A stretch of 38,148 bases of DNA, from the IMG/VR virus record IMGVR_UViG_3300025806_000073, positions 1 to 38,148 of that record. One strand, written 5' to 3'. Both the position numbers and the translations under genes were made by a program. Shown here piece by piece: positions 1-38,148 of the stretch (position 1 is the first letter of the stretch; the number at the start of each line of letters is the position of its first letter). This DNA comes from a virus. The notes below the pieces were generated by a model, which did not search any database, was not told the DNA's origin, and saw nothing but the letters and a program-made list of their open reading frames with translations.

Positions 1-267
1 AATTCCCCGTAGTTTATCTACAGTTATAGACATTATGTCAGCCGCGTCTTTTAATGATAGCTCTTTTTTCAGTAGCTTGTCTAACATTTCCGCGTCTTTG
101 GACAGTGGCATTTTAGGCCGTCCACCGAGCTTCCCGTTAATTTTGTTTAGATCGTCTCGCTTTGCTCTCTTGTGTGCAAGCTCAAGTTTGGGGTTTATAG
201 CCTTATCTATGATGTTTTGTTTTTCCCATCGCTCTCTATAAAGCTCTTCATATGTTCGATAGTCCAT
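1..267 (-). CDS. Hypothetical protein, N-terminal 89 aa, cut by the left edge
   Basis: An open frame starts at ATG 267 and stays open to base 1, so the C-terminus is missing. A strong ribosome binding site (GGAAAGGAAAG) lies just upstream. The start overlaps the preceding 55-aa gene by 20 bp. The protein is charged and probably helical. A basic GKLGGRPK stretch is followed by LSLKDAADIMSITVDKL, which looks like the first part of a helix-turn-helix, so a small DNA-binding protein is possible. I do not recognise the family. A terminase small subunit is a weak alternative. Confidence 0.6.
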   Translation of the reverse strand, partial: MDYRTYEELYRERWEKQNIIDKAINPKLELAHKRAKRDDLNKINGKLGGRPKMPLSKDAEMLDKLLKKELSLKDAADIMSITVDKLRGI

Positions 268-415
268 TAACTTTCCTTTCCAGTATGTCAAAAAGGGCCT
301 CAATCTCCTCCATTCTTTGAAGAACGGGGCTATTGTGACCCTTTTTAGCTTCTAGTTTTGCAGTGCTTATGCACCGCTTTATTCTTTCAAATACAACAAC
401 GGTATCTACGTCCAT
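248..415 (-). CDS. Hypothetical 55-aa protein
   Basis: This small frame (starts MDVDTVVVFERIKR, ends NGLSNI) begins inside the last codons of the DUF3846 gene, a 10 bp overlap. It ends inside the start of the next gene, a 20 bp overlap. That arrangement is typical of translationally coupled phage genes. A modest AAGGG binding site precedes the ATG. The chain is hydrophilic and probably one or two helices, with no membrane segment and no recognised motif. The call rests on the tight coupling and protein-like composition. Confidence 0.55.
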   Translation of the reverse strand: MDVDTVVVFERIKRCISTAKLEAKKGHNSPVLQRMEEIEALFDILERKVNGLSNI

Positions 416-633
416 CTTGCATCACCCTTGAGGATCACTGCGTCCCCGACGATACCTGTGCCACATAGCTCAGTTGCTTCTTCATTGAAGGGCAGACCTT
501 TTAGCAGTCCCTCTTCATTAACGAGGATTTGAATGTCAGGATTTGTTGGTGATCGAACCATCTCGACCATACCTCCAACCATTTCCTGCGCCGCCTCCAG
601 CGTTGGTTGCTTGTGTTCAAACGTTGTAATCAT
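406..633 (-). CDS. DUF3846-type small protein
   Basis: 75 aa with an AAAGGAG ribosome binding site before the ATG. The pattern IQILVNEEGLLKGLPFNEEA followed by GTGIVGDAVIL matches the DUF3846 family of small phage and plasmid proteins: a beta strand, 'NEEGL', 'L.FNEEAT', then 'IVGDAVIL'. Its biochemical role is unknown. It is the first gene of a small operon behind a terminator and a palindromic promoter region, so it is probably expressed separately from the replication genes, perhaps early. Confidence 0.8.
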   Translation of the reverse strand: MITTFEHKQPTLEAAQEMVGGMVEMVRSPTNPDIQILVNEEGLLKGLPFNEEATELCGTGIVGDAVILKGDARWT

Positions 634-657
634 AACAATCTCCTTTACTAGAACTTG

Positions 658-674
658 GTATATGTACCATATAC
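658..674. promoter_or_regulatory. Inverted repeat in the promoter region of the left operon
   Basis: GTATATG and CATATAC are perfect 7 bp inverted arms around a 3-base centre, 25 bp upstream of the DUF3846 start. A weak minus-strand promoter overlaps it (TTGATT at 689-684, TACATA 17 bases on). The placement fits an operator, but no regulator has been tied to it. A second CATATG-centred palindrome lies in the promoter spacer at 8257-8266. Confidence 0.4.
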
Positions 675-690
675 TCCCACGACAATCAAG

Positions 691-723
691 AAAAAAGTTA
701 ACCGGGGAGGCCCGGCAGTTAAC
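691..723 (-). terminator. Rho-independent terminator after the primase-helicase gene
   Basis: Read on the minus strand, two GTTAAC arms (723-718 and 702-697) and CGGG/CCCG arms enclose a 4-base loop, with a 3-base bulge. A run of six T (696-691) follows. It lies about 25 bases past the primase-helicase stop. This is the textbook intrinsic terminator layout and closes the replication operon. Confidence 0.8.
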
Positions 724-748
724 TTATTAACCCGAACAAATCGTCGGC

Positions 749-2971
749 TTATATGTTATCCCGGCCCGTTTCTCTTTCATATTCGCCACGAGATAGTGGC
801 CCATCCATAGTTCCCAGCCACTTTTCAGACCCGCCTGCCGTCATTGTGTACTTACGAATCAGCCCAGCTTCGCAAGCATCCGTTACTGCGGATTTAATTG
901 TTGACTCTCTGCCTGCGCCTTTCAGGTATATTGCGCATGGCTCTGGAGAACTTGATTCATGGATAGCGGCGTATATGCCATCATGCACACCGCCTTGAGA
1001 TACTGCGCGTCCTTCGTTTTCTCTCATGCGAACGAAATCAACAATGTGCGTCATGCGTTGACGGACAGTATGGGACAGCGCGAGCGATCTAATATCGACG
1101 GAGCGATCTTCTAAAAGACCAGTGTTCGGGTTACGAATGAAGTGTCGTATGTCACGATTGGCTGGCCCGTTTGATTTTACGACAGCGCCATCGAACACAC
1201 CGTTTCTTGTGTACTCTATGCCCAAATCTTTACACCGCTGCTTGCCTGTTGTTTCGTCAACAGACCAAACAGAGAAGGCACAACGCACGCCATCAACAAT
1301 AGCGGATGTACCCCGAATGAGGTTACGAGCTTGCTCAGGTGTTTTAACTGGATCGTTGTCTTTGATCTTCGCCATGTGGTGATTGACCATGACTGTTGCG
1401 CCTGTTTCGGTTGCCATTTGCGCCAACAGACCCATGAATGCGGCTCCTGCCGCGGGATCAGCGTTTACATCTGCGTGAACAAACGATGCCATAGGGTCAA
1501 TGATAATTAGCTTTAGGTTCGATAGCTCAAGCATTTGCTCATAGATGCGCTCGAACTCTGCGCCCATCAGGTAGCTACTGTCGAACTTCTGCATGATTGG
1601 GAACACGCCGCCGAGGTTAGGCAATGGCAAGATGCGCAGTTGGTGATCGTAATGCTCGCGGTATTTCTGTGGATCAAGACGCGAGATACGTCTGTGCATT
1701 TCGTCTTTATCGTCTTCCGCTGTGATTAGAATAACATCGCCATGCTCTGCCACGAGGCCACCGAATGCGCTTTGCATAGATGCGCCCGATGCGACTTTCA
1801 TTGCCAAATCCAGTGTCATCATGCCTTTGCCGCTATCGCCTGCCGCGGCAAACACCGCGGGAACTCCGAGCGGAATGGTGTCACCCACCAAGAAATGTTG
1901 CTGAGGTGGTGATCCGACAAAGTATTTGTCGATCAACAGGCTTTCGTCTAGCAGGGAGATTGGCTTTTTGACTTTGCTCTTCTGTGACTTGATGAACTTA
2001 TCAATGTCAAAGCCCTCATCAATAGCGTCTGCGGCGTCCCACTTTTCTTCTTTTGTCGCAGGAATTTGCAGAGTTAGTGTGCTTTTCGCACCCGCTTCTT
2101 TGGCTTGTGCTTCTACAATCCGAGCTAATTTCTTGCCTGCCTCATCGTTATCAGGCCATAAGACCAAATCTTTGTTGCGCAGTTGCGTGAAGTCAAACTT
2201 ACTGGCTGTGTTTTCAGACAGCATACCTGCACCACCGATGGTACAAGTCGCTGTATATCCTAGCTGTGTTAGAGCATCCGCGCACTTTTCGCCTTCGACC
2301 CAGATAACTGTGTTCGCACTTAAAACGTTCGGGATATTGTATAATGGTCTGGGTTCAGGAATACCTTGGCGACCATCCATGAACTGACGGAATTGTTTCT
2401 TTGGTTTGCCAGCACTATCCCGAACAATTTCTCCAGTTGCATCCCGGTCAAAGTATTTTCTAACTGTTACGAGAACCACGCCATCAGCATCAGTGTATGA
2501 ATATTCGTCTTCGAACGGTGTACTGGGACTGATTGTACGCTTTTGTTCGGGTTCTGGCTGCACTGCTGGGGGCGGAGGAGTCGCCAATACGGAAAAGTTA
2601 ACTGGATTGTTCGGCTTAACAATGTTTTCTGGCGGAGCAACGTAGTCTGCTGAGATGTAATCTTTGAAGTAATCCACGCATTCAGATAGGGAATACCCGC
2701 GTGCTTCTTTAAATACCTTACAAATGCCCCCGATGCCATCACCTGATTCGAAATCTTTGCCTGTCAGGAACCAAGGACTGCTAGTATCAATGTTTATGCG
2801 CAGTGATTGCCCTGCTTCGCCTTGCAATGATCCGATGAAAAACTCTTTGCCACGCTGTACCCCTTGAGGAAACGTTTCGATTAGTGCGCTCAATTGGACA
2901 CTACGGGGAACTTCTCTTGAAATTCTCTCTGTTACCTCTCTGGGCGTCTTGCCAAAATTTAAAACATTCAT
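749..2971 (-). CDS. Primase-helicase fusion (TOPRIM + RepA-like ATPase)
   Basis: 740 aa. A TOPRIM-type primase segment (VEGEK near residue 225, WPDNDEAG near 272) is joined to a RecA-fold RepA-like hexameric helicase. The helicase has Walker A AAAGDSGKG near 375, ITAEDD near 417, Walker B LIIIDP near 488 and a sensor ATVMVNHH. It probably primes and unwinds DNA at the phage fork. A Pro-rich linker lies near 130-145, and the last about 100 residues may be a winged helix. A GTG start 6 codons upstream is possible, but ATG 2971 has AGGGA 7 bases upstream and is preferred. It is the last gene of the replication operon. Confidence 0.9.
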   Translation of the reverse strand: MNVLNFGKTPREVTERISREVPRSVQLSALIETFPQGVQRGKEFFIGSLQGEAGQSLRINIDTSSPWFLTGKDFESGDGIGGICKVFKEARGYSLSECVDYFKDYISADYVAPPENIVKPNNPVNFSVLATPPPPAVQPEPEQKRTISPSTPFEDEYSYTDADGVVLVTVRKYFDRDATGEIVRDSAGKPKKQFRQFMDGRQGIPEPRPLYNIPNVLSANTVIWVEGEKCADALTQLGYTATCTIGGAGMLSENTASKFDFTQLRNKDLVLWPDNDEAGKKLARIVEAQAKEAGAKSTLTLQIPATKEEKWDAADAIDEGFDIDKFIKSQKSKVKKPISLLDESLLIDKYFVGSPPQQHFLVGDTIPLGVPAVFAAAGDSGKGMMTLDLAMKVASGASMQSAFGGLVAEHGDVILITAEDDKDEMHRRISRLDPQKYREHYDHQLRILPLPNLGGVFPIMQKFDSSYLMGAEFERIYEQMLELSNLKLIIIDPMASFVHADVNADPAAGAAFMGLLAQMATETGATVMVNHHMAKIKDNDPVKTPEQARNLIRGTSAIVDGVRCAFSVWSVDETTGKQRCKDLGIEYTRNGVFDGAVVKSNGPANRDIRHFIRNPNTGLLEDRSVDIRSLALSHTVRQRMTHIVDFVRMRENEGRAVSQGGVHDGIYAAIHESSSPEPCAIYLKGAGRESTIKSAVTDACEAGLIRKYTMTAGGSEKWLGTMDGPLSRGEYERETGRDNI

Positions 2972-3001
2972 TATCTTGTCCCTATCCACAACTTTACTAC
3001 T

Positions 3002-3039
3002 AAATATGGGATGCCGCCGACCAAGCGCGTCCCATATTT
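3002..3039. repeat. Intergenic stem-loop before the primase-helicase gene
   Basis: Perfect 10 bp inverted arms (AAATATGGGA and TCCCATATTT) with an 18-base loop fill the gap between the nuclease stop and the primase-helicase start. As plus-strand RNA the stem would be followed by a T run (3037-3042). As minus-strand RNA, the sense of the genes, only three T follow. It could therefore be an mRNA processing or stability hairpin, or a terminator against antisense transcripts. Confidence 0.55.
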
Positions 3040-3040
3040 T

Positions 3041-3823
3041 TTACCCATTCCAGCAAGTTTCACGAAATTCGCAGAACTTGCACAGGAAGAAATCTTTACT
3101 TTGAGCGATACGAGGTAGAATGTCACCAGCTTTTGATGCCGTCAAGATATTCACCGCCCTGTCGCTTGCTTCTTGAGCCAAAGCCTTATTGTACGGCACT
3201 AGCTCATAATACACTTCTGAGGTGTTTTTATTAATTACTGTAAACAACGCAGGGTTTTCGGTTAGCTCCATATATGTCTGGTACAACGCTAACTGAGTTG
3301 CGTATGTTTTGTTCGCCTTTTCTACACCGTGACGCACAAAGCCTTTAAACTTGCTGTCATTAGCTGACTTGCATTCCCACAGTGCGGGGTAGCCCATATC
3401 GACATCACCACCACAGATCACGCCATCTATGTGACCGCGTATCTCACCATCTGCGATTGAGAACCCGAACTGGCCTCCATCCTTATCTTCCGTTCTTAGA
3501 TCGAAACCAGCGTCTTTCAGCCACTTTGCGGCGTAATCCTCAATCTCATGCCCGAACTGAAAGATGCGCAGTGTCTTGGCGCTAAACGCTTTGTCAGGGT
3601 CTATTGGGTAGTTGAGGTATCTGTATTGTATTTTGCGCGAGCATTCATCGCCAATACTGGACGCACCAATGTATTTTCTGCGCTCCCTCTTTGTTTCGTT
3701 AGAAACGATAGCCTTGTCCACGGCTTCCTTGATGCTTTCTGCTACATGATCCACCCTAGAATGGGATTGAAGTAGAGGGCCAAGTGCCTGTTGACTTAAA
3801 GTAAGTGTCTTCGAGGGTTCCAA
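3041..3823 (-). CDS. Cas4/RecB-like PD-(D/E)XK nuclease with probable Fe-S cluster
   Basis: About 260 aa. Nuclease motifs appear in order: GHID (Asp near 133), WECKS (Glu-x-Lys near 150-152) and QLALYQTY. Four cysteines, one before the core (GDECSRK) and three at the end (LCKFCEFRETCW), match the 4Fe-4S ligands of Cas4/AddB-type exonucleases. It likely resects DNA ends to feed the Sak4 annealing pathway. No ATG fits. TTG 3823 has GGAG 7 bases upstream; TTG 3829 and a GTG near 3751 are alternatives. It overlaps the preceding 75-aa gene by 68 bp. No CRISPR or cas1/cas2 is nearby, so a replication role is favoured over adaptation. Confidence 0.85.
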   Translation of the reverse strand: MEPSKTLTLSQQALGPLLQSHSRVDHVAESIKEAVDKAIVSNETKRERRKYIGASSIGDECSRKIQYRYLNYPIDPDKAFSAKTLRIFQFGHEIEDYAAKWLKDAGFDLRTEDKDGGQFGFSIADGEIRGHIDGVICGGDVDMGYPALWECKSANDSKFKGFVRHGVEKANKTYATQLALYQTYMELTENPALFTVINKNTSEVYYELVPYNKALAQEASDRAVNILTASKAGDILPRIAQSKDFFLCKFCEFRETCWNG

Positions 3824-3983
3824 TTTCAATCTCCGCTGCTAGTTTTTGTGATTCTTGTATTCCAAATATCAATGTTTGGACTTGTTCTTCGGTGAGGTCA
3901 CAAAACCTTTTATCCCACCCGAACTTACCGAGTATATGTGCCAACTCCTTCATGGGCTTTGGCGCTGTTGTTACGTCATTCAA
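3756..3983 (-). CDS. Hypothetical 75-aa protein, TTG start
   Basis: The frame opens with TTG at 3983, eight bases after a strong GAGGAG site. It overlaps the preceding stop in a TTGA arrangement, which supports a genuine TTG start. The internal ATG at 3953 is preceded only by CCAAAGCCC and has no purine-rich site, so it is less likely. The protein is soluble and probably helical (PMKELAHILGKFGWDKRF, then LTEEQVQTLI). I do not recognise a family. It lies between DNA metabolism genes and may be an accessory factor. Confidence 0.65.
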   Translation of the reverse strand: MNDVTTAPKPMKELAHILGKFGWDKRFCDLTEEQVQTLIFGIQESQKLAAEIEIGTLEDTYFKSTGTWPSTSIPF

Positions 3984-4288
3984 TGTATTGTCTCCTCTTC
4001 TTCGATTGAAAATAAATCTATAACTTTATTTATCTGGTTTGGGTCAAGCTCATTATTTCTGAAGCCCAAATTGAGAACTTCTTCGCCGTGAACCATAATG
4101 CTTGCGCTCCCAAACATGACCGTATTATCTGCCTCTTCGATCCTGTCGTTGATGATCTCATTAGCCACAGACTGAACTTCCTGCATGTCGTTGCTGTTTT
4201 TTACCCAACACACAATTTCGGACTCAGAGCTTTCTACTTTGCCCTGATCAGTCTCAACCATAAAAAGATACATTTCGAATCTTGGCAT
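3980..4288 (-). CDS. Hypothetical acidic 102-aa protein
   Basis: The ATG at 4288 shares one base with the preceding TAA stop, and AAGGAAAG lies upstream. The chain is acidic with an EEEETIH tail. The front half looks beta-rich (FEMYLFMVETDQ, SEIVCWVKN) and the back half mixed. There is no signal peptide, membrane segment or catalytic motif I can name. Its position in the replication operon is the only functional hint. Confidence 0.7.
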   Translation of the reverse strand: MPRFEMYLFMVETDQGKVESSESEIVCWVKNSNDMQEVQSVANEIINDRIEEADNTVMFGSASIMVHGEEVLNLGFRNNELDPNQINKVIDLFSIEEEETIH

Positions 4289-4557
4289 TAACTTTCCTTA
4301 TTAGACAATTCGTTGCCACACGCCAAGTAGCCACAGCCGTCAATCCAATTATCTGTATTTTGAGGGTTGGATTTTATGCGAGCAATTTTAAGCATAGCCA
4401 TCATAGCCCCTACGTCATGCGGCTTGATTAGCGTGTCCAGATAAATTGACCAGAGATTTGCTATGGTTGTCAGGTTTGATTCCATATCACCATGTGTTGC
4501 GGCGCGGTCTTTGGTGACATATTCTTTAGCTGTGTCTAATGTTTCAGACCTTTCCAT
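4288..4557 (-). CDS. DUF6378-like phage protein, 89 aa
   Basis: The pattern YVTKDRAATHGDMESNL, IANLWSIYLD, DVGAMMAMLKIARI and DNWIDGCGYLACG is that of a widespread phage family of about 90 aa that I recall as DUF6378, of unknown function. Conserved His, Asp and Asn residues in a helical protein resemble the nucleotide-pyrophosphohydrolase-like style, but I cannot show activity. The start has GGGAGAAG upstream and overlaps the helicase 3' end by 14 bp. Confidence 0.75.
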   Translation of the reverse strand: MERSETLDTAKEYVTKDRAATHGDMESNLTTIANLWSIYLDTLIKPHDVGAMMAMLKIARIKSNPQNTDNWIDGCGYLACGNELSNKES

Positions 4558-6238
4558 AGTCTTCTCCCGTTATCTTTTTCCAGTTATCTGCGATCAGTCT
4601 ATCAATTTGTGTGCGATTAAAATAGTACCCTAAACAACATGCGGCTTTGTACTTAGTCCACGAGAAATCCATCTCGCTTACTTGCACACCATTGTTACGC
4701 AAAAGCTGTTTTTGCTTTGGTGTTGCCGCTTGGTTTAACCACCGCTTTGATTTGTTCGCGGCAGTGCTGTCTTCGATCTCTCTTAGGAAATCATCTGCCG
4801 CTGACATAGCTTGCACCTTTTCACCGATGGAAACGATCCTAGCACGCCCATTCTGCGCCTTTACGATAGCAACCCAGTAATTTCCTATCTTGCCTACCAT
4901 AGAGAAGCCATTGAAGCCTGTAGCCATCATCACAGTGCCTGTGCCATACGGATCAATCCACATGAAAGGCGACAGTTGCATGAGGTCATACTCAGTCATT
5001 ACGAAGTCGATTAGCTCGCTCTTCTCGCGTAACTCGAACACATGTTCGCATATCGGACAGGTTCTCGTATTGGATGCGACTTCGCTTTCGCATTCTGGAC
5101 ACACTTTTGTTGGTGCGTCACCGCCTGCGTTTTTCTCTGCGCCGTCTAAGTTTGCTGTTTCGTCCAGTGCGCCATGCGTAATGATGGACGTACCGAAATC
5201 CATAACGATGCAATCTGTTTTGATTGTGTCTGGATAAATCTCAGGATCGACGATGCGCAGTCCACGACCAATCATCTGCACCATTGTACCCTTTTGTGAG
5301 CATGGGCGCGTAAGAACCACACACGCCACAGGTGGAGCGTCGAATCCTTCTGTTAGAACCATGACGTTTACCACAACTTGCAGATCACCGAACTCCAGAT
5401 CGTGAAGCATTTCAGCGCGATCTTCTTTAGGTGTTTCGCCCGTTACGAAGTCAGCGCGAATACCAGCGCGTAAGAATGCTTCGCAAACATGTTCGGCATG
5501 TAGAACGGTTGAACAAAACACGACAGTCTTTCTGTCGACTGCTTTGTCTTTCCATTCATCCACAATGCGTTCGTTGATCACACTGCGATCCATAATCGCG
5601 GCGACCTCTTCCATGTCATATTCTTTGCCGCGCTTTGTGACCCTATCAAGTTGATCACCCACGCCCAAATCAATCACATAGCTTTTAGGGCGAACAAGAA
5701 AGCCTTCGCGGATTAGGGTTGCCAACTCGATTTGGTGTGCGCAGTTGTTGAATACTCCGCGCAATCCTTTGCCATCACCGCGATTTGGTGTAGCTGTAAA
5801 GCCCACAATCTCTGCGTTTTCGTTGTCTTTGAGAACTGCGTCGATTACCTTGGTGTATGTTGGAGCCGCGGCATGGTGGCCTTCGTCAATCACAACCATA
5901 TCGAATAAGGGTCTGTCTCTAAGGTTACGATCACGAGACATCGTTTGAACCATAGAAAATACTGCATCACCTTCCCAGTGCTTGACTGTGCCGTTGACGA
6001 TGCTTGTAGAGATTAAAGGGTTTACGCGCTCGAACTTCTCTTTGTTCTGGGAAACCAATTCGTCTCTGTGCTGTAGGACAAGAACGCGCTTGCCCTTTTT
6101 GTGCCGTTTGCCAACTAGCGCGGATAACATGATTGTTTTCCCTGCGCCTGTCGGTGCTACGATTAATGTGTTGTTGTGCTTGTCCAACGCTTTACAAGCG
6201 TCAGATACAGCAACCTCCTGATAAGGTCTGAGTAACAT
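4544..6238 (-). CDS. SF2 DEAD/DEAH-box helicase with zinc ribbon
   Basis: 564 aa. It has a Q-like LRPYQ, motif I APTGAGKT (28-35), motif II DEGH (118-121), motif III TAT (148-150) and motif VI QMIGRGLR near 330. A four-cysteine ribbon (CPEC..CPIC near 385-405) and a unique C-terminal region of about 150 aa follow. This is the layout of phage RecQ/UvsW/Rad25-like helicases that remodel branched DNA. The likely role is fork restart or recombination alongside the Sak4, ssDNA-binding and nuclease genes. A structured GC-rich gap precedes the gene, and the binding site is weak (AGG). Confidence 0.92.
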   Translation of the reverse strand: MLLRPYQEVAVSDACKALDKHNNTLIVAPTGAGKTIMLSALVGKRHKKGKRVLVLQHRDELVSQNKEKFERVNPLISTSIVNGTVKHWEGDAVFSMVQTMSRDRNLRDRPLFDMVVIDEGHHAAAPTYTKVIDAVLKDNENAEIVGFTATPNRGDGKGLRGVFNNCAHQIELATLIREGFLVRPKSYVIDLGVGDQLDRVTKRGKEYDMEEVAAIMDRSVINERIVDEWKDKAVDRKTVVFCSTVLHAEHVCEAFLRAGIRADFVTGETPKEDRAEMLHDLEFGDLQVVVNVMVLTEGFDAPPVACVVLTRPCSQKGTMVQMIGRGLRIVDPEIYPDTIKTDCIVMDFGTSIITHGALDETANLDGAEKNAGGDAPTKVCPECESEVASNTRTCPICEHVFELREKSELIDFVMTEYDLMQLSPFMWIDPYGTGTVMMATGFNGFSMVGKIGNYWVAIVKAQNGRARIVSIGEKVQAMSAADDFLREIEDSTAANKSKRWLNQAATPKQKQLLRNNGVQVSEMDFSWTKYKAACCLGYYFNRTQIDRLIADNWKKITGEDYGKV

Positions 6239-6268
6239 ATTTATACCTATTTGCTAGAATAGTAAGTT

Positions 6269-6303
6269 GGGGGGTTCGCGGCCCACGGCCCCCCTATCCG
6301 TGG
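6269..6303 (-). promoter_or_regulatory. Mutually exclusive GC hairpins upstream of the helicase gene
   Basis: GGGGGG (6269-6274) can pair with CCCCCC (6289-6294). CCACGG (6283-6288) can pair with CCGTGG (6298-6303). The second stem places CCCCCC in its loop, so the two stems cannot form fully together. They lie between the ssDNA-binding gene and the helicase start. No T run follows, so this looks more like a translational or RNA-stability switch, or a processing site, than an intrinsic terminator. No ligand is implied. Confidence 0.45.
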
Positions 6304-6304
6304 T

Positions 6305-6334
6305 CTAGCAGGCGCGGAATGGCCCTGCCGCTAG
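6305..6334 (-). repeat. Hairpin directly after the ssDNA-binding gene
   Basis: CTAGCAGG (6305-6312) pairs with CCTG (6324-6327) and CTAG (6331-6334), with a 3-base bulge. It starts one base past the TAA stop. There is no poly-T tract, so it is probably a 3'-end stabiliser or part of the structured leader that follows. Confidence 0.4.
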
Positions 6335-6335
6335 A

Positions 6336-6953
6336 TTATTTCTGCGCCCAAGAAGGAACTGCACCGCTTGATTGTGCAGTAGCTTGTGGTGCGGCAACAT
6401 TAGATGCAACGGATGTTTGCTGCATTGGGATGCTACCTTGAGGCAGAAAATCATTACTGTTCGGCGTGATTGCGGCTAACAACTGGTTGCTGTCTTTATA
6501 GCCGTTCGTGCCTTTCTTGATGCCTACTTTGGCACAAATCTCCATGCCACTCAAGTCCATCATACCGCTGATGTTGCGGTTTTGCTGTGCTTGTGGCGAC
6601 ATATCTGCGGGATCAATACCGCGTGCGCTTTCAACAATCGACTTGAGCGTCCGTAGCCCAATCTCTTTTGCAAGAGGCATACCGCTTTGGCCTAGCTTGT
6701 CACCATCGACAAATACGCTGTGCCAGAACTTGCGGCGATCATACTCGCCACCGATGATTGTGAACTCAAGGTTCATCCACTTAGCCGATGTGCTTTGTGA
6801 TTTCTTGAACCATGCGCCCTGACCGAACTCAGGGATTTCGATGTCTCCCATTTGAACAAGGATCACGGCACGAACGATTGTTCCGTTCGGGATCAGTGTG
6901 AACTCTTGGTTCTGTGGGTTTTCATCTACGGGTACATTATTAAAATTTAACAT
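6336..6953 (-). CDS. Putative single-stranded DNA-binding protein
   Basis: 205 aa starting MLNFNNVPVDE. The first 130 residues are beta-rich (GTIVRAVILVQMGD, MNLEFTIIGGEYDRRKFW), consistent with an OB-type fold. The tail is a low-complexity Q/S/A/P stretch ending VPSWAQK. Genes of this style commonly sit beside Sak4 ATPases and act as their ssDNA-binding partner. Here the start overlaps the Sak4 stop by one base (TAATG), with GGAGAAG upstream. The function is inferred from context and fold style. The end is not the acidic tail of bacterial SSB. Confidence 0.65.
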   Translation of the reverse strand: MLNFNNVPVDENPQNQEFTLIPNGTIVRAVILVQMGDIEIPEFGQGAWFKKSQSTSAKWMNLEFTIIGGEYDRRKFWHSVFVDGDKLGQSGMPLAKEIGLRTLKSIVESARGIDPADMSPQAQQNRNISGMMDLSGMEICAKVGIKKGTNGYKDSNQLLAAITPNSNDFLPQGSIPMQQTSVASNVAAPQATAQSSGAVPSWAQK

Positions 6954-7816
6954 TATGCTTCTCCTTCGCTAGAAGTCTGAGTTGATGGATCGACAAACGT
7001 AAGATCGTTGTCGGTTAATGGTGAGCCAGTATTCATCTTTTCAATCAATTTTCCAAGATGCGGCTCTTCAAGAGTGTCTAGTCTTCCAGAACGGTCTTTG
7101 GCTGGATAGCCCCATTCGTTAAGAGGTTGACACACAAACGCCCTGTATTGCCCATGATCACCTGACAGAATAGCCATAGTGATAACTTCATCAACAATTC
7201 CGGGCAATTCCCTGCCAGTTTTTGCGCCTTCGATTTGAAGGTTATATTGCTTGCGACCATAATCGTCTGTGACTTCATCCAAGATGCCAACAAAGATCAC
7301 GTTCTTTGATCGGATGTGTTGGATGTGAGTGAGCCACGACATCATTTCGCGCCCGTGCATTCCATAGACTGCGCGAGTATCGACCTTACCAGACCGCTCA
7401 GAACGCGCTTCTGGTTGCTGTAAGCACCACTGGAAGCACAAACGCCCTGCCACGGTGATAGAGTCCACAAACAACGTATCGTACTTCTGCCACACCTCTG
7501 AGGTATCGCCATACATCTGAGCCACATAATCATAATGCGACTGACTATATGGTTGATCGTCAGAGAGTGATGGGTTTGCACCGCCTAAGAAGCACGCGAG
7601 GTCACGGCATTCCATCCATGTTCGAGGACGAACAACGTCAATAGGATGTCCTTCGATAGCGGCATCGCCTGCCTCCAAGTCCATAAACAACGTTGTTGAC
7701 GGGTTGAGGGTTCGAGCAAGTGTGGTTTTACCCACACCGCTCTGACCACACACCACAATCTTATGACCTTTTTTCTCAGCCATACGCTGATCTGCTGTAA
7801 TGATTTGTAGAGTCAT
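6953..7816 (-). CDS. Sak4-like RecA-fold annealing ATPase
   Basis: 287 aa. Walker A is GQSGVGKT (24-31) and Walker B is DTLFVDS (near 113-119) in a minimal RecA core without the RecA C-terminal domain. This is typical of phage Sak4/AAA_24 proteins that drive single-strand annealing with an SSB partner. The likely role is phage recombination and end repair. ATG 7816 has GGAG 8 bases upstream and an ATGA overlap with the previous stop, so I prefer it over the longer frame beginning at 7864. Confidence 0.85.
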   Translation of the reverse strand: MTLQIITADQRMAEKKGHKIVVCGQSGVGKTTLARTLNPSTTLFMDLEAGDAAIEGHPIDVVRPRTWMECRDLACFLGGANPSLSDDQPYSQSHYDYVAQMYGDTSEVWQKYDTLFVDSITVAGRLCFQWCLQQPEARSERSGKVDTRAVYGMHGREMMSWLTHIQHIRSKNVIFVGILDEVTDDYGRKQYNLQIEGAKTGRELPGIVDEVITMAILSGDHGQYRAFVCQPLNEWGYPAKDRSGRLDTLEEPHLGKLIEKMNTGSPLTDNDLTFVDPSTQTSSEGEA

Positions 7817-8214
7817 TGCTCTAACTCCTCTACTTTGACTGTTCCCACTTGAACAGTGCGACACTCTTCAAGCTCTTCCTTAATTGCAGGAGGAGCCGCT
7901 GTGAATTTACGCTCTTCTACGGCGAACGTCAGCTTGCCGTAATGTTTGGCGTTCTCTGGCGACATGTTGTTTAACGTGTCACGCAGTTTGTCCTGATCCC
8001 ATGTGACCTTCTTGCCCACAGTGACCTTTAGCCTTTGGTTGCCTTCTGCGATTTGCGCAGTGCCAAAGTCCTTGCCATGCGAACGCAAAATGTCTCGCGC
8101 TACTGGCAAAAATGTATCTGATAGTTGTTCTTCAACGTCTTTGAGTTCAAGGCGCATCTCACTGATAACGTGCTTGAGTTCGTCTCGACGCTCGAATAGC
8201 TCACGACTGTTCAT
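7813..8214 (-). CDS. Hypothetical coiled-coil protein of the recombination operon
   Basis: 133 aa. An N-terminal coiled coil (LFERRDELKHVISEMRLELKD region) is followed by a beta-rich segment (NQRLKVTVGKKVTWDQDKL) and an acidic tail. ATG 8214 sits 6 bases after AAAGGA; ATG 8220 directly abuts the site and is less likely. It is the first gene after a TTGACA promoter, and its stop overlaps the Sak4 start (ATGA). Similar proteins precede Sak4 in other phages, but I cannot name an activity. Confidence 0.7.
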   Translation of the reverse strand: MNSRELFERRDELKHVISEMRLELKDVEEQLSDTFLPVARDILRSHGKDFGTAQIAEGNQRLKVTVGKKVTWDQDKLRDTLNNMSPENAKHYGKLTFAVEERKFTAAPPAIKEELEECRTVQVGTVKVEELEQ

Positions 8215-8250
8215 GTCCATTCCTTTCCGCTTTGAGTTACTAGAGTCCCA

Positions 8251-8281
8251 ACTATAACCATATGGTGTGGGTTGGTGTCAA
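8251..8281 (-). promoter_or_regulatory. Sigma70-like promoter of the recombination/replication operon
   Basis: Minus strand: a perfect TTGACA -35 (8281-8276) and -10 candidates TTATAG (spacer 18) or TATAGT (spacer 19) at 8257-8251. The -35 overlaps the stop codon of the DUF1064 gene. A perfect palindrome ACCATATGGT (8257-8266) lies in the spacer and could be an operator. The nearest downstream gene starts at 8214. Confidence 0.55.
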
Positions 8282-8652
8282 GAACTTTTTTTAGAAAGAA
8301 ATATCTCAATGCCAAGACAAGCCTTCATGAGCTTCTTTTTCAGCTTAAACTCAGGCGTTTCAACGCCCTTGGCGTCTTCGACAATTTCATGCCACACGCC
8401 GTCTTTGTCTTCGCGCTTGTAGCGGAAGTCAGCAATGTATGCACATATCTTTTGGTCATTAACGATTAGGTTGTAACGAACTTGTAACTCAAGGTCTTTG
8501 ACCGTTCCTGCTCGTTCGAGTGACTTTATATATAGATACCGCTCCGATTCCCATTTCGAATCAAACTTAATGCCTTGCACAGTTACCTTTTTGTTTCCGT
8601 ATTTGGGTCTTGACCCACGCCGCTTGGGATTATATACAGGTGAAAAGGTCAT
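8278..8652 (-). CDS. DUF1064 family endonuclease
   Basis: 124 aa. The pattern KYGNKKVTVQGIKFDSKWESERY, then LELQVRYNL, YIADFRYK and WHEIVEDAKGVET matches DUF1064. These are phage nucleases of the VSR/PD-(D/E)XK class, thought to act as Holliday-junction or branch endonucleases. Probable active residues are the Glu of WESERY, the Asp of ADF and the Asp and Lys of EDAKG. It is at the head of the replication genes, divergent from the plus-strand regulator with 19 bases between the start codons. No convincing Shine-Dalgarno precedes the ATG. Confidence 0.85.
   Translation of the reverse strand: MTFSPVYNPKRRGSRPKYGNKKVTVQGIKFDSKWESERYLYIKSLERAGTVKDLELQVRYNLIVNDQKICAYIADFRYKREDKDGVWHEIVEDAKGVETPEFKLKKKLMKACLGIEIFLSKKSS
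8610..8638 (+). promoter_or_regulatory. Plus-strand promoter for the ribbon-helix-helix gene
   Basis: TTGACC (8610-8615), a 17-base spacer and TATACA (8633-8638), 34 bases before the regulator start. It lies inside the opposing DUF1064 coding sequence. A perfect inverted repeat GGGTC-TT-GACCC (8605-8616) covers the -35 and could be an autoregulatory operator. The -10 is imperfect. Confidence 0.5.
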
Positions 8653-8671
8653 TTATGGGAAGGAGACTCCA

Positions 8672-8887
8672 ATGCCAAACCCCGGAAAATATAAATCCGT
8701 AGGTGTTTCTATAGACGCTTACGACAAACTGGTTGCCATCGCGGATCATGAGGATCGTGCAATAGGACGACAGCTTGCACGCATGATCGAAGAAACATAC
8801 GAAAACATCAATCGTAATGTCAAGTCTTCCTACACGCTGCCTGCTAGTTCAGGAATTGGTGGTCTGGCTTCTGTTATCGAAGACTAG
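8672..8887 (+). CDS. Ribbon-helix-helix (CopG/Arc-like) regulator
   Basis: 71 aa, the only supported plus-strand gene. ATG 8672 follows AGGAG by 6 bases; the longer open frame upstream of it is antisense to DUF1064. YKSVGVSIDAYDKLVAIA, then RAIGRQLARMIEETYEN, has the strand-helix-helix order of RHH DNA-binding dimers. The strand residues (KSVGVS) would contact DNA. The tail is short and Ser/Gly-rich. Its stop overlaps the converging 961-aa gene by 4 bp. The position between the early and late blocks, plus palindromes in nearby promoters, suggests it controls phage transcription. That is inference. Confidence 0.8.
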   Translation: MPNPGKYKSVGVSIDAYDKLVAIADHEDRAIGRQLARMIEETYENINRNVKSSYTLPASSGIGGLASVIED

Positions 8888-11769
8888 AGTAAGCCAGCGT
8901 TACCCAAGCCACCTAGTAGTGTCGAGGCCACTGCTGGGTTTTCTCGCGCTCTTTCTCTAAGTGTTTGATTCGCGGCTGCTACAGAGGGCATTTCAGAAAC
9001 TGGTTCAACACTTGGAACCGGAACACTTGTTCGGTTTACACGAGGTGCTGCCGGGGACCTTCGATCAGATTGAAGTTGATTTTTAAAATCATTTGCTATT
9101 TCAGAAGCTCCTGATTTCATTGAGCTATAAGTATCTACAATCTCTCTAGTGCCTTGTTGTTTGGCAAAAGACGCAGAAGTATCATTCAAAACTTTTAAAA
9201 ATACTTGCATTTTGCCAGCTTTAGTTTTTTCTTTTGCTGCTTCTTTTCCGTACCTAGCCGCAAAAGATGTATAGAATGGCCCAGTTGATAGAAATCTTCC
9301 GACCATACTAAGCCGAGCAAGTGTTCCTATATTTTCTAATGGATTGGCTGCAATGTTCGCGGCAACAAGATCACCGCCTTCAGCCGATGACCCTAAAACT
9401 TTCATGTTTCTTCCGAATAGTGCTATAGAATCAGCTTCGGCTTCAGGAAATAAAGCTCTTAATTTGCCAGACTTTTCAGCTTTTATTAAGCGGTCAGATA
9501 AAAGTCTAAATGCTTTTTTGTCTGTCATAAATGTATGCTCGAAATCTCCAATTAGATTTTGCATGTAGTATGACTGTAGTTCGGCTAGTTCATCTGGCTT
9601 GTTTTGAAAAAACTTTGACAATTTAGTAATGTCATTACCTTTTACAGATGGACTTGCTAATAAATCTGCCGCTTCTTCTGGCATTAATGACCCAGCGCGA
9701 AGTTTCCTAGCAATAGCTGCTTTGTCAAACTGGGCCTTTTCCTGCATCGCGTCTTTAATATTACGAAGCAAATCAACGCCAGTTTCATTTCCACCCGCAT
9801 TTAAATAATCATCTATAACGCTTTGATCTACGCGAGTTAAGGACAAAGAGTCCATTTGATCTGCAAGCTTTCGAACTTCAGATACTTTAGAGCCGAACAA
9901 TTCTTCGGCTGTTCCACCTAAATCTTCTAGTTTTTGCTTGAACTTGCTACCACTAAACTTTTTAGAGCTATCCAAAGTTGACCCTGATTCACGCATCGTT
10001 TTGCGCAACCACTCAGCCGCAGAACGCTCTCGTAAAGTATCAAAAGCGTCTCGTCCTAAATTTTTTTCTAAAACCTCTTTTGCGTCTTTAAGAAGTTTTG
10101 GATTATCGTTTTGTATAAAACGACCATAAGCACCTTTAGGGTTTAATTCTTTTTCGCCTTTGACGACACTTTGTAAACTTTTTATACTTGCAGCATCCGA
10201 AACTTTTTCAAAACTGTTCATGCCCTCCTTAAAAAAGCTACGAAGTTTTGGTATTTCCTTAGCTACATTTCTAAAAAGTTTCTTATCCGCTGCTGTTAAG
10301 TCGGAAGCAGCTTTTCGATTCATAGCGTTGTTAACAGATTTGGGGGATATGAAGTCATCTAGCTTGTTAAGGAACTTATCCTTCATAATTTTAACGCTGT
10401 CAGAGCCGTAGTTGCCCATCCAAGTGTCATTAAGATTTTTTCGAGCTTTATAAACTTGCGTGAATGAAGCATCATCAGGCAACTTCATTAACTCATCTAC
10501 AGCTTCACGAGATTTTCCCAAATTGCCAGAACGAGCCGCTATTAGTCTATCAAGCTCCAATTTGGCGTCAGCTTTCAATCCGCGAGTGTTGAAAAGCGCA
10601 GTATCTCCAACAGCACTATTTGTGAGGTTTTCGAGGTTAGCAAACTTTTCTTTTACCTTGTCATCAAAAGCCTTATATGCGCCAACAAAAGCGTTTTGTA
10701 TGTCAGCATTTAACAACTCGTCCTTATTCGCGGCCTTACCTATCTGAACAGCAATGTCATCCATGTGCTTAATCAAGTTAGTCATTGTGCTTTTTTCTGC
10801 CTGCAAGAGAGCAGTGTCTCCTGATTCCACAGCATTCGTTAAGATTGCAGCCGTAGCATCAATGTCAACACCGCCATCAGCGCCATAAGCACGCAGCTTT
10901 CCCAAGTCCTGCATGATTTGTTCGTGATTTTGTCGTAACCGCGCTGACGTACCAAGAGCTTTTTCAGACATAGCCTGTTGTCTGGCTACAATAGAATTTG
11001 CGCCCATAGCCGATAGTGACGGTTTATAATTTGAGTCTATAGCCTCTGCGACTTCTTTTTGAGTTTCAGGGGCGAGCTTACTTCCCGCTCTTCCACGACC
11101 TGTAACCGCTCCAAAAGATTTGCCAACTAGACCAAATATACCTTCACCAGCCCCTGCGATAGCGGCTTCGATTAGCGCATCTTTACCAACCTCACCAAGT
11201 GTTTGCTCTTGGGTCCCCCGTAAGGTTTCAACGCCTTCTTCTAATAATTTTCCGCTACCAGAACCTATTGCAGCACCTATTGCAGCACCTAAAATTGGAA
11301 TAGGAATCGCGGCTTGTCCAGCTATTGCGCCACCGATACCACCTACTATCTCCTCACCCGCAGCGCCCACAAAGTCTTGCAAGTCAGACAGGCTAAATCC
11401 ACTTTCGTCAATCATGATAGGCTTGTCAGTTTCTATGCCAAGCAAAAGTGCGCCTTTTGGAGTAATCGCTAAATTTCCACGATTATCTCTAGTATAGTCA
11501 CCTTCCCTAAAACCAAAGCGACCAAGGACTTTTTCTTCTTCTCCAGAAGTTTCAGCGCCAGCAAGTTGTCGCCTTAGCTTGTTGTTCGTAATGCCAGTTT
11601 CTGTATCAAACTCTTGACCTGATTGAGATCGTTCAATCCGAGACTTACGTTCTGGTCTTTCACTCATAACAATTCTTTGTATTTTGCTCTTTTCGATAGC
11701 TGTAGGTGAGTCTCCTGCAATCTGAAACCTCATGACCCCACTATCTGTTTGAACTGAAACAGAACCCAT
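8884..11769 (-). CDS. Large internal virion / DNA-ejection protein
   Basis: 961 aa, the last late gene. Gly/Ala-rich hydrophobic stretches (about 134-172, including GGIGGAIAGQ and AAIGAAIGSGSG, and about 197-224) could insert in a membrane. The remainder is mostly charged helix, with a disordered tail (DRRSPAAPRV). This combination resembles ejection proteins such as P22 gp16 or T7 gp16, but there is no visible lysozyme motif. It starts 5 bases after the 673-aa stop. By eye it is AT-richer than the 657-aa gene. The specific function is inference. Confidence 0.65.
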   Translation of the reverse strand: MGSVSVQTDSGVMRFQIAGDSPTAIEKSKIQRIVMSERPERKSRIERSQSGQEFDTETGITNNKLRRQLAGAETSGEEEKVLGRFGFREGDYTRDNRGNLAITPKGALLLGIETDKPIMIDESGFSLSDLQDFVGAAGEEIVGGIGGAIAGQAAIPIPILGAAIGAAIGSGSGKLLEEGVETLRGTQEQTLGEVGKDALIEAAIAGAGEGIFGLVGKSFGAVTGRGRAGSKLAPETQKEVAEAIDSNYKPSLSAMGANSIVARQQAMSEKALGTSARLRQNHEQIMQDLGKLRAYGADGGVDIDATAAILTNAVESGDTALLQAEKSTMTNLIKHMDDIAVQIGKAANKDELLNADIQNAFVGAYKAFDDKVKEKFANLENLTNSAVGDTALFNTRGLKADAKLELDRLIAARSGNLGKSREAVDELMKLPDDASFTQVYKARKNLNDTWMGNYGSDSVKIMKDKFLNKLDDFISPKSVNNAMNRKAASDLTAADKKLFRNVAKEIPKLRSFFKEGMNSFEKVSDAASIKSLQSVVKGEKELNPKGAYGRFIQNDNPKLLKDAKEVLEKNLGRDAFDTLRERSAAEWLRKTMRESGSTLDSSKKFSGSKFKQKLEDLGGTAEELFGSKVSEVRKLADQMDSLSLTRVDQSVIDDYLNAGGNETGVDLLRNIKDAMQEKAQFDKAAIARKLRAGSLMPEEAADLLASPSVKGNDITKLSKFFQNKPDELAELQSYYMQNLIGDFEHTFMTDKKAFRLLSDRLIKAEKSGKLRALFPEAEADSIALFGRNMKVLGSSAEGGDLVAANIAANPLENIGTLARLSMVGRFLSTGPFYTSFAARYGKEAAKEKTKAGKMQVFLKVLNDTSASFAKQQGTREIVDTYSSMKSGASEIANDFKNQLQSDRRSPAAPRVNRTSVPVPSVEPVSEMPSVAAANQTLRERARENPAVASTLLGGLGNAGLL

Positions 11770-11774
11770 AATTA

Positions 11775-13796
11775 CTAGCCCCTTATATCGTAGTCTTTTA
11801 TTTTAACGCCATTATCGTCAACAGATTCAGTAAAGTTAATGTAGTTCACATCTCCAAAACTTTTGTCAAACATTTTCAAAACTTCGGCATATTGGTACTC
11901 GCCTTCTTCATTACCCCTATATTGACGGCGATCCAAAAATGTATCCACGATAGGGTCTAATGTTTGTTGCGACGATTTAAATAATTCTTGCATTGTCTGA
12001 ACAGACATTACAGCTTTGTCTATATCTCCAAATGTCTCAAAGTTTCCTAACGCCGCTTTAATATCACTAACGTCAACATTGGAAATGCCGTTCCCTGTTT
12101 CTTGAGTAAGGAACTTTTTAAATCTAGCTAAAACGCTTCTTTGCAAGACTTCAATTTGCGAAGGTATGCTAACTTCGTCACCACTTGGATAGCTCAAATC
12201 CATACCCATAGAGTTTCCAACTTCTATAAGTCGAGATAGTATTTTTGTTCCTGCTGTGCCGCCAAAGCTATCTGATCCAAGGTCTTTCATATCCAGAAGA
12301 AGACCCTCCATTTCCTGAAGCGTATCCATTCCTTGAGCGGTTTTTTTGTAGGCACTTGCCACTTCTCTTGAATCTATAAGGGGATCAGACCAAACCGTTC
12401 TGCTTCCAAACTCTGTGTCTTGACCTCTACCTAATTTTATTTCTTGAGCACCAATTCTTAAAGATTGCTGTTCTGTGTTTTTTAAGGCTTCAGTAAGTTT
12501 ACTACCGCCCTCCAACTGAGCTTCCAGTATCTTCAATCTACGCTCATTAGCGTAATCTAAGTCTTTTAAATAAAGCTCTTTCTTTAATGCTCTATTAGAT
12601 GCCTCGATTGCTTTGGACGCGTCTTCATCAGATTTTATCTGTTGCAGCGCATATTTCCCTGCTGAAATTCTAGCAGCTTTAGCGTCTGCTGTCGCCTTAT
12701 CCAAGGCAGGTAATGCTGATTCCCCAGCAGAGGCTACAGATTGTAGCATTTTCCCGACATTAAATCCTTTGCCAGCTTTATTTTGCATCAATGCAAGTCC
12801 AAAAGCCATAAGCGCACGGCTTTTATCTACTTTACCACTTGCGTCTATTCCGGTGGCCTCTTCAAATTCTTTTTTGTAACGCTCCAAAGCATCAGATTTT
12901 GATTCTTTTTGAGGAGGAGTTTCTCCTAAAGCACTTTCCCTGTCTTTCATCGCCGCAGCAAAAGCATCATTTAAATTTTCACTTGTAAGGCTTTCCCCGT
13001 AAGATTCTTCTAAAGATTTTACAAGAACGGGGTCTATGGAGCTAAGGATTTTTTGGTTAGCGGAAGATGCACCGTCCATGTAAGCTTTCCGCTCACCGGG
13101 CTTTTCTACAACTGTTCCGCGCCCACCGCCTGTTATTTCTTTTAAAATTTCTTCTATTCCGTCAGTTGATTCCTCGACAGACGTTTCAGCAGCTTGTGTC
13201 TCTGTATTGTCTAGGGAGGAAAGTATGCTACCTATTTCATCAAGTGCTGAGGGCTGGAATACTGCCTCTTCGCCTAAAGCCTCACGAGCCGCTATGTCGC
13301 TTTCAGCGGCTTGCTTTTCAAGCAAAGCCTTTTGATTTAAGTTTCCAATCGGGTCTGTCTTAAAGGCATTGTCTTGTATCTCTCTGCGAGCCTTTTCTAA
13401 AGAAGATATTTCTTCAGCCCTGCTTTGAGCGGGACTAAATCGAACACCACTAGGAGAAACTAATTGCCCCCCGCCTCCAAAAAACCCACGGTCGTCTTGC
13501 ACTAATCCCTCGATTAAAACATTTAAATCATCAGAACCAGATGTTTGATCCATGTATTGTTCTAAAAGATCATCAGGCAATAAGCCACTTTCAGCAAGCT
13601 CCATAAACGTAGCCATTCTTCCGCCTGCCCCAAAGCCTCCATCGTAAGCGGGGATGTTTATCATAGTACCTGCGGCCTCTGGGCCTTCACCCGCAAAAAG
13701 ACTTTTGAGTTCAGCCCCTAAACCTTTGTTGTCAGGATTGTTGGCATAATTTTCGTATGCTTGTTTTTGTCTTTCTAATGGGTTCAGAAGAGCCAT
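11775..13796 (-). CDS. Probable internal virion protein, 673 aa
   Basis: Mostly helical and acidic. A region near residues 320-385 (KVDKSRALMAFGLALMQNKA, then GKGFNVGKMLQS and SALPALDKATADAKA) is of a type seen in structural proteins encoded beside podovirus tail genes. Long charged helices follow. GAGGT precedes the ATG. It sits between two other large virion-type genes, so an ejection or core-complex role (as P22 gp7/gp20/gp16 or the T7 gp14-16 set) is likely but not shown. No enzyme motif found. Confidence 0.6.
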   Translation of the reverse strand: MALLNPLERQKQAYENYANNPDNKGLGAELKSLFAGEGPEAAGTMINIPAYDGGFGAGGRMATFMELAESGLLPDDLLEQYMDQTSGSDDLNVLIEGLVQDDRGFFGGGGQLVSPSGVRFSPAQSRAEEISSLEKARREIQDNAFKTDPIGNLNQKALLEKQAAESDIAAREALGEEAVFQPSALDEIGSILSSLDNTETQAAETSVEESTDGIEEILKEITGGGRGTVVEKPGERKAYMDGASSANQKILSSIDPVLVKSLEESYGESLTSENLNDAFAAAMKDRESALGETPPQKESKSDALERYKKEFEEATGIDASGKVDKSRALMAFGLALMQNKAGKGFNVGKMLQSVASAGESALPALDKATADAKAARISAGKYALQQIKSDEDASKAIEASNRALKKELYLKDLDYANERRLKILEAQLEGGSKLTEALKNTEQQSLRIGAQEIKLGRGQDTEFGSRTVWSDPLIDSREVASAYKKTAQGMDTLQEMEGLLLDMKDLGSDSFGGTAGTKILSRLIEVGNSMGMDLSYPSGDEVSIPSQIEVLQRSVLARFKKFLTQETGNGISNVDVSDIKAALGNFETFGDIDKAVMSVQTMQELFKSSQQTLDPIVDTFLDRRQYRGNEEGEYQYAEVLKMFDKSFGDVNYINFTESVDDNGVKIKDYDIRG

Positions 13797-13807
13797 GATT
13801 TACCTCT

Positions 13808-15781
13808 TTATTGTGCGCCTTGGTAGGTAGCATACATGCCTACACCTTGAAGGAATGGGTTGGGGGCTTGTGACGGTTGTTGTGTATAAGCACCGTACAT
13901 TGAAGCGGATGGAGCGCCAGTCAGGAAGTTCTGAGCGTAGCTGTAAGGCGCAAGAACTTCTTGAGTGTATCCAAGCTGGTTCTGACGTTCGAACTCTTTA
14001 GCCTGTTGATCGTACTCGCGCTGTTTACCACCAATGCCGTACATGTAGTTAAGATCAGCGGGAGCCATGCCAGCGTAGGCAGTACCAATGTCAGCGGAAG
14101 TTCCAGCCAACGCGCCGTAGCCCTTACCGATATTAGCCTCTGCCGTACCGAGATTGCCAACTGCCGATCCTAAACCACCAGTTAAACGACCTGCTTCAAG
14201 GTTGCGTTTGTTTTCGTCCTCTTTCGCACGAGCTTGCGCTTCTGCGCTTGATAGACCCATGCTACGATACATGTCAGCCGCTTTTAACATACGACCTTCA
14301 GCGTCTTGGAATGCGCTTCCTTCAGCAGTAAGTTGTGATCCAGCTAATGAGCCAAGAGCCGTCCCAGCAGTTTGTTGACGCTTTTCGCCAGACTCAAATG
14401 CGCTTTGACGGGCGTTCTCAACTGCCTGAGCAACTGAACTTTCAAGCTGCGCACCTGTAAGGCCACGCGCCTTGCCATCTTCAAACGCTTTTTGCCTTGC
14501 GCTGTTGATCATTTGTTCGGCATTTATGGTGCGTGATGCACCTGACTCGAATGCTTTTTGACGAAGTTGCTCTTCAGTTTGTGAAAGTCCAGCAGACGTT
14601 CCAGCCGCAGCTAATCCACGCTGTGCCGCATCTTCATACGCTTTTTGCTCAATGGTTGTACCACGAGCGCCTAGCTCACCTGTCAAGCCAGATGCTTGCA
14701 ATGCACGCTTGCGAGCCGATTCGTCAGTTGCCATCGCACTTGCCAACGCTTTGTCGTATCCTTGCGACATCAAGTTGGCTACTGTGTTTTGTTTTGTTTC
14801 TTCGATTGCACGAGCAGTCTCTGCGGCTTGTACGCCTGCACGAGAGCCTCCAAATGCGCCTGCGCTTATTGCTTTTGCTGTGTCACCTTGACGGCGTTTT
14901 GCGCCCTCACGGGTAATTCTATCCATTGCCGCATCAACGACTTGAGCCTTGTAAGGGTCCATAAACGCTTGTGTTGCGGAAGCTGGATCAAAAGCCCCTA
15001 AACCTTGTTCTGCTAGTTCAAATGCACGACCCGTGCCACGCTCGAACGCTTCACGCGCCCCAAACTCACCTTCGCCAGCCTTTTTCAAAGCGTCACGAGC
15101 TTCGCCTAATCCACCGCTAAGTTGATAGTCACCTGTGCCTTTGCGAAGACTTGCCTCATCAACACCAAACGTTCCTTGCCCACTGGCTATTCCTGAACGT
15201 GCGGCGTCATAAGCTGTTTTATCTACGCCAAACACATCACGACCACCTTCGATAGATGAGCGAGCATCGCCGTATAGAGCATCAGCCCTTGCTTTGGCGT
15301 CGAATGCTTGAGTTCCTTGATCCGCACGAGTTTTCGCGCCTGAAAGAGCAGTGTCGTATATGCTTTTTGCGTCTACGCCACCTGTACCAGCATCAATGTA
15401 AGTCTGGGCATCTGGAAAGTAATCAGTAAGGGCATCTGCAATAGTACCTGCGCCCGTGTCGAACTGATCAGCGGCATCTGGAAGATAGCGAGCCTTTCCC
15501 TCTGCATCCATGAAGTATGTGTTGGCGCGATCCATAAACGCTTGACGCTCTTCAGGAGTGTCAAAGGTTTGGTAAACAGCACTTTGGAGCGGGTCTTCAC
15601 CAGCTTGAACATAATCAGGAACTTTAAATAAGTCTGGATACGCTTCCGCATCCATAATACCGCCCTGAAGAACGCCGTCTTCATCGGGTACACCGAATAT
15701 TTGTCCGAGTAACGCCTCATCGTATTCCTGCATATACGCAGGGAGTTGGCGTATGGCTATACTTGTGGTTGGGTCGCTCAT
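13808..15781 (-). CDS. Ala-rich helical internal virion protein, 657 aa
   Basis: An Ala/Gly/Gln-rich helical protein with degenerate repeats of about 35-45 residues around (Q/R)KAFExGxxR: QKAYEDAAQRG, QKAFESGASRT, QKAFEDGKARG, QSAFESGEKRQ and SAFQDAEGRML. The N-terminal about 110 residues are acidic. The C-terminus is Tyr/Gln-rich (YGAYTQQPSQAPNP). Repeated amphipathic helices fit an internal core or ejection protein. The start shares one base with the preceding stop (TAATG). Its GC is visibly higher than the next two genes. Confidence 0.6.
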   Translation of the reverse strand: MSDPTTSIAIRQLPAYMQEYDEALLGQIFGVPDEDGVLQGGIMDAEAYPDLFKVPDYVQAGEDPLQSAVYQTFDTPEERQAFMDRANTYFMDAEGKARYLPDAADQFDTGAGTIADALTDYFPDAQTYIDAGTGGVDAKSIYDTALSGAKTRADQGTQAFDAKARADALYGDARSSIEGGRDVFGVDKTAYDAARSGIASGQGTFGVDEASLRKGTGDYQLSGGLGEARDALKKAGEGEFGAREAFERGTGRAFELAEQGLGAFDPASATQAFMDPYKAQVVDAAMDRITREGAKRRQGDTAKAISAGAFGGSRAGVQAAETARAIEETKQNTVANLMSQGYDKALASAMATDESARKRALQASGLTGELGARGTTIEQKAYEDAAQRGLAAAGTSAGLSQTEEQLRQKAFESGASRTINAEQMINSARQKAFEDGKARGLTGAQLESSVAQAVENARQSAFESGEKRQQTAGTALGSLAGSQLTAEGSAFQDAEGRMLKAADMYRSMGLSSAEAQARAKEDENKRNLEAGRLTGGLGSAVGNLGTAEANIGKGYGALAGTSADIGTAYAGMAPADLNYMYGIGGKQREYDQQAKEFERQNQLGYTQEVLAPYSYAQNFLTGAPSASMYGAYTQQPSQAPNPFLQGVGMYATYQGAQ

Positions 15782-17190
15782 TACGCTTTCCTCTCTAGTC
15801 GGTCCATCATGCCGTACATTTTATTAATACCGCTATTCAAGTTGCCGTTTCCAGCACCTTTTACCGCACCGCGGGTCATTACAAATTCTCCAGCGGTTAG
15901 CATCGCAGGGACATCATCTTTTGTCCCAGAACCCTCGCTAGGCATTATTGCGCCATTTCTTCGTGGATAGTAAGCTGCGCCGCCATCATTAAACTGTGCA
16001 GGACCGCCTATGGTCATGCCTTGATCTGGTATTGGCATATTGTCTACGGGTGCATCCGCAACAGGTTCAGTCCCGTAATAAGGCCGACTTGCGAGGAAGT
16101 AGTTTTTGCTTCCGTCTTCCATTCCCACTATGTTCTTCATAACCCCATCAGTATCTAGTTGGTCAACTTTACCATCACGGTTAAAGTCGTAGCGGTTCAA
16201 GTCATCACCCTCAAAAGGTCTAAGACCAGTTTGGTGTCTGAGCATGTTGGTTACATTACTCATAGTCAGGGGATCATTATCAAAATCACTGAAGTCGTAA
16301 GTGTAGTCGTTTCTATCGTAGTTACGTTTGGCTAGTGAGTAAGCAGGGCCACCTTGGTTATAATACTGAGGCTCAACTGCGCCGCCCTTAGCGTATTGAG
16401 GAACACGACGATCAGGTAAGGGTCGCGGTTTCAAACTAATTGGGCCTTCTCCAGCGCCACGTTCAAAACGCGCTCTGTTGCCATATGGATCAGGGTCTAC
16501 GTCTTCGCTGAACAGGCTGTCTAGTAGCTGAGAGCCAAGGCCCATTGCTATAGATTCGCCAAATTTTGTGTTTAGCATTTTACCTATAACGCTATCAGGA
16601 TTAGTGTCAAAAAACTCGCCAATGCCCATAAGACCTTCAGCACGCTTAGGACTTACAGCATCCTGTAGTTGTTTTTTAGCAAGGTTTTGACCAAAACTTT
16701 CAGCGTTGCTTAGTGAGCCAACAGTAGAACTGCCGCCGCTAGTCAATTTGTTTACAATTCCGGGGTCAGCATCTAGCATATTATCCAAAAACGGTACACC
16801 TGTACCTCGTCCAGACATAGCCCCAAGTCCACCACCGATTGCGCCACCCAGCAAAGCGTCCCTTAACGAAACATCTTTACCTTGTAATTTTCTAAGTGCA
16901 ACGTTTCCAATTGCGCCTTGCACCGCAGGGTTCGAAACCAAGTTACCCAAGAATGGAAGGATTTTATCAAAGAAAAACTCTGGCTTTCCAGTTACAGGAT
17001 TAATGCTATTCTGACCTGAACCCACAACATATCGACGCGGATCAGAGCCTGCATCCTGAAATGCTTTACCCAATCCACGAGCAACTTTTGGATTCTGTCG
17101 AAGAACTTCTCTAGGCACAACTGTCTCACCCGGAGTCAGGTGTGCCATGCGTGTATCACCATTTCTTCCGTAGCGTGCCATGTCCTGCAT
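15781..17190 (-). CDS. Virion protein with EF-hand-like loop and duplicated GE(T/F)V end motifs
   Basis: 469 aa. Residues 17-31 (HLTPGETVVPREVLR) and 428-444 (PAMLTAGEFVMTRGAVK) are variants of one motif also seen at the ends of tape-measure-like proteins. Residues 335-346 (DFNRDGKVDQLD) are a near-perfect calcium-binding EF-hand/dockerin loop. A Gly-rich hydrophobic stretch lies near 111-135. The likely role is a virion or ejection protein stabilised by calcium. ATG 17190 has GAGG 8 bases upstream; the internal ATG at codon 4 has no usable spacing. Confidence 0.6.
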   Translation of the reverse strand: MQDMARYGRNGDTRMAHLTPGETVVPREVLRQNPKVARGLGKAFQDAGSDPRRYVVGSGQNSINPVTGKPEFFFDKILPFLGNLVSNPAVQGAIGNVALRKLQGKDVSLRDALLGGAIGGGLGAMSGRGTGVPFLDNMLDADPGIVNKLTSGGSSTVGSLSNAESFGQNLAKKQLQDAVSPKRAEGLMGIGEFFDTNPDSVIGKMLNTKFGESIAMGLGSQLLDSLFSEDVDPDPYGNRARFERGAGEGPISLKPRPLPDRRVPQYAKGGAVEPQYYNQGGPAYSLAKRNYDRNDYTYDFSDFDNDPLTMSNVTNMLRHQTGLRPFEGDDLNRYDFNRDGKVDQLDTDGVMKNIVGMEDGSKNYFLASRPYYGTEPVADAPVDNMPIPDQGMTIGGPAQFNDGGAAYYPRRNGAIMPSEGSGTKDDVPAMLTAGEFVMTRGAVKGAGNGNLNSGINKMYGMMDRLERKA

Positions 17191-17242
17191 TATACTAACC
17201 TCTTATTACTTATCCCAAGTTACCAAATCTTCCTCAAAAATA

Positions 17243-17473
17243 CTAGAGTGTCGATCCAGAAATAGATTCAGGCATAGTAACCTGAACATTTGTACTTCTT
17301 TTTTCCGATCCTGTCCAATTTTCGCCGCAATCTGGGCAGTTTCCATTGGGATAGGACGCAATTTCTTCTTTTGTATCTACAACATTTTCACAATTTGCGC
17401 AATGAACTGTATCGACGCTCCCAGAAGGACGCCAAGTTGAGCCGTTATCCATAGTAATAATTGTATCAGTCAT
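17243..17473 (-). CDS. Small zinc-ribbon protein
   Basis: 76 aa with two CxxC pairs (CANC, then CPDC 21 residues on) forming a treble-clef or ribbon zinc site. A short N-terminal strand segment (ITMDNGSTWRPSG) and a Ser/Thr-rich tail flank it. The ATG overlaps the previous stop (ATGA). Its place among virion genes suggests a minor structural protein or packaged regulator. No enzyme motif is present. Confidence 0.65.
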   Translation of the reverse strand: MTDTIITMDNGSTWRPSGSVDTVHCANCENVVDTKEEIASYPNGNCPDCGENWTGSEKRSTNVQVTMPESISGSTL

Positions 17474-17766
17474 GATATTGTCACCGTTATTGTACCGACA
17501 GAGCCTGTCGCTTGTGAGCCTTGAACGTATGGAGAGTGGGCTACAGGAACCCGCAATTGTCCACCGTGGTTAAAAACAGTGCCGTCCTCCAATCCAGAAT
17601 CGTCTGTTTGAAGGTTTGTAAACACTGTAAAGGTATTTCGGCCTTCTCCGGGGTTTTGCATATTTTGCAAATACGTCGAATATGACCTTAAAACTTCAGC
17701 AAAATACTCTTTGTTGTAGTCGTCAGGGGGTAATGGAAAGAATGGTAAGTTTAGGTTTCTTGACAT
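17470..17766 (-). CDS. Small tail-associated protein with ATGSVG end motif
   Basis: 98 aa. It starts MSRNLNLPFFPLPP and contains NPGEGRNTFTVFTNLQ, a pattern typical of small proteins beside gp10-like tail genes in aquatic podoviruses. The last 13 residues (ATGSVGTITVTIS) match the end of the 108-aa protein at 28713-29039 and the 22-residue repeats at 26813-27586. It is coupled to both neighbours by 1 and 4 bp overlaps. A tail or neck role is inferred. Confidence 0.65.
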   Translation of the reverse strand: MSRNLNLPFFPLPPDDYNKEYFAEVLRSYSTYLQNMQNPGEGRNTFTVFTNLQTDDSGLEDGTVFNHGGQLRVPVAHSPYVQGSQATGSVGTITVTIS

Positions 17767-19880
17767 TAACGTCTCCCGTCAGGTCGAACATCAACGCGAG
17801 GAGAACCCAATCTCCAACCCACTCCAGTGTCTTCGCTTTCTATTCTGAACGCAAATGACCTACCTCTAAGCCGAACAAATACCTGTTCTGTAAACTGCTC
17901 AACCGGGATACTCGCTGTTTTTACAACTGTGCGAGCGTCAGACGACAGGTAGTTTCCGCCGGGAAAGTTTCTGACTTTTAGGGTCATAGTGGCCTGTGGA
18001 GATGGAGCGGTAGAGTTTCTAAACGTCAGATCAGGTATTAGACGGCGCATAAATGCGAACTGATCACCCTCTCCCAAGTCCATTTGGCTACTCTCAATAT
18101 ATGAGGTAATGGCACTCGCAGGAGATGTACTTCCGTCATCAAATCCGATCTCTTGAAAATAAAGATAATGGTCTGTTGAAGCCGCAAGAGGATCGTTGTT
18201 AACTCCTCTATCTAGCCAACATGTGCGGTTCATTAGGCCATAATACCAGATTTTCTGGTCATAATTGTAGGTAACATAGCTATCGTTTTCAGTGCTTGAT
18301 GCAGATGGATAGAACCAAGTAACCTCAGAGAATGCAGTATTTAAGCCAGCCGTCACCTTTTCCAACTGATCATTGTTAATGTTTGTAAAGACATAATCTC
18401 GAACTGAACATGGGATACGTTGAACCGCACCACCGTAAGCATAGAACTCTTCTGCGCCCATCCAGTACACGTTATCTTCAACTGCAATAGCCGCTAACGG
18501 GCTTGCAATTGTGATATTTTCAGAAATAGCGTTTATGCCAAACGTGAACGGAGGCCCAAGAAACTGCATTGCATGTAGTGATACATCCGTAAACACAAGT
18601 ATTTGCTGTCTTGTTTCTACGGCTGTAATGATCTTTGACCCTGAACCAATGCGCAAATCACCCGCGGTTGTATCTACAAGGGATTGCCAGTCAAGAATGT
18701 TTTCTTGATCAGAAAACCTAATTAACAAGGGGTCTTGCACTCCGGGTTCTAATTCTGAGTCGCACCCAAATGCGATAACATGGCGGTCACGATCAGAAAC
18801 AAGAACCTGTTTTGCTATTGTAGGAACTTTATTAGCACCCGCTATAGACGCTAACTCAACCGCTCTATTCGCTAATCCGTTTGTTTTGTCCCAATAGAAT
18901 ATATCTCCATCACGAACATTTATTAGAAGGTCTTCACCAAAGTTGTCATGTGACCATATGCGAAGTGTTTGACCAGATGTCGCCAAAGACGCCCCAGAAC
19001 CCCAAGTCCCACGACTCCAAGTACCAGCGCCCCAACCAGTGCCTACGATTGTTGTATCAAGACCAGTGTTGATCTGGTACGCGCCAACAACAGAGCTACC
19101 CCCATTGCCGCTATCTGAGGTTGTTGCGAATACATATGTAGGGTTTAAGCCAGTTGTAGTTGTTATGCTTCCAATTGTGCTTACAGTACGAGCTTCTATT
19201 TGATAGCTATTGACGTTTATAATGTGCGTGATTTGGTATTCTTGATTAAGAACATCAGCCGTTATATTGCCACCGAGAGTTGCCGTACCTGAATACGTTA
19301 CAAAATCATTCTCAAGAGCGCCGTGGTCTGCATCTGTTACAATTAAAGTCGCGCATGTAACGGCTGCGCTAGAAGAGTGAGACGCGGCTACTGTATCGTT
19401 GACGCCCCTTACACAACCAGTAAGATTATTGCCTGATACAAGTGCATAGGTAATAATCTCACTACCTATTTTTATTCTTCCAGAAGCAGGAAAGCCACTT
19501 GCTGACGTTAATGGGATTGTGTCAGTTACAGCGGTAATGCCAGCACTTAATGTGTTTGCGTTTGCGGAGAACGTAATGTCTCCTGCCGCCGTGGTCACGC
19601 GAATAGGCGTTATGTCGTTATATGCACCACCCTCGTTGATATAATACTTGAGGTGAGTTCCTACGCCAAGGAAGTTGGAGCCGTCTAACGCAATCCAAGG
19701 GTGCAAAGCGCGACATGTGCCTAGAAATGCGTTTGTAGACTCTTTTATCCAACCACCAATTTTCTCAGGATAACCAAACCTAAACCGAACTTTGTCCATG
19801 TCAAACCACCCACCTTCATTCGAGTAAGAAGTGGTTTCACGGTTGATACCGGGACGAAATTGAAGTTTGGTTAGCGGCAT
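17766..19880 (-). CDS. P22 gp10-like tail / packaged-DNA stabilisation protein
   Basis: 704 aa. It begins LTKLQFRPGINRET and has VRFRFGYPEKIGGW, CRALHPWIALDG and a C-terminal receptor-like end (RIESEDTGVGWRLGSPRVDV) seen in phage tail hub proteins of the P22 gp10 type. Residues about 95-230 look like beta-rich inserted domains (GRIKIGSEIITYALVSGNNL, then NDFVTYSGTATLGG). GWGAGTWSRGTWGSG echoes the N-terminus of the 257-aa repeat protein. ATG 19880 with AGGAG 7 bases upstream is chosen; a GTG at 19910 would place the start inside the promoter. Confidence 0.75.
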   Translation of the reverse strand: MPLTKLQFRPGINRETTSYSNEGGWFDMDKVRFRFGYPEKIGGWIKESTNAFLGTCRALHPWIALDGSNFLGVGTHLKYYINEGGAYNDITPIRVTTAAGDITFSANANTLSAGITAVTDTIPLTSASGFPASGRIKIGSEIITYALVSGNNLTGCVRGVNDTVAASHSSSAAVTCATLIVTDADHGALENDFVTYSGTATLGGNITADVLNQEYQITHIINVNSYQIEARTVSTIGSITTTTGLNPTYVFATTSDSGNGGSSVVGAYQINTGLDTTIVGTGWGAGTWSRGTWGSGASLATSGQTLRIWSHDNFGEDLLINVRDGDIFYWDKTNGLANRAVELASIAGANKVPTIAKQVLVSDRDRHVIAFGCDSELEPGVQDPLLIRFSDQENILDWQSLVDTTAGDLRIGSGSKIITAVETRQQILVFTDVSLHAMQFLGPPFTFGINAISENITIASPLAAIAVEDNVYWMGAEEFYAYGGAVQRIPCSVRDYVFTNINNDQLEKVTAGLNTAFSEVTWFYPSASSTENDSYVTYNYDQKIWYYGLMNRTCWLDRGVNNDPLAASTDHYLYFQEIGFDDGSTSPASAITSYIESSQMDLGEGDQFAFMRRLIPDLTFRNSTAPSPQATMTLKVRNFPGGNYLSSDARTVVKTASIPVEQFTEQVFVRLRGRSFAFRIESEDTGVGWRLGSPRVDVRPDGRR

Positions 19881-19901
19881 CACAAATCTCCTGATGTGAA
19901 G

Positions 19902-19930
19902 ATTATACACAATTGTTCAGTTTACGCCAG
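19902..19930 (-). promoter_or_regulatory. Promoter upstream of the gp10-like gene
   Basis: A perfect TATAAT -10 (19907-19902) lies about 22 bases upstream of the ATG. The start of transcription would fall near 19896, just before AGGAG at 19892-19888, giving a very short leader. The -35 (CTGGCG, 19930-19925, spacer 17) is poor, so activation or another factor may be needed. Confidence 0.45.
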
Positions 19931-19991
19931 AGTTAGGTTTAAGCCGAACAATTGTAGAAATCATCAGTTTTTAAAAAATAAGCCGAACAAT
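19911..19991 (-). repeat. Repeated AATTGTTCGGCTTA motif in the lysis-tail gap
   Basis: The 111-base gap after the endolysin holds two direct copies on the minus strand of AATTGTTCGGCTTA (near 19991-19978 and 19952-19939), about 39 bases apart. A related AATTGTTCAG reads on the plus strand at 19911-19920. They sit just upstream of the TATAAT promoter, where activator or repressor sites would lie. No hairpin plus T-run terminator was found in the gap. Confidence 0.5.
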
Positions 19992-20630
19992 TTATGTCAG
20001 CCAAGCATATATTTTTTTAGTCTTCTCCAATCGGTCATCTAAGCCATGAGTCCCACCGTTCACACGGCGCGTGATTTTTGTGATTACATCATCGTTTACG
20101 CCTGTATCTGCAATTTTAAAGAGTCCATTACGCTGAAAAAACCAGTATGCGCTTTCAAATGCGTACTCTGTAGCTACAAGATCAGGGTCTTTCATTACAT
20201 CTGGCAACCTCATCTCGGATGCAAACTTTCGGTAGTTTGTACGGCCTGTGCATTGTAAAAATCCTCGGCCTCGAAATGCCCAGCCGTCATTTTCTTCAAC
20301 ATTTCCAAGAGCGCCACCCTTTGACCTATGCTCATCCATGTAAACGTAGTTGGCAATTTTTTGAGGATTACGCGCATATTTTGACGCGTCTTCTTTGCCT
20401 TGACCAAAATAACGACCAAATACACGATTTAATGCGTCTTCAGAATAGTTAAGATTTTCTTCAGTTAGCTTAAAATATCCGCTCTCGTGCGCAGACTGAC
20501 CAAGCAAGTGAGCCGCACGCTCTGGCGATAGCTCATAATGCTTGCTAATTGCCTTTGCTGTAGTGGGGCCAAAAGCCCCATCTGGGCTTACTCCACAGCG
20601 TTTCTGTAAGGCTTTCATTGCTTTACTCAT
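19992..20630 (-). CDS. GH19-type endolysin with peptidoglycan-binding N-terminus
   Basis: 212 aa. LQKRCGVSPDGAFGPTTAKA at the N-terminus is a short peptidoglycan-binding-like repeat. QSAHESGYF (Glu49) and EENLNYS (Glu near 58) are the GH19 catalytic pair, and FRGRGFLQCTGRTNY is the GH19 substrate-cleft motif. It hydrolyses cell-wall glycan at the end of infection. There is no signal peptide, so it needs the holin encoded nearby. The ATGA overlap with the previous 64-aa membrane gene places it in the lysis cassette. Confidence 0.93.
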   Translation of the reverse strand: MSKAMKALQKRCGVSPDGAFGPTTAKAISKHYELSPERAAHLLGQSAHESGYFKLTEENLNYSEDALNRVFGRYFGQGKEDASKYARNPQKIANYVYMDEHRSKGGALGNVEENDGWAFRGRGFLQCTGRTNYRKFASEMRLPDVMKDPDLVATEYAFESAYWFFQRNGLFKIADTGVNDDVITKITRRVNGGTHGLDDRLEKTKKIYAWLT

Positions 20631-20821
20631 TTGATTTTCGCTTTCATAAACAAAACTAACCCGTAAATAACGAGTCCAAAAACGGTAGCCACAGCCACAT
20701 CAACTAGATGTTCTCGCATGTGATATATAAACTCTATACCAGCTTGGACATCCCCCTGACCAGCAACTGTGTTTACTTCCACGTTTTTAGTGCCGTTGAA
20801 TGTGCCAATGGTTTGCTCCAT
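20627..20821 (-). CDS. Small C-terminal membrane protein of the lysis cassette
   Basis: 64 aa. A hydrophilic N-terminus (NGTKNVEVNTVAGQGDV) is followed by one hydrophobic helix (VDVAVATVFGLVIYGLVLFM) and a basic end (KAKIK). Tail-anchored topology beside the endolysin suggests a holin, antiholin or spanin-like accessory. Sequence alone does not decide which. It starts one base after the preceding stop. Confidence 0.6.
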   Translation of the reverse strand: MEQTIGTFNGTKNVEVNTVAGQGDVQAGIEFIYHMREHLVDVAVATVFGLVIYGLVLFMKAKIK

Positions 20822-20822
20822 T

Positions 20823-21176
20823 TTATCTGCCGCCTATCATGCCGTTATGATCTCGATTTATATACTTTAGATCGTTTTCCATAACAGCCACACGCTGTTT
20901 GATACTGTTAATAGCACCAATGGTCGTCATCAGTCCTGCAAGCTCATCCCACAGATCATCAATCTCTTCGAACGCGTGATTTAGTTCAGAAGCGTTAGAT
21001 TCTACATCTCTCTTGAGGTTTATATTGTCTTCTATAGCCATGCGTGACCCTAACTGGCTTACAGTCTCTTCTAGCCCAGATATGGTTGATGCCTGTTGAG
21101 ATACCCACCAAACGCCTCCTGCTAATTGAACTGCCATTGCAGCGACTAAAGCTATCGGTAATTTAACATTTTCCAT
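20823..21176 (-). CDS. Membrane-anchored coiled-coil protein
   Basis: 117 aa. One N-terminal membrane helix (LPIALVAAMAVQLAGGVWWV) is followed by a long coiled coil (about residues 30-110), typical of i-spanin or minor phage membrane proteins. No o-spanin lipobox was found next to it, so a spanin role is only a possibility. It shares one base with the holin stop (TAATG). Confidence 0.65.
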   Translation of the reverse strand: MENVKLPIALVAAMAVQLAGGVWWVSQQASTISGLEETVSQLGSRMAIEDNINLKRDVESNASELNHAFEEIDDLWDELAGLMTTIGAINSIKQRVAVMENDLKYINRDHNGMIGGR

Positions 21177-21559
21177 TATTTCCTCTTAAACATTGCGGTT
21201 GCTCCGCGTACACCAAAACTCGCTGAAATTGCGATACCTAAACTGTAAAAATACCAATCGGGCGCTTTGGAAAGCTGTTCAAATCCCTTATCAACCCAGC
21301 CTTCTGTTCCCGGAATAAATGCTAAAACAAGGGGAATTGACAGGACAATTACGAACCATTCGTCTTTCCAGCTTGATTTAGAACCCTCTGCCATAATGCG
21401 TTCCCAGTCGGCAACGCTTGTTTTTTCAGACAATAATATCTGAGCTTTCGCCTTCGCCTCAGTTAGCTTCAACTCTGCGGATGCTGCATTCTTGTCAGCT
21501 TTGCCTTGTAACCAAGACCCCGCGAGGTTTGCTACCGGACCTATGAGTGATTGTAACAT
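21176..21559 (-). CDS. GTA-type holin (three transmembrane helices)
   Basis: 127 aa. An Ala/Lys-rich N-terminal helix is followed by DWERIMAEGSKSSWKDEW, then the hydrophobic segment FVIVLSIPLVLAFIPG and GWVDKGFEQLSKAPDWYFYSLGIAISASFGVRGA. This matches the 3TM holin family of gene-transfer-agent-type alphaproteobacterial elements (PF11351 type). It would form membrane lesions that release the GH19 endolysin. The family is the best hint that the host is an alphaproteobacterium. Confidence 0.85.
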   Translation of the reverse strand: MLQSLIGPVANLAGSWLQGKADKNAASAELKLTEAKAKAQILLSEKTSVADWERIMAEGSKSSWKDEWFVIVLSIPLVLAFIPGTEGWVDKGFEQLSKAPDWYFYSLGIAISASFGVRGATAMFKRK

Positions 21560-21753
21560 TACTTAGACTCCTTACCCATCCATATGCCGAACGATCCCGT
21601 GAAGGCTCCAGTTACGACTGATATTAGACCCGCCTGTGATACCGATAGGTCAGGTTGAGATAATGCCCACTCTAGGCAACGTATATACATAATGGTTGTC
21701 ACCAGCATCATCAGACGCGGCAGAACTTTCCACTCGTCAAGTTTTGTTGCCAT
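21559..21753 (-). CDS. Small two-helix membrane protein, possible second holin
   Basis: 64 aa, MATKLDEWKVLPRLMMLV. Two hydrophobic segments (LMMLVTTIMYIRCLEWAL and AGLISVVTGAFTGSFGIWMG) and a charged end (KESK) follow. ATG 21753 has AAGGA 7 bases upstream; the GTG one codon earlier is less well spaced. Proteins of this type sit beside holin genes in aquatic phages. Holin or antiholin is plausible but unproven. Confidence 0.65.
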   Translation of the reverse strand: MATKLDEWKVLPRLMMLVTTIMYIRCLEWALSQPDLSVSQAGLISVVTGAFTGSFGIWMGKESK

Positions 21754-21871
21754 CACGTTTTCCTTTCTCTAACCACGCTTTTGCTATTCCGCTGTGATGC
21801 GTTATTATAACAATTTTTCCAGCTTTGTCACATACAACGTATTTTCCTAGTTTGTTCTTGTATAAAGTCAC
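21737..21871 (-). CDS. Hypothetical 44-aa protein, GTG start
   Basis: GTG 21871 overlaps the preceding stop in a GTGA arrangement, and the frame ends 17 bases inside the next gene. The peptide begins MTLYKNKLGKYVVCDKAG and is basic and strand-rich (KIVIITHHSG), ending KGKRDGNKT. It has protein-like composition and fills an otherwise empty 111-base gap. No Shine-Dalgarno is present, so expression would rely on coupling. Function unknown. Confidence 0.5.
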   Translation of the reverse strand: MTLYKNKLGKYVVCDKAGKIVIITHHSGIAKAWLEKGKRDGNKT

Positions 21872-22335
21872 CCGTTCGCCAGCTTATCTACTCCCCATAT
21901 CATCGCTACGGTTCCTGCCACAAAAATTGTAACGCCCAACGCCAATGAAACACCCCAGAACAATCTGTCTCTAGCAGCAGCTTGGGCTTCTAAGGCTTCT
22001 TTTTGGCGTTTTCTTGCTTCAGCCTGCTCGCGTACAACCAAGTCCCACATGCCCGGTGGTCCATATAAGCGGCAATGGCTGCGAAGGGTTTCCATAGCTT
22101 CCTTGTGCGCCATTTTTGCCTGAGCAATGGCAAATCCTTCTTCCTCACTGGAAGTTAGTCTTCCAAGTGGCCCTTTGTGTTTGCCCGATTCCGCAACAGC
22201 TATGTCAGCTTCTAGCTTTGCTAATTTTCCAAAATGCGGCATAAGACTGTTTACGTCTTTGCCAGCTTGAACGGCACTACTAATGCCACTAGCTATTTTA
22301 GTTACAGCGCCTGCTAAGGCTAAAACTTCTATCAT
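21868..22335 (-). CDS. Virion or lysis-region protein with C-terminal membrane helix
   Basis: 155 aa. An amphipathic Ala-rich N-terminus (LALAGAVTKIASGISSAVQ) is followed by a helical middle with LGRLTSSEEEGFAIA and CRLYGPPGMW, then a membrane helix (LFWGVSLALGVTIFVAGTVA). The pattern is common in marine podovirus gene sets near tail fibre and lysis genes. It may be a membrane-active virion component or lysis accessory. ATGA overlap with the 54-aa gene. Confidence 0.65.
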   Translation of the reverse strand: MIEVLALAGAVTKIASGISSAVQAGKDVNSLMPHFGKLAKLEADIAVAESGKHKGPLGRLTSSEEEGFAIAQAKMAHKEAMETLRSHCRLYGPPGMWDLVVREQAEARKRQKEALEAQAAARDRLFWGVSLALGVTIFVAGTVAMIWGVDKLANG

Positions 22336-22496
22336 GCTTCACGAAAGCTCCTTGGGCAATAATAATCAGGATCAACGCGATAAACGCGCTTGTTATACAT
22401 GCCGTCACATTGATAATGACAGGCTTTATAAAACCAGCTTCCGTAGCCGTTCACGAATACATGCCCATATCCTATGAATACAAGCGTGCAAAGCAT
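22332..22496 (-). CDS. Cysteine-rich 54-aa protein
   Basis: ATG 22496 starts one base after the previous stop, and the TGA stop overlaps the next ATG (ATGA). The protein has a hydrophobic start (MLCTLVFIGYGHVFVNGYG), then FYKACHYQCDGMYNKRVYR and DPDYYCPRSFREA. The four cysteines (3, 26, 30, 47) suggest disulfides or a metal site, and the start suggests membrane insertion or export. Tyr-rich ordered composition and exact coupling on both sides argue for a real gene. Family not known to me. Confidence 0.65.
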   Translation of the reverse strand: MLCTLVFIGYGHVFVNGYGSWFYKACHYQCDGMYNKRVYRVDPDYYCPRSFREA

Positions 22497-22497
22497 G

Positions 22498-22731
22498 TTA
22501 TCGCTCCATTAAGCGATCTATTTTTTCTTCAAGTCGGTCAAACCGTGCGACAATTTGACTCATAGTTGAAGCACCGTCTAGTTTATTGACGTATTCTTTT
22601 GCCATCTCTTCCCTTGTTTTATTCAAGAGAATTTGAACGCGCCCAAGTTCGGCATGTTGGGCTTTTATCCACCAACCTAAACCACCGATTGCAGTGGTTA
22701 AGCCTAAGTTTATGAGCGCGTTCATTTCCAT
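22498..22731 (-). CDS. Small membrane protein with coiled coil, 77 aa
   Basis: One N-terminal hydrophobic helix (ALINLGLTTAIGGLGWWI) is followed by charged coiled coil (ILLNKTREEMAKEY, then FDRLEEKIDRLMER). The start shares one base with the previous stop (TAATG). Similar proteins occur in phage lysis regions. A holin-regulator or structural role cannot be told apart here. Confidence 0.65.
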   Translation of the reverse strand: MEMNALINLGLTTAIGGLGWWIKAQHAELGRVQILLNKTREEMAKEYVNKLDGASTMSQIVARFDRLEEKIDRLMER

Positions 22732-22961
22732 TATTGTGCCGCTACCTCTTGAGCTTCTTCAGACTCTTCCAAAGACTTTGCAAGCATATCCATAAAGGCT
22801 TGCTTGCCGACAGCGAGTTGATCCAGATTAAATTGGGCAGAACCCATCTTTCGGTCCAAGTCAGCAACGTGGTTAATCATAACCTTCTGCTGATCTGTCA
22901 GTTGGTCTTCAGTGTAGTCAGTGCCGTTGATCGTGACGGTTTTTGTTTGTTTCTCAGCCAT
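22731..22961 (-). CDS. DUF6447-like small protein
   Basis: 76 aa: KTVTINGTDYTEDQLTDQQ, HVADLDRKMGSAQFNLDQL, then an acidic helical end. This pattern is common in aquatic phages beside tail fibre genes, recalled as DUF6447. It is soluble, with a short strand then two long helices. AAAAGGAG precedes the ATG. Function unknown; tail-fibre chaperone or packaging accessory is possible from position only. Confidence 0.7.
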   Translation of the reverse strand: MAEKQTKTVTINGTDYTEDQLTDQQKVMINHVADLDRKMGSAQFNLDQLAVGKQAFMDMLAKSLEESEEAQEVAAQ

Positions 22962-22990
22962 CGTGATCTCCTTTTAAATTGAGGTTAAAG

Positions 22991-23344
22991 TTATTCAGCA
23001 GCCCAAGGGGTTCCTGAAGCGGTTGTCGCAGCGCGGTCAATTTGGCCTTGTACTTTAGCAGTACGGTTGGCCTCAACGCGAGCTTTGGCTTCATCGGCGG
23101 TTTCATCACCTTCGATCAAGCTGTTGTAGACCCAACCAAGAACCTGCGCTTCTGTCAGGTCAGCATATGGTGTGAAGTCTGGGCTTGATGGGTCTGGCTC
23201 GCAGCGCAGCTTCCCACCTTCTGTTGCGGTATAGGATGGGGTTCCATCGCTTGCCGCTACGCATGACCAATAGACGAGGAAGACCCCGCCTGTTGCGTCT
23301 GTGTGTTGCATGTCCGATACGGACCAAGTGCAGGTAATAGCCAT
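22991..23344 (-). CDS. Small tail-region protein, 117 aa
   Basis: It begins MAITCTWSVSDMQHTDATGG, a beta-rich half with CEPDPSSPDFTPYADLTEAQVLGWV, then a helical basic half (DEAKARVEANRTAKVQGQ) ending ASGTPWAAE. This layout is widespread directly downstream of phage tail fibre genes and is recalled as a DUF7936-like family. AAGGAG precedes the ATG. It may assist tail fibre assembly; that is inferred from position. Confidence 0.65.
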   Translation of the reverse strand: MAITCTWSVSDMQHTDATGGVFLVYWSCVAASDGTPSYTATEGGKLRCEPDPSSPDFTPYADLTEAQVLGWVYNSLIEGDETADEAKARVEANRTAKVQGQIDRAATTASGTPWAAE

Positions 23345-23371
23345 TGTTTGTTTCTCCTTTATGGCGTTGGG

Positions 23372-26300
23372 TTAAGCGTTTTCGAGTGCCGTAATACGGG
23401 CCTCTAGTTCTTCATTCTTAGCTATAGATTCTTTAAGCGCAGCGGTGAGTAAAGGTATGACATCTGTATAAGATAGAAATAACTTATCTGAGATGCCCGT
23501 TGTATCTGCTATCTCAGGATCATCTTCTATTACACTAACCGCTTCTGGCAAAACAGCTTGAACATCTTGGGCAATTAAAAACGGGCGTGAAACGTCTTCT
23601 GGGTCTTCATTATAACGGCCCATTTTTGTTCTAAGCGTTTTGACTTTCTCTGCGGCATTTTCAATATCACCAGTTAAAGTTTTTAATCTTTCATCAGACG
23701 CAGAAGTCCAACTTGTTGCGGTGGTGCTTAAGTTGACCCCACCTGATGTTCCAGCACGAATCCGAAAGCCTCCATTGGGAGAGGAGATATAGTTTAAGCC
23801 AGAGCGAGTCCAAGCCAGTTCATTACCCGTACCTGAGGCACAAACAGCCCCTACACTTCCACCAATTCTAAATTGACCTCCATCAGTTGCAGAACCAGTT
23901 TGAGTGCCAGAGGGATATGATTTTGGGTCACCATCATTAATGCCAACTGCATTTTCCGCAGCATCTATAAACAGCATATGGGCTTTGCTGGTACTCTCAA
24001 CACGGAAGTCTTTGCCTGAAGAGCCGGCTTGGTTGATAACAATATTCGCCGCAGCTTCGACAGTTATATACTCGTTGCCAGTTTGATCCGTCAGCATAAA
24101 GTTTGACACTGATCCATCATAATATTTAGCGAGGACGTAATCTGTTCCCGGGCTAGATGTAAGATGAATCCCTGCCGATCCTTCTGTGCCAGACGTTGCA
24201 CGAGTGTCACGAATAGAAAGTATACGTCCACCTTTACCCGTTGCTTGTCCGTAGACCCACATGGACTGTTCAGTAGTAGTGCCGCCATTAACGGTAAGGA
24301 CACCTGCTTGGTTACTGCCGCCTATAGTAACCCGTCCTGCTCCACTGTTTGCACCCGCATCAACAAACAGCATATGGGAGTTGGCGTTACTCTCGACGCG
24401 GAAGTCTAAGTCATTGGAACCTTCGTTAAATACTGCTCCAGATGAGGTCATTCTTAAATTTTCAATGAAGGATATGACTGCATCAGCACTTCCATTTGCA
24501 GCATGAGAAAAAAGATGACTTCCTGAGTTTTGAGTATATTTTCCTGCTGGATTGTTTGAAGCATATCTAAAATCACTATTATCGTGATACACGTTCCACA
24601 GCATATGAAAATTATCAGCGCCAGCAATTTGCTGCCAACCGAGCCAACCTGCATCAGCATCAGCAATACCGAAGTTGATACCTACAGAGTTTGAACCCCA
24701 TGATTGGTCTGGTGTCATGCCCACACCAATTTGACTAACCCCACCATCAACCACGAACATATTTGATCTTGCGTCACTCTCGACGCGGAAGTCTTGATCT
24801 AAAGATGAGTTATTTACTAAAAACTCTGTCGAAGTAAGCATAAGCCTAGACTGCCCCGCAGCCGCAAAAATTAACTTATCCCCATTATGTTCGTATTGAA
24901 TATAACCACTATATCTAGCTGTTCCAGAAGTACCATCAGCAAACATTAAGTATTGAGTTTCGTTTGATCCGTCACCTGCGATTGTTATGCCGCCTTCATC
25001 TGGAGCCATTACAACTAAATCTTTTGCGTAATAGCTGTTCATGGCATTTGTACCAATGCCAACTTGGTCATTCCCCGCATCAACAAACAGCATATTAGCG
25101 TTGTTGTCACTCTCGACGCGGAAGTCTACGTCAGCACCACCTTCATTAAAGACAGCAGCCGTTGGGCCAAGCCTTAGTTTTTCTATCGCTGGATTTCCTG
25201 CTGTTGCAGTATCAAATAAAAGACCACCGTCTTCAGTTGTATTAGATGCGTCTGAAATAAAACCAGTAATAGCAGCATATTCTGTTTGGTTGTTAGAATC
25301 ATCGTCTGCATTAAATATTATGCACCCGATTCGGTCACCATCTGCTGCGCTGCTATTATCCCTAGCTAAATTTAAAAATGGGCCTCTATTGGCATCTGCA
25401 TCGGTACATTCAAGGATAAGATTTGCGTCATTATTAGAGGTGCGAAACCGTCCTTGTCCAAGTACATCAAGCGTATACGCAGGGGCAGATGTAATTAGAC
25501 CAATTCTTGAAGTTGAAGCATCAACAAACAGCATATGGGTGTCGTTGTCACTCTCGACGCGGAAGTCGCTATCCGCACCGCTTTCATTAAACACACCACC
25601 TACGTTAAACGAAGCCGCACCAGCACCTGACATATCAAGGGTTAGGGCGGTTATAGACGATCCGTTGTCTACCCCTTTAAAAATTATATCTTGGTCGGTA
25701 GTGTTCGCTTGAATTATATTTTGATTGGATGAATGATATATTAAGAAGTCTTGGTTGTCTCCAAAGCGAAAAGCATTACCATCCGCCATATTAGCATCAG
25801 CATTAAAAATTGCTCTACCCGCCTCAGACATATCAAGGGTAAGAGCAGTTACAGTAGAACCACCATCGTTGCCTAAGAACTTCATATCTTTGTCAGAGAT
25901 TTGAGAAGAAATATTTACATCACCAGAGTTGTTCTGAAATATTCTAGCGTGTTCTGTCCCTGCGTCTTTAAACAGAACGTAGCCGCTGTCAGAATCAAGA
26001 CTAATATCCCCTGCAACGTCTAGTGTGAAGTCTCCAGAAGCATTAGAAATATTGTCTCCTGCGCTAAATACGATGTCATTACCGCCAGTCGTGTTGCCGT
26101 TAGCAAGTATTTCTGCAAGTGTGTCAACAGTGCCAACCTGACTATCTACATACGCCTTGATTGACTGTTGAGTAGACAACGCAGTGGCGCTGTTCGAGGC
26201 CATGTTGTCTTCGTCGAGAATATTAGTGACAGATACTGCCCCAGTACCAGAAAGGTTGTCAAACTCAACCGTCCCCGCATCAACAGTGCCTGTTACAGTC

Positions 26301-26803
26301 ACGCCTCCGCCGACTGTCACGCTTCCAACTACATTTAAAGCATCAAAGTGTGCATTGTTGAAGACGTTCGCGGCTACGGCACCTGTACCGCCACCGTTAA
26401 AGAACACAACCGCAGTCGTACCCGCAGGTACTTCATAGTCGTTACTAGCGTTATATGTGCCTTGAAACAGCAAGATACTGCGCGAACCAGACAAGCTGTT
26501 ACGCACATAAATAATCTTTTCAGCGTCATTCGGGGTAAGTTGCACATAAGCCGTGCCACCCAAATCACTGCCATCATTAAAAATAACCAATCGGTTGCGC
26601 CCGTTTGAATTGGAGCCATCGCTAATTGGAAGTGCGTTTGGAGAGCCAGAAGACCCTGTGGAACTTAAAGTTACTGTGACCTGACCATCAAGCGCAGTAT
26701 CTAAAAGTTCTAAATTTGTATTCGTGGTACTTCCCCATGTGCCAGACTGTTCGCCAGTTCCTATGAGTTCGATACCGTTGTTTAATGTATATGTACTAGG
26801 CAT
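23372..26803 (-). CDS. Tail fibre with C-terminal S74 self-cleaving chaperone
   Basis: 1143 aa. The N-terminus (NNGIELIGTGEQSGTWG) is the likely virion attachment part. A long beta-rich shaft has five DFRVES..HMLFVDA repeats near residues 414, 568, 678, 804 and 938. The last 108 residues start at SDERLK (Ser near 1036) and include RPFLIAQDVQAVLPEAV and a closing coiled coil. This is the Peptidase_S74 intramolecular chaperone, which trimerises the fibre and then cuts itself off before that Ser. Likely receptor-binding protein. AGGATAG precedes the ATG. Confidence 0.9.
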   Translation of the reverse strand: MPSTYTLNNGIELIGTGEQSGTWGSTTNTNLELLDTALDGQVTVTLSSTGSSGSPNALPISDGSNSNGRNRLVIFNDGSDLGGTAYVQLTPNDAEKIIYVRNSLSGSRSILLFQGTYNASNDYEVPAGTTAVVFFNGGGTGAVAANVFNNAHFDALNVVGSVTVGGGVTVTGTVDAGTVEFDNLSGTGAVSVTNILDEDNMASNSATALSTQQSIKAYVDSQVGTVDTLAEILANGNTTGGNDIVFSAGDNISNASGDFTLDVAGDISLDSDSGYVLFKDAGTEHARIFQNNSGDVNISSQISDKDMKFLGNDGGSTVTALTLDMSEAGRAIFNADANMADGNAFRFGDNQDFLIYHSSNQNIIQANTTDQDIIFKGVDNGSSITALTLDMSGAGAASFNVGGVFNESGADSDFRVESDNDTHMLFVDASTSRIGLITSAPAYTLDVLGQGRFRTSNNDANLILECTDADANRGPFLNLARDNSSAADGDRIGCIIFNADDDSNNQTEYAAITGFISDASNTTEDGGLLFDTATAGNPAIEKLRLGPTAAVFNEGGADVDFRVESDNNANMLFVDAGNDQVGIGTNAMNSYYAKDLVVMAPDEGGITIAGDGSNETQYLMFADGTSGTARYSGYIQYEHNGDKLIFAAAGQSRLMLTSTEFLVNNSSLDQDFRVESDARSNMFVVDGGVSQIGVGMTPDQSWGSNSVGINFGIADADAGWLGWQQIAGADNFHMLWNVYHDNSDFRYASNNPAGKYTQNSGSHLFSHAANGSADAVISFIENLRMTSSGAVFNEGSNDLDFRVESNANSHMLFVDAGANSGAGRVTIGGSNQAGVLTVNGGTTTEQSMWVYGQATGKGGRILSIRDTRATSGTEGSAGIHLTSSPGTDYVLAKYYDGSVSNFMLTDQTGNEYITVEAAANIVINQAGSSGKDFRVESTSKAHMLFIDAAENAVGINDGDPKSYPSGTQTGSATDGGQFRIGGSVGAVCASGTGNELAWTRSGLNYISSPNGGFRIRAGTSGGVNLSTTATSWTSASDERLKTLTGDIENAAEKVKTLRTKMGRYNEDPEDVSRPFLIAQDVQAVLPEAVSVIEDDPEIADTTGISDKLFLSYTDVIPLLTAALKESIAKNEELEARITALENA
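23968..25590 (-). repeat. Five dispersed DNA repeats in the tail fibre gene
   Basis: Copies near 23968-24020, 24357-24410, 24745-24800, 25077-25140 and 25527-25590 encode the fibre repeat. Four share the plus-strand word ACTCTCGACGCGGAAGTC exactly; the fifth (23992-24009) differs by two bases (ACTCTCAACACGGAAGTC). Near-identity at DNA level, including third positions, points to recent duplication or gene conversion rather than protein constraint alone. Confidence 0.7.
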
Positions 26804-26812
26804 TTTTCTATC

Positions 26813-27586
26813 CTATGCTGCTATGTCATCCCAGCCCGGAGATTGAGACGGTGTTTCGTCACTCCAAGCGGGGGTGGAAGATGGTGTTACGGGAGTATAA
26901 CCCGGATTTTGATTTGGAACAATAGCTCCCCAAACGAGGACCTGACCTGCAATACCTGTCGCTGATACTCCAGTGACATGAACGTCTGCATTTGCGTTAG
27001 TTTCTACGGCACCAACTTGACCAGTTCCTGCAACGCCAGTGACGTTTACAGTAACAAATATTCCTACATCTACTGTTCCAACAGTACCAGTAGCCGCAAC
27101 GCCAGTCGCGGGAGCATTCGCGTCAGCAGTTGTAGTGACTGCACCAACAGAAGCTGTAGCCTCCAATCCTGTAACGGAAGTTATTGAATCGGCGGTGACG
27201 ACGACAGACCCTACGGTTCCTGTACCAGCTACTCCAGTGGCGTTAACAACGGCTGTTCCAATAACTGTAACAGAGTCAACAGACCCAGTAGCCGCAACGC
27301 CAGTGACGTTTACATTAACGCCTACGCCTTCAATAATACTTACAGAGCCAACTTCACCTGTTGCGGAAACGCCAGTTGGATTAACGTTAGCCTCTGCTAC
27401 AACGGTTACGCCGCCAACTGAACCCGCGGCCTGTAGACCAGTCACAGGGACATTGGCCTCTGCGACTATTGTTACAGAGCCAATTCCCCCAACGGCACCC
27501 ACGTTCGTAACGGAGCCTTCGCCAAAGGCAAGCTGGCCCCACGTTCCTCGGCCCCAACCAGAAAAGGGGACGATAACATCCGTCAT
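26813..27586 (-). CDS. 22-residue-repeat virion protein
   Basis: 257 aa. N-terminal VPFSGWGRGTWGQLAFGEG is followed by nine tandem repeats of about 22 residues with core V.VTGV.ATG.VG.V.V (about residues 26-218), then a Pro/Ser/Trp tail (NPGYTPVTPSSTPAWSDE, SPGWDDIAA). The regular Val/Gly/Ala pattern suggests a beta solenoid or stacked strands, fitting a fibre or decoration spike. The core also closes the 98-aa and 108-aa proteins. Its start shares one base with the preceding stop. Confidence 0.7.
   Translation of the reverse strand: MTDVIVPFSGWGRGTWGQLAFGEGSVTNVGAVGGIGSVTIVAEANVPVTGLQAAGSVGGVTVVAEANVNPTGVSATGEVGSVSIIEGVGVNVNVTGVAATGSVDSVTVIGTAVVNATGVAGTGTVGSVVVTADSITSVTGLEATASVGAVTTTADANAPATGVAATGTVGTVDVGIFVTVNVTGVAGTGQVGAVETNANADVHVTGVSATGIAGQVLVWGAIVPNQNPGYTPVTPSSTPAWSDETPSQSPGWDDIAA
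26930..27511 (-). repeat. Nine tandem repeats of about 66 bp, coding
   Basis: Each unit encodes one 22-residue ATG.VG.V.V repeat. Units are diverged, with the most constant piece on the plus strand around GCAACGCCAGT(G/C). All are in frame and coding, without spacers of CRISPR type. Confidence 0.65.
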
Positions 27587-28020
27587 TAGGCTATCCGAAT
27601 GATGGCGTTAGAAGCATCTGCCGTTGGGAATACTACAGTAAAGTCGCCATTTGTAGAAGTTTTGTCAGAACCAAAGTCCAAAACTACAACAGCAGGGTTT
27701 CCTGCGGCGGAATCGTTATAAATCAAAGCTCCGCGAGCGGTAATGGTCGAAGAGGACCAAGTTGTATCCGCAAAATCAGTAAAAGCTGTAGTTCCTGAGC
27801 TTGTCGGATCAACTCGTGTTAGAGTGTTTCCTCCAGCACTATAACCTGTTCCTGATACCTCGTTAGTCGCGGTATAAGCTGTTGTAGAGGCGTTAAAAGA
27901 TGCACTATTCGTATAAAGGGCAATCTTAAACGTGCTACCACCTGAGTTTTTAAAGTTATGCACGGCCTCAAGAAGCTCTTTCTTAAAGCTCGTACACATG
28001 AAGTTACCTGAAAAGGCCAT
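27586..28020 (-). CDS. Conserved phage structural protein, 144 aa
   Basis: A helical start (SFKKELLEAVHNFK) is followed by FKIALYTNSASFNASTTAYT and TNEVSGTGYSAGGNTL, then beta-rich sequence with WSSSTITARGALIYND and PAVVVLDFG. This pattern is very common in phage structural modules and is of uncertain role (tail- or decoration-like). AAGGAG precedes the ATG. It is coupled to the repeat protein downstream (TAATG). Confidence 0.65.
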   Translation of the reverse strand: MAFSGNFMCTSFKKELLEAVHNFKNSGGSTFKIALYTNSASFNASTTAYTATNEVSGTGYSAGGNTLTRVDPTSSGTTAFTDFADTTWSSSTITARGALIYNDSAAGNPAVVVLDFGSDKTSTNGDFTVVFPTADASNAIIRIA

Positions 28021-28068
28021 GTCACAATCTCCTTATAAGTTTAACATGTTTGTTTTGACTGATACTTA

Positions 28069-28716
28069 TCATGTTTTTTCTCGCAAAATAAGACCAGTAC
28101 GATAAGCGTCAGTAACTTCTTGTGATTCTCCGAAGTTTTTGACGCGAGAAAGGGCTTCAGTGAATCGCTGAGTGTAGTTTTGAACTAAATCAGCCTCACC
28201 CTTCATAAATGTATATGCTTCGATTAAAGAGCCATATAGCATTGAAACAGAAGCATTTGTGCTTAACCATGTTGTTCCATCTTCAGCACCAGCCGTTAGG
28301 CTTGCTGGGCGATAGAAATAGTGAAGCTCCACTTCATAGGCCGCATCTGGAGTTGGGCCTAGTATGAAATTATCAATATCAAACTGCGCATAGTATCTAG
28401 GAGCGCCAGCCGTAGAATTGTTCGGGTTAAATGACTGAACAAAGTTTACGTCTTTAAATAAAACAAACTCTTTGTTGCCTCCACTTGTAAAAGAAAGGCT
28501 ATATGGAGCTAAATAATCGCTGGGAAGGGCAAGATATTGATTGTTTGCCGCCATATTCCCGGATTGATTCTTCCTAAATACCTCTAACTGAGCTATTTTG
28601 AGTATGCGCTCTTCAGTGTTTTTAATGAAAATATCAAGACTGTTCACAAAAGTTGTTTCTGTGTTTTCAGTGTAATCCTGAATCGCGGTCTTTAATTGTG
28701 CGTATGTAAAGCTCAT
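28069..28716 (-). CDS. Head-tail adaptor-like protein
   Basis: 215 aa: SFTYAQLKTAIQDYTEN, FIKNTEERILKIAQLEVFRKN, YLALPSDYLAPYSL, VELHYFYRPASLTAGAEDGT and an end with EAYTFMKGEADLVQNY. This resembles phage adaptor proteins of the SU10/phiEco32 kind that join portal and tail. With the gp4-like protein nearby it may form part of the neck ring. The ATGA overlap with the 108-aa gene supports co-expression. The family call is from recall of the pattern. Confidence 0.65.
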   Translation of the reverse strand: MSFTYAQLKTAIQDYTENTETTFVNSLDIFIKNTEERILKIAQLEVFRKNQSGNMAANNQYLALPSDYLAPYSLSFTSGGNKEFVLFKDVNFVQSFNPNNSTAGAPRYYAQFDIDNFILGPTPDAAYEVELHYFYRPASLTAGAEDGTTWLSTNASVSMLYGSLIEAYTFMKGEADLVQNYTQRFTEALSRVKNFGESQEVTDAYRTGLILREKT

Positions 28717-29039
28717 GATATATTCACCGTAACGCTACCAACAGAACCAGTAGCAACTAAATTATTTGGGGTTAATCCCCCATCGTATGCCATTCCTACT
28801 GGATTCCAGCCCCATTGTATATTGTCTTGTTGCGGAATGTTCTGTTCAGGCCGTGGATTGCGCAGTGCTTGGGGGTCAGGAGTGGCGCGAAGAGGCTCTA
28901 ATTGCGGTTGCTTCGCCTCCCACTCATCCTTGCCTACAAGAAGCCCATTCCACTCCTTGCGCATGTCTCTGAGCCTGTATCTGAAGCCAGAACGGTCAGA
29001 TATGCCATATGCCCACTTTCCTGTGGCATACTTAGACAT
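28713..29039 (-). CDS. Small virion protein with ATGSVG end motif
   Basis: 108 aa. It starts MSKYATGKWAYGISDRSGF, then an RLRDMRKEWNGLLVGKDEWE helical segment, a Pro/Gln-rich middle and the end NNLVATGSVGSVTVNIS. The last 13 residues match the 98-aa protein at 17470-17766 and the 22-residue repeats. It overlaps the gp4-like gene by 8 bp, with GAGGA upstream. A neck or tail component is likely from position. Confidence 0.65.
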   Translation of the reverse strand: MSKYATGKWAYGISDRSGFRYRLRDMRKEWNGLLVGKDEWEAKQPQLEPLRATPDPQALRNPRPEQNIPQQDNIQWGWNPVGMAYDGGLTPNNLVATGSVGSVTVNIS

Positions 29040-29700
29040 AACGGTAATTCCTCAAATCAGGAGCGACTCTAAAGGATGCGCGATCTCTATCTTCATCCAT
29101 TGCTCGACCTATTTCCTCTTCATACACCGTTTTTAGGAGTTGAGAGCGGTCTGGAGCGCGTTTTATGCTTATATAATAGGCCAAACCAGCCGCTAAAGCA
29201 GGGTAAAAACGAAAGGGAACTTGCACTGTATTTGTGTAAGTATCGGCATCATCTAGGCGTATTAGGGCGTTATAATACACCACATCAGTGCTATTATCAG
29301 GCAAAGGCCACATTTTTAAGACAGGATTTATCAATCTATCGACAAAATACTGCGTTGGGCGACCTGTTGTGGATTTTGTTGGGATATTTAGGTATTCATC
29401 CCTACTTATGCGGTCTAACGCGTAATCTGTGCCATCTCGACGTACAACAAGGGATAATATGTCAATTGTGGACGTTCCGAGGTCGTAAGTGCCATCTCCC
29501 TGAGTAACTGTCAGGTTCTTTTCAGCTATAGTCCATTGATTTAATCCACGGTTAGCCCAGTCAGCAAACATTAGGTTCATAGACCTTTTTGCTGTTTTTA
29601 AGTCATATCCAGTGCGAACTTCCAAGCCGCAACGCTCAAAAGCCTCTTCAACGTAGTCAGCTACGTCTAATTCAAAGTCTGTTGAGCCTGATACTGTCAT
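29032..29700 (-). CDS. P22 gp4-like head completion / tail accessory protein
   Basis: 222 aa. DYVEEAFERCGLEVRTGYDL, then TAKRSMNLMFADWANRGLNQW, is the signature start of gp4-like head-to-tail adaptors in podoviruses. A beta-rich middle and helical C-terminus (RFYPALAAGLAYYISIKRAP) follow. It probably binds below the portal and prepares tail attachment. AAGGAAG precedes the start, which overlaps the previous stop (ATGA). Confidence 0.8.
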   Translation of the reverse strand: MTVSGSTDFELDVADYVEEAFERCGLEVRTGYDLKTAKRSMNLMFADWANRGLNQWTIAEKNLTVTQGDGTYDLGTSTIDILSLVVRRDGTDYALDRISRDEYLNIPTKSTTGRPTQYFVDRLINPVLKMWPLPDNSTDVVYYNALIRLDDADTYTNTVQVPFRFYPALAAGLAYYISIKRAPDRSQLLKTVYEEEIGRAMDEDRDRASFRVAPDLRNYRYV

Positions 29701-29975
29701 TTCTTCTTCCTTTTAAGAGCCTTTACCCTCCGAGGTTTACCCGCAGGTTGCCCAATACGCTTCTTTTGTGCCACTCTACTACGCTTTTCGCTCGCTGTCA
29801 TCTCCGAAGCTGTCTTCGGGGTCTTTGAGCTTACGCGCTTGCTTGGGCGACAGTAAGGTGTTCCACGTTTTTCACCCTTTTTGCGACCACAAGCCTTGCC
29901 TGTACGCACATCTTTCCAGTCTTCTTTAAACCAACGCTTTAAAGCCGCGCCTTTTTTTGTTTTTCTAACCGCCAT
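29697..29975 (-). CDS. Basic DUF5872-like protein
   Basis: 92 aa from ATG 29975, which shares one base with the previous stop (TGATG). The longer frame from 30023 would overlap 49 bases. VRKTKKGAALKRWFKEDWKD, then TGKACGRKKGEKRGTPYCRP, matches the DUF5872 pattern found in phages and large viruses; the tail is Lys/Arg-rich. The charge suggests nucleic-acid contact. It is third of four adjacent tiny basic proteins on the map. Confidence 0.7.
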   Translation of the reverse strand: MAVRKTKKGAALKRWFKEDWKDVRTGKACGRKKGEKRGTPYCRPSKRVSSKTPKTASEMTASEKRSRVAQKKRIGQPAGKPRRVKALKRKKK

Positions 29976-30253
29976 CAGCTTTTCTTCGTCACTTTGCGGC
30001 GACCAGACATCACCTTTCCGCAACCATTTGCGACTACTTCACCACCTTTTACCATTCGACGCACTGGACGCTTGCGAAACTCGTTAGAAGGCTCAATAAC
30101 GCCTCCCATAGCCTTCTTTACAGGCTTTTTCTTACTGTTTCCCCAGTTTTTAGCGCCGACTTTTCGGCACTTTGCGATTGCGCCGCTTGCGTATGCGCTT
30201 GGGAACACCTTGTACCTTGCTTTTACCTTTTTGTAGCACGCGTCCTTTGGCAT
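29975..30253 (-). CDS. Basic small protein, KVKARYKVFPSAYASGA type
   Basis: 92 aa. KDACYKKVKARYKVFPSAYA, then SGAIAKCRKVGAKNWGN, is a sequence signature common in phage and large-virus small basic proteins. The tail has GGVIEPSNEF and a Lys/Arg end. GAGGAAG precedes the ATG. A DNA-condensing or capsid-interior role is suggested by charge and by its place in the head gene block; no direct evidence. Confidence 0.7.
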   Translation of the reverse strand: MPKDACYKKVKARYKVFPSAYASGAIAKCRKVGAKNWGNSKKKPVKKAMGGVIEPSNEFRKRPVRRMVKGGEVVANGCGKVMSGRRKVTKKS

Positions 30254-30317
30254 TTTTCTTCCTCTTCATAGGCGGCTTTGTGATTTGCTGCCCCATCTGT
30301 GAACGGCTTATCGCCAT
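30150..30317 (-). CDS. Very basic 55-aa protein overlapping the next gene
   Basis: ATG 30317 directly follows the TAA stop of the 97-aa gene, with no gap. The frame (MAISRSQMGQQITKPPMKRK, then Lys/Arg-rich) runs 104 bases into the next gene in another frame. The start resembles common small phage proteins (QMG.QITKPPMK). The long overlap is a warning, and the real product might be expressed weakly. The binding site is weak (GGTGG), so coupling is needed. Confidence 0.45.
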   Translation of the reverse strand: MAISRSQMGQQITKPPMKRKKNAKGRVLQKGKSKVQGVPKRIRKRRNRKVPKSRR

Positions 30318-30611
30318 TTAGCATTTCCACCGTTTTCTTGCTTGCCTCAAACGGCTATTTGGGTCTTTTGCCGCTTTTGGAAACTTTTTCATTTGACCAG
30401 CCGAGCGTGCGCAATATGATTTACGCCGCTTTGCCGCTTTACTGCCCTTTTTGACCTTACCAGTCACAGCAGTCTTCAGCTTAGAGCCGGGATTTGCTTT
30501 TTTGTACGCGGCAACGCCCTTTTTGGTCATGCCAGCCCCTGATTTGGTCTTACGGTAATTCCCGCCCTTACCAGTGGTTTTTCGTATAGGATTTTCTTTT
30601 TTACGAGGCAT
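30318..30611 (-). CDS. Highly basic small protein with SYCARSAGQM motif
   Basis: 97 aa, over one third Lys/Arg. RRKSYCARSAGQMKKFPKAA, then NSRLRQARKRWKC, is a conserved signature of small phage proteins (recalled as DUF6321-like). Two cysteines flank the motif region. A DNA-binding or head-interior role is likely from charge and context. AGGTGAT precedes the ATG, and its stop abuts the 55-aa gene start. Confidence 0.7.
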   Translation of the reverse strand: MPRKKENPIRKTTGKGGNYRKTKSGAGMTKKGVAAYKKANPGSKLKTAVTGKVKKGSKAAKRRKSYCARSAGQMKKFPKAAKDPNSRLRQARKRWKC

Positions 30612-30664
30612 TAATCACCTATAAAACTTTTAGATGGGAGAATAAGGCACCCTCCCACCATATT

Positions 30665-30946
30665 TTAAGACAAAAACACTGTCAGTTCGTTGCTTGATCC
30701 CGTGAAAGCACTAACATACGCACCGCTTGTAGCGAGAATACCATCATCAGGAATGTTTAAATGGTGCATCCCTACTGGAAAGGTTTGCGTAATCAGTGTA
30801 TCGCCCGAACCGCTACCATCTTTAATTGTAAAAGCACCCGCTGCGGCTGCATAAATTACAATTTGACGAATGCGAGAACGAGCAGGACCGACAACAGCCG
30901 CAGATGTACCCTGCGCCCAATTATATGCCTTTACTGGACCTGCCAT
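30665..30946 (-). CDS. Small virion protein, 93 aa
   Basis: MAGPVKAYNWAQGTSAAVVG, SRIRQIVIYAAAAGAFTIKD and PVGMHHLNIPDDGIL: a compact beta-rich protein resembling small decoration or neck proteins. GGAG precedes the ATG, 12 bases after the previous gene. Role inferred from fold style and from the position just past the capsid gene. Confidence 0.6.
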   Translation of the reverse strand: MAGPVKAYNWAQGTSAAVVGPARSRIRQIVIYAAAAGAFTIKDGSGSGDTLITQTFPVGMHHLNIPDDGILATSGAYVSAFTGSSNELTVFLS

Positions 30947-30958
30947 ATTATTCTCCTA

Positions 30959-31420
30959 TTACGCTAAGTTGTTGTTTTGAGCGTATAGAATAGTAAAACG
31001 AACCAAACCCGCATTTGTTGCTGCTGAAGCAGTTACAGTCAAACGAATGTCTGCTGTTCCTGTGTCTTGCCATGCCAACGCAGCGCCAGCTTCTGTGGTC
31101 GGATACTTACGACCTGCTGTTGTTCCGCTTGCGAATGTGTTTAAAATAGTAGCTGCACCACCTACGGTATCACCAACACTCAAGTTGGTTGTAGCATTCG
31201 CCGCAGTAATTACATCAATTACACAGTCAATAATCTGAGAATTTGCAGGAATAACAACGTCAGTAACGGATGCCGCTAATGCGCCGCCAGATAAATCTGC
31301 TGAAAAAGTCTGCGTCATAACAACTTGACCAACGTTTGCAATATCAGAGCCAAGCGTTGTGCCAGTAGTATCTTTAATTGTGCCAGCCTTTATTGGGCCA
31401 GAGAAAGTAGTAATACCCAT
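30959..31420 (-). CDS. Probable capsid decoration-type virion protein, 153 aa
   Basis: Begins MGITTFSGPIKAGTIKDTTG and GQVVMTQTFSADLSGGALAA, then beta-rich Ala/Thr sequence with ADIRLTVTASAATNAG. The composition fits a surface-exposed beta-sandwich. CAGGAG precedes the ATG. It is the first gene after the terminator that follows the capsid gene, so it depends on readthrough or a weak promoter. Confidence 0.6.
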   Translation of the reverse strand: MGITTFSGPIKAGTIKDTTGTTLGSDIANVGQVVMTQTFSADLSGGALAASVTDVVIPANSQIIDCVIDVITAANATTNLSVGDTVGGAATILNTFASGTTAGRKYPTTEAGAALAWQDTGTADIRLTVTASAATNAGLVRFTILYAQNNNLA

Positions 31421-31444
31421 GTCTATCTCCTGTCTGGGTTAAGT

Positions 31445-31463
31445 CAGCCGCCCAATGCGGCTG
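31445..31463 (-). repeat. Hairpin before the 153-aa virion gene
   Basis: CAGCCGC and GCGGCTG form a perfect 7 bp stem with a 5-base loop, 25 bases upstream of the next start. No T run follows, so it is probably a 5' stabilising hairpin rather than a terminator. Confidence 0.5.
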
Positions 31464-31494
31464 TCAGGGATAAATTAACAATACACCAAGTTTT

Positions 31495-31527
31495 AAAAAA
31501 AAGAAAGGGGCCACCGAAGTGACCCCT
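31495..31527 (-). terminator. Intrinsic terminator after the major capsid gene
   Basis: Minus strand: AGGGGTCAC, loop TTCG, GTGGCCCCT, then a short spacer and eight T (31502-31495). The stable tetraloop, 9 bp stem (one G-U) and long T run make a strong Rho-independent terminator. It would reduce expression downstream of the capsid gene, giving capsid protein in excess. Confidence 0.85.
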
Positions 31528-31529
31528 CA

Positions 31530-31562
31530 AGTTAGGAGGAGGTATGAACTACCTCCCTAACT
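31530..31562 (-). repeat. Second hairpin stacked before the capsid terminator
   Basis: AGTTAG/CTAACT and GGAGGT/ACCTCC arms with a 2-base bulge and 7-base loop form a 12 bp stem between the capsid stop and the terminator. The tandem arrangement is likely to protect capsid mRNA 3' ends or reinforce termination. Confidence 0.6.
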
Positions 31563-31572
31563 GTAACACACT

Positions 31573-32481
31573 TTATGCACCCGGAGAACCGAATACAGCG
31601 CGTGGGTCAGAATAGCCGAAGCTATAACGCTCACGAGCTTTAAAGCGCATGTTGCCTGTGTCAAAATCAGCTTCCATGTTTGTACGCATTGGTGAGCGTT
31701 CAAAGTGTTTGAAGCCATTTGGAGCATCAGTTTTGATGAAAAACGCATCTGGGTCTGTCAAGAAGTGGTTAACAGTGTAACCCTCTGGAAGCATACCCAT
31801 GTTACGAATTGCGTTAATATCATTATCGGCTGTGCCAACACGCAATGTTGATTCCAACAAACGATCTGCAACGAATTGCAGTTGTGGTGGAATGATCATT
31901 TTTGTGCCGCGCAGAGCAATAATCATGTTACGCTCATCTACGAAGGTTGAAATATCAATCAACGCATTTTCCAACGAAGTTTCGTTGAGATCAGCCGCTG
32001 TTGATGGTTCGTTGCGGAAAGTTCCGCCACCTGCAAGTGGGTGTGCTGTTGAACAAAGCTCAACACCGTCACCACCAGAGAAGTTAGCATTAAACGCGTT
32101 GTTTAATACTGACGCCGCTTTAACCTGCTTAGTGTGAGCCATAGAACGCGCAAGCGCCTTCGTATAGCGAGCACCAAGACGGTCATACAGGTTATCTTCG
32201 ATAGCCTCTTCCGTCAAAGCGAATGCAAGCGCAACTGTTTCGTGTGAATAACGAGCAGTATATGCTTCATTTGCATTGTCGAATTCGACGCCAGACCCTT
32301 CGGATTTTGTGGGAGCATTCCCAAATCCGACGAGCATAACTTCCTCTTCAAACGCACGGTCTGAAGATTCTGTGTCAAAGATTTCAGCATGTTCGCCTTC
32401 GTAGCGATCATACTCCATACCGAACAGAGCGTTTAAACCCGGTTCTAGCTCTTTGACGAGTTGTGAACGTGAAATAGCCAT
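31573..32481 (-). CDS. Major capsid protein
   Basis: 302 aa. MAISRSQLVKELEPGLNALF, then EIFDTESSDRAFEEEVMLVG, TARYSHETVALAFALTEEAI, RYTKALARSMAHTKQVKAA and IIPPQLQFVADRLL, matches the Mu gpT-like/HK97-fold major head protein pattern. It forms the icosahedral shell. AAGGAG precedes the ATG. The scaffold and a GroES-like chaperone are encoded just upstream, and a strong terminator with tandem hairpins lies just downstream, consistent with high-level expression. Confidence 0.88.
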   Translation of the reverse strand: MAISRSQLVKELEPGLNALFGMEYDRYEGEHAEIFDTESSDRAFEEEVMLVGFGNAPTKSEGSGVEFDNANEAYTARYSHETVALAFALTEEAIEDNLYDRLGARYTKALARSMAHTKQVKAASVLNNAFNANFSGGDGVELCSTAHPLAGGGTFRNEPSTAADLNETSLENALIDISTFVDERNMIIALRGTKMIIPPQLQFVADRLLESTLRVGTADNDINAIRNMGMLPEGYTVNHFLTDPDAFFIKTDAPNGFKHFERSPMRTNMEADFDTGNMRFKARERYSFGYSDPRAVFGSPGA

Positions 32482-32493
32482 AACTCAGTCTCC

Positions 32494-33066
32494 TTATGCT
32501 AGACCCGCAGTGCCAGCACTGAACAGGTGGTTGTTGATTTTTACGATCACATTAGTGTTCGCGGTGGCTACATCGCTATTCTCAGGGTCCTGAGAAATGT
32601 CGATTGCTTTGAGTGGAAGACCAGCAGTCGTCGCACCCGTTGTGACATCTAGCTCAGTGCGAGAATTACCACTTACGGTACTTCCTGCTGTTGCGTCAAC
32701 AATGTCGAAATTGCCAAACAAATCAGCTACAGGGAATGCAGCGTCAGCTTGGATTTCAAAGGTTGCACTTGGGTCATCAATGACATTTGCGAAAATGTCT
32801 GTCCCAGTTGCACTTGCAGGCCAATAGTTTGAATAAACAATATTGCCATTTGGGTCTACATATGAACAGCCGTTAAATACGCCCAAAATCAAATTGGTAG
32901 CGCCCGCTGGAGCACGAGTAATAGTTCCGTCAGTGGCGACTATAACTAAGTCACCTTGGAAAATACCCGTACCATATCCAGAAGCGATACGATACCGATT
33001 TTGTCTCTGCGAGCTAGTGCTCGTTTTGACAGGGCGAAGGCCGAAAGCAGCGTCTTGATTAGACAT
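32494..33066 (-). CDS. Head protein, probable decoration protein, 190 aa
   Basis: MSNQDAAFGLRPVKTSTSSQ, RYRIASGYGTGIFQGDLVIV, GVFNGCSYVDPNGNIVYSNY: a beta-rich protein of a family usually found next to major capsid genes in aquatic phages. Likely head decoration or minor capsid. GAAGGAG precedes the ATG. It lies immediately upstream of the capsid gene. Confidence 0.65.
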   Translation of the reverse strand: MSNQDAAFGLRPVKTSTSSQRQNRYRIASGYGTGIFQGDLVIVATDGTITRAPAGATNLILGVFNGCSYVDPNGNIVYSNYWPASATGTDIFANVIDDPSATFEIQADAAFPVADLFGNFDIVDATAGSTVSGNSRTELDVTTGATTAGLPLKAIDISQDPENSDVATANTNVIVKINNHLFSAGTAGLA

Positions 33067-33068
33067 CT

Positions 33069-33539
33069 TTACTCTCCTTCAGAGTTCCCGCGTCCTTTCT
33101 GTCCGAAAGAAACGGAAGATTTACGTTGAGGACTTAGCTTCGGCATGGCTGGGTTGTTTTCACGCATCCAGTCACGATCCACTGCGTCCAATTGATTTTT
33201 TGAAACACCTTGATAATGTTTATTCCGCTGATCAGCCATTTCGACAGGGATACGAGCGAGAACAAGACCACCAACACCGATAGTGCCAGCGTTGCGTCCC
33301 TCATCTACTACAGGCCCTAAATAATCGGGATACTCTTCAGCGCGAACGAGGTCCCAGCCTTCTTGCCGTTTTTTATGAACGTTTGTTTTATCGTCGAATT
33401 CCATTACAGATTCGCGTATCCAACGGTGTTTATAACCGATAGGTGGTTCGGGAGCTTCCAGAGCAGAGCCGGGTCGCCATTCTTGAACGCGCTCTGCGCG
33501 ATCCCGCGTGTTTGATTCGCGTGGTGTCCTGTCTGCCAT
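33069..33539 (-). CDS. Head-region protein, 156 aa
   Basis: The start at MADRTPRESNTRD is chosen because CGGAGAG lies 7 bases upstream; the longer frame adds 7 residues without a site. RPGSALEAPEPPIGYKHRWI, then VMEFDDKTNVHKKRQEGWDL, is a pattern I associate with head modules of marine phages, of unknown role. The C-terminal half is Arg/Lys-rich and likely flexible. It contains NPAMPK, also present in the GroES-like protein two genes upstream. Confidence 0.65.
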   Translation of the reverse strand: MADRTPRESNTRDRAERVQEWRPGSALEAPEPPIGYKHRWIRESVMEFDDKTNVHKKRQEGWDLVRAEEYPDYLGPVVDEGRNAGTIGVGGLVLARIPVEMADQRNKHYQGVSKNQLDAVDRDWMRENNPAMPKLSPQRKSSVSFGQKGRGNSEGE

Positions 33540-33540
33540 T

Positions 33541-34482
33541 TTATTCTCTCCGATTTCCAATTTTTGCGACTTCTTTTGCGTACTTATCCAGAGGAATCCT
33601 CATCTTTTTCGCAAACGCCACTTGACCCGGTGTTAATTCAACCGATTTTTTCCGCCCTGATTTTACTGACCGTCCATTGGACGCAGGAGCAACAGTCTGA
33701 GCGTTGGACCGTCTTTCCCGATTAAATTTTTGGGGCATTTCTCTACGCATACGAGAGTCGATTTCTTTGTAGTAATCGTCTGACGTAGGATCAAAATCCT
33801 CTTCCAAAACAAGTTGTTCGTGGATTGCTTGAGCCGCACGCGTCATGATGCGGTCATTTCCAAACCAAGAATTCTTTTCCAACCAACCTTCAAGTTTAGG
33901 ATCACGAGCTTGTGGAGCTTGTGGAGGCCGTGCTTGTTGAGGTGGTGGCTGTTGCGGTGTCTGAGAAGCCTGTTTTGCGGCTGCTTGTTGACGCTGCAAA
34001 TTAATTTTTTGAACTCTAACTTTTTCTTTAGCTACAGCTATTTGAGATAATGCTTGTTGCGCTTTCGCGGCCTTTTCATAATCACCAGCTTCACTAGCTT
34101 CAGTGTAAGCGCGAGTCGCTTGAACTTCTTGAGCTTTTAAACGATTTTCAGTTTCAGAGTTATATCCTACGCTCATTTGCTGCAAACGCTGTTTCATCTG
34201 AGCGTTTTCTTGCTGCATGTTTTGAGCATACTGAACCGCGGCTTGGGCTTCTTCGGAAGCCTGCTTTCGTTTCGCAGTTAATTGATTAATTCGACGCTGG
34301 ACAGATTCGCTGTAATTTTCTAGCTCATCGTCGCCATTAGATTTTTTACGAACATTTGTTCGGGTTTCTTCTTCATCGCTATCCGATGTAGAAACCTCAT
34401 ATTCGTCGTCACTGCTGTCGTCTTCAACTTCAACAGATGCGCCATTTTCAAAATCTTCGTCTTCACGAATATCTTCAGCCAT
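33541..34482 (-). CDS. Capsid scaffolding protein
   Basis: 313 aa. A very acidic N-terminus (EDIREDEDFENGASVEVEDD) is followed by a long Gln-rich coiled coil (about 60-170), a Pro/Gln linker (QTPQQPPPQQARPPQAP) and a basic helical end (GQVAFAKKMRIPLDKYAKEV). This is the usual scaffold layout, with the basic end binding coat protein. ATG 34482 has AAGGA 8 bases upstream; ATG 34488 is too close to it. It lies between the GroES-like gene and the head genes. Confidence 0.8.
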   Translation of the reverse strand: MAEDIREDEDFENGASVEVEDDSSDDEYEVSTSDSDEEETRTNVRKKSNGDDELENYSESVQRRINQLTAKRKQASEEAQAAVQYAQNMQQENAQMKQRLQQMSVGYNSETENRLKAQEVQATRAYTEASEAGDYEKAAKAQQALSQIAVAKEKVRVQKINLQRQQAAAKQASQTPQQPPPQQARPPQAPQARDPKLEGWLEKNSWFGNDRIMTRAAQAIHEQLVLEEDFDPTSDDYYKEIDSRMRREMPQKFNRERRSNAQTVAPASNGRSVKSGRKKSVELTPGQVAFAKKMRIPLDKYAKEVAKIGNRRE

Positions 34483-34508
34483 AGCCATTTTCCTTGCTCT
34501 CCCTTACC

Positions 34509-34997
34509 TTATACATACGAAATGTCCTTGGGGTCAAGAATCGTAGCAATAATATTATCGTCATTTATGATACGAACCTCAAGACCTTCCACTTTGAACC
34601 TATTTCCACTATATCTTCCTATAAGAACCCAATCTTTCTCATTACACCAAGGACCATTTGGGAACTTCTGGGTGTCTGCATAAGCATCGGGGCCTAACTT
34701 AACGACATAAGCCGCTACGGTAGCAAAGGATTCACGCTCTCGAACAGCGTCTGGAACAATAATTCCGCCCTTTGTTTTCTCGCTAGGATAGTATGGTATG
34801 ATAAGAACGCGATAGCCTGTTGGCTGTGGCAGTCTTTCAAGGGATGAAGATTCCATCTGTGATGGATCATCTTCGTTTTTGTTTTCTGAGCTTTTGCCAA
34901 AAGCATTTTCAATAGGCTTTGGCATTGCTGGGTTTTCTTTTATGGCCTTTTGCGCTGCCTTCGCAACGTGATCAGGCACAAATAACTTGCTAGTCAT
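34509..34997 (-). CDS. Phage GroES-like co-chaperonin
   Basis: 162 aa. Residues about 59-157 match Cpn10: PTGYRVLIIPYYPSE, a mobile-loop-like EKTKGGIIVPDAVRERESFA (73-92), VVKLGPDAY, KDWVLIGRYSGNRFKVEGLE and IINDDNIIATI. An extra N-terminal 55 residues (VAKAAQKAIKENPAMPKPIE) is unusual for GroES. It would cap host GroEL to fold phage head proteins, like T4 gp31. The start overlaps the 65-aa gene by 8 bp. The following gene is the scaffold and the capsid gene is near, fitting this role. Confidence 0.9.
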   Translation of the reverse strand: MTSKLFVPDHVAKAAQKAIKENPAMPKPIENAFGKSSENKNEDDPSQMESSSLERLPQPTGYRVLIIPYYPSEKTKGGIIVPDAVRERESFATVAAYVVKLGPDAYADTQKFPNGPWCNEKDWVLIGRYSGNRFKVEGLEVRIINDDNIIATILDPKDISYV

Positions 34998-35187
34998 CTG
35001 CGTACTCTATGCCTTTCATCGCGGCTTTAAGTTCATCCTCAACGTAGGCCATGCCGCGTATTTCACCTACGATGTACCGATACTCCTCAAAGGTCTGTAT
35101 CGAACCATCCGCGAGCTTATCTTTAAGACGCACATCGCGCTCGCGTATGCTTTTGTATAAATATTCTGCAAGATTAAGTGCGTCCAT
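34990..35187 (-). CDS. Hypothetical 65-aa helical protein
   Basis: MDALNLAEYLYKSIRERDVR, then FEEYRYIVGEIRGMAYVEDE: two or three amphipathic helices, with no membrane segment. No Shine-Dalgarno lies upstream, and a promoter -10 sits 8 bases before the ATG, suggesting a leaderless message. The family is commonly seen between portal and GroES/scaffold genes but has no known function to me. Confidence 0.65.
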   Translation of the reverse strand: MDALNLAEYLYKSIRERDVRLKDKLADGSIQTFEEYRYIVGEIRGMAYVEDELKAAMKGIEYADD

Positions 35188-35194
35188 ACAACAT

Positions 35195-35222
35195 ATAGTA
35201 TGCTAATGTGCGGGAAACACAA
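35195..35222 (-). promoter_or_regulatory. Putative promoter before the 65-aa gene
   Basis: TTGTGT (35222-35217), a 16-base spacer and TACTAT (35200-35195) in a 98-base gap. The predicted start of transcription is about 35188, one base from the ATG. It would give separate expression of the 65-aa, GroES-like, scaffold and capsid genes. Matches to consensus are moderate. Confidence 0.4.
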
Positions 35223-35285
35223 GTACAAATACCAGAAAATCAGAAAATTCCTTGGAACTTCTGGGGTCTTGCCGCTTTGCTAAAC

Positions 35286-35510
35286 CTACTTAGACTTTTT
35301 TGCGGCGGCTTTTTTCTTTGCGACTGGTTTTTTCTTGGCTTTTGGCTTTTCAACCCACGCTTCGTTTTCTGGCGTGCTTGGGTCATCTTTGACGAAGTGT
35401 CCATCTTTATTACGCGCCCTTACCATTTCTACAGGATTTTCAGATAGCCTTTGGGCTACCTTCTTTTCTTTTTCCTGTTGCGCCATTTTTGCTCTAACAG
35501 TTGATGTCAT
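35286..35510 (-). CDS. Lys-rich 74-aa protein
   Basis: MTSTVRAKMAQQEKEKKVAQ, VRARNKDGHFVKDDPSTPEN, then a strongly basic tail (KPKAKKKPVAKKKAAAKKSK). The tail looks like a flexible DNA-binding arm. It starts 4 bases after the portal stop with AAAGGA upstream. A minor virion or packaging-associated protein is plausible; no family is recognised. Confidence 0.65.
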   Translation of the reverse strand: MTSTVRAKMAQQEKEKKVAQRLSENPVEMVRARNKDGHFVKDDPSTPENEAWVEKPKAKKKPVAKKKAAAKKSK

Positions 35511-35514
35511 GATA

Positions 35515-38013
35515 CTATCCTTTGCTCATTGCATTTAGAGAAGCAATGTCACGCTGTGTTTGCAATCTCTCTTCAGCAATTCTGGTTTTGTCTTCCAGAG
35601 CGGCTTCGGACACATCAATACGCTGTTGTGCTATGAGTACGTCACTGCGCTCCTTCTCTTCATTGAATGCCTGTTTTGCGTCAAACTCTTCTTGCTTACG
35701 CTGTAAATCTGCGGCCTTCAGTTGAAGCTCTTGGTTTCTTATATCTACCAAAGGATCGCCTTGCTCTTCTGGCGTCATGGCCTGAACAAGTTCTTCGGTT
35801 AGATCAGCAATAATCTGAGCCGCCATCGCATCAACTTGAGGCTGTATTTGCTGCATCATTTGTTGCTGTGGGTCCATAGGAGGTTGACCCGGAGGTGGTG
35901 GTGGCTGCATCATCGCTTGCTGTTGCATCATCTGCATTTGCTCTGGTGGAATCTGGCTCATGACTTCTTGTTGCGCCTGTGCCTCTGCGAGTAGCCCTAT
36001 ATGCTCCTGTATGTGGCCTTGTAGCGCCATAATAGCATTAGGGTTCAGTTGCATAGCTGGAGTAGACATAACAGCCATATGAGCCTCTATGTGAGCCTCG
36101 TGGTCTTGCTGTGGGAATGCCTGTAAAGGAGCGCCCATAAGAGCGTTTTGGTTTTCCTTCGATGGATTAACAGGAGGAGGTGGTGGTGGAGGCGGTGGCA
36201 AGATGCCATCAATGTTAGTCACACCAAGAGCCTCGTACATTTTACGGTACGCTTGATACAATCCCTGTGGACCGCCGTGTATCTGTGGGTTTGACTGAAC
36301 CATTTGTAATTCTGTTTGTGCCAACGCAATACGCTGGGACATAGAGAAAATGTTTGGATCAGACACAGGAAGAACGTCAATGCGAGCATCAAAGTCCTGT
36401 ACGAATATTTCTGGACCCATCTGCATATCAGCAGGATATGGGTACGCCTGAACAGTTTCAGCGAAAATCTTAGAAAGCAGCTTAAACTCAATCTTTTGAG
36501 AATAATGCAAACGCTTATGGATCGCAGACATAACCTTTGTCCCACGCTCCATGATCGCCATAGTGGTTCCCACTGGCGTCTCACCGCTCATCTCACCGAC
36601 CTTCATGTCAGCCATAGATGCGAACCTACGCCCAGCGTCTACAAGCGTTCCCAGAAGGTTATAAAGCGTCCCTGAAGGCTCCTTGAAGGGGAGTGGCATC
36701 AAAGAGCCTTGCAGGGTGCCTCCAACCACATCAATATCGCGGAACTCACCCGGTTGTAGGGGGGAATCTTCATCACGAATACGAGCGCCACGGGCCTTAA
36801 AGCCTGCTGGCAAGTTGGAGAGGGTGCCTGCATCAATCAATTGACGCAAAATAGACGTAGATGCTTGGGCTAAACCACCAATCATATGTGTTAAGCCAAG
36901 GCCATAAAAACCAAGACCCGGAAGAAACTTGTAATGCACGAAGTATTGCTTCGCACGCTTCATCGGGTCAGCTTCCTCGTAGCTCCTACGAACAGATAGT
37001 ACATCACCAGAATCGGCAATGATCGTGACGATATAAGGAAGTCGCAAACCTGTAGGCTCGCCGTCCTCACCCATGTCCTCGAAACCTTCAATGTCTAAGG
37101 ACGTATGAACCTCATAAAGAGTTATATCCTCAGACGGTCCAGATGGATGTACGCCTTGAATGTCATCAATAGACTCCTCAACCTCACCCATAGACGCTTC
37201 GTCATAGTTGGAAGAACTTGGAAGTTCGATGTCTTTGTAAAATCCTACAAGTTGTAGCTTTCGAACATCATTCGAATCCATATTCAAACGATGCGTAATC
37301 CGCGGAGAAGACATCAAATCAGTTGCACCATAAGGCACAATCACATCTTCAGCATGAATGAACTTACTGACCGCACGCCCTTTAAGCGGGTCAAAGTAAA
37401 CTTTTTTAAATGTCGATCCAATCACAGGTAAATAAAACAGCATCTGATCCAACTCAGGATCGTACTCTTCCATTTCATATGTAATCATATAATTCATGTA
37501 GTCTTTGACACGCTCAGACTGCTTAACAAGCATTTCATTCTGTGCGCCAACAACGGCGGTACGAACAGGTCCAGTTGCAGGCAATAACTCACGATAAGCC
37601 TGCGCTTGAAACTGCGTAACACTTTCAGCAAGCAAAGGATGAATAACACCAGAAGAACCCTCGAAAGGCTCACTGCGCTCTTCAGTCTTCATACCAAGAA
37701 ACTCTAGTCCCTTTTTGTATGTATCTTCCCAGTCTTGGCGTGCCGCAAAGTCATCTTCAATCGCGTTAACAATATCAGAAGATATAGCCATAAGCTCATC
37801 TTCCTCAATAACGTCTGCAAGGTTTCCATCAAAAGGAACGTCAGCTACAGGCTCACCCTCTTCTTCATATTCACCAACAACGGCACTACCATCATCAAAT
37901 TCAGTAATCCCCGGAGTTGCTGGAAGCTCAGGTATTTCCTGCATACGAGTTGTATCTTCAATCACTGGTTCTTCGGGAGTGCCGCCAGCACCTAAACCTT
38001 GCTCAATAGCCAT
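35515..38013 (-). CDS. Portal protein
   Basis: 832 aa. NAIEDDFAARQDWEDTYKKG, EPFEGSSGVIHPLLAESVTQ, QFQAQAYRELLPATGPV, KFIHAEDVIVPYGATDLMSS and YFVHYKFLPGLGFYGLGL are the pattern of P22-like large portal proteins. It forms the dodecameric ring through which DNA is packaged and ejected. The C-terminal about 220 residues carry a PPPPPPPPV run, Gln/Met-rich stretches (QMMQQQAMMQPPPPPGQP) and a closing coiled coil, like the long C-terminal barrel of P22 portal. Its ATG shares one base with the preceding stop. Confidence 0.9.
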   Translation of the reverse strand: MAIEQGLGAGGTPEEPVIEDTTRMQEIPELPATPGITEFDDGSAVVGEYEEEGEPVADVPFDGNLADVIEEDELMAISSDIVNAIEDDFAARQDWEDTYKKGLEFLGMKTEERSEPFEGSSGVIHPLLAESVTQFQAQAYRELLPATGPVRTAVVGAQNEMLVKQSERVKDYMNYMITYEMEEYDPELDQMLFYLPVIGSTFKKVYFDPLKGRAVSKFIHAEDVIVPYGATDLMSSPRITHRLNMDSNDVRKLQLVGFYKDIELPSSSNYDEASMGEVEESIDDIQGVHPSGPSEDITLYEVHTSLDIEGFEDMGEDGEPTGLRLPYIVTIIADSGDVLSVRRSYEEADPMKRAKQYFVHYKFLPGLGFYGLGLTHMIGGLAQASTSILRQLIDAGTLSNLPAGFKARGARIRDEDSPLQPGEFRDIDVVGGTLQGSLMPLPFKEPSGTLYNLLGTLVDAGRRFASMADMKVGEMSGETPVGTTMAIMERGTKVMSAIHKRLHYSQKIEFKLLSKIFAETVQAYPYPADMQMGPEIFVQDFDARIDVLPVSDPNIFSMSQRIALAQTELQMVQSNPQIHGGPQGLYQAYRKMYEALGVTNIDGILPPPPPPPPPVNPSKENQNALMGAPLQAFPQQDHEAHIEAHMAVMSTPAMQLNPNAIMALQGHIQEHIGLLAEAQAQQEVMSQIPPEQMQMMQQQAMMQPPPPPGQPPMDPQQQMMQQIQPQVDAMAAQIIADLTEELVQAMTPEEQGDPLVDIRNQELQLKAADLQRKQEEFDAKQAFNEEKERSDVLIAQQRIDVSEAALEDKTRIAEERLQTQRDIASLNAMSKG

Positions 38014-38148
38014 TAGAAAATGTCCCTCTCGTTACCCTCAATCGGCTCAAGAGTGTTAATATTGTCAAAATCTGTGATAGGGCCACCCTTTTTCCACAAG
38101 TTGCAGACATTTTCCGCCATACATGTGAAGTCTAATTCGGTGCAGTAA
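38013..38148 (-). CDS. 3' end of the gene upstream of portal, cut by the right edge
   Basis: The last 44 codons of a frame open to the right edge end in TAATG, sharing one base with the portal start. The piece reads CTELDFTCMAENVCNLWKKG, then PITDFDNINTLEPIEGNERD and IF. In this gene order the terminase large subunit usually precedes portal, but this fragment shows no terminase motif, and a small unknown protein is just as possible. GAGGGA inside it serves as the portal ribosome binding site. Confidence 0.5.
   Translation of the reverse strand, partial: YCTELDFTCMAENVCNLWKKGGPITDFDNINTLEPIEGNERDIF

Follow-up and report, generated by a model that had tools for sequence, protein, structure and literature searches.

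A probable phage-encoded lid for GroEL

Phage-encoded lids with a Cpn10 fold are known from bacteriophages T4 (gp31) and RB49 (CocO). According to the passages of PMC3012670 covered here, gp31 serves the folding of the T4 capsid, and both gp31 and CocO can substitute for GroES in all essential folding of E. coli. The covered part of PMC6318259 describes a flexible loop of 22 residues in gp31 versus 16 in GroES, longer loops that contribute to an enlargement of the folding chamber, and missing roof loops. In known complexes, the hydrophobic tripeptide of the mobile loop is the part that binds helices H and I of GroEL (PMC5653362, in the passages covered). Furthermore, GroES has been listed as one of the 13 core genes of the HTVC023P-type pelagiphages (PMC9599517, with the same restriction), and the gene that is discussed below is therefore not new as such.

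The window, i.e. the whole stretch of DNA that was analyzed, is a linear virus contig of 38,148 bases that is related to the HTVC023P pelagiphages and is probably a fragment. It carries a GroES-like gene within a head module (Table 1). Orthologues with 39-43% identity and an equal gene order from portal to capsid are found in the Pelagibacter phages HTVC023P (gp36) and HTVC027P (gp55) and in DSL-LC04. Compared with the HTVC023P-type GroES the N-terminal arm differs in sequence and length, the present arm having 56 aa and an LFVPDHV start. The closest predicted structures are GroES proteins of uncultured viruses in BFVD (UniProt A0A221S4I5 and A0A221S3B8); the alignment with the top match, at 38% identity, spans all 162 residues including those of the arm, and sequence divergence is the only difference.

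Table 1. Features of the GroES-like gene and of the surrounding head module, in the direction of transcription
Feature	Position	Strand	Basis
Portal protein gene	35515..38013	minus	phrog_1216, E 6.6e-42; upstream in 128/129 loci with enough flank
Small conserved ORF	34990..35187	minus	phrog_32603, E 7.8e-4; homologue upstream of GroES in 275/281 loci
GroES-like co-chaperonin gene, 162 aa	34509..34997	minus	PF00166, phrog_3188, AlphaFold2 Cpn10 fold
N-terminal arm, residues 1-56	34830..34997	minus	without counterpart in 37 bacterial GroES
Segment of the mobile loop (residues 70-92), lengthened by 4 residues, with the GroEL-binding tripeptide in GGIIV	34722..34790	minus	segment-length comparison
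Segment of the roof hairpin (residues 102-120) containing W117-C118, specific to the family	34638..34694	minus	WC counts, length
Conserved C-terminal tail, residues 154-162, consensus [DN]PEDILH	34512..34538	minus	alignment, motif counts
Probable scaffolding protein gene, directly downstream of GroES	33541..34488	minus	phrog_28737
Conserved head-module protein, holds second NPAMPK	33069..33539	minus	phrog_36003; 239/239 loci with enough flank
Conserved head-module protein	32494..33066	minus	phrog_37556 (PHROG match)
Major capsid protein, 302 aa, 33 kDa	31573..32481	minus	PF25209, E 1.4e-11; phrog_371

Identity and fold of the GroES-like protein

The reading frame starts with an ATG at 34997. 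In a Pfam profile search, PF00166 (Cpn10) matched residues 58-153 of its product with an E value of 2.6e-10 and a score of 40.6 bits (cut-off 21.1), thereby covering positions 3-93 of the 93 in the profile. PHROG 3188 'co-chaperonin GroES' was matched as well (E 1.1e-12), as were solved GroES chains at the sequence level. The AlphaFold2 model of the monomer, for which 59 related sequences served as input, reached a mean pLDDT of 88.5 and displayed the Cpn10 beta-barrel rather than a different fold. A Foldseek comparison of this model with the PDB yielded 31 matches at E < 0.001, the best of which were all Cpn10 (4pj1, E 4.9e-7; 8wuc, E 1.3e-6). T4 gp31 was recovered by a fold match only (1g31, E 2.4e-3) and was not found by sequence searches starting from the phage GroES. 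The ORF encodes a genuine protein of the Cpn10/GroES fold, and the clear Cpn10 core with a GGII mobile-loop-type segment that the preliminary description had reported was recovered in full (K74-T-K-G-G-I-I-V-P82).

Within the coding sequence, synonymous variation among 53 close relatives was low in codons 1-9 (34971-34997; 0.11) and in codons 109-135 (34593-34673; 0.06-0.22, versus 0.3-0.5 over most other codons). The RNA around the start was predicted to fold more stably than shuffled sequences (z -2.9). These stretches and the fold at the start could reflect recombination or else a signal that acts in translation or at the RNA level.

Head module and linkage to the capsid lineage

The genes of the module are all on the minus strand and follow the order portal, small ORFs, GroES, scaffold-like protein, two head proteins and major capsid protein, the small ORF in front sharing 8 bases with the start of GroES. 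The scaffold role is probable, judging from position and sequence character, and of the 267 loci with sufficient flank, 248 have a recognisable scaffold gene immediately behind GroES. The capsid gene was found downstream at all 161 GroES loci for which the flank sufficed. The placement next to scaffold and near the capsid gene, as originally described, thus agrees with the present annotation. The same order recurs in more distant phages of Caulobacter, Roseobacter, Planktothrix and Alcaligenes and in spring-water phages.

The linkage also holds in the other direction. Among phage records, the 18 with a major capsid protein of at least 40% identity all had GroES on the same strand, about 2-3 kb upstream; this number exceeds that of the independent lineages, as several of these records are near-identical. 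Two records with more distant capsid relatives (26% identity), MW202601 and BK063670, were considered as GroES-free controls because their head module seemed to be devoid of GroES, and were discarded after a search of the whole records had located a Cpn10 elsewhere in the genome. Given these two relatives, the adjacency of GroES and capsid is a property of one lineage. The Cpn10 genes outside the head module are located at 13798-14013 of MW202601.1 and 42883-43134 of BK063670.1, one phage being assigned to a Methanomicrobiales host.

Cpn60 (GroEL) was detected neither in the contig, which is a linear fragment, nor in another 23 virus records between 40 and 65 kb in length, which accords with the absence of GroEL noted before. 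Considering these 24 records, the protein, if it acts as a lid at all, must use the GroEL of the host.

Some observations were made alongside. In the metagenome-assembled genome of Maricaulis sp. IN14, Cpn10 was matched 11 times, mostly by phage-type sequences, and this bin therefore probably includes many phage contigs. In the 16.5-kb records OR846807.1 and OR848137.1, which bear the name Listeria phage, a GroES-like frame without annotation lies near one end (327-614) and is possibly host DNA in the record. On the contig itself, a gene for a Cas4-domain exonuclease (phrog_1990) at 3041-3829 and one for a Sak4-like annealing protein (phrog_124) at 6953-7864 constitute a probable phage recombination pair.

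It had further been proposed that GroES is connected to the head-module protein at 33069-33539 by a shared hexapeptide, NPAMPK. The literal identity is there, but the functional link does not hold. When only hexapeptides with at least four different residues were counted, the 37 proteins of the window shared 5, versus 3.1 in shuffles; the pair itself gave a match in 0 of 300 shuffles, but it was chosen after the fact. NPAMPK was retained in merely 6 of 291 GroES relatives, the site reading NPVMPK, NESIPK, NPTLPK, NAEMPK and others in close relatives, where PKPIENAFGK forms the constant part. The segment in the partner protein aligns to HPxMP in its relatives. A shared functional tag was rejected on these grounds, and the sharing is most simply a coincidence.

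Mobile loop, roof and C-terminal tail

The 291 phage relatives were compared with a panel of 37 bacterial GroES, most of which came from alphaproteobacterial genomes. Both groups have the Cpn10 fold, the GGII mobile loop and a roof segment of equal length in common, whereas the bacterial proteins have no arm, a mobile-loop segment that is four residues shorter, no Trp-Cys and no PxDI tail. The preliminary description missed the longer loop, the Trp-Cys and the tail, which are the more telling features.

The segment from R63 to G102 comprises 39 residues in 285 of the 291 phage relatives and 35 in all 37 bacterial GroES, none of which has the phage length; T4 gp31 has 40, i.e. five above the bacterial value. 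GGIIV takes up residues 77-81, and a hydrophobic tripeptide (IVL, IIV, LYL and similar) occupies the mobile loop in nearly all phage relatives. In the roof segment, Trp-Cys was present in every phage relative (291/291) versus none of the bacterial proteins (0/37). The length of this segment is 17-18 residues in the phage family (18 in the protein under study) and 17 in bacteria, as compared to 10 in gp31. The parallel with gp31 that had been drawn earlier consequently stands for the length of the mobile loop, and fails for the roof, which gp31 lacks according to the covered part of PMC6318259 and which the present family keeps. The tail of 9-10 residues carries a PxDI-type motif in 274 of the 291 phage relatives versus 0 of 37 bacterial GroES, and its P156 is invariant in the alignment. 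A likeness to the tail of gp31 (QPKEI vs DPKDI) was judged to be an alignment artefact. The literature passages covered make no mention of the loop lengthening, the Trp-Cys or the tail.

The N-terminal arm

About 56 residues precede the core, close to the 55 that had been counted originally. The search among viral Cpn10 relatives showed such arms to be widespread, with a median length of 50 residues (range 4-79) ahead of the core in the 291 phage proteins, versus a median of 3 in the 37 bacterial GroES and 9 residues in gp31. An arm was present in nearly all close relatives, and distant phages with an equal gene order have 3-32 residues before the core. The arm is a common, fast-changing trait of the phage group and not peculiar to the present phage, and as it is much shorter or absent in the distant phages, the head module does not depend on it.

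When the pairwise counts of 54 distinct close relatives were pooled, dN/dS came to about 0.15 in the arm versus 0.06 in the core; as this calculation did without a tree, the values are approximate. The arm is a translated segment on which purifying selection acts, and it evolves faster than the core. A mis-called start could be ruled out on basis of the codon-level purifying selection and the ATG starts that recur across relatives, and a host-derived feature on basis of the few (about 3) residues that precede the core in bacteria.

The model predicts a confident helix at residues 9-21, while in an HTVC027P-like relative the predicted arm helix spans residues 18-43, and the predicted arm fold differs between subfamilies. 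The motif [LI]x[DN][AK][YF] occurred in 258 of 283 arms and an LFVPD-type motif in 84. Within a set of 20 divergent arms, motifs like these were recovered 10 and 5 times, respectively (1.0 and 0.0 in shuffles), and DPxx[LIVM] 10 times (0.6 in shuffles). Since the motifs were picked after the arms had been viewed and the sequences share ancestry, they are evidence of conservation and not of function.

The arm might be a device that steers substrates or binds the scaffold, and as such the main functional novelty of the protein. Purifying selection, the recurring motifs and the confident helix all speak in its favor, but the wide range in length, a helix that shifts between subfamilies, the 3-32 residues in relatives with the same module and the chance nature of the NPAMPK link make it an unlikely one, and the original suggestion that the arm could steer substrates was not sustained. 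The idea is compatible with a lid function and does not compete with it.

At a protein volume factor of 1.21 cubic angstroms per dalton, seven arms (about 43 kDa) were calculated to take up about 52,000 cubic angstroms, provided that they point inward. The covered part of PMC6318259 quotes a volume of 194,000 cubic angstroms for the GroEL-GroES chamber, and by this value seven inward arms would fill a quarter of it.

Proposed role

We consider it likely that the gene specifies a phage lid subunit for the host GroEL, used to fold the coat protein of its own capsid lineage. The observations behind this reading are the Cpn10 fold, the loop motif, the loop lengthening, the lack of a phage GroEL and the fixed linkage to the capsid module. 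The subunits would form a heptameric ring that docks on host GroEL via the GGIIV mobile loop and, during infection, takes the place of the host GroES or adds to it. The coat protein, and perhaps the scaffold too, would then fold with the phage lid; the genomic linkage points to the major capsid protein as the most likely client. The arm, a fast-evolving accessory segment, would, as a guess, most likely tune the inner surface of the lid or the contact of the lid with a phage client or scaffold. The suggested role would be similar to that of gp31, with the roof of GroES retained, and the lid would be reserved for the head module of a single capsid lineage. The dedicated cap put forward in the preliminary description is supported by the fold, the conserved hydrophobic mobile loop, the absence of a phage GroEL and the tight two-way capsid linkage, while the role itself is one that we infer from them.

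Alternatively, the protein could be a general-purpose booster in a situation where host GroES is limiting, without any preference for the capsid, the gene position then reflecting late expression. The core fold and docking loop resemble those of ordinary GroES, the roof is kept, a capsid protein of 33 kDa has room in the normal cage, and gp31 and CocO can, as cited above, stand in for GroES altogether. Yet the gene strictly accompanies a single capsid lineage in phages whose hosts are very different, and its loop length, Trp-Cys and C-terminal tail are family-specific and suggest a specialised lid, which renders the booster quite improbable. A new use of the Cpn10 fold in phage structure or assembly without any lid function, e.g. 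as a ring that sits on the portal or the prohead and is attached by the arm, would fit the head-module position, the fast-changing arm with its short motifs, the conserved tail and a GroEL binding that is predicted from sequence, but is very improbable considering the conserved mobile loop and hydrophobic GroEL-binding tripeptide, for which a structural part has no need.

For the favored reading, that of a lid on host GroEL, the size argument known from T4 gp23 does not apply, since a capsid protein of 33 kDa should fit the normal GroEL-GroES chamber and there is no obvious need for a larger one. Wall chemistry, affinity for the host GroEL and lid supply in late infection are open alternatives to chamber size. 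More doubtful, though still worth entertaining, is the extended proposal of a second, independently shaped capsid-dedicated lid, in which the roof is kept, the mobile loop is longer by exactly four residues, the Trp-Cys and the conserved tail come in addition, and seven lineage-specific arms on the ring would alter the chamber or recruit the capsid or scaffold protein of the phage.

Should the lid indeed be specific to this capsid lineage, marine and freshwater phages of an abundant group would rely on a tailored GroEL chamber in spite of their small capsid protein. The system would then put gp31-type lids to the test, by setting chamber size against wall chemistry and substrate contact, and the constant four-residue lengthening of the loop and the variable arm would provide clean, swappable parts to do so.
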